A DNA stretch of 32,289 nucleotides, taken from positions 1 through 32,289 of the forward strand of contig JAHDWC010000022.1 of the NCBI GenBank assembly GCA_023382575.1. The letters are read 5' to 3'. The notes beneath the pieces were generated by a model. That model saw only the letters and a program-made list of their open reading frames with translations. It made no database searches and was not told the origin of the DNA. The DNA is from Anaerolineales bacterium. GTDB lineage: Bacteria > Chloroflexota > Anaerolineae > Anaerolineales > Villigracilaceae. Positions 1 through 32,289 of this stretch are shown here, piece by piece (position 1 is the stretch's first letter; each line of letters starts with the position of its first letter). The translations under genes and the position numbers were made by a program.

Positions 1-1252
1 CCGCTTGCACACGTCTGCGAATCGACTCGCTGGTTTCGCCGAGGCGATCTCCGCTGAGTTTTTCGTAATCTACTCTGGGGACTTCGATGTGAATATCGAT
101 GCGGTCAAGGATGGGACCGGAGATGCGCTTCTGGTATTTGGTCACCACAGCAGGCGCACAGGTACAGGGCTTTTGACTGTCTCCAAAGTATCCGCAAGGG
201 CAGGGATTCATTGCGGCGATCAATTGGAAATTAGCCGAAAAGGTCAGTGAGCCTTTGGCGCGGCTGATAGTGACGACTTTATCTTCCATGGGTTGGCGCA
301 TCACTTCGAGGACGCGTGTGCCAAACTCAGGAAATTCGTCGAGGAATAAAACGCCGCGATGAGCGAGGGAGATTTCGCCGGGCTTCGGGATATTCCCGCC
401 GCCGACAAGCCCCGCGTGAGAGATGGTGTGATGCGGCGCGCGGAACGGACGATGTTTAATCAGCGGCGTGCCAGCGGGGAGTTGGTCTGCCACTGAGTAG
501 ATGCGAGTCACATCCAATGATTCTTCGATGGACATTTCCGGTAAAATCCCGGGCAGGGCACGGGCTAAAAGGGTTTTGCCGCTTCCTGGAACGCCCACCA
601 TTAAACAGTTATGTCCTCCCGCCGCGGCAACTTCCAGCGCGCGCTTGACGTGTTCCTGTCCTTTAATTTCGGCGAAGTCGGTGGGGGTAAAGAGCGGCTC
701 AGGCAGATCGTCGCTGGAGGGTTGATAAGGCTCGATGAGATGCCGACCCACAAGATGGTCGTAGAGATGCGCGAGCGATTTGACGGGATACACTTCGAGG
801 TCGGGGATCAAAGCCGCTTCAGGCGCATCCACCTCGGGGACGAACATCCGTTTGAAGCCATTGGCGCGTGCGGCGGCGGCCATCGGTAACACGCCGCGTG
901 TGTGGCGGACGACTCCATCGAGTGAGAGTTCACCGATGATGAGTGCGCCTGCGATGGTTTCATGCGGAAGATACCCGGCGAGGATGACGACGCCAAGCGC
1001 GATGGGCAGATCGTAGGCGGGACCTTCCTTGCGGACGACGGCCGGCGCGAGATTGACAACGATACGATGACGGGGAAAATGCAAGCCTGCGTTTTTGACA
1101 GCGGTTTGCACGCGTTCACGACTTTCTTGAACGGCGGCATCAGGCAGGCCCACAATGGTGACGCCGGGGAGACCGTTGGTGTAATCGACTTCTACTTCGA
1201 CGATGACGCCTTCAAGTCCCACCACGGCGCAGGAATAAACGCGTGAAAGCAT
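1..1252 (-). CDS. yifB: YifB/ComM-family Mg-chelatase-like AAA+ ATPase (C-terminus cut by window edge)
   Basis: The reading frame stays open from an ATG at 1252 to the left edge, giving 417 residues of a protein usually about 500 long, so the C-terminal part is outside the window. An N-terminal ChlI-like region (about residues 1-170, with GLPGVTIVGLPDAAVQESRER) is followed by the AAA+ core. The core has Walker A GVPGSGKT at 220-227, Walker B VLFLDE at 301-306, a sensor-type Asn in AAMNPCPCG (about 346-353) and a Cys-rich CPCG...CTC insert at about 350-365. The family member ComM is a hexameric helicase that helps branch migration in natural transformation in proteobacteria; its role in this lineage is not established. 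The gene is divergent from the DUF3592 gene. Its promoter places the -10 box six bases before the ATG and no Shine-Dalgarno is visible, so the mRNA is probably leaderless. Confidence 0.93.
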   Translation of the reverse strand, partial: MLSRVYSCAVVGLEGVIVEVEVDYTNGLPGVTIVGLPDAAVQESRERVQTAVKNAGLHFPRHRIVVNLAPAVVRKEGPAYDLPIALGVVILAGYLPHETIAGALIIGELSLDGVVRHTRGVLPMAAAARANGFKRMFVPEVDAPEAALIPDLEVYPVKSLAHLYDHLVGRHLIEPYQPSSDDLPEPLFTPTDFAEIKGQEHVKRALEVAAAGGHNCLMVGVPGSGKTLLARALPGILPEMSIEESLDVTRIYSVADQLPAGTPLIKHRPFRAPHHTISHAGLVGGGNIPKPGEISLAHRGVLFLDEFPEFGTRVLEVMRQPMEDKVVTISRAKGSLTFSANFQLIAAMNPCPCGYFGDSQKPCTCAPAVVTKYQKRISGPILDRIDIHIEVPRVDYEKLSGDRLGETSESIRRRVQA

Positions 1253-1258
1253 ATAGAT

Positions 1259-1286
1259 ATTGTAATTGACCTTGGATGTTTTGCAA
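1259..1286 (-). promoter_or_regulatory. sigma70-like promoter for the YifB gene, predicted leaderless
   Basis: On the minus strand, TTGCAA (1281-1286) and TACAAT (1259-1264) are separated by 16 bp. Only six bases (1253-1258) lie between the -10 and the ATG at 1252, so transcription should start at or next to the start codon. TTGCAA is its own reverse complement, so the same hexamer could in principle serve the divergent gene. Confidence 0.65.
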
Positions 1287-1355
1287 ATCTTGAGCGCCTG
1301 GTATTTTCTCTTCCCGTCGGGACGGCGTGATAGAATTCCGCCCGCAGAGGTGAAC

Positions 1356-2030
1356 ATGGCGAAAAAGAAATATGCGATCAATTGGGAAGATGACCTTCCT
1401 GTTTCATTTGAAGTGAATGGCGTTCAGTATGAAAACCTCGAAGATATTCCCAACGAGGCGGATAGGCGCAAACTGGAAGCCATGTTGGATTCTTCCTTCG
1501 CGGCGGAATTCGATGATCCGGAATTCGAGCAGTTGCAAAAAGAGACCAGTCAGATCAACGGCGTAGCGGCAGAGAAAGTTATCCTTTGGATCTTCTCGGG
1601 TGTTGCGGCGCTGATGTTGTTGATCGCGGGCATTTCGTCTTTTAGCGCGATCTCAAAGATGAGCCGTGAAGCGAGCGCGCCAGGCGTTGTGGCGGAAATT
1701 CTGGAAAAGCAATATGTAGATGACGAGACAGATGTCATCAGCTCGTATTACTACCCGGTGGTGGAGTTTACAGCACAAGATGGAAAGAGCCGCTCGGTTC
1801 AAATGTCCGAAGGCAGCAATGTGCCTTCTCACGAAGTAGGCGAAGAGGTGACTGTTTTATACGAGCCGGAACGTCCGCTGAAAGCTCGCATCAAATCGGC
1901 GGAGAGCACCGCCTTGATGTTCATTCTGCCCGGTATTACCGGCATTTTAGGAATTGGATTTCTTATCGCAGTGATTGTGGTGTGGAAATTGATGCCCCCG
2001 CCGACTGAAGCCGTCGTCAGTGATGCCTAA
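1356..2030 (+). CDS. DUF3592 domain membrane protein
   Basis: This 224-residue protein starts at the ATG at 1356, preceded by GAGG at 1347-1350. The frame is open further upstream to 1266, but that extension has no ribosome binding site and begins close to the divergent promoter. Residues 1-70 are acidic and soluble. Membrane segments lie at about 74-96 and 186-211. Between them is an extracytoplasmic beta-rich region (about 109-178, VVAEILEKQYVDD... and YYYPVVEFTAQDG...) with the look of DUF3592, a domain of unknown function often found between two membrane helices. The N-terminal cytoplasmic region was not recognised. The gene converges on the next one, and their stop codons overlap. Confidence 0.85.
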   Translation: MAKKKYAINWEDDLPVSFEVNGVQYENLEDIPNEADRRKLEAMLDSSFAAEFDDPEFEQLQKETSQINGVAAEKVILWIFSGVAALMLLIAGISSFSAISKMSREASAPGVVAEILEKQYVDDETDVISSYYYPVVEFTAQDGKSRSVQMSEGSNVPSHEVGEEVTVLYEPERPLKARIKSAESTALMFILPGITGILGIGFLIAVIVVWKLMPPPTEAVVSDA

Positions 2031-2389
2031 TCGGGTTGATGCTCCACGCCTAATTCTGCGGCGAGTTGATAATATGTTTTGGATCGGATCAAGTCGCCGA
2101 GGTCTTCGTAGGATTTTCCCAGATTCAAATACAACGATGGATAAAAATCTGTAGCGCGTCCATCGTGGACCTTGTCCGCGTGCTGGAGCGCGAGTTGATT
2201 CCAGCGGAGAGTTTCTTCCGGGGTCTCCTGAAAGCGGGCGACGTAATGCGCGGCGATGCAGGCATCGTAATCGTCAGCTTGTGCTTTCCAGGCTTGTAGA
2301 TAAAGCTGTCGGGCATCGTCGAGGCGATGCTCCAATTCGGCGTGTGCGCCTTGCAAACAAAGTTGAATGACAGGGTTATCTATATCCAT
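2027..2389 (-). CDS. small TPR-like protein
   Basis: This 120-residue soluble protein is made of predicted helices with tetratricopeptide-like spacing. Examples are AELEHRLDDARQLYLQAWKA (about 17-36) and a C-terminal LYLNLGKSYEDLGDLIRSKT segment (about 87-106) rich in the small and aromatic residues typical of TPR helix pairs. There is no signal peptide, membrane segment or catalytic motif. It probably acts as a scaffold or binding protein, but no partner can be named. The stop codon overlaps the stop of the convergent DUF3592 gene at 2027-2030. The ATG at 2389 has a TATAAT seven bases upstream and no Shine-Dalgarno. Confidence 0.8.
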   Translation of the reverse strand: MDIDNPVIQLCLQGAHAELEHRLDDARQLYLQAWKAQADDYDACIAAHYVARFQETPEETLRWNQLALQHADKVHDGRATDFYPSLYLNLGKSYEDLGDLIRSKTYYQLAAELGVEHQPD

Positions 2390-2396
2390 ACATTTG

Positions 2397-2402
2397 ATTA
2401 TA
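2397..2402 (-). promoter_or_regulatory. -10 box of the TPR gene, abutting the upstream terminator
   Basis: A perfect TATAAT on the minus strand ends seven bases before the ATG at 2389. It overlaps the last bases of the run that ends the upstream terminator hairpin. The expected -35 position falls inside that hairpin and does not resemble TTGACA, so the promoter is weak or relies on another factor. Confidence 0.45.
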
Positions 2403-2434
2403 AAAGCAGCCCGCCATTTGGCGGGCTGCTTTTT
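2402..2434 (-). terminator. Rho-independent terminator of the ExeM-like nuclease gene
   Basis: A perfect 14-bp stem (arms 2402-2415 and 2420-2433) with an ATTT loop and a GC-rich core has T runs on both strands. It lies 20 bases beyond the stop of the nuclease gene on the minus strand. It could also stop antisense transcription from the left. Confidence 0.9.
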
Positions 2435-2453
2435 GTTGCGATGGCTTACTTCA

Positions 2454-5400
2454 CTACTTCACTGCACGGATGGCATGATTCCATGCGTTTCGATATTGCT
2501 CAATGGCGGCTTCCAGCCGTCCGTAGGTGGCGAGGCGGTCACCTCGTTCGAGGGCATCCTGCGCCCTGGCGATGTCTCGCGCACGCCCCGATTGAGCGAT
2601 GGCATCTTCAATAGCTATTTCAGCGAGTCTGCGATCCACCTTGACGAGGATGTCAATGTATTCCTGAATGGTTTCCTTGGGAAGCGAGGTGCGACGATCC
2701 CTCAGGATCCATGTCAGCGTATTGACGGCGTTCTTTTCCTCTTCAAAGACTTTGTGTCCGTGCCTCGGGTTGAGGTGATTATCGTCCTCCCACAGGAATG
2801 GATACAGGGCGCGAGTCAGATGCTTGATGGCATCGTTAAGTTTTTCGGCATCCCGTCGGTTCGTGACGGTCGAGCGCAGGGCGATCAGATCATCGAGTAC
2901 AGATTGTTTCGCTGGTCTGGGTGAGATGACGAGGTTCAAGCCCACGATGACCGGGTCGTGGTCAGAGGTGCGATAGGCGTTTGGCTCGTACAGCGGAAGC
3001 GTATCTGACTCTTCTTCGAATGCCGCTTCGCCATCGTTCCTCTCATCGTCGTTGTAATCGAAGAGCGGAATTTCGTCGGCGTTGATGTGCCACTCAGCCA
3101 CACCCGTCACTTGCGGATTGAGACTGGCATTGGCGAGCGCGTGGTCAAGATAGCCCAACTGACCGTCAAAGACGTAGCCGTATGCGCTTGGTCCGCCAAA
3201 GGCTGCGACAAGGTCAGTGTAGCCTGCATCCTGTAACGCGACGATTGGGGCTTCCTTGGCATAGGAGTTCAAGTCACCGATGATGAGCACGTCAGGGTCG
3301 CCGCTGTTGGTCGGGTCAGTTGACAGCCAGTTGGCAAGTTCCTGTGCCGCCAGCGTGCGGGTAAGTGTGCAGTTGCCCTGACCGGTGGTGGTATCGTCAT
3401 CGCCAGCACCACAGCCTGAGCCTTTGCTTTTCAAATGGTTGACGACCACGGTGAAACGTCCACCAGAGGCGATTTCTTCAAATGTCTGTGCCAGAGCTGG
3501 GCGGTTCCGGTCTGCATCCGCATTGCGTGGATTGACGAATGCTTGCGTATCCAGCACGGCGTAATTCCCAACCGGTTGGACGGTGGAAGTCTTGTAGATG
3601 ATTCCCACGCGGATGGCATCGCTGCCGATCACGCCGGTGTCAATGTAATCATAACCGGGCAAGCCAGCGACGATATCAGCCAGCGGCTCGACACCGGGTG
3701 AGTTTTCCATTTCCATCAAACCGACCACATCCGCATCGAGTTCAGATAGAGCCGCCAGCAGTTTGGTGCGCTGACGTTCCAATTCTTGTGCGCTGTCGGC
3801 GCCGCGGCAATCCATCGTGCCAGATGGCCCACAAATTCCAACATCATTGGAGGAGGTGGTATCGATGGTTAGGAAGTAATTGAGGACGTTGAAACTGGCG
3901 ACTTTCAGTCCTTGCACATCGGGGACACTCGAACGCAGGTTGACCGGCGTGAAGGCGTAGCTGTACGCTTCAGTCACCGGGCGGATGCGCCAGGCATCCG
4001 TGCCACTCTGTCCGGCGAACGACCAGTGCAGGACGCCGGTCAGGTTGGTGATGGTATCTCCGCCGCGGAAGAAGTTGCCCGTGCTGAGTCCCGGAACGGG
4101 ATGGTAATAATTTGTGTTCGGTGTATCCACGGGGCGGTTCTGACGATTATCCGCATCATCGAGGATGACGGTGCGGCTTGCAAGATGGATCTCATTATTG
4201 ATGAACCCCATCGCATCAGGCGTGTTGACTGCGGTGAAGGTATGCGGACGTCCGCCTTGGGTGAGGACCACCTGACCATACCGCGCCAGCTCAAAATACT
4301 CGCTGACCGAAAGCTCCGCCGGGAAAGTTACCAACATGCCTTCGGATTTTTCATAGTATGCATTGATGAAAGCCGTGGCGGCCGCCAGGTCACCGCTTGG
4401 GACGCCGGGAACAGGCAATGTGATGCTGGCAGGAGTGGGGAGCGGGTTGCCTGAACTGAGTACGACAACGTTGCCGGCTGTGGCCGCTGTCAGTTGGCTC
4501 ATTCCAAAGAATTCGCTCGAAGCACCTGTCACGCGCACCTTGTCACCGACGCTGACTGCGGTTGGACAATTGCTGCAGAAGACGAAGATGCCTTCGGAGG
4601 TCGCTGGGTCAGCATCAACATCCACATCTTCTTCTTGGATGAAGAATCCGCGCAACTGACCGCTGCTTTGAGTCTGGTAATCACCCACGACAATGGCTTC
4701 CACCGTGAAGGTTCCGGGCGCGGACGTATCGCCGCTGCCTTGAATGGCATGGATCGGCGTGATGGTTACAGCAACATCGTCATCGGTGATCGTGATCGAC
4801 GCGGCTGTATTGGCACCCAGCACATATCCCGCTCCGCTGGCGAGTGTCAGCGTCAGCGTTTCAGGTCCTTCGATATCGGTGTCATCCACGGGGGTGATGA
4901 GGATGTCAACAAATGCTTCACCAGCGGGGATCTCTACCGTGCCGCCCAATAAGGGAGTGTAATCTGCGGCGCTAGCGTTCCCGCTCAACGTGTAGTTCAC
5001 GGTCAGGGCGGAGGAAGTCTCTCCGGTGCGTGTGATGCGGAAGGTTCCAGTAGCGCTGCCAGCTTCGGCGGCGTCACCATCGGTCGCTTCAATCGTGACC
5101 GTGTTGCTGCTGGCTGTGATGGCTTCATTAAACGCGCCGGGGGTGTTGAGCGCTTCGCCCGCCACGGGTGTTCCGGTGAAACCGGGAATGCCCGCAAGGT
5201 CAAAGTCGTTGCGGACCCAATCGACAGTTGAGTCTGTATCCGTTCCATCCGGGATGCGCGATGCGCCGCCGGGTGCAAAGGCGGCACCATCGTAGGCAAC
5301 GCCCAGGGTGGTTGTGCCGTAGGTGATATCCCCTGTGCCGCCATCATTGACCGCTATCGAATCGACGAGGGCGTCCCACGGTGTTACGTCAAAGTTGCCA

Positions 5401-6317
5401 TCATCGTCGGTATCCAGGTCATTGCCGAGTGCGCCAGTGAAGTTTTTGACCAACAGCAGGGAAAGGCTTCCATTTTCCAACGCGTTTGCCGCCAAGTTGA
5501 TGAGTTGCAAGCCGTTGGCGTCGGTGGTGCCAAGACTGATGACTTCGTCAACGGTACCAATCACAGTGCCACTAATATCCCCTTCGATCTCAAGCAGGGT
5601 ATAGGCCGAGTAATCGGTATCGGGCGTGCCAAAAAATTCAACGAACTCAACATCGGTGCCAGTTGTGCTGGCAGAAAATTCATTGATGACCGGTTCGATG
5701 GGTCCGAGCGGTTCACAACTGGTGACATGAACTCCCAGCCCAGTGAACGTGTTCACGGCAGAACCATCCCACTCGATGGAGGGGTCGAAGGCATTTGAGC
5801 CATCTGGGTCGCCAGCGCAGACTTCCGCTTTGCGATTCAAGGTGTTGTCGGCTGTGCTGGTAGGGTCTGTTCCCCATTGGGAGCCAGGGTCCGTACCGAT
5901 TTGTCCGATAACATCGATGAAGTCTGTGCCTTTAACAAGAGCAACAGCGTCGTTGCCGTTGAACCAACTGGCAGTACTTGTTTGGTCAGCTTGGGCAAGG
6001 ATTTCTGCTACTGCAGAGGCATGGGCTACTACGTAGACATCTCCGGCAGTGACTGTACCGGTTAGAGCGAACGTGGTGCCTACTGATGAACTTCCGTTAG
6101 AAAACATTTGCACGCTGTATCCCCCAGCGGCGAGGTCGATATCATTTTCCGTTCCATTATAGATTTCGAGTGCTTTGTTATTACTGCTCCCCTCGATATA
6201 CTCAGAAAAAAACAGCTCTGTCGGCGGTGCAGCACTGACAGGCTGTAGGGGCATGATGGCGAGAGCCATTGCAAAAATGAGAAAGGTTGTGAAAAGTTTG
6301 TTCAGAGATCGAGCCAT
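2454..6317 (-). CDS. secreted ExeM/NucH-type endonuclease with lamin-tail, Calx-beta and endonuclease/phosphatase domains
   Basis: This 1287-residue protein has a Sec signal peptide (about 1-30, ending PVSAA). Two lamin-tail-like domains follow (about 33-200, starting LFFSEYIEGSSNNKALEIYN, and about 207-395, starting VINEFSAS). Then come a Calx-beta repeat (about 403-515), an OB-like YhcR/NucH region (about 519-625) and an endonuclease/exonuclease/phosphatase domain (about 803-1130). Active-site motifs visible are SFNVLNYF (N810), MEMEN (E869/E871), NHLKSKG (H961), GDLNSYA (D1015/N1017), YLDHAL (1056-1061) and SDHDPV (1118-1123), so the enzyme looks intact. Family members degrade extracellular DNA for nutrients or biofilm turnover. 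After the catalytic domain comes a charged all-helical tail of about 150 residues (1137-1287). It resembles FIMAH-type cell-surface tails but was not firmly recognised. The ATG at 6317 has AAGGAGA five bases upstream. Confidence 0.93.
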   Translation of the reverse strand: MARSLNKLFTTFLIFAMALAIMPLQPVSAAPPTELFFSEYIEGSSNNKALEIYNGTENDIDLAAGGYSVQMFSNGSSSVGTTFALTGTVTAGDVYVVAHASAVAEILAQADQTSTASWFNGNDAVALVKGTDFIDVIGQIGTDPGSQWGTDPTSTADNTLNRKAEVCAGDPDGSNAFDPSIEWDGSAVNTFTGLGVHVTSCEPLGPIEPVINEFSASTTGTDVEFVEFFGTPDTDYSAYTLLEIEGDISGTVIGTVDEVISLGTTDANGLQLINLAANALENGSLSLLLVKNFTGALGNDLDTDDDGNFDVTPWDALVDSIAVNDGGTGDITYGTTTLGVAYDGAAFAPGGASRIPDGTDTDSTVDWVRNDFDLAGIPGFTGTPVAGEALNTPGAFNEAITASSNTVTIEATDGDAAEAGSATGTFRITRTGETSSALTVNYTLSGNASAADYTPLLGGTVEIPAGEAFVDILITPVDDTDIEGPETLTLTLASGAGYVLGANTAASITITDDDVAVTITPIHAIQGSGDTSAPGTFTVEAIVVGDYQTQSSGQLRGFFIQEEDVDVDADPATSEGIFVFCSNCPTAVSVGDKVRVTGASSEFFGMSQLTAATAGNVVVLSSGNPLPTPASITLPVPGVPSGDLAAATAFINAYYEKSEGMLVTFPAELSVSEYFELARYGQVVLTQGGRPHTFTAVNTPDAMGFINNEIHLASRTVILDDADNRQNRPVDTPNTNYYHPVPGLSTGNFFRGGDTITNLTGVLHWSFAGQSGTDAWRIRPVTEAYSYAFTPVNLRSSVPDVQGLKVASFNVLNYFLTIDTTSSNDVGICGPSGTMDCRGADSAQELERQRTKLLAALSELDADVVGLMEMENSPGVEPLADIVAGLPGYDYIDTGVIGSDAIRVGIIYKTSTVQPVGNYAVLDTQAFVNPRNADADRNRPALAQTFEEIASGGRFTVVVNHLKSKGSGCGAGDDDTTTGQGNCTLTRTLAAQELANWLSTDPTNSGDPDVLIIGDLNSYAKEAPIVALQDAGYTDLVAAFGGPSAYGYVFDGQLGYLDHALANASLNPQVTGVAEWHINADEIPLFDYNDDERNDGEAAFEEESDTLPLYEPNAYRTSDHDPVIVGLNLVISPRPAKQSVLDDLIALRSTVTNRRDAEKLNDAIKHLTRALYPFLWEDDNHLNPRHGHKVFEEEKNAVNTLTWILRDRRTSLPKETIQEYIDILVKVDRRLAEIAIEDAIAQSGRARDIARAQDALERGDRLATYGRLEAAIEQYRNAWNHAIRAVK

Positions 6318-6361
6318 TGCATTCTCCTTAATGAATTGGTCTTTTGCTGAACGACTCTTTT

Positions 6362-6390
6362 ATTGTAGGTGACTCATTACAAAAATGCAA
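6362..6390 (-). promoter_or_regulatory. promoter of the nuclease gene
   Basis: On the minus strand, TTGCAT (6385-6390), a 17-bp spacer and TACAAT (6362-6367) lie about 45 bases before the ATG at 6317. The resulting leader carries a good Shine-Dalgarno. Confidence 0.6.
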
Positions 6391-6471
6391 GGAACAAAAT
6401 GGAACGAATTGAAACGTTAACCAGAAGAAAACAAAAAGACAGCATGATAATGGGATGATGTCTTTGGGCGT

Positions 6472-6477
6472 TATAAT
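6472..6477 (+). promoter_or_regulatory. -10 box of the duplicated-motif membrane protein gene, predicted leaderless
   Basis: A perfect TATAAT lies eight bases before the ATG at 6486, with no Shine-Dalgarno between. No convincing -35 is seen 16-18 bp upstream. Confidence 0.5.
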
Positions 6478-6485
6478 CCCGCAAC

Positions 6486-7295
6486 ATGGATAACCAAAAC
6501 AAACCCTTCTGGACACGTGACTCCTCCATCCTTCTCGGCGGATTCTTCGTCACCATTTTTCTTATTGTCTACATTTGGTGGCCGCTTGCCGAGGAATACC
6601 TCGCCTACGTCGATTGGAATGGCGCCTGGTGGCGTTACATTGACTGGTTGTTGTTGGGGGTCTTCTTCTTTATGTCCATTACTATTGTGGCACGCGCCAA
6701 TCTCAAAACCGATGTTTTGATCGTCTTTGTGGGCATCTTTGGCGGGTTGGCGATTGAATCCTGGGGCACGCAGACCAACCTGTGGCACTATTACACTGCC
6801 GAGCGTCCGCCTTTGTGGATCATCCCTGCCTGGCCCATTGCCAGCCTGTCCATTGACCGGATCACACGTTTTCTAAATTGGGGAATCGGACGGATCGAAA
6901 CGCGCACAGGCGAGCCGACCCATCGCTTCATCTTCTCCTCTCTTTATTGGGTGACCTTCGCCTCTTTTCTAACCCTGATGCTGGTCTTTGTTTCTCCAAC
7001 CTTCGACAAGTCCTATACCATTCTCGCCATCCTGTTGTGTGTGCTGCTCATCCTCACGCCAACGGACTATCGTCTCGCATTGCTGACCTTCATTGCCGGG
7101 GCGGGCTTGGGTTACTTTCTCGAATTGTGGGGGACGACCCGTCAGTGTTGGACGTATTACACGTTGGAGACGCCGCCGTTGTTTGCAGTCCTCGCCCATG
7201 GTATGGCGGCTGTCGCTTTCTGGCGGACGGGATTACTGGTAAAGATGGTCTTGGAAAAAGCCGGAAGCAGGCGCTTGGTGACAGACAGCGAATAA
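6486..7295 (+). CDS. unrecognised multi-spanning membrane protein with an internal duplicated motif
   Basis: I do not recognise this 269-residue protein as a named family. It has about seven hydrophobic segments (roughly 14-32, 51-69, 75-92, 109-120, 148-168, 176-193 and 196-212, plus a shorter one near 232-250). The striking feature is a 20-residue motif present twice exactly 122 residues apart (91-110 and 213-232), with pattern E-x-WGT-x4-W-x-YYT-x-E-x-PPL and 12 identical positions. Each copy sits at the end of a membrane helix after a Gly-rich stretch. This suggests an internal duplication that gives two equivalent half-sites. The E-x-x-GT part is faintly like CruF/DUF422 carotenoid hydratases, but that is only a resemblance. 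The gene stands alone between a divergent nuclease gene and a terminator. Confidence 0.85.
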   Translation: MDNQNKPFWTRDSSILLGGFFVTIFLIVYIWWPLAEEYLAYVDWNGAWWRYIDWLLLGVFFFMSITIVARANLKTDVLIVFVGIFGGLAIESWGTQTNLWHYYTAERPPLWIIPAWPIASLSIDRITRFLNWGIGRIETRTGEPTHRFIFSSLYWVTFASFLTLMLVFVSPTFDKSYTILAILLCVLLILTPTDYRLALLTFIAGAGLGYFLELWGTTRQCWTYYTLETPPLFAVLAHGMAAVAFWRTGLLVKMVLEKAGSRRLVTDSE

Positions 7296-7308
7296 CAAGA
7301 TATGAATA

Positions 7309-7346
7309 AAGCTCCGCGAGAAGCAATATCTTGCGGAGCTTGTTTA
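7309..7346 (+). terminator. probable Rho-independent terminator after the membrane protein gene
   Basis: A perfect 9-bp inverted repeat (AAGCTCCGC at 7309-7317 and its complement at 7333-7341) has a 15-base loop and a short, imperfect T run (GTTT). It begins 13 bases after the stop codon. Confidence 0.7.
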
Positions 7347-7422
7347 ACTCAAGGGGCGAATCCGCTTTGGGGATCCGCATCAAGAAATGGTCAAGAAAGA
7401 GGCGAGAGGGATGTTCTACATC

Positions 7423-7450
7423 TTGACAGGTGGGCGAATTGTCCTATAAT
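7423..7450 (+). promoter_or_regulatory. strong sigma70-type promoter of the tetR-like gene
   Basis: Consensus TTGACA (7423-7428), a 16-bp spacer and consensus TATAAT (7445-7450) make this the best promoter in the window. Operator units begin at the very next base after the -10. Confidence 0.9.
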
Positions 7451-7498
7451 GTGACCAGTCGGTCATATGACTTACTGGTCATGTGACTCGGAGGTCAC
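7451..7498 (+). promoter_or_regulatory. three tandem 16-bp operator units, probable TetR autoregulatory site
   Basis: Three contiguous units at 7451-7466, 7467-7482 and 7483-7498 each fit RTGAC-N6-GTCAY, an inverted repeat, with exact 16-bp phasing and no gap. Short palindromes of the TGAC...GTCA type are common TetR-family operators. The array covers the transcription start and the leader, and its third unit contains the GGAGG ribosome binding site (7490-7494). Bound repressor would therefore block initiation directly. Confidence 0.8.
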
Positions 7499-7504
7499 AC
7501 TTTT

Positions 7505-8167
7505 ATGCCCAAACAAACCTTTTTGAATCTCCCCAAAGAAAAACACGACACAATCCTCAATGCGGCTATCGATGAGTTCGCGCAATATGGCTTGGAGAAC
7601 GCTTCGACGAACCGTATTGTGGCAAACAGCGGCATTTCGAAGGGAAGTTTCTATCAATATTTTGAAGACAAGCTGGATGTGTTCAAATATATACTCACGG
7701 TGTTGGAACACGAGAAGATTGTATTTTTCAAGGATACCCATCCGCCGAGTAGGAATATGGATACCTTTCAGTATTTCCGTTGGATGATCAAGACCGGCAT
7801 GGAATTCAACTCGTCGTATCCGCGCTTGGTGTATGCCATCAGTCGCGTTCTGCTGGGGGAGGGTTTGTATTACGGGCAGATGTTTGCAGAGAATCGCATC
7901 AAGGCGAACAAGGCGTTCGAGATGATGATCAAGCAAGCCATCGAGCGCGGCGAAGTGGACCCAAGTGTGGATGTGGACCTGGCTGTGATGATCATGGAAA
8001 CGTGGAGCAATGCCATCAGCACCTATATTCTGAACGAAGGCATGAAGCAGAAAGATATTATGAAGTGGGTGCGTTCGGCGAAGACACAGGAAAAAATAGA
8101 CAAGATGTTGTATGTCATGGAATATGGGCTGCGTAAAACGGAGTCCCAGTTCGTGGCAGGAATTTAA
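7505..8167 (+). CDS. TetR/AcrR-family transcriptional regulator
   Basis: This 220-residue protein is a typical length for the family. The N-terminal helix-turn-helix lies at about 13-60 (LNAAIDEFAQYGLENAS, then TNRIVANSGISKGSFYQYF with the usual G-S-F-Y-Q-Y-F recognition helix). The helical C-terminal part should bind an unknown ligand and form the dimer. The ATG at 7505 lies ten bases after GGAGG. A strong consensus promoter with three operator units sits immediately upstream, so negative autoregulation is very likely. The short-chain dehydrogenase gene starts ten bases downstream and probably shares the transcript. The ABC exporter genes follow after another 48 bases, so the regulator may control a detoxification and export unit; this last point is inference. 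Confidence 0.93.
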   Translation: MPKQTFLNLPKEKHDTILNAAIDEFAQYGLENASTNRIVANSGISKGSFYQYFEDKLDVFKYILTVLEHEKIVFFKDTHPPSRNMDTFQYFRWMIKTGMEFNSSYPRLVYAISRVLLGEGLYYGQMFAENRIKANKAFEMMIKQAIERGEVDPSVDVDLAVMIMETWSNAISTYILNEGMKQKDIMKWVRSAKTQEKIDKMLYVMEYGLRKTESQFVAGI

Positions 8168-8177
8168 TGGATAACAA

Positions 8178-9053
8178 ATGAACTACGAGCTTAAAAATAA
8201 AACAATAATTATCACTGGCGCCAATTCTGGCATCGGTAAAGCCGCCTCGATACAACTGGCAGGGATGGGCGCGAACGTTGTAATGTTCTGTCGCAGCAAG
8301 GAACGCGGCGAGCAGGCTTTACAAGACGTTCTTTCGGCGGTGAGAGGCGGAAGTGTGGAATTGATCCTTGTGGACATGGCTTCGCAGAAGTCCGTTCGCA
8401 ATGCGGTGAAAGAGTTTTTATCCAGCCACACGCGTTTGGATGTGCTGATTCACAATGCTGCCAATTTCGATCATCGTCAGAAAAAACCAGTGATGACCGA
8501 AGATGGTTTGGAAAATGTCTTTGCCACGAATCATGTCAACATTTTCTTGATGACGCAGCTGCTGTTGGAGACATTGAAGAAAAGTGCACCGAGCCGCATC
8601 ATCACTGTGGCGAGCAAGGGCTTGGTCACATATCCGTTTTTGGATATTGAGTTCGATAACTTCAAAGGGGAGAAAAAATTCTCGATGCAGCATGCCTACT
8701 ATCACGCCAAACAGGCGCAGGTGATGTACACCTTCGATCTGGCGGAACGATTGAAAGGCACAGGCGTGACGGTCAACTGTGTGCGTGTTGGCAATGTTGC
8801 CGTCCCGGATACGCGGCTCGATCATCTGCCCGCGTGGCTGTTGAAGATCTATCACGCCAAACGCAAGTTTGCGCTTACGCCTGAAAAAATGGCGGAGACA
8901 TATGTCTGGCTCGCCGCAGACCCAGCCTTGGAAAACGTCTCAGGCGGTTATTGGGATGCGCCCAATACGCCCGTCAAAGCCAATAAGAATGCCTACAACC
9001 GCGAAACCCAGCAACGTTTGTGGGATGTGTCTGCGAAGCTGGCTGGTTTGTAA
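8178..9053 (+). CDS. short-chain dehydrogenase/reductase (retinol-dehydrogenase-like)
   Basis: This 291-residue Rossmann-fold NAD(P)-dependent oxidoreductase shows the dinucleotide motif TGANSGIG (13-20) and an NAA variant of the NNAG motif (93-95). The active-site Ser lies in TVASKG (S146) and the catalytic Y-x3-K is at Y174 and K178. An Arg/Ser after the first beta strand (CRSKERG) hints at NADP preference. The layout matches the RDH/WW-oxidoreductase-like branch, which reduces or oxidises hydrophobic alcohols and carbonyls; the substrate here is unknown. The start codon lies ten bases after the tetR-like stop, without a strong Shine-Dalgarno, so translational coupling is likely. The TetR autoregulation should extend to this gene. 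Confidence 0.9.
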   Translation: MNYELKNKTIIITGANSGIGKAASIQLAGMGANVVMFCRSKERGEQALQDVLSAVRGGSVELILVDMASQKSVRNAVKEFLSSHTRLDVLIHNAANFDHRQKKPVMTEDGLENVFATNHVNIFLMTQLLLETLKKSAPSRIITVASKGLVTYPFLDIEFDNFKGEKKFSMQHAYYHAKQAQVMYTFDLAERLKGTGVTVNCVRVGNVAVPDTRLDHLPAWLLKIYHAKRKFALTPEKMAETYVWLAADPALENVSGGYWDAPNTPVKANKNAYNRETQQRLWDVSAKLAGL

Positions 9054-9101
9054 AACATTTATCGATATTCGGTGAAGTGTTTATAGAGAAAGGAAATCAC
9101 A

Positions 9102-10331
9102 ATGACCCTGTTCTTGCGACTCGCATGGCGTAATGTCTGGCGGCAGCGCCGTCGGACTCTCATCATTGCCATTGGCATGGGCGTCACCATGGCGCTGCTG
9201 GTGTTATACGATGGACTCATCGCCGGGTTTGAGCAAGCCATTTATGGCAACGCCATTCAATTATTGGGCGGCAACATCCAGGTCCACGCAGATGGGTATG
9301 GCGAGAAGGCAGGACGAAAACCCCTGCTGCCTTTGGAGAATCCCGATGCCATTGTGCAAGCCGCTGAAGCGCAGCCGAATGTGGTTGTCGCGGCGAAGCG
9401 CATCGTGACGGGTGGCTTGGTGACCAATCGCGAAGGCGCATTCTCAGTCTCGATTGTAGGCGTGGAAACCGACAAGGAGTCCCTTGTCAGCCCGGTGGCG
9501 CAGAATATTTCAACGGGTCGCTATTTGAACGCGGATGATGGCGACATGATCGTCATCGGTCAGGGGCTCGCCACGGCAATGGAGCTGGAAGTGGGTGACC
9601 GCGTCACAATGGTGGGCAACTCGAAACATGAGCAGACCCGTCAACGCACCATGACCATCGTCGGCATTTACGACGTAGGCGTCCCTTCGGTTGAGAAGAA
9701 CACCATCTATGTCTCACTTGCTGAGGCACAAAATCTCTTTGGTTTGGATGGTCAAGTAACTGAGATCGTCATCGCACTCGAGCAGATCGGTCAGGAACCC
9801 GGCGTGATGAATGCCATCAATCGGGCAGTGCCCGGCTACGAGGTCGAAAGTTGGGAGACCAGCATTCCCGATCTCAAACAAACCATGGAAATGAAAACAT
9901 CCGTGATGAGCGTCTTCGGTGTTGTCATGCTTGGGATTGCCGCCATCGGCATTCTAAATCTTTTGATGATGGCAGTCTTCGAACGGACTCGCGAGATCGG
10001 CATCATTGGCGCATTGGGATTGAAGCCGCGACAGATCACGCTTCTCTTTTTACTGGAAGGGATTCTCATTGGGATAATGGGTGCGGTTCTGGGAGCAATT
10101 CTCGGAACGGTTGTCAACATGGCGCTTGGATATTACGGCATCGACTACAGCGCCTTCGCAGACATGACCGAGTACACCGCCCTCATCAGCGGACGCATCT
10201 ATTCCCAACTTGTGCCGATGAAGGTCTTTCAACACGCGTTGACGGTGGCGATCATTGCCGCATTAGCGGCGCTGTATCCGGCGTTGGAAGCGTCTCGCCG
10301 CGAACCGGCGGAAGCGCTGCATTATGTCTAG
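9102..10331 (+). CDS. ABC transporter permease, FtsX/MacB type (first of pair)
   Basis: This 409-residue protein has the FtsX-fold plan: one N-terminal membrane helix (about 19-38), a large extracytoplasmic MacB-like periplasmic core domain (about 45-260), and three C-terminal helices (about 268-290, 313-340 and 377-395). The signature [20 protein letters not shown] at 293-312 is the cytoplasmic coupling segment of MacB/LolC-type permeases. The N-terminus LAWRNVWRQRRRT is typical. A good AGAAAGGA ribosome binding site precedes the ATG. The next permease starts nine bases after the stop. Such permeases use ATP to drive shape changes outside the membrane rather than pumping through it, and they export lipoproteins, peptides or drugs. 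Confidence 0.93.
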   Translation: MTLFLRLAWRNVWRQRRRTLIIAIGMGVTMALLVLYDGLIAGFEQAIYGNAIQLLGGNIQVHADGYGEKAGRKPLLPLENPDAIVQAAEAQPNVVVAAKRIVTGGLVTNREGAFSVSIVGVETDKESLVSPVAQNISTGRYLNADDGDMIVIGQGLATAMELEVGDRVTMVGNSKHEQTRQRTMTIVGIYDVGVPSVEKNTIYVSLAEAQNLFGLDGQVTEIVIALEQIGQEPGVMNAINRAVPGYEVESWETSIPDLKQTMEMKTSVMSVFGVVMLGIAAIGILNLLMMAVFERTREIGIIGALGLKPRQITLLFLLEGILIGIMGAVLGAILGTVVNMALGYYGIDYSAFADMTEYTALISGRIYSQLVPMKVFQHALTVAIIAALAALYPALEASRREPAEALHYV

Positions 10332-10340
10332 GAGCATCCA

Positions 10341-11561
10341 ATGACCAATTATTTCAAAATGGCATATCGCAATCTAGGCAGGCATCGTCGCCGCTCCTTC
10401 CTTTCGGCGCTGGCGCTTGCGATTGGAACTGCGTTACTGATGTTCATCGTAGCTTTCTTTGAAGGCGAGATGCGCAGCTCGATGGAAACCACCCTGCGCC
10501 TCGATAGCGGACATATCCAGATCCGCGATGCGGATTATGACCCCGATAAGCTCAGCGTCGCTTGGGAATATCTGATCGAAAATCCGGATCAGGCTGCGGC
10601 GCAGATCGAAGCGTTGGATCAGGTGCAGACTGCCACTCCACGTTTGATTGCAAGCGGCATCGTCTCCATCCGCGATGAATCGGCCGGAGTGCAGATCATG
10701 GGCATTGTCCCGGAGTCTGAGGCGAATGACCCGTATCGCAATGGACTCGTGGCGGGAAGTTTCCTCGCCGCCGATGATCGTGAAGGAATCCTGATCGGCT
10801 ATCCGCTGGCAGAAAGCTTGGCGCTGAATGTGGGCGATCAACTGACATTGTTGGTCAATACCTCTGATGGCGATGTGGATGAGCAGCAATTCACCGTGCG
10901 CGGAATCTTTACCACCGGCACGACCGCCTACGACAAAGGCATCGTCTTCCTACCGCTCGCCAAGGCGCAATCGTTTTCCGGCGCGGAGAATCGTGCCAGC
11001 ATGATCTTCATTTTGTTGAAGGATCGTGAAATGGCAGATGAAGTCGCCGCGGCGATTCAGGGCAGCGGCTATCAGGTCAAGACATGGAGCGAGTTGAATG
11101 AACTGCTCGTGCTCATCAATGACTTTTCGAATGCTTATATCTTTATCCTGAATTTGATCGTATTAGGCGTGACGGCGACTGTGATCGTCAACACCTTGCT
11201 GATGTCGGTATTTGAACGCACGCGCGAAATTGGCATCCTGACCGCCATCGGTATGAAGGGACGGCAGATCATCACGCTCTTCCTGGTGGAAGCGAGTTTG
11301 TTGGCTTTGGGCGGAATCGCCTTTGGCTCGTTGCTCGGCTGGGCGTTGTCTGCTTACTTTGGAAGTGTTGGTGTCTACTTTGGTGACCTGGGAATTAGCC
11401 AGGGAATGCTGTTGGAAGATCGCATCTATCCCTACCTGACGCTTTCCGCTGCTCTCAACCTAATGATCACAGCCTTCATTATCACAGTCCTTGCCTCAAT
11501 TTATCCGGCGCGATTGGCCTCCCGCATGGAACCGGTCGAAGCCTTGCATGGCGCGAACTAA
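10341..11561 (+). CDS. ABC transporter permease, FtsX/MacB type (second of pair)
   Basis: This 406-residue paralogue of the preceding gene has the same layout: N-terminal helix (about 20-40), extracytoplasmic domain (about 45-262) and three C-terminal helices (about 268-290, 310-338 and 372-392). The coupling motif [20 protein letters not shown] lies at 291-310. Sequence identity with the first permease is moderate and highest around this motif and in the C-terminus (EPVEALH against EPAEALH), so the two probably form a heterodimer served by the following ATPase. The start is preceded by TAGGAG. The gap to the ATPase gene is 11 bases and holds a strong AAGGAGAAA site. Confidence 0.93.
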
Positions 11562-11572
11562 GGAGAAATATC

Positions 11573-12256
11573 ATGGAAGTCGCAAAATTAACGAACGTCA
11601 CTCGTGTGTACAAGATCGGTGAAGTGGAAACCCGCGCCTTGAACGGCGTCAGTCTCACCATCAACAGCGGCGAATTTACCTCACTGGTGGGTCCCTCCGG
11701 CTCTGGCAAAACGACTCTCTTGCAACTCATCGGCTGTCTTGACCAGCCTACATCTGGCAGCGTAGCCATCAATGGAAAAGAAACGACGAACCTGAATCGC
11801 AATCAACGCGCAGACTTACGCAAAGGCACAATCGGATTTGTCTTTCAATTTTTCGCGCTCATCCCAACTCTTACCGCATATGAGAATGTGGAAATGCCGC
11901 TTCTGCTGAACGGAAAGAGTCCAGTAGAACGCAAGCAGCGCGTGATGGAATTGCTCGAAGGGGTGGATTTAACCGACCGCGCGCATCATCGTCCCGATCA
12001 GTTGAGCGGCGGACAACAACAACGCGTCGCTGTTGCCCGGGCATTAGCCACCAACCCGACCATGATTCTTGCCGACGAACCCACTGCCAATCTCGATACT
12101 ACCAATGGAGAGCAGGTGATGGAAATCATGAAGCGCCTCAACGAAAAGACTGGCACAACCTTCGTCTTTGCCACACATGATCCGCGCGTTATCAAGTATG
12201 CCACTCGCGTAGTCACCTTGCAGGATGGTCTGATCGTGAAGGATTCCAAAGGATAA
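11573..12256 (+). CDS. ABC transporter ATP-binding protein, LolD/MacB type
   Basis: This 227-residue ATPase has all the catalytic motifs: Walker A GPSGSGKT (40-47), Q-loop Gln at 92 in VFQFFALIP, signature LSGGQ (144-148), Walker B MILADEP (164-170) and switch His at 202 in FATHDPR. The FQFF...[14 protein letters not shown] stretch and the length match the MacB/LolD (MJ0796) subfamily, which pairs with FtsX-fold permeases. It closes the permease operon. A new promoter follows for the adaptor genes. Confidence 0.96.
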
Positions 12257-12276
12257 ATCAATCCTTGATAAAACCT

Positions 12277-12304
12277 TTGCAAAACCTGTACAACCTGTTA
12301 TAAT
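12277..12304 (+). promoter_or_regulatory. promoter of the adaptor pair
   Basis: TTGCAA (12277-12282), a 16-bp spacer and a perfect TATAAT (12299-12304) lie 38 bases before the ATG at 12343. The site falls in the only real gap within the transport locus, so adaptor expression can be separate from that of the permease operon. Confidence 0.75.
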
Positions 12305-12318
12305 GTATATGTATAACA
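12296..12318. promoter_or_regulatory. inverted repeat over the -10 of the adaptor promoter
   Basis: TGTTATA (12296-12302) and TATAACA (12312-12318) form perfect 7-bp arms around a 9-base centre, overlapping the -10 box and the likely start of transcription. Upstream, AACCTGT occurs twice, at 12283-12289 and 12292-12298. This is a candidate operator; the binding protein is unknown. Confidence 0.4.
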
Positions 12319-12342
12319 GACAGGATTTGGAGAACAGATAGA

Positions 12343-13152
12343 ATGAAAAAAGTTATTTGGGTACTGGTTAGTTTGGCAGCGTTGGCATTATCCGCTTGTG
12401 GCGGGGCAGGTACAACCGAGGCAATTCCCACTGTGATGCTCGACGAGGGAAACTCCAGCGCTCCGGCGCAGAACGCTTCCAGCGGCGATGCAGTCTCCGC
12501 CTCAGCAATCGTTGTCCCGTTGCAAGATGCGAACTTGTCTTTCACCAGCATTGGGCGCGTGACTGCGGTCAACGTGCAGGTGGGGGATCAGGTCGAAGCG
12601 GGTGATGTGTTGGTTGAGTTGGACACGTCAGTTTTGGAGGCGAGGGTCAGAGAGGCAGAAGCGAATCTCGCGGCGGCTGAAATTCAGGTCAAGTATTTGA
12701 AGCGTGTTGGCACCACCGAACAACATTTGGAAGTGGCAGAGAATGACGTGGCGCGCGCGCAGGCCTTGGTCGATTCCGCGAATGCTGTGCTGGCCGCTCA
12801 AACGCATCTGACCGCGCCGATAGCGGGTACGGTTGTTGCTGTGGAGATTGCCCCCGCTGAGACCGTCTCGCCGGGACAGATCGTAGTGACCCTCGGCGAC
12901 TTATCGCGTTACCGCATCGAAACCACCGATTTGAGCGAACGAGACGTGACCCGTGTGCGCGTGGGACAATCGGCTACGGTGTTCATCGAAGCCTTGGGTG
13001 AAGAGTTCACCGGCCAGGTCGTGGATGTGGCTCGCATTGCTTCGCAGCTTGGCGGTGATGTGGTCTATGCTGTGACGATTGAATTAGATGAACAACCGGC
13101 AGGTTTACTCTGGGGCATGAGCGCGGATGTCGAGATCAGCGTGGGCGAGTGA
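12343..13152 (+). CDS. HlyD/MacA-like adaptor lipoprotein (first of tandem pair)
   Basis: This 269-residue protein has a lipoprotein signal (hydrophobic 4-16, lipobox LSAC with Cys19), so it is anchored to the outer face of the membrane. A biotinyl-lipoyl-like half-domain (about 68-95, GRVTAVNVQVGDQVEAGDVL) is followed by a helical hairpin (about 97-152). The second lipoyl half is at about 154-185 (LTAPIAGTVVAVEIAPAETV), and a beta-barrel at about 190-267 ends in GLLWGMSADVEI. This is the membrane-fusion-protein plan used with MacB-type ABC proteins. The hairpin is short, which fits an organism where no outer-membrane channel has to be reached. The C-terminal third is about two-thirds identical to the next gene. 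GGAGA lies upstream of the ATG. Confidence 0.92.
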   Translation: MKKVIWVLVSLAALALSACGGAGTTEAIPTVMLDEGNSSAPAQNASSGDAVSASAIVVPLQDANLSFTSIGRVTAVNVQVGDQVEAGDVLVELDTSVLEARVREAEANLAAAEIQVKYLKRVGTTEQHLEVAENDVARAQALVDSANAVLAAQTHLTAPIAGTVVAVEIAPAETVSPGQIVVTLGDLSRYRIETTDLSERDVTRVRVGQSATVFIEALGEEFTGQVVDVARIASQLGGDVVYAVTIELDEQPAGLLWGMSADVEISVGE

Positions 13153-13159
13153 GGCTGGC

Positions 13160-13984
13160 ATGAGACAATTTCTTTTGTCGCTGTTCGGACTGCTCCTACT
13201 GACGGCGTGCGCCAGCCCGGCGCCTGTCGCTTCTGCGCCGACAACGGCTCCAGTGGAAGAAGCTGCTTTGGCTTCGCCCGATGCGGTTATCGCTTCAGCG
13301 GATGTCGAACCAGCACAGATCGTCGAGTTGGGTTTCACCATCTCGGCATTGGTGAAGGAGATTCCCATCCGCGAAGGAGATGTAGTGGAAGCCGGTCAAA
13401 CCTTGATGGTGCTGGATACGCCTGAACTGGATTATGCCGTCGTTGCCGCTGAAAATGATTACAACGCGCGCGCGCTTGCTGCGCAATTGCAAAAAGCGGA
13501 GAAGGTCCTTTATATCAATCCCGATACTGGCTTCCGACGTTGGTACGCCATTCCACGTGAGGTGTACGAGAAGGCTCTATCCCAGGCGGATCAATCCAAA
13601 GCCGTGTGGGATTCCGCACTGGCGACCCTCAAACAAGGGACAGTGGTCGCTCCCTTTGCAGGGACTGTGGTGGACTTGGGTGTGATTCCCGGCGAATTGG
13701 TGCAGGTCAATCAGCCTGTGCTGGTCCTCGCAGATTTGAAGAATCTGCAAATCACCACCACCGACTTGAGCGAGCGTGACATTGCCCGCGTGAAGATTGG
13801 GCAGAGTGCGAATGTGTACATTGAAGCGTTGGATAAGACCATCACCGGCAAGGTGATTCGCATCTCGCCTATCGCTGAAACGGTCGGTGGCGATGTGGTC
13901 TTCCCGGTCACCATCGAATTGGATGAACAACCTGAAGGCCTGCTTTGGGGCATGAGCGCCGAAGTTGAAATTCAAACCCAGTAA
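13160..13984 (+). CDS. HlyD/MacA-like adaptor lipoprotein (second of tandem pair)
   Basis: The start chosen is the ATG at 13160, giving 274 residues. It follows the previous stop by seven bases, has GTGAGG upstream, and puts a clean lipoprotein signal (lipobox LTAC, Cys17) at the N-terminus. An earlier in-frame ATG at 13127 lies inside the previous gene. Domain order is the same as in the first adaptor: lipoyl half (about 58-87), helical segment (about 90-157) containing a Tyr/Trp-rich insert near INPDTGFRRWYA (119-130), lipoyl half (about 160-190) and barrel (about 196-272). The barrel shares TTDLSERD, GGDVV, VTIELDEQP and GLLWGMSA with its neighbour. The pair probably arose by tandem duplication and may form mixed rings on the permease dimer. 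Confidence 0.92.
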   Translation: MRQFLLSLFGLLLLTACASPAPVASAPTTAPVEEAALASPDAVIASADVEPAQIVELGFTISALVKEIPIREGDVVEAGQTLMVLDTPELDYAVVAAENDYNARALAAQLQKAEKVLYINPDTGFRRWYAIPREVYEKALSQADQSKAVWDSALATLKQGTVVAPFAGTVVDLGVIPGELVQVNQPVLVLADLKNLQITTTDLSERDIARVKIGQSANVYIEALDKTITGKVIRISPIAETVGGDVVFPVTIELDEQPEGLLWGMSAEVEIQTQ

Positions 13985-14006
13985 CCCTTTTGCTTATTGG
14001 ATGTAC

Positions 14007-14043
14007 AATAATCACGCCATACGTTTTGGCGTGATTATTTTTT
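14007..14043 (+). terminator. Rho-independent terminator between adaptor and GH4 genes
   Basis: A perfect 13-bp stem (14007-14019 with 14027-14039) has a 7-base loop and runs into six T bases (14038-14043). It begins 22 bases after the adaptor stop. The ribosome binding site of the GH4 gene begins at the next base, 14044. Confidence 0.92.
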
Positions 14044-14056
14044 AAGGAGAAACTTC

Positions 14057-15442
14057 ATGACCATCATCACCGTCATTGGCGCTGGCAGCGCCTCATTTGG
14101 CGAAAATACTTTGTCCGCGTTGATGCGTTCCAAAAAACTCAAAGGCTCCACCCTGCGCCTTGTGGATCGCAATCCGCAAAGCCTTGATATCGTCCATCGT
14201 CTTGCAAAGCGACTGAACACAGAATGGGATTCGGGGTTAACCATCACCGCTCACACACATCATAAAGACGCGCTCGATGGGACGAACTTTGTTGTTTCCG
14301 CGATCGAAGTGGGTCCACGGGAAGAGTTGTGGAAATCTGATTTTGAAATTCCGCTCAAGTATGGCGTGCGTCAACCCTATGCCGAAAACGGCGGACCGGG
14401 CGGCTTCGCACATGCCGCGCGCAACGTCAAGCCGGTGTTGGAGATCGTCCGCGATATGGAGCAAGCCTGTCCGGATGCGTGGTTCATCAATTTCACCAAC
14501 CCGATGGTACGCATCTGCGATCTGGTCAATCGTCACAGCAAAATAAAAGCAGTTGGTTTGTGTCATCAAATCTATGCAGGCTATGGCATGGTTGGTGTTG
14601 CGCTCGCAAAAGACCTCGGCATCCAAATCCCTGATGGGTTGGAAGGCATGCATGCCGATGTGATGCAGCATCCATTACAACAACAAGTCATCCATCAAAC
14701 TGTTCCGCTCATCGACATCCACGCGGCAGGCACGAATCACTTCACTTGGATACTCTCTGTCCGCGATAGACGAAGCGGGGATGATCTGTATCCGCTTCTG
14801 CGAAAACGCTTCTTCGAATTGGATGAGACGTTCGAACCGTTGACGCGTCGCATCTTTCAAGACTTTGAGTTGTTCCCCGTTCCCGGAGACACCCATCTCT
14901 GCGAATATCTCCCGTGGATGAGTGATCCCATCACCAAACCGTGGGAGAAGTTCAACATCCGCCTCTATGACTGGGAACTAATGGCAGGACTCCGAGACTT
15001 CAGCCTTGACCGATTAAATGAAATGGCAAACGGCGCGATGACCGTAGAAGGTTTGCTCGAATCCGACTCTGAAGGCGCATTGGAAATGATCGAAAATGTT
15101 ACTTTCGCAGGGAATCACTATCATCTTGCCGCGAATCTTCCCAATCAAGGACAAATCTCCAACCTGCCGTTTGGCGCCACCGTTGAGACTCCTGTCCATG
15201 TCGATGGGGCAGGGATACATCCCGTACACATGGGCGCCTTGCCCGAACCTGTTGCCGAGTTATGCCGCCGCGAATTGATGGTCGCGCAGTTATGCGTAGA
15301 TGCGGCGGTGGAAGGTAGTTACGAAAAGGCACTGCAATGTCTATTGCTTGACCCGGTTATTACGGATATGAAAACAGCTAGAACCATTTTGGATGATTAT
15401 CTCAAGACCTATCGCGAACATTTACCGCAGTTTCATCAATAA
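14057..15442 (+). CDS. glycoside hydrolase family 4 protein (alpha-glycosidase, possibly alpha-galactosidase)
   Basis: This 461-residue protein is of normal GH4 length. GH4 enzymes cleave glycosides by an NAD- and Mn-dependent oxidation/elimination route. The NAD-binding GAGSASFG lies at 8-15 and a dinucleotide-ribose Asp near 37. The family metal-site motif is CHQI at 169-172, with TNP at 147-149 and GTNH at 225-228. A CH-type motif is usual in members acting on unphosphorylated alpha-glycosides (alpha-galactosidase, alpha-glucosidase or uronidase types); phospho-glycosidases have CN or CD. A galactokinase gene lies nearby on the other strand, which favours alpha-galactosides, but this is inference. 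AAGGAG (14044-14049) precedes the ATG and follows a terminator directly, so the source of its transcript is unclear. Confidence 0.92.
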   Translation: MTIITVIGAGSASFGENTLSALMRSKKLKGSTLRLVDRNPQSLDIVHRLAKRLNTEWDSGLTITAHTHHKDALDGTNFVVSAIEVGPREELWKSDFEIPLKYGVRQPYAENGGPGGFAHAARNVKPVLEIVRDMEQACPDAWFINFTNPMVRICDLVNRHSKIKAVGLCHQIYAGYGMVGVALAKDLGIQIPDGLEGMHADVMQHPLQQQVIHQTVPLIDIHAAGTNHFTWILSVRDRRSGDDLYPLLRKRFFELDETFEPLTRRIFQDFELFPVPGDTHLCEYLPWMSDPITKPWEKFNIRLYDWELMAGLRDFSLDRLNEMANGAMTVEGLLESDSEGALEMIENVTFAGNHYHLAANLPNQGQISNLPFGATVETPVHVDGAGIHPVHMGALPEPVAELCRRELMVAQLCVDAAVEGSYEKALQCLLLDPVITDMKTARTILDDYLKTYREHLPQFHQ

Positions 15443-15465
15443 TCATTGTTGATGCCATAAGCAGC

Positions 15466-15502
15466 AAAAGAGGAATGGACATTAATAGTCCATTCCTCTT
15501 TT
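15466..15502 (+). terminator. Rho-independent terminator of the GH4 gene
   Basis: A perfect 15-bp stem (15466-15480 with 15488-15502) has an ATTAATA loop and runs of A and T at the ends. It begins 24 bases after the GH4 stop codon. Confidence 0.92.
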
Positions 15503-15610
15503 CTTAAAAACGTTAAAAACCTTAATAACCTTAAAAATTTTTTTATGTTGTTATTGCAAAGATGTATATAAGACTTATGATATTTTAAGATAAACATATC
15601 TTCAAAAACC

Positions 15611-15638
15611 TTTACATAAATCAATTGTTGTATAAAAT
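15611..15638 (+). promoter_or_regulatory. candidate promoter of the ATP-grasp gene
   Basis: TTTACA (15611-15616), a 16-bp spacer and TAAAAT (15633-15638) lie within the AT-rich island. This implies a leader of about 110 bases. In such AT-rich DNA chance matches are common. Confidence 0.4.
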
Positions 15639-15647
15639 AACAATAGA

Positions 15648-15707
15648 TTATTGAATGTTTAATTGTTTATTGCATCAATCATAAAACCAATAAACATGAT
15701 TCAATAA
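15648..15707 (+). repeat. nested inverted repeat in the leader of the ATP-grasp gene
   Basis: Outer arms TTATTGAAT (15648-15656) and ATTCAATAA (15699-15707) enclose inner arms TTTATTG (15666-15672) and CAATAAA (15688-15694). All pair perfectly, with unequal internal loops of 9 and 4 bases. It could fold as a leader hairpin or serve as a protein site, though low complexity makes chance possible. Confidence 0.4.
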
Positions 15708-15754
15708 CGTTGGATGATAAAGAGAATGCAATTGAGGAACAAAAAGGAAACATC

Positions 15755-16780
15755 ATGTATATCTGCGTACTAACAAGCACTCCGGATGAGAACGATATTC
15801 CGTACGATCCATCACCGTACATGAAGGGATATCGCTGGAAGCAGCATCATGTGGAGCCCACCAATGTTGAAAAGCAGATCAAGGCTCTAATGGATGAAGG
15901 TGTGGATGCCTTCGTCAATTTATGTGACGGCACTCCCGATGATGCGCTGTCTGGTATCGCCTTGGTTAAAGCACTTGAAAAATATAATGCCGCCTTCACT
16001 GGCGCGGATTCAAAATTCTTCGACCCCACTCGCGATGAAATGAAGAACGCTGCCAAACGGGTCAACGTTCCCACCCCCAGTTGGATCTTCGTCAATCGTG
16101 CCGAAGATGCGGAGAAGGTCGCCAAACGCCTCAAGTTTCCCATGCTGGTCAAGCCGCCGCATGGATACGCCAGCGTCGGTATCCGTCGTAATTCACGCGT
16201 TGAGAACATCGAACAACTCCGCGAACAATTACAGCTAGAGATCAATGAGTTCGGACGTGCACTGGTCGAAGAGTTCATCGAAGGACGCGAGTTCACCTGT
16301 CTCATCGCGGAGAATACCGAAAATCCCGATAAGCCTTTCACCTATACCCCGGTGGAATTCATCTTCCCTGATGGTGAATCTTTCAAGCATTACGACATGA
16401 AATGGGTTGACTACGAGAGAATGTCGGTTGCCGTAGTGTCTGACCCGCGCATCAACAAAGTGCTGCGTGAACAAACTATTCGTGTCTTCAAGGAATTGGG
16501 CGGAAACGGCTATGCCCGCTGTGATTATCGCATGGATGCCGATGGCACCATTCACATGCTCGAGATCAACCCCAACTGCGGTATCTTCTATCCCCCACAC
16601 GAACCTGGCTCCGCCGATTTCTCACTGCTCAACGACCCGACTACCAATCATTCCAAGTTCATGAAGTTGATCATCCGCAACGCGCAATTTCGCCAGACGC
16701 GCATCGCTGCCGAACGTATCATCAAACGCCAACAGCGCAAACGCGAACGCGTGCCGGTCGAACAGATGGCTTACACCTAA
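15755..16780 (+). CDS. ATP-grasp enzyme, D-alanine-D-alanine-ligase-like, substrate unknown
   Basis: I start this 341-residue protein at the ATG at 15755, which follows AAGGAAA (15744-15750). A TTG 45 bases earlier is in frame but has no ribosome binding site. The fold is that of carboxylate-amine/thiol ligases: an N-terminal preATP-grasp domain (about 1-95), and an ATP-binding lysine and loop in LVKPPHGYASVG (131-142). EEFIEGREF (172-180), YARCDYRM (253-260) and the metal-binding HMLEINPNCG (267-276) complete the site. The E-x-N-x-N motif is intact, so it should be active. True Ddl enzymes are usually in cell-wall contexts and have different substrate loops; this one stands alone. The C-terminus is strongly basic (about 313-333). 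A role in peptide or modified amino acid synthesis is possible but unproven. Confidence 0.88.
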   Translation: MYICVLTSTPDENDIPYDPSPYMKGYRWKQHHVEPTNVEKQIKALMDEGVDAFVNLCDGTPDDALSGIALVKALEKYNAAFTGADSKFFDPTRDEMKNAAKRVNVPTPSWIFVNRAEDAEKVAKRLKFPMLVKPPHGYASVGIRRNSRVENIEQLREQLQLEINEFGRALVEEFIEGREFTCLIAENTENPDKPFTYTPVEFIFPDGESFKHYDMKWVDYERMSVAVVSDPRINKVLREQTIRVFKELGGNGYARCDYRMDADGTIHMLEINPNCGIFYPPHEPGSADFSLLNDPTTNHSKFMKLIIRNAQFRQTRIAAERIIKRQQRKRERVPVEQMAYT

Positions 16781-16782
16781 CG

Positions 16783-16815
16783 AAAACGGGACACAGAAAT
16801 GTGTCCCGTTTTTTT
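16783..16815. terminator. bidirectional terminator between the ATP-grasp and galK genes
   Basis: A perfect 13-bp stem (16783-16795 with 16800-16812) is closed by a GAAA tetraloop and followed by T bases on the plus strand. Four A bases begin the stem, giving a T run on the minus strand. The distal end touches the galK stop codon (16814-16816). Confidence 0.9.
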
Positions 16816-17956
16816 ATCCCTGAACGATGCTTGCTCCCTCACTGGCTTTGCAAACATACACACTCGCCTCCAACCCAGAACTTTGCTTGTAAGCCATCGA
16901 GACAGCTTGAGTAAACGCTTCAGCCTCTTCCTCATTGACCAGTGCCACTGCACAACCGCCAAAACCTGCTCCGGTCATGCGAGCGCCATAACAACTGGAT
17001 TGCTCTCGCGCGCATGCGACCATGATATTGAGCGCATCATTGGTCACTTCGAAATCATCGCGCAGACTATCATGACTGGCGTTGAACAGTTCTCCCAGCC
17101 GTTTGATATTCCCATTTCTCATCGCTTGAATCGCTTCCAGTACCCGTGCATTTTCCGTCACGATATGACGCGCACGTTGGAACGCCACTTCATTTAAATC
17201 ACTTTGCGGATTCCATTTTCCAAGGTCTTCCACATTGACATCCCGCAGCGCCCTCACCCCAAACCAGCGCGCCGCTTCCTCACATTGACTTCGCCGCTCG
17301 TTGTACGCGGAATCGACCAGTCCGCGCCGGGTGGATGTATCGAGAATGACGATGGAAATCCCTTTTGGCAGGGGAGCATGTTGAATTTCGAGCGAGCGGC
17401 AATCCAGGAACAAAGCATGACCTTCTTTGCAAGCCGCGCTTGCCATTTGATCCATGATGCCGCAATTGACGCCCACCCAATCGTTCTCCGCTTTTTGGGC
17501 GATCTTTGCCATGTTAACCGCATCCCATTCAATATTGGAAATGGCAGCGAAGGCACGTGCTACGGCCAACTCTACGGCAGCGGATGAGGACAGCCCGGCT
17601 CCACGCGGGACATCGCCGGTCATGACCGCGTCGAATCCGCGCAGTGAGTAGCCACTCTTCATCAATTGATAGGCAATCCCTTTGGGATATTCGATCCAGT
17701 CCGACTCACGGGTGAGGGAAGTTAGCAGAAAACCCGCTTCAACTTTCAGGTCCAGAGAAAAGATGCGCACTTGTTCATCATCACGCGGACTTAATGCCAT
17801 CCAAACGCTGTGATCGATAGCCATGGGCAGGACAAATCCATCGTTGTAGTCGGTGTGTTCGCCGATCAAATTTACTCGCCCCGGTGCGCGGACGATTAAA
17901 TTCGGTTTGGCGTTAAAATAGGTTTCAAATGATTGGATGAGTGAGGCGGTGTTCAT
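16814..17956 (-). CDS. galK: galactokinase
   Basis: This GHMP kinase phosphorylates galactose to galactose 1-phosphate at the entry of the Leloir pathway. Starting at the ATG at 17956 gives 380 residues, close to the family norm. The frame is open to 18097 but that extension covers the divergent gene. The galactokinase signature APGRVNLIGEHTDYNDG is at 24-40, the GHMP ATP loop RGAGLSSSAA at 118-127, the catalytic Asp in CGIMDQM at about D169, and the third motif MTGAGFGG at 327-334. It converges on the ATP-grasp gene and is divergent from the Vps62-like gene with 26 bases between starts. galT and galE are not in the window. A TATAAA box lies seven bases before the ATG, with no Shine-Dalgarno. 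Confidence 0.96.
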   Translation of the reverse strand: MNTASLIQSFETYFNAKPNLIVRAPGRVNLIGEHTDYNDGFVLPMAIDHSVWMALSPRDDEQVRIFSLDLKVEAGFLLTSLTRESDWIEYPKGIAYQLMKSGYSLRGFDAVMTGDVPRGAGLSSSAAVELAVARAFAAISNIEWDAVNMAKIAQKAENDWVGVNCGIMDQMASAACKEGHALFLDCRSLEIQHAPLPKGISIVILDTSTRRGLVDSAYNERRSQCEEAARWFGVRALRDVNVEDLGKWNPQSDLNEVAFQRARHIVTENARVLEAIQAMRNGNIKRLGELFNASHDSLRDDFEVTNDALNIMVACAREQSSCYGARMTGAGFGGCAVALVNEEEAEAFTQAVSMAYKQSSGLEASVYVCKASEGASIVQG

Positions 17957-17963
17957 AATCGCG

Positions 17964-17969
17964 TTTATA
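17964..17969 (-). promoter_or_regulatory. -10-like box of galK, predicted leaderless
   Basis: TATAAA on the minus strand ends seven bases before the galK ATG. The -35 region falls inside the first codons of the divergent gene and is not convincing, so this is weaker than the YifB promoter. Confidence 0.4.
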
Positions 17970-17982
17970 CCACAGAGGCTGC

Positions 17983-19539
17983 ATGGACGACCTGAAATTG
18001 CTCGAACGATTTGAACCTGTGATGCGTTTTGCCAAAAGTGAACGTTTTTTTCCGATGGCAGTGGAGCCATATCTGGAACGTTGTCTTTTATTTCCAAGTG
18101 GACCTGCCGGGGCGGCGGAGTTGTTTACTCACCTGAATGAGCGCTTGATCGAAATGCTTGGGCGTTTGAAATCTCACGAATATTTTTTGCGTTTCGTCAA
18201 CAAACCCTTGTTCGATTTTGATGTGTGGGTTTGGTGGGGTGTGCTTTCGGGAATCGCCCTGGGGGTTGGGTGGCTTACATTTGGTTTGGTTGGCGTGGAA
18301 GTTGCGATGGTCATCGCTATTCTGGCGGCATTGACCATCTTCATGGTGGCGTCACCGATTCGGTTGCGCATCATCCCTGCGCTGTTGGCTGTTTTTATTT
18401 TTCTGGGGCTTGGGTTTGCACCGATCTGGCTTTTCATGAACCCAATGCCATATGTCAACATTGCCGTGGAATATCTTGTCCTGTTGCCGATCTACATATT
18501 GCTTCTGTTCATATGGCTGATGAACGTGATGCGATGGATCATCGAGCGTATTTTGCCTGAAGGTCCTGGCTTGGTGATGGACATGCTTTCGCAGGCTACA
18601 GAAAAGATCGCGCGTGAGGCGTATTATCAATACGCTGAGATTTTGAAAACGCATCATCAGGCAGTATATTATGGACGGGTCTTACGGGAGGAAGATAAAG
18701 CTGGGAATCAATGGACGGTACTGCAATATCATTTCTTTTATGCATTCAATGACTGGCGCCTTGCCGCGAATGGATTTAATCATCATGAAGGCGACTGGGA
18801 AATGGTGGCGGTTTATCTAAAGAATGATGAGCCGTATGCGGTGTTATTGTCTCAACATGGCGCGGGGAACATGGAGAGCTGGGAAAAGGTCATTAAGGCG
18901 CAGGATAAGGATGGAAATGAAACGACACATCCCGTTATTTATGCCGCGTTGGGATCGCATGCGAATTACAGTCGCCCGGAGGTCATCCGCTCGCCGGGGA
19001 TGTACAAACCGGGCAGACTTCAACGCTTCCTCTTCTGGTTCGACGGTTTGACTCATTACCTGTTCCTTTTGTTTAATCCGAACCAGAAAGCGCGTCAGAT
19101 CGCCATGGATGAGATCCGCGAGCGCCCGATTCATTTATTGGAAGAAGATGCCTTCAACGAGATGAAGGATGAATTGGATCGTTATGTAGTACGGCTCCCG
19201 ATGGAGATCGCCACCGGAGATGGTTTACGCATCGGCTTTCAGGGAAGGAACTCTGAAGAACCCATCGAACATTCGGAAGATTTTTTGAAGCGCATTATGA
19301 CCGGACGGCGGACGACGCAATTGCCCAATCGTGAGTGGCAACGTGTGCTATTGAATTCCGAGCCGGGTTGGGTACAATATAAGGGATTGTGGGGTGTAAA
19401 GAGCATGTTGAGCGAAGAATCGGGTCCGCCCGGACCGAAATGGGATCGACTGATGAAGAAGCAGACGGATGTCAGCCCACGCGTCCGATGGAATCAACCA
19501 TTGGATTGGCTGTCGGAATTGGAAAAACATACACATTAA
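17983..19539 (+). CDS. membrane-anchored Vps62/DUF946-like protein
   Basis: This 518-residue protein has an N-terminal soluble part (about 1-75) and four membrane helices (about 82-101, 103-122, 129-150 and 160-182). A large cytosolic or external C-terminal domain follows. That domain carries motifs I associate with the Vps62/DUF946 family: QYHFFYAFNDWR (248-259), NHHEGDWEM (266-274), LLSQHG (288-293) and HPVIYAALGSHANYS (316-330). The family is named from a yeast sorting protein and has no settled biochemical role. The conserved His, Glu and Asp residues in HHEGDWE and GSHANY look like a possible metal or catalytic site; this is inference. An AGAGG-like site precedes the ATG. The next gene starts 20 bases after the stop, so the two probably work together. 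Confidence 0.85.
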   Translation: MDDLKLLERFEPVMRFAKSERFFPMAVEPYLERCLLFPSGPAGAAELFTHLNERLIEMLGRLKSHEYFLRFVNKPLFDFDVWVWWGVLSGIALGVGWLTFGLVGVEVAMVIAILAALTIFMVASPIRLRIIPALLAVFIFLGLGFAPIWLFMNPMPYVNIAVEYLVLLPIYILLLFIWLMNVMRWIIERILPEGPGLVMDMLSQATEKIAREAYYQYAEILKTHHQAVYYGRVLREEDKAGNQWTVLQYHFFYAFNDWRLAANGFNHHEGDWEMVAVYLKNDEPYAVLLSQHGAGNMESWEKVIKAQDKDGNETTHPVIYAALGSHANYSRPEVIRSPGMYKPGRLQRFLFWFDGLTHYLFLLFNPNQKARQIAMDEIRERPIHLLEEDAFNEMKDELDRYVVRLPMEIATGDGLRIGFQGRNSEEPIEHSEDFLKRIMTGRRTTQLPNREWQRVLLNSEPGWVQYKGLWGVKSMLSEESGPPGPKWDRLMKKQTDVSPRVRWNQPLDWLSELEKHTH

Positions 19540-19559
19540 CGAATTACAAGGAGAAAGCT

Positions 19560-20468
19560 ATGTCGTTTTCACAAGCGCTTGAGGTCGTCATTGGATTGAT
19601 TTTTGTCTATTATGTCCTGGGTTCCATCGTCTCGTTGATCACACAGTGGATCTATGAAGCGTTCGAGACGCGCGGCAGGTCGCTGGAGCGGCATCTGATG
19701 CGCATCGTTGGGGATAAGCAGGTCGGAGATTTCGTCAAACTTCCGCAGATCCAATCTCTGCGCCCGATCCGCTACAAGAATCTTTTGAGCGTGTTCACGT
19801 CTGCTACAGAGCCGAAGAAAGTCGAGAAGATACCGGTTGCTACCTTGGTCGATTCGTATTTTGACTTCGTCGGTTTGACCGCTACCAAAGAGGTCAATGC
19901 CGATGGATTGAAGAATCTGATCAGTGTCCTGCCGGAAGCGGAAGCCAAGCAGGCGATCATCAAATGGATCGATCAGGGTGTCACCGATATCGAAGAATTG
20001 CGCAAGCGCACAACATCGTATTTTACGGGTGTCATCGAACAGGCGTCAGCGACATTTAAATCGAACGCTCGTAGTTTTGTGATCATCCTTTCCATTTTGT
20101 TGACGATTCTACTGGGCACTGACAGCATCGAACTGGCACGCACCTTGTGGACAAACGCCGGGGTACGTGCGTTGGCAGTTGCACAAGCTGAGATGGCTGT
20201 TCAGCAGGAAGGTGCGGATGCGAATATCGATGACCTCATTCAACAATTGACCGACTTGAACATTGTCCGCATTGGCTGGTGGCAGATGGATACCCCCGAT
20301 GGCAACTGGTTCTGGTTCATTGTCTTGAAGATTCTGGGGTTGAGCCTTACGGTCGCCGCTGTTTCACAAGGTTCTTCGTTCTGGTATGACTTTTTGAAGA
20401 AGCTGGTTTCATCATCGAAAGGTGGCGGTGGGAGCAGCGGGGGCGATACTGGCGAAGCCAAAGGTTAA
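19560..20468 (+). CDS. unrecognised membrane protein, probable partner of the Vps62-like protein
   Basis: The start is taken at the ATG at 19560, right after AAGGAGAAAGCT, giving 302 residues. The frame is open to 19389, but that part overlaps the previous gene. Membrane helices lie at about 8-29, 171-188 and 249-269. Between the first two is a long charged helical region (about 36-165, with SLERHLMRIVGDKQVGDFV and later AQAEMAVQQEG after the second helix). The tail is low-complexity Gly/Ser (286-297). I do not recognise a family or a catalytic motif. The tight spacing behind the Vps62-like gene and the shared terminator suggest a two-gene unit acting at the membrane. Confidence 0.82.
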   Translation: MSFSQALEVVIGLIFVYYVLGSIVSLITQWIYEAFETRGRSLERHLMRIVGDKQVGDFVKLPQIQSLRPIRYKNLLSVFTSATEPKKVEKIPVATLVDSYFDFVGLTATKEVNADGLKNLISVLPEAEAKQAIIKWIDQGVTDIEELRKRTTSYFTGVIEQASATFKSNARSFVIILSILLTILLGTDSIELARTLWTNAGVRALAVAQAEMAVQQEGADANIDDLIQQLTDLNIVRIGWWQMDTPDGNWFWFIVLKILGLSLTVAAVSQGSSFWYDFLKKLVSSSKGGGGSSGGDTGEAKG

Positions 20469-20470
20469 AG

Positions 20471-20504
20471 AAAAACTCCGAGGTATACACCTCGGAGTTT
20501 TTTT
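20471..20504. terminator. bidirectional terminator between convergent genes
   Basis: A perfect 13-bp stem (20471-20483 with 20490-20502) has core CTCCGAGG and a 6-base loop. It begins with five A bases and ends in seven T bases, so it can act on both strands. It serves the membrane protein gene on the plus strand and the methyltransferase gene on the minus strand. Confidence 0.92.
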
Positions 20505-21390
20505 ATCGCGACCATCTGGCATAGACCGCTTGCGAAAGCAGGCGGTTCGCGCTTGTTTCGCGTGTCACCAATTCGCCGCTATCGAGCGCGCCTTTATATT
20601 TTTTCATCATCTCATCCACAGCTTGAGCGACATGGATCGCCGAAGCGCGTACCGCATAGACGGTAACGATCACAAAAAGGGGATTATCACTCAAACATTT
20701 GCGGCATTCTTCCAAGAGATTTGGCAGAGATTTGTACACTTCCCAGACCTCACCCTTGGGTCCACGCCCAAATTTGGGTGGATCAAGGATGATGCCATCG
20801 TATTTCACGCCACGCTTCGCTTCACGCTGAACATATTTCAACGCATCTTCCACGATCCAGCGGATGGGACGGTCACTGAGCTTGGATAACTCCTGATTTT
20901 CACGCGCCCAGCCTACAGATTTTTTGGAAGCATCCACATGAGTCACCGATGCGCCTGCTGCTGCTGCGGCAAGAGTGGCAAGACCGGTGTAGCCAAAGAG
21001 ATTCAAAGCATTCGGCTTGGTCCCAGCTTTCTGGATGGAATCAGCCATAAAGTCCCAGTGGGCGGCGACCTCGGGAAACACGCCAAGATGACGTCCAGGT
21101 GTGGTCATCGCCCAGAATTTTAAGTCACGATAGTTCATGACCCATTTCTCTTCGACCTTTTTCTTTAATTCCCAGTGACCGCCGCTTTCTTCGCCGGTAG
21201 GTTGGAACACAGCGTGGGCATTTTGCCACTCGGAAGGGGATAGGGCGCGGCTCCACATGGCTTGTGATTCGGGGCGCGCGAAGATGTATTTGCCGAAGCG
21301 TTCGAGTTTAAGTCCGTCGCCAGAGTCGAGAAGTTCGTAGTCCTGCCAGTTTTTGGCTTCGAGCAGGGTAAAGGTGGGGGAATTGGTCAT
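20503..21390 (-). CDS. class I SAM-dependent methyltransferase, RlmI/RlmK-like
   Basis: This 295-residue enzyme has SAM-binding motif I LNLFGYTG at 129-136, the acidic end of strand two in THVDAS (150-155), and motif IV LDPPKFG at 202-208. These are the marks of the Methyltrans_SAM group that methylates rRNA bases (RlmI and RlmK relatives). The N-terminal part (about 1-95) is short and lacks an obvious full PUA domain, so the exact rRNA target cannot be named. The gene is divergent from the dcw operon and shares its 146-bp upstream region. An AAAGG site lies upstream of the ATG at 21390. Confidence 0.88.
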   Translation of the reverse strand: MTNSPTFTLLEAKNWQDYELLDSGDGLKLERFGKYIFARPESQAMWSRALSPSEWQNAHAVFQPTGEESGGHWELKKKVEEKWVMNYRDLKFWAMTTPGRHLGVFPEVAAHWDFMADSIQKAGTKPNALNLFGYTGLATLAAAAAGASVTHVDASKKSVGWARENQELSKLSDRPIRWIVEDALKYVQREAKRGVKYDGIILDPPKFGRGPKGEVWEVYKSLPNLLEECRKCLSDNPLFVIVTVYAVRASAIHVAQAVDEMMKKYKGALDSGELVTRETSANRLLSQAVYARWSR

Positions 21391-21430
21391 TCAGCAATGC
21401 CTTTGAAATGGGAAAAAAGTACCACTCCAC

Positions 21431-21458
21431 TTGATTTTTGACCGTAAAACGGTATAAT
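21431..21458 (+). promoter_or_regulatory. main promoter of the dcw cluster
   Basis: TTGATT (21431-21436), a 16-bp spacer and a perfect TATAAT (21453-21458) lie upstream of mraZ. The spacer holds a perfect palindrome ACCGT-AAA-ACGGT (21441-21453), which may be an additional operator. Confidence 0.8.
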
Positions 21459-21460
21459 GA

Positions 21461-21490
21461 GTGGTAGAAAGTGGTAAGAAGTGGTAAGGA
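21461..21490 (+). promoter_or_regulatory. three 10-bp MraZ-box repeats
   Basis: GTGGTAGAAA, GTGGTAAGAA and GTGGTAAGGA follow one another with exact 10-bp phasing, starting two bases after the -10. MraZ proteins of other bacteria bind several direct GTGG-containing repeats with one helical turn between them, next to the mraZ promoter. Autorepression of the whole cluster is therefore likely. Confidence 0.85.
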
Positions 21491-21508
21491 CGCCGGGTGT
21501 TCCGGCGT
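21490..21508 (+). other. leader hairpin upstream of mraZ
   Basis: A perfect 7-bp stem ACGCCGG (21490-21496) and CCGGCGT (21502-21508) encloses a 5-base loop, right after the MraZ boxes. It is not followed by a T run, so it is not a terminator. It would lie near the 5' end of the mRNA and may stabilise it. Confidence 0.5.
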
Positions 21509-21536
21509 TCACGCTATTAAAGGATAAGTAGCACAA

Positions 21537-21992
21537 ATGTTCTTAGGTCAATTCCAGCACAACCTCGATGATAAGGGTCGCCTGATGATTCCGGCGCGCT
21601 TCCGTGAGTTGCTGGAAGGAGGCGCCTACATCACTCAGGGTTTCGACAAATGCCTCATGGTGATGACCGAGGCGTATTTCAAACAGGTCTATGAGCGCAT
21701 CGAAGCCATGAACCTCGCCGACCCGACCGCCCGTCTCCTACGCCGTTTGATCCTATCCAATGCTTATCCCATCGAAGTGGATAAGGTGGGGCGCATCCTC
21801 GTTCCGCAGAACCTGCGCGCTTTTCTGGAAATCGCCAGCGGCGAGCTGATAGTGGCGGGGCAGGGCGAATATTTCGAAGTGTGGACTCCTGCAACCTGGG
21901 GCGAGCAGATGGCTTTATTGCAAGATGTTGAAGCCAACAACGCGCGCTTCTCCACACTTGACCTGTCGAAGACAAATTCCGCGTCGTCGTAA
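21537..21992 (+). CDS. mraZ: transcriptional regulator MraZ
   Basis: This 151-residue protein has two SpoVT-AbrB-like MraZ repeats. The first has DDKGRLMIPARFR at 11-23 and the second VDKVGRILVPQNLR at 81-94, each with the usual D-x-x-GR-x-x-x-P pattern. MraZ forms ring-shaped oligomers that bind repeats in its own promoter and adjust expression of division and wall genes. AAAGGA precedes the ATG at 21537, about 12 bases away. It is the first gene of the cluster and lies behind three matching DNA boxes. rsmH starts eight bases after the stop. Confidence 0.97.
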   Translation: MFLGQFQHNLDDKGRLMIPARFRELLEGGAYITQGFDKCLMVMTEAYFKQVYERIEAMNLADPTARLLRRLILSNAYPIEVDKVGRILVPQNLRAFLEIASGELIVAGQGEYFEVWTPATWGEQMALLQDVEANNARFSTLDLSKTNSASS

Positions 21993-22000
21993 CGGTTGTT

Positions 22001-22918
22001 ATGACCGCGCATAAACCTGTACTTTACCAAGAGATTATACACGCTCTGCAACCCCGCAACGGCGGACGGTATGTGGATGGAACCCTAGGCGCGGGCGGAC
22101 ACGCTCGCGGCATCCTGGAGGCTTGCGCGCCCGATGGGCAACTGTTGGGTCTCGATGTAGACCCGCAGGCGCTGGCGCTTGCTCGTGAGACCTTGGCTCC
22201 TTACGAGGGACGCATTCATCTCGCGCAAGCCTCCCATATCACTCTCAGTGAGCAGCTTGCCTCATTGAAGTGGGAATCCATCGATGGGCTCGTGCTTGAC
22301 CTGGGCGCTTCGTCCATGCAGTTCGATAATCCTGAGCGCGGCTTCTCGTTCATGCAGGATGGTCCGCTGGACATGCGCTTTGGTCCGCACCTGATGATGA
22401 GTGCGGCAGACATCATCAACACTTACGAGGAGCGCGAACTGGCCGACATCATCTTCAAGTACGGCGAAGATCGGGATGCTCGCAGAATCGCACGCGCTAT
22501 CATCCAAGCCCGACCGCTTCATACGACAGGTGAGTTGGTCGCTGTCATCGAGAAAGCGAGTCCACGCCGAGGTGACAAGACCCACCCCGCCACGCAGACC
22601 TTTCAGGCGCTGCGAATCGTCGTCAACGAGGAGTTGGCCGCAGTGGAGATCACACTTCCTCAAGCTGTGGCAGCCCTCAAGTCTGGTGGACGATGCGCGG
22701 TGATCTCCTTCCACTCGTTGGAAGACCGCATCGTCAAAGAATATTTTCGAGAGCAGAGCAAGGATCTCATTAATCCGCCTTACGAAAAGATTTATGAAGT
22801 GGAACGTAAGGCTGTCGTCAAGTTAGTTAATAAGAAGCCGATCCTGCCAGGCGAGGAAGAGCTACGTGATAACCCTCGTTCGCGCAGTGCCAAGCTTAGA
22901 GTCATTGAGAAACTATGA
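22001..22918 (+). CDS. rsmH: 16S rRNA (cytosine-1402-N4)-methyltransferase RsmH
   Basis: This 305-residue protein is of typical length for the enzyme (formerly MraW) that adds the N4 methyl group to C1402 of 16S rRNA in the ribosomal P site. The SAM-binding motif DGTLGAGGHARGIL lies at 26-39, LDLGASSMQFD at 99-109, RGFSF at 113-117, PLDMR at 122-126, NEEL at 209-212, SFHSLEDR at 236-243 and the C-terminal NPRSRSAKLR at 291-300. It stands in its standard place after mraZ. Its stop overlaps the start of the next gene (ATGA). Confidence 0.97.
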   Translation: MTAHKPVLYQEIIHALQPRNGGRYVDGTLGAGGHARGILEACAPDGQLLGLDVDPQALALARETLAPYEGRIHLAQASHITLSEQLASLKWESIDGLVLDLGASSMQFDNPERGFSFMQDGPLDMRFGPHLMMSAADIINTYEERELADIIFKYGEDRDARRIARAIIQARPLHTTGELVAVIEKASPRRGDKTHPATQTFQALRIVVNEELAAVEITLPQAVAALKSGGRCAVISFHSLEDRIVKEYFREQSKDLINPPYEKIYEVERKAVVKLVNKKPILPGEEELRDNPRSRSAKLRVIEKL

Positions 22919-23394
22919 ACATTCCGAATGTCAACCTTCCCAGAGTAGATCACCTGATTCATGCGTATCGGGTGGCTCCATGGCGTGCCCAACGTCAGTG
23001 GTTGGGGAGTGCTTTGCTAATGGTGGTTGTGTTTGCGATGGTCGCTGCGTTGTATTTGAACGTGACATCGCGTACAGCCATTGCCGGGCGTGACATTCAG
23101 GAGTTGACCGATGCGATTGCATCGAGCCAACAGGTGAGCAGTGATTTGCAAACCCAGCTTGCTGGTTTGACTTCGGCCGCTTCCATGAAAGACCGCGCTC
23201 GTGAGTTGGGCTTCCGCCCGATGGAGCCGGATGAAGTGGAATATCTGGTCGTGCCGGGATATGTTGCGCCTCAGCCGATTAATCTCTCGTCTTCGGCGCT
23301 TCCGCAATTGAGCGCGTTGACCATTCCCCCCGAATACAACCAGTCGCTGTTGGATTGGCTGGATGAGAACTTCTCATCGCGAGGTATCCAGTGA
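22915..23394 (+). CDS. ftsL: FtsL-like division protein
   Basis: This 159-residue bitopic protein has a short basic cytoplasmic N-terminus (about 1-28) and one membrane helix (about 29-48). A coiled-coil-like segment follows (about 55-90), then MKDRARELGFRPMEPDEVEYLVVPG (91-115), the pattern typical of FtsL/DivIC-type proteins. The Pro/Ser-rich C-terminus to 159 is longer than in many FtsL proteins. FtsL joins FtsB/DivIC and FtsQ/DivIB to activate the FtsW-FtsI wall synthase. Position between rsmH and ftsI is the standard ftsL site. It overlaps rsmH by four bases and ftsI by four bases (GTGA), which suggests translational coupling. The call rests on position and topology more than on sequence. 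Confidence 0.85.
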   Translation: MNIPNVNLPRVDHLIHAYRVAPWRAQRQWLGSALLMVVVFAMVAALYLNVTSRTAIAGRDIQELTDAIASSQQVSSDLQTQLAGLTSAASMKDRARELGFRPMEPDEVEYLVVPGYVAPQPINLSSSALPQLSALTIPPEYNQSLLDWLDENFSSRGIQ

Positions 23395-25139
23395 GACAGC
23401 AGTATGTCCGCCGCAGTCAGTTTTTGGCTGGGGCTTTGGCTCTGTTTGCGCTGGCTATCATTGTACAGTTGACGCGCATCCAGAACAGCCCGGAGGCGGC
23501 CATTTTCCGTCAGCAGGCGGAGAATTATGCATACGAATGGAAGACGTTCTATCCGAACCGCGGCGAGATCTACGATCGCAATGGACGTCTGTTAGCAGGA
23601 CAAAAAACGGTCTATGAGATCGGTGTGGATTTGAACACTGTCACAGACCCGCATGCAATTTCCTTTGCAGTCAGTAACACCCTTGGCATGGACTACAACC
23701 AGATCATGAATGTCCTTCAAAGTCCGCCAGAGGGTATCTCCTACATCGTCATCGCAGATTTTGTCGAAGCGCACAATGCTTTGTACCTTCAAGAGCTAAA
23801 GAAAGCATTGAATGATGAGGCGCCGACTGGCTCCGTTGGCGGGTTGACTGGCTTGCAATTCAAGGCGCATCCGCAACGCAGCTACCCCGAGAATGCGTTG
23901 GGATCGAACATCCTTGGCTTTGTCAACCGCGAGGGACGCGGATATTTTGGCGTCGAAGAAAAATACAATGACTTGTTGGCGGGGAACCCCGTGCAAGTGC
24001 TGGTTCCCACCGACCCGAACAAAGCTTTTGAAATCCCGGATGTGGCCGATGGCACGACATTGATTCTGACCATCAACCGCGACTTGCAAGCCGCCGCAGA
24101 AGATATTCTCGATGACTCATTGACCGAATATGGCGCGACGGAAGGCGTCATCATAGTGATGGATCCGCAAAACGGAGAGTTGCTGGCGCTGGCGACATCG
24201 CGCCGCATGGATTTGAACAAGTTCTGGAATTACGATGTGGTGTACAACAACGCCACCGACTTCAACCCAGTCATTTCCAAGACCTATGAGCCTGGTTCAG
24301 TGTTGAAGATCCTCACCATGGCAGCCGCGTTGGATAGCAACACCGTCGCCCCGAGCACCACGTATTTGGATACCGGTTCGATCCTCATCGGTGGTGTGAC
24401 CATTCAAAACTGGGACCGCAATCCGTGGGGCGTGCAAAACATGATCGGATGTCTGCAACACTCGCTTAACGTCTGTATGGTCAGCATCGCCTCGCAGATG
24501 GGAGCCAGCACCTTCTACGGGTATATGGATGCGTTTGGGTTGGGTCACCTCACCGGCGTGGATATGTCTGGAGAAGCGGCTGGTCGCCTCAAGATCCCCG
24601 GTGATTCAGATTGGTATCCTGTAGACCTTGGCACCAACTCCTTCGGTCAGGGTGTGGCGGTTACTCCCATTCAGATGATGGCGGCGACATCTGCTGTGGC
24701 CAACGACGGACGCATGGTCATTCCGCACGTGCTTTACGCGATGGTGCGCGAAGGTCGCCAATACAATGTCCCTGCCCAGTATGGCGGATCACCCATCTCC
24801 ACACAAACTGCGGACACATTATCTGAAATGCTTGCCATTTCTCTTGAGTCTGAATCGTCGCTCGCGCTTGTTCCTGGTTATCGTGTGGCAGGCAAGACTG
24901 GTACGGCACAGATTCCCGTCAACGGTTTGTACGACAGCAGTGAAACCAACGCTTCGTTCATCGGTTGGGGACCTGTGGATGATCCACAATTTATGATTTA
25001 CGTCTGGCTTGAAAAACCCAGCACATCGCCGTGGGGCTCGGATACTGCCGCGCCTGTGTTCTCCGAGATGGCACAGAAAGCCGTCATCCTTTTGGATATT
25101 CCGCCCGATACCATTCGACATCAAATCGCCGCTCAATAA
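23391..25139 (+). CDS. ftsI: class B penicillin-binding protein, FtsI/PBP3-like transpeptidase
   Basis: This 582-residue protein starts at a GTG overlapping the ftsL stop. One N-terminal membrane helix (about 10-28) is followed by a pedestal domain (about 55-215, with YPNRGEIYDRNG at 54-65). The transpeptidase domain (about 250-570) has active-site Ser in SVLK at 303-306, SLN at 358-360 and KTGT at 502-505, so all three penicillin-binding motifs are intact. It cross-links septal peptidoglycan together with the FtsW encoded downstream. There is no PASTA domain at the C-terminus. murF follows with a single base between stop and start. Confidence 0.95.
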   Translation: MRQQYVRRSQFLAGALALFALAIIVQLTRIQNSPEAAIFRQQAENYAYEWKTFYPNRGEIYDRNGRLLAGQKTVYEIGVDLNTVTDPHAISFAVSNTLGMDYNQIMNVLQSPPEGISYIVIADFVEAHNALYLQELKKALNDEAPTGSVGGLTGLQFKAHPQRSYPENALGSNILGFVNREGRGYFGVEEKYNDLLAGNPVQVLVPTDPNKAFEIPDVADGTTLILTINRDLQAAAEDILDDSLTEYGATEGVIIVMDPQNGELLALATSRRMDLNKFWNYDVVYNNATDFNPVISKTYEPGSVLKILTMAAALDSNTVAPSTTYLDTGSILIGGVTIQNWDRNPWGVQNMIGCLQHSLNVCMVSIASQMGASTFYGYMDAFGLGHLTGVDMSGEAAGRLKIPGDSDWYPVDLGTNSFGQGVAVTPIQMMAATSAVANDGRMVIPHVLYAMVREGRQYNVPAQYGGSPISTQTADTLSEMLAISLESESSLALVPGYRVAGKTGTAQIPVNGLYDSSETNASFIGWGPVDDPQFMIYVWLEKPSTSPWGSDTAAPVFSEMAQKAVILLDIPPDTIRHQIAAQ

Positions 25140-25140
25140 C

Positions 25141-26559
25141 ATGCTCACCCTTGCAGACGTCCTGGAAGCCCTCACCACGGTTCGCCCCGCGAACACGACT
25201 GCTGTCGTCACCGAAGCATCCATCGACTCGCGCCAAGTCATCCCCGGTTCGCTCTTTGTAGCGATTCCCGGAGAAAGTGTGGATGGACATAACTTCATTG
25301 GCGATGCCTTCAAGAGGGGGGCGTCTTTTGCTTTAATCCAACGGGATGTGGACGCCTCTTTCCCGACCTTTGACCTGCGAGGTGGCGTATCAACTTTCCC
25401 CACGTTCGAAGCGGATTCTCCTCTCTGTCTGCGCGTAGACAATACTGTCTCTGCCCTGCAACAGATTGCTCGTTTTTGGCGTCGTAAACTCCCCAACCTG
25501 CGTGTGATTGGGATTACCGGCAGTGTTGGAAAATCCACCACCAAAGAGATGGTTGCGGAAGTGCTCAGCACCCGCTATCGCACGCTAAAAAGCCCCGGCA
25601 ACCTGAACAACGAAATTGGCTTGCCGCTCACTGTCCTGAGACTTGGCTCCGGTTATGAACGCGCTGTGCTCGAAATGGGATTTTACGTCCCCGGCGAGAT
25701 TCAATTTTTGTGTGACATTGCCCAACCGCAAATTGGCGTCGTTTCGAATGTGGGCACGGTCCACGCGGAGCGCGCGGGCTCGCAGGAAGCCATCTTCCGC
25801 GGGAAGAGCGAATTGCCGCAATCCCTCTCGCCAGATGGCGTTGCCATTCTCAACTTTGATGATCCGTGGGTCCGCAAAATGGAAGAGCGTACCAAGGCTC
25901 GCATCTTTTTTTACGGGCTTTCTCCCGAAGCCGACCTATGGGCAGATCAGATCGAAGGCTTGGGCTTGGAAGGTATCCGTTTTCGCTTGCACTACAAAGG
26001 CGAGAGTTTACATACCCGCATCCCCATGATCGGACGTCACTCCGTGCATACCGCGTTGCGTGCCGCTTCTGTCGGCTTGAATGATGGATTGACCTGGCAG
26101 GAGATCCTCGAAGGTCTCTCGCATGGACATGCTCAACTTCGCCTTGTGGCAGTCCGCAGCAATATCGGCGCGTTGATTCTCGATGATACCTACAATGCTT
26201 CACCTGAGTCCATGTTGGCGGCGTTGAATCTGCTTGATGAACTCGATGGACGCAAAGTAGCGGTCTTAGGCGATATGCTCGAGCTTGGTCCCTACGAACG
26301 GCAGGGACATGAACTGGTCGGTTTGCGTGCGGCGCAAGTGGCGAAAGTGTTGCTTACCCTTGGTCCGCGTGGACATATGATCGCCGAAGCCGCTCGTCGC
26401 GCTGGCATGAAATCGGCTCAGATCATGGAATTTGAAGACATTGCCCCCATTGTGGATTGGCTGACGAAAAATTTGACCGCGAACGATGCAGTTTTGATCA
26501 AAGGGTCTCACGGCTTGCGAATGGATCGCATCACAGCCGCTTTGGAGGTTCGCTCGTGA
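25141..26559 (+). CDS. murF: UDP-N-acetylmuramoyl-tripeptide--D-alanyl-D-alanine ligase
   Basis: The ATG at 25141 is the first after the ftsI stop and gives 472 residues, a normal MurF length. The frame is open 44 codons further upstream, but inside ftsI. The N-terminal Mur domain shows SIDSRQVIPGSLFVAIPG (27-44), the MurE/MurF signature region. The ATP loop is GITGSVGKSTTK (124-135), and NVGTVHAER (203-211) and DDTYNASPESM lie in the catalytic and C-terminal parts. The DxYNASPxSM motif is the usual sign of MurF rather than MurE. It adds D-Ala-D-Ala to the UDP-MurNAc tripeptide. murE, which normally precedes it, is absent here. It overlaps mraY by four bases. Confidence 0.94.
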   Translation: MLTLADVLEALTTVRPANTTAVVTEASIDSRQVIPGSLFVAIPGESVDGHNFIGDAFKRGASFALIQRDVDASFPTFDLRGGVSTFPTFEADSPLCLRVDNTVSALQQIARFWRRKLPNLRVIGITGSVGKSTTKEMVAEVLSTRYRTLKSPGNLNNEIGLPLTVLRLGSGYERAVLEMGFYVPGEIQFLCDIAQPQIGVVSNVGTVHAERAGSQEAIFRGKSELPQSLSPDGVAILNFDDPWVRKMEERTKARIFFYGLSPEADLWADQIEGLGLEGIRFRLHYKGESLHTRIPMIGRHSVHTALRAASVGLNDGLTWQEILEGLSHGHAQLRLVAVRSNIGALILDDTYNASPESMLAALNLLDELDGRKVAVLGDMLELGPYERQGHELVGLRAAQVAKVLLTLGPRGHMIAEAARRAGMKSAQIMEFEDIAPIVDWLTKNLTANDAVLIKGSHGLRMDRITAALEVRS

Positions 26560-27554
26560 GAGACATCGCCTTATCCCTTAGCCTTGCAGGTTTGGCGTTT
26601 ATCATGACCGCCATTTGGGGTGGCCCGCTTTTGCGCATTTTGCGTCATTACAAGATCGGCAAGATCATCCGCGTGGAAGAACCGGGTTCGCATGGCGTAA
26701 AGATGGGCACGCCCACCATGGGCGGTGTGATGTTCATCCTGCCAGTCTTGCTTCTCAGCGGACTGCTCAATGCGGTTGCGTTGATAGGCGTCACCACCAG
26801 TGGGGTGGGGCGTTCCATCCTTCTGCCAATGGCGGTCATGGTCGCATTTGCCCTTCTCGGCGCATTGGACGATTGGGAAGGAATCCACGGTAAACGCAAG
26901 GGCGATGGCATGCGCGCCCGCACCAAGTTCATCGTGCAGGTGGTTCTGGCGCTGATGACAGCCTATGCCTTGAAATACGTCATCGATGCGCCCGATTTGT
27001 ATCTGCCTGGCTTTTTCTTCGAACTTGAGATCGGCTGGATCTATGTTCCCATTGCCGCCTTCATCATCGTAGCCGAATCGAACGCTGTCAACTTTACCGA
27101 TGGTTTGGACGGACTCGCGGGTCTGATTGCTGCGACGGCGATTGCCGCCTTCGGTGGCATTGCCCTCATTCAGGAACAAGTCTATCTCGCGCGTTTCTGT
27201 TTCATTCTGGTCGGCGCGTTATTTGGTTTTCTCTGGTTCAATGTTCATCCCGCCCAATTATTCATGGGCGATACAGGCTCGATGGCAATTGGGTCAGTGC
27301 TGGCCGTCATCGCTTTGATGACCGGACAGTGGCCGATGTTGCTGGTGATTGGTATTATCCCTCTGGCAGAAATGCTCAGCGTCGTCATTCAAATTCTGTA
27401 TTTCCGCTGGACTGGCGGAAAGCGTTTCTTTAAGATGACCCCCATTCATTATCATTTTGAATTGCTTGGATGGAGTGAAACTCAGATCGTGCAGCGTTTC
27501 TGGTTGATCGGTTTGATGGCTGCGTTGATCGGTATAGGACTTTCGCAAGTTTAA
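26556..27554 (+). CDS. mraY: phospho-N-acetylmuramoyl-pentapeptide transferase MraY
   Basis: The start is the GTG at 26556, overlapping the murF stop as GTGA and preceded by GGAGG at 26544-26548. The protein has 332 residues; an in-frame ATG at 26457 lies inside murF. About ten membrane helices carry the conserved elements: GTPTMGG (51-57), the metal-binding pair in GALDDWEG (102-109, D105/D106), NAVNFTDGLDGLAG (176-189), FMGDTGS (236-242) and TPIHYHFE (295-302). It transfers phospho-MurNAc-pentapeptide to undecaprenyl phosphate to make lipid I. The substrate of MurG, encoded two genes further on, is its product. Confidence 0.96.
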   Translation: MRDIALSLSLAGLAFIMTAIWGGPLLRILRHYKIGKIIRVEEPGSHGVKMGTPTMGGVMFILPVLLLSGLLNAVALIGVTTSGVGRSILLPMAVMVAFALLGALDDWEGIHGKRKGDGMRARTKFIVQVVLALMTAYALKYVIDAPDLYLPGFFFELEIGWIYVPIAAFIIVAESNAVNFTDGLDGLAGLIAATAIAAFGGIALIQEQVYLARFCFILVGALFGFLWFNVHPAQLFMGDTGSMAIGSVLAVIALMTGQWPMLLVIGIIPLAEMLSVVIQILYFRWTGGKRFFKMTPIHYHFELLGWSETQIVQRFWLIGLMAALIGIGLSQV

Positions 27555-27559
27555 CTACG

Positions 27560-28936
27560 ATGAATAACTGGACTGGTAAACACGTTCTCATCCTCGGCGC
27601 CGCGCGGCAGGGACTTTCCCTTGCTCGCTGGCTGGCTCGTCACGGCTCACACGTGACTTTGAGTGATTCGCGCCGCGAGGAAGAGCTTGCCTCGGCCAAA
27701 GCTTCACTCGCCGATGTAAACGTGGATTGGGCAGTGGGTGGACATCCGCTTGAGTTGCTGGATAAAACTGAAGTGCTATGTCTTTCCGGCGGTGTTCCAT
27801 TGACGTTGCCCATCGTGGAAGAAGCCGTCAAGCGCGATATTCCGCTTTCCAATGATTCGCAGATTTTCATGGAAGTAGTTCCATGCAAGACCATTGGCAT
27901 TACTGGTTCGGCGGGTAAAACCACCACCACAACGTTGGTGGGCAACATGGCAAAGATCGCCAGGGGTGAACGCGCATTCGTCGGTGGTAATATCGGTGAC
28001 CCGCTCATCAACTACGTGGACAATATGACCGCCGAGGATATTGCCATTTTGGAATTGTCATCGTTTCAACTCGACCAGATGACAGTCTCTCCAAATATTG
28101 CGGCGATCCTGAACATCACACCCAATCATTTGGATCGTCATGGCACGATGGCAGCCTATACGGATGCCAAGGCCCGCATTTTGGATTTCCAATCTGCAAG
28201 TGATACCGCTATCCTTGGACGCGATGATAAAGGCGCATGGAGTTTGAAGAATCGAGTCAAAGGCAGGCTGTTGACGTTCAGCTTACAGGAGTTGGAAGAA
28301 GGCTTGAATGGCGCATATCTTCATCATGACGGATTATTGAGTCTGCGCGACGGATTTGCCTATGTGCCATTGATATTGCGCGAAAAAGTCAATCTACGCG
28401 GCGACTATAACATTGCAAATGTGTTGGCTGCTTTTGCCATCGGACACGTGTCCGGATTCAAGTTGGATGATATGCTCGAGGCGGTGGAAGAATTTCGTGG
28501 CGTACCGCATCGCCTTGAATTTGTCCGTGAGTTGAACGGTGCGCGCTGGTATAACAATTCGATTGCCTCTGCTCCCGAGCGGACGATTGCCGTGATCCAT
28601 GCGTTTGATGAACCTATCGTGCTCATGCTTGGCGGACGTGATAAAAATCTTCCCTGGGGTGACCTTGCCAAACTGATTCATGAACGCGTGGATCATGTGG
28701 TGGTCTTTGGCGAGGCGGGAGAGATGATTCAGAAAGCGATAAAAGCTGTCGCCGGGGAGAGCGGCGTGGACGTTCGCCGCGCGCAGACGCTCAAGGAGGC
28801 GGTCTTACTGGCAGCGGAAGTTGCATCCGCAGGTGATGTGGTCCTGTTATCGCCGGGCGGCACGAGCTTCGATGAGTTTAAAGATTTTGCAGAGAGAGGA
28901 GAAGCGTTTAGAAAATGGGTGTTGGAACTTTCATAA
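27560..28936 (+). CDS. murD: UDP-N-acetylmuramoylalanine--D-glutamate ligase
   Basis: This 458-residue protein is of normal MurD length. The N-terminal Rossmann-like domain has LILGAARQGLSLARWLARHG (10-29), the ATP loop ITGSAGKTTTT (114-124) and SSFQLDQ (167-173). NITPNHLDRHG (185-195) and a C-terminal GGRDKNLPW segment complete the pattern. It adds D-glutamate to UDP-MurNAc-L-Ala in the cytoplasm. It begins five bases after mraY without a clear Shine-Dalgarno. Its last 22 bases overlap the start of ftsW. Confidence 0.95.
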   Translation: MNNWTGKHVLILGAARQGLSLARWLARHGSHVTLSDSRREEELASAKASLADVNVDWAVGGHPLELLDKTEVLCLSGGVPLTLPIVEEAVKRDIPLSNDSQIFMEVVPCKTIGITGSAGKTTTTTLVGNMAKIARGERAFVGGNIGDPLINYVDNMTAEDIAILELSSFQLDQMTVSPNIAAILNITPNHLDRHGTMAAYTDAKARILDFQSASDTAILGRDDKGAWSLKNRVKGRLLTFSLQELEEGLNGAYLHHDGLLSLRDGFAYVPLILREKVNLRGDYNIANVLAAFAIGHVSGFKLDDMLEAVEEFRGVPHRLEFVRELNGARWYNNSIASAPERTIAVIHAFDEPIVLMLGGRDKNLPWGDLAKLIHERVDHVVVFGEAGEMIQKAIKAVAGESGVDVRRAQTLKEAVLLAAEVASAGDVVLLSPGGTSFDEFKDFAERGEAFRKWVLELS

Positions 28937-30159
28937 AAGAAACATTGCCTCAGCGCGCGCCGCGTTTCTCGCGCGGATTCGACATGCCTCTGTTGGTTGC
29001 CGTGGTGGCGTTGATTGTCTTTGGCTTGGTGATGCTGTATTCTGCTTCTTGGGATTTCTCGCGCGCCGCCTATAACGGCGATGCGATGTATATGTTTAAT
29101 CGTCAGTTGATGTGGCTTGGGCTGGGTTCGGCAGTTGCGTTGGCGCTGGCATTCTTTGATTACCATCGCTGGCGTAAATTGGTCGTACCTGCAATGGCCT
29201 TCACCATCCTGACGTTGGTTATTGTTTTGTTGATGAGTGAGATCCGCTTCAATGCCAAACGCGCGATTTTATCGGGTTCGGTTCAGCCTTCCGAGTTGGC
29301 GAAGTTGGTTTCGATCTTGTATCTCGCGGTCTGGTTATATGCGAAGCGTGAATTTCTCAAAGATATTTCGCTGGGACTGATTCCACTCGGTGTGATTCTC
29401 GGAGTCGTCGGTGGTTTGATCTATCAACAACCAGATTTGAGCGCTGCTGCCACGGTATTGATGTTGGGCGGATTGCTCTTCTTCCTCGCAGGCGGCGACT
29501 TAAAACAGATTGGCGGCTTGTTATTGATCGCAGTTGTGGCGGCGTGGCTGGTGGTTTCGGTCAGCCTTACGGGTCAGGAACGCGTTGCGGACTTCTTCGC
29601 CGGGATCAAAGATCCGCTTCAGGCTTCGTATCATGTTCGTCGTTCGTTCGAGGCGATTGTCAATGGCGGATGGTTCGGTGTGGGCATCGGCAAGTCGCTT
29701 TCCAAAGTGACCGGTTTGCCTGTCCCGCCTACGGATAGTGTCTTTGCCGTTGTGGTGGAAGAACTTGGCTGGATCGGCGCGGTGGCGTTGATCGGTTTAT
29801 ATGGCTTTCTCGTCTGGCGCGGATTGGTAATTGCTCGCCGCGCGCCGGATATGCTGGGCACGCTTCTTGCTACGGGCTTGGTCTTGTGGATCGGTCTGGA
29901 GGCGCTGATCAATATGGCGGTGATGGTCGGCTTGCTGCCGTTCGCAGGCAATGCGCTTCCATTTGTCAGCTCGGGTGGTTCCAATCTGGTGACAACGCTC
30001 GCGGCATTGGGAATCCTTTTCAATATTTCTCGCCAAAAAGGCGATGGCACGATCACAGATGAAGAATGGAGGTCGTACGGTGCGGTTGTTAATTTGCGCT
30101 GGTGGGACGGGCGGAGGCGTGTATCCCGCGCTCGCCGTTCACGCAGCGCTCAAGAGTAA
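28915..30159 (+). CDS. ftsW: SEDS-family peptidoglycan glycosyltransferase FtsW
   Basis: This 414-residue polytopic protein has about ten membrane helices. SEDS family marks are QPSELAKL (124-131), QQPDLSAA (171-178), PPTDSVFAVVVEELGWIG (271-288, with the expected catalytic Asp at 274) and LPFVSSGGSNL (348-358). It polymerises lipid II at the septum with the FtsI encoded upstream. The start overlaps murD by 22 bases and a purine-rich GAGAGGAGAAG lies upstream. The C-terminal tail (389-414) is Arg-rich and is encoded entirely within the region that also encodes the start of MurG in another frame, an 80-base overlap. Confidence 0.95.
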   Translation: MGVGTFIKETLPQRAPRFSRGFDMPLLVAVVALIVFGLVMLYSASWDFSRAAYNGDAMYMFNRQLMWLGLGSAVALALAFFDYHRWRKLVVPAMAFTILTLVIVLLMSEIRFNAKRAILSGSVQPSELAKLVSILYLAVWLYAKREFLKDISLGLIPLGVILGVVGGLIYQQPDLSAAATVLMLGGLLFFLAGGDLKQIGGLLLIAVVAAWLVVSVSLTGQERVADFFAGIKDPLQASYHVRRSFEAIVNGGWFGVGIGKSLSKVTGLPVPPTDSVFAVVVEELGWIGAVALIGLYGFLVWRGLVIARRAPDMLGTLLATGLVLWIGLEALINMAVMVGLLPFAGNALPFVSSGGSNLVTTLAALGILFNISRQKGDGTITDEEWRSYGAVVNLRWWDGRRRVSRARRSRSAQE

Positions 30160-31177
30160 GCATCCAAACGTCGAGACCTTGTGGGTCGGCGGTGAAGGCG
30201 GCATGGAGGAAGACCTCGTGAAACGCGCGGGCATTCCCTATCGTTCCGTACCTGCGGCGGGCGTTCATGGCGTGGGTTTGCGCGCGTTGCCGGGCAACCT
30301 CGTCAAGCTCGCACGTGGTGTTGCCGAATCGCGCCGCATCCTCAAAGATTTCAAACCGGATGTGCTCTTCTTCACCGGCGGATACGTCGCCGCACCGATG
30401 GCTGTTGCCGGGCACGATACCCCGATCGTTTTATACGTGCCAGATATTGAACCCGGTCTTGCGCTTAAGTTCCTTGCTTATTTTGCGGATGTCGTCACTG
30501 TGACCGCGCCAGACTCGAAGAAATATTTCTCACATCCTGAGCGCATCGTCCTCACCGGCTATCCGCTTCGCGCGGACCTGAAAGTTTTCTCACGAGAAGA
30601 AGTTCTTCATCGCTTTGGCTTTGATCCGTCCATGCCTACTTTGTTGGTGACCGGCGGCAGCAAAGGCGCCCGTTCCATCAACATGGCGGTCTTGAAGAAT
30701 CTCAAAGAACTGCTGGATGTGGCACAAGTCATCCACATCACTGGCTCATTGGATTGGGAAACTGTTGAAAGCAACGCCCGCCAACTGCCAGTGGAATTGA
30801 AGCATCGCTATCAGATCATGCCATATCTGCATGAGATGGGCGCCGCCCTCGCCGCCGCAGACCTGGTCCTTTCGCGGGCGGGCGCATCTTCGCTGGGTGA
30901 GTATCCCTTGTTCGGACTGCCCGCTGTGCTGGTTCCGTATCCGTATGCATGGCGCTATCAAAAGGTCAATGCCGATTATCTCGCCGAACGGAATGCCGCC
31001 ATCGTCTTGCAGGATGAATTATTGGATGATAATCTTCTGCCTGTGATAAAAGATATCTTAATGAATGAAAACAAACGGAACGCCATGCGCGCCGCTATGA
31101 ACAGCCTTTCCCAGCCTCGCGCAGCGGACGAGATCGCCAGTCAATTGGTCAAGCTGGCAGGAGCAGCCACACTATGA
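30080..31177 (+). CDS. murG: MurG-like N-acetylglucosaminyltransferase, divergent
   Basis: The start is the GTG at 30080, seven bases after GGAGG (30068-30072), giving 365 residues; the frame is open to 30044 within ftsW. The GT-B fold is clear: N-terminal loop AGGTGGGVYPALAV (7-20), FFTGGYVAAP (97-106), second-domain loop VTGGSKGARSIN (190-201), and LSRAGASSLGE (264-274) with WRYQKVNADYLAE (291-303) for the donor site. Position between ftsW and murC and these motifs make MurG (lipid I to lipid II) the natural call. However, the usual His of GGTGGH is Gly13. The HEQN acceptor-side motif reads YVPD (119-122), and the Asn normally found in PGLTNK is Leu129. The enzyme may be a lineage-specific MurG or have changed specificity. 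Confidence 0.88.
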   Translation: MRLLICAGGTGGGVYPALAVHAALKSKHPNVETLWVGGEGGMEEDLVKRAGIPYRSVPAAGVHGVGLRALPGNLVKLARGVAESRRILKDFKPDVLFFTGGYVAAPMAVAGHDTPIVLYVPDIEPGLALKFLAYFADVVTVTAPDSKKYFSHPERIVLTGYPLRADLKVFSREEVLHRFGFDPSMPTLLVTGGSKGARSINMAVLKNLKELLDVAQVIHITGSLDWETVESNARQLPVELKHRYQIMPYLHEMGAALAAADLVLSRAGASSLGEYPLFGLPAVLVPYPYAWRYQKVNADYLAERNAAIVLQDELLDDNLLPVIKDILMNENKRNAMRAAMNSLSQPRAADEIASQLVKLAGAATL

Positions 31178-31701
31178 TGAGCGTAGTTTATCTCTTTTGG
31201 ATGTATGTTTTTCTCTTCGGCGTCATCGGCGCGATGCGTGGTTGGGCCAAGGAGTTGATGGTCATTTTCAGCGTGGTCACTTCGCTGGCAGTTAATCTCC
31301 TGCTGGAGAAATACATTCCGCTGGTACGTGACCTGGACAAGGCTTCCACATCCGTATTTTGGATCCGCGTCCTCATTTTGATCGCATTGGTTTATTTCGG
31401 CTATCAGACGGTGAACATCTCGCGTTTCGCATCCAAAGCAGCGCGTGAACGTTTGCAGGACTCGCTCTTTGGCGCAGTGCTGGGAGGCATCAATGGATAT
31501 TTGGTTGCAGGGACCATCCTGTACTACAACCATGTTGCCAATTATCCCTTCCCAAAGGTGGTCAGCCCGGCAACTGATCCCGCAATCATCGACGCGATCG
31601 CTCGCATGATGAACTACATGCCACCGCGTTTCCTTGGCGAACCCGGCATTTACTTTGCCGTCATCATCATTTTGATCTTCATTATTGTCGTCTATATCTA
31701 A
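31174..31701 (+). CDS. CvpA-like membrane protein
   Basis: This 175-residue protein has about four membrane helices (roughly 5-22, 29-46, 62-80 and 158-175). A glycine-containing RG/GG pattern is seen: GVIGAMRGWAKELMVIFS at 16-33 and LFGAVLGGINGYLVAGTILY at 98-117. This resembles CvpA/colicin V production proteins, which are widespread inner-membrane proteins of uncertain function linked to envelope homeostasis. The family call is moderate. It overlaps murG by four bases (ATGA) and lies 33 bases before murC, so it belongs to the wall operon. A second ATG at 31177 is an alternative start. Confidence 0.7.
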   Translation: MMSVVYLFWMYVFLFGVIGAMRGWAKELMVIFSVVTSLAVNLLLEKYIPLVRDLDKASTSVFWIRVLILIALVYFGYQTVNISRFASKAARERLQDSLFGAVLGGINGYLVAGTILYYNHVANYPFPKVVSPATDPAIIDAIARMMNYMPPRFLGEPGIYFAVIIILIFIIVVYI

Positions 31702-31734
31702 TTGATCTGATAACCTGACTAAAGACTAACGACT

Positions 31735-32289
31735 ATGACACATGTTCACTTCATCGGCATTGGCGGCTCGGGGCTTTCTGCCATCGCGCGTCTGCTCAAA
31801 GAGAGCGGATACGAAGTGACCGGCTCCGACCAGACCCTTTCCCCGTTTGCCGCGGATTTGCAGAATATCGGTGTGACGATCTTCATTGGACATCATCCAC
31901 GCAATGTGAACGGCGCTGATTGGGTCGTGCGTTCTTCTGCCATAAAGGATGAAAATCCCGAGGTCGTGGCAGCGATGCAGGCAAAGATTCCCGTTTACAA
32001 ACGTGCAGACTTCCTCGGTCAGTTGATGTCAAAAAAATTGGGCATTGCCATCGCTGGGACGCACGGCAAAACCACCACCACCGCCATGACCGCATGGACA
32101 CTACATGCCATGCATCGTAATCCGTCCTTCATCATCGGCGGTACGCTCAATAACTTGAAGACAAATGCCCACTCAGGCAGTAGCGACTTGTTCGTCATCG
32201 AAGCGGATGAATATGATCGCATGTTCCTCGGACTCAAGCCACAGATTGCCGTTGTCACAAATTTGGAACATGATCATCCTGATTGTTAC
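31735..32289 (+). CDS. murC: UDP-N-acetylmuramate--L-alanine ligase (3' end cut by window edge)
   Basis: 185 residues are present of a protein usually about 450-490 long. The N-terminal nucleotide-binding domain starts HFIGIGGSGLSAIARLL (5-21), the MurC-type G-x-GGxGxSxxA motif. The ATP loop is AGTHGKTTTTAM (107-118), and EADEYDRMFL (156-165) and NLEHDHPD (176-183) are typical MurC sequences. It adds L-alanine to UDP-MurNAc. No Shine-Dalgarno is obvious in the 33-base gap upstream, but no terminator is seen either, so it probably belongs to the same transcript. murB and ftsQ, which often follow, would lie beyond the edge. Confidence 0.95.
   Translation, partial: MTHVHFIGIGGSGLSAIARLLKESGYEVTGSDQTLSPFAADLQNIGVTIFIGHHPRNVNGADWVVRSSAIKDENPEVVAAMQAKIPVYKRADFLGQLMSKKLGIAIAGTHGKTTTTAMTAWTLHAMHRNPSFIIGGTLNNLKTNAHSGSSDLFVIEADEYDRMFLGLKPQIAVVTNLEHDHPDCY

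Follow-up and report, generated by a model that had tools for sequence, protein, structure and literature searches.

The DNA analysed here (the window) is a stretch of 32,289 nucleotides from a bacterium of the order Anaerolineales (Chloroflexota). The features considered in this study are the following:

6486..7295, + strand: gene of a 269-aa membrane protein with two homologous halves of four predicted helices each (open reading frame and translation, 80 orthologues, AlphaFold2 helix layout, purifying selection)
6678..6899, + strand: repeat unit 1, residues 65-138 (hhalign of the halves)
7044..7265, + strand: repeat unit 2, residues 187-260 (hhalign of the halves)
6756..6815, + strand: motif copy 1, ESWGTQTNLWHYYTAERPPL, residues 91-110 (translation, conservation)
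7122..7181, + strand: motif copy 2, ELWGTTRQCWTYYTLETPPL, residues 213-232 (translation, conservation)
7505..8167, + strand: TetR-type regulator gene, context (Pfam PF00440)
9102..13981, + strand: MacB-type exporter cluster (two FtsX/MacB_PCD permeases, an ABC ATPase and two HlyD proteins), context (Pfam)

Downstream of the gene of the 269-aa protein, the order is TetR regulator, short-chain dehydrogenase and MacB-type exporter cluster. On the other side, at 2454-6317 on the minus strand, lies the gene of a 1287-aa protein with a signal-like N-terminus, which by eye appears to be a secreted nuclease with Calx-beta-like repeats; in about 15 loci its homologues likewise occupy this side. When the neighbours were searched by tblastn in 86 loci, FtsX/ABC homologues were present near the gene in 52-53 of them and TetR homologues in 39, while in three loci (L077, L078 and L080) the exporter cluster lies on the upstream side of the gene instead. 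Because many loci are without the cluster (some of them since the contig ends), proximity to the exporter may reflect mere shared synteny. No lipid enzyme was found among the conserved gene neighbours.

A previous sequence-only reading of this DNA had described a membrane protein with two motif copies sharing 12 of 20 positions at an offset of 122 residues, and had suggested a duplicated half that would form a pseudo-symmetric active or binding site. The membrane protein, the motif copies and the duplication were borne out, while a common cavity or active site for the two Glu/Trp sets is only a possibility. In a self-comparison of the 269-aa protein, the pair 91-110/213-232 (ESWGTQTNLWHYYTAERPPL versus ELWGTTRQCWTYYTLETPPL) was the top 20-residue match, with 12/20 identical positions at offset 122, a value equalled in one of 2000 composition shuffles. 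When the N-half and C-half profiles were aligned with hhalign, residues 65-138 paired with 187-260 in 74 columns without a gap (E-value 3.7e-9); with divergent relatives included the E-value was 2.8e-13, and that of the reversed-sequence control 0.42. A chance likeness of the two motifs is ruled out by these results, and the true repeat is longer than the two 20-residue motifs, extending over 74 columns per half. The motif shared by both units is E-x-W-G-T-x4-W-x-Y-Y-T-x3-P-P, located between helices 3 and 4.

A scan of 84,980 genomes yielded 165 relatives, the best 80 of which, nearly all from Anaerolineae or Chloroflexi and with 63-86% identity within the best segment, were used as the orthologue set. 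Both motif copies are conserved throughout the 80 orthologues, and loss of either copy was seen in none. Residues E91, W93, G94, T95, W100, Y102, T104, E106, P108 and P109 are invariant in copy 1, and E213, W215, G216, T217, W222, Y224, Y225, P230 and P231 in copy 2; Y103 and T226 are almost invariant, and the variable positions are L110, L232 and the second-copy E228 (E/Q). Comparison with L002 gave 39, 23 and 127 differences at codon positions 1, 2 and 3, respectively, and in close pairs changes at third positions outnumber those at second positions four- to sixfold. The gene is therefore under purifying selection, considering that third-position changes far exceed second-position changes.

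In a phylum-wide sampling, the gene was found in 16 of 301 genomes, all within the source's own family (16 of the 18 genomes sampled there), and class-wide sampling revealed it in five more families (f8, f10, f124, f125 and f128). Whole genomes that were searched usually carry one copy, and the searches located the gene in Anaerolineae (Chloroflexota) only. A phage or plasmid origin was also considered and rejected, since a search of viral contigs and plasmids returned no relatives.

Three relatives (L164, L165 and L166), each from a different genome within a single further family of Anaerolineae, matched the full profile (E 8e-25 to 2e-22), though the match was split in two and its parts stood in reverse order. 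Their first half aligns to the C-terminal part of the profile, starting at 131 or 178 and ending near 258; their second half aligns to profile positions about 33-141. In all six cases the expected half profile beat the other half profile by 8-17 bits; the half-domain tree gave no resolution of the swapped halves as N-like or C-like, so that the swap is favoured by bit scores alone. The occurrence of the halves in swapped order implies that the half is a real modular unit. The swapped order is explained either by circular permutation, or by an extra duplication after which the outer halves were lost.

The linker between the halves of these proteins (about residues 130-162 of L165, within L165:985-1872) is NADKNNLSAFVRVNPRP, and its DNA is an interspersed repeat with many copies, on both strands, in G401, G436 and other genomes. 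The repeat element is inserted in frame in the coding sequence, and its position is the same in the three genomes. Their neighbourhoods (by eye purA and purB, with an FAD-dependent oxidoreductase in two of the three) provided no clear functional clue. In addition, a possible single-half membrane protein of 142 aa, with E-x8-W-x-Y...P at the same spacing, is encoded in genome G011 (L206:1381-1806, + strand); its profile score was borderline (0.077 among 9160 ORFs), and its gene is divergent from one that by eye resembles a UbiA-type prenyltransferase.

Searches of Pfam, NCBIfam, PHROGs and PDB sequences with the 269-aa protein gave no significant matches. The protein thus matches no named family, as had been supposed, the curated cut-offs being reached by none; a straightforward assignment to CruF, lycopene cyclase, DUF2878, DUF817 or Insig can be discarded, all of these being below their curated cut-offs or without a match. 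PF04240 (CruF; cut-off 25 bits) was unmatched by the 269-aa protein at E up to 10 and was absent from the families reported for 52 orthologues. The full-length profile showed no significant match to CruF in an initial comparison (P 0.075), and hhalign with the CruF N-half gave an E-value of 0.0017 (reversed control 0.069). The lycopene cyclase domain (PF18916/TIGR03462) did not match the 269-aa protein, half-profile hhalign being no better than the reversed control level, and was found below threshold in L206 only (0.023).

DUF2878 (PF11086) was matched by seven of 23 half-domains (best 9e-4), and by the N-half of the 269-aa protein at 0.027 and 15.2 bits (cut-off 27 bits; profile 31-97 of 154). 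DUF817 (PF05675, cut-off 25.9 bits) was matched over profile positions 30-104 by the swapped relative L164 (4e-4, 20.7 bits) and by the single-half protein L206 (0.012), with no match to the 269-aa protein. Insig gave no sequence match in Pfam, and Insig chains were absent among the PDB sequence matches; the half-domain profile also retrieved nothing relevant from the PDB sequences. QcrA_N, which appeared for 17 of 52 members (best 0.028), was rejected as not significant. The sub-threshold matches to CruF, DUF2878, DUF817 and the lycopene cyclase domain point one way, and none confers membership on the 269-aa protein.

The AlphaFold2 model of the protein, built with 52 orthologues, has a pLDDT of 77.9 and a pTM of 0.79. 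Helices are predicted at 54-68, 73-93, 96-104 and 112-141 in the first half, and at 176-190, 195-215, 217-226 and 232-266 in the second, which is almost the half-1 layout moved by 122. Each motif follows helix 3 of its half, and this placement agrees with the earlier suggestion that the motifs would lie at membrane boundaries. The motif stretches are the lowest-confidence part of the model (pLDDT 52-68), and the positive-inside loop count gave a signal too weak to fix the membrane orientation.

A Foldseek search of the model against the PDB and viral models returned no significant match, with PnuC among the rows listed. In a finer structural comparison, the top ranks were taken by five Insig chains, with Z-scores of 5.4-6.4 over 133-158 residues spanning helices 3 to 8: MvINS 4xu6 (Z 6.4, 149 aligned, 5.7 A), 4xu4 (Z 6.3), 6m49 (Z 6.0), 7etw and 9pxb (both 5.4, where a mitoribosome chain ties). 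It should be noted that a Z-score of 6.4 is modest, being under 8 and below the level safe for helical bundles, and is weak when taken alone. For comparison, a CruF-family (PF04240) protein of a related genome was modelled separately (pLDDT 92.3), and its best matches were the same MvINS entries, with Z-scores of 8.5 and 8.4 (136 aligned, 3.0 A; next row 6.1). The stretch aligned to MvINS begins at residue 69 of the 269-aa protein and at residue 65 of the CruF protein, so that in each case the first motif Glu (E91 and E87, respectively) comes 22 residues later; because only the ends of the aligned ranges are reported, this agreement in register can be taken as suggestive only. The lead to CruF/DUF422 offered by the sequence-only reading thus received modest support from the half-profile alignment and from the common best structural neighbour MvINS, whereas membership in PF04240 did not hold. 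The fold is probably of the CruF/lycopene-cyclase/Insig-like class, the helix layout and the Insig/CruF-like shape being those of the model.

The most likely function of this unnamed family would be to modify or bind a membrane lipid, isoprenoid or other, between a pair of equivalent acidic sites. A more specific proposal, which we put forward tentatively and with less than even confidence, is an eight-helix duplicated protein of CruF/lycopene-cyclase/Insig-like fold, in which a lipid held between the halves is acted on by two Glu residues. The protein, with eight predicted helices, arose by duplication of a four-helix unit and has one motif per unit; the even number of helices per unit suggests that the halves would be parallel, which would place the two motifs at one and the same face of the membrane. 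The bundle may enclose an internal lipid pocket, where a long isoprenoid or other lipid would sit between the two halves, the two Glu would act on it as a general acid/base pair, and the Trp/Tyr residues might shape or stabilise the site. Such an acid/base pair has been proposed for carotenoid hydratases and cyclases. The 269-aa protein is probably an enzyme, and the reaction would be protonation of a double bond within a long lipid molecule.

The motif likeness to CruF, and the presence in the source genome of a phytoene synthase, a lycopene-cyclase-domain protein and a PF04240 protein, could suggest a carotenoid-pathway enzyme proper, with C40/C30 carotenoids as the substrates of a divergent CruF or lycopene cyclase. 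This appears very unlikely, however, considering that PF00494 (phytoene/squalene synthase) is absent from eight of the 22 gene-bearing genomes (six of these eight are 97-99% complete), PF00494 being present, by contrast, in the two family-f1 genomes from which the gene is missing, and that no carotenoid genes are near the gene in the loci read. The absence of PF00494 from eight bearing genomes makes a carotenoid-only role unlikely, and a C40 carotenoid is probably not what the protein acts on. The best structural neighbours being Insig chains, the protein might otherwise be a non-catalytic, Insig-like sensor or partner, which would bind a lipid and regulate or assist another membrane protein, perhaps the neighbouring exporter; the frequent proximity to the TetR/MacB-type cluster, kept on the other side in L077, L078 and L080, would fit such a role. 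Nevertheless, many loci have no exporter beside the gene, the Insig Z-score is modest and the Insig match of the CruF model is higher, and the strict conservation of the paired Glu, Trp and Tyr fits an active site, so that we regard a sensor as unlikely. The fold itself does not separate sensor from enzyme, because the model of CruF, an enzyme family, matches Insig better still.

Duplicated helix units are common in transporters, and structural Z-scores below 8, with no significant Foldseek match and PnuC among the rows listed, could also be read in terms of a transporter or channel of unrelated fold, whose 4+4 repeat would form the translocation path and whose resemblance to Insig and CruF would be that of a generic helical bundle. 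This too seems unlikely, since one small Insig group is picked out by both of the separately made models, in which the Glu has a corresponding position, and the sub-threshold sequence matches cluster on half-unit families of one kind.

As for the carotenoid genes of the source genome (G000), contig C35 (L213) encodes a phytoene synthase at 7367-8116 and, at about 16248-17066, a two-domain protein of the lycopene-cyclase type, beside a protein that resembles a cytochrome P450. A divergent PF04240 protein (E 5e-11) is encoded at C50:20916-21368 on the minus strand (L214:6683-7537). Three genomes that are 97-99% complete (G046, G080 and G064) contain strong PF04240 proteins (E 1e-42 to 3e-44) without a phytoene/squalene synthase. 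Therefore, 'carotenoid biosynthesis protein' may be too broad a label in Chloroflexota, and co-occurrence with carotenoid genes may not strictly define PF04240.

A broader and rather doubtful scenario would derive single-unit proteins, CruF/lycopene-cyclase enzymes, Insig-like sensors and the duplicated family of Anaerolineae from one ancestral acidic-aromatic four-helix unit. The last of these would represent the least-changed duplication, with equal motifs and both half orders (a natural circular permutation), and would act on a non-carotenoid membrane lipid. What is new here are the half-swapped relatives, MvINS as the best solved match of both models, and the sub-threshold half-domain matches to DUF2878, DUF817 and CruF. 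A link of CruF/DUF422 or MvINS to such a shared shape was not found in a partial literature search, and no claim of priority is made. The family is a highly conserved one without assignment in a large and mostly uncultured class; it hints at novel lipid chemistry or lipid sensing in Anaerolineae, and the repeat, the half-swapped relatives and the Insig/CruF-like shape provide a testable idea relating carotenoid-modifying enzymes to Insig sterol sensors.

Among known systems, CruF (PF04240, formerly DUF422; carotenoid hydratase class) resembles the 269-aa protein in its motif (ESVGVLTGLVYGPYHYT resembles ESWGTQTNLWHYYT), and for both models the best solved match is MvINS, the Glu being equidistant from the aligned start. 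The CruF invariants are E..G...G...G.Y.Y...P...P..W in the first half and D....P...W.W...P..N...W in the second. The first half of the 269-aa protein follows this pattern in part only (E, G, Y, P), without the invariant G-x-Y-x-Y; in the second half, CruF has D...P...W-x-W...P-x-x-N, whereas the 269-aa protein has the E...W-x-YY motif in both halves. Moreover, its gene occurs without carotenoid synthesis genes.

DUF2878 differs in its single-unit size, and the C-half of the 269-aa protein gives no match to it. In Aeromonas, a cyclopropane fatty acid synthase gene shares a predicted operon with DUF2878 (PMC10012899).

The lycopene cyclase domain (PF18916, TIGR03462; CrtYcd type) has paired half-size units as well, and its D-x8-W compares with E-x8-W here, with the acidic residue and W-x-Y at about the same spacing, followed by P; its P-x-E-E motif, in contrast, is absent from the 269-aa protein. 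A pattern of helix, acidic residue, W/Y and P is common to CruF and the lycopene cyclase domain. The likeness to Insig, represented by the mycobacterial homologue MvINS (4xu4, 4xu6) and mammalian Insig-2, is structural and lies in the top five matches of the model, the 269-aa protein differing in two additional N-terminal helices.
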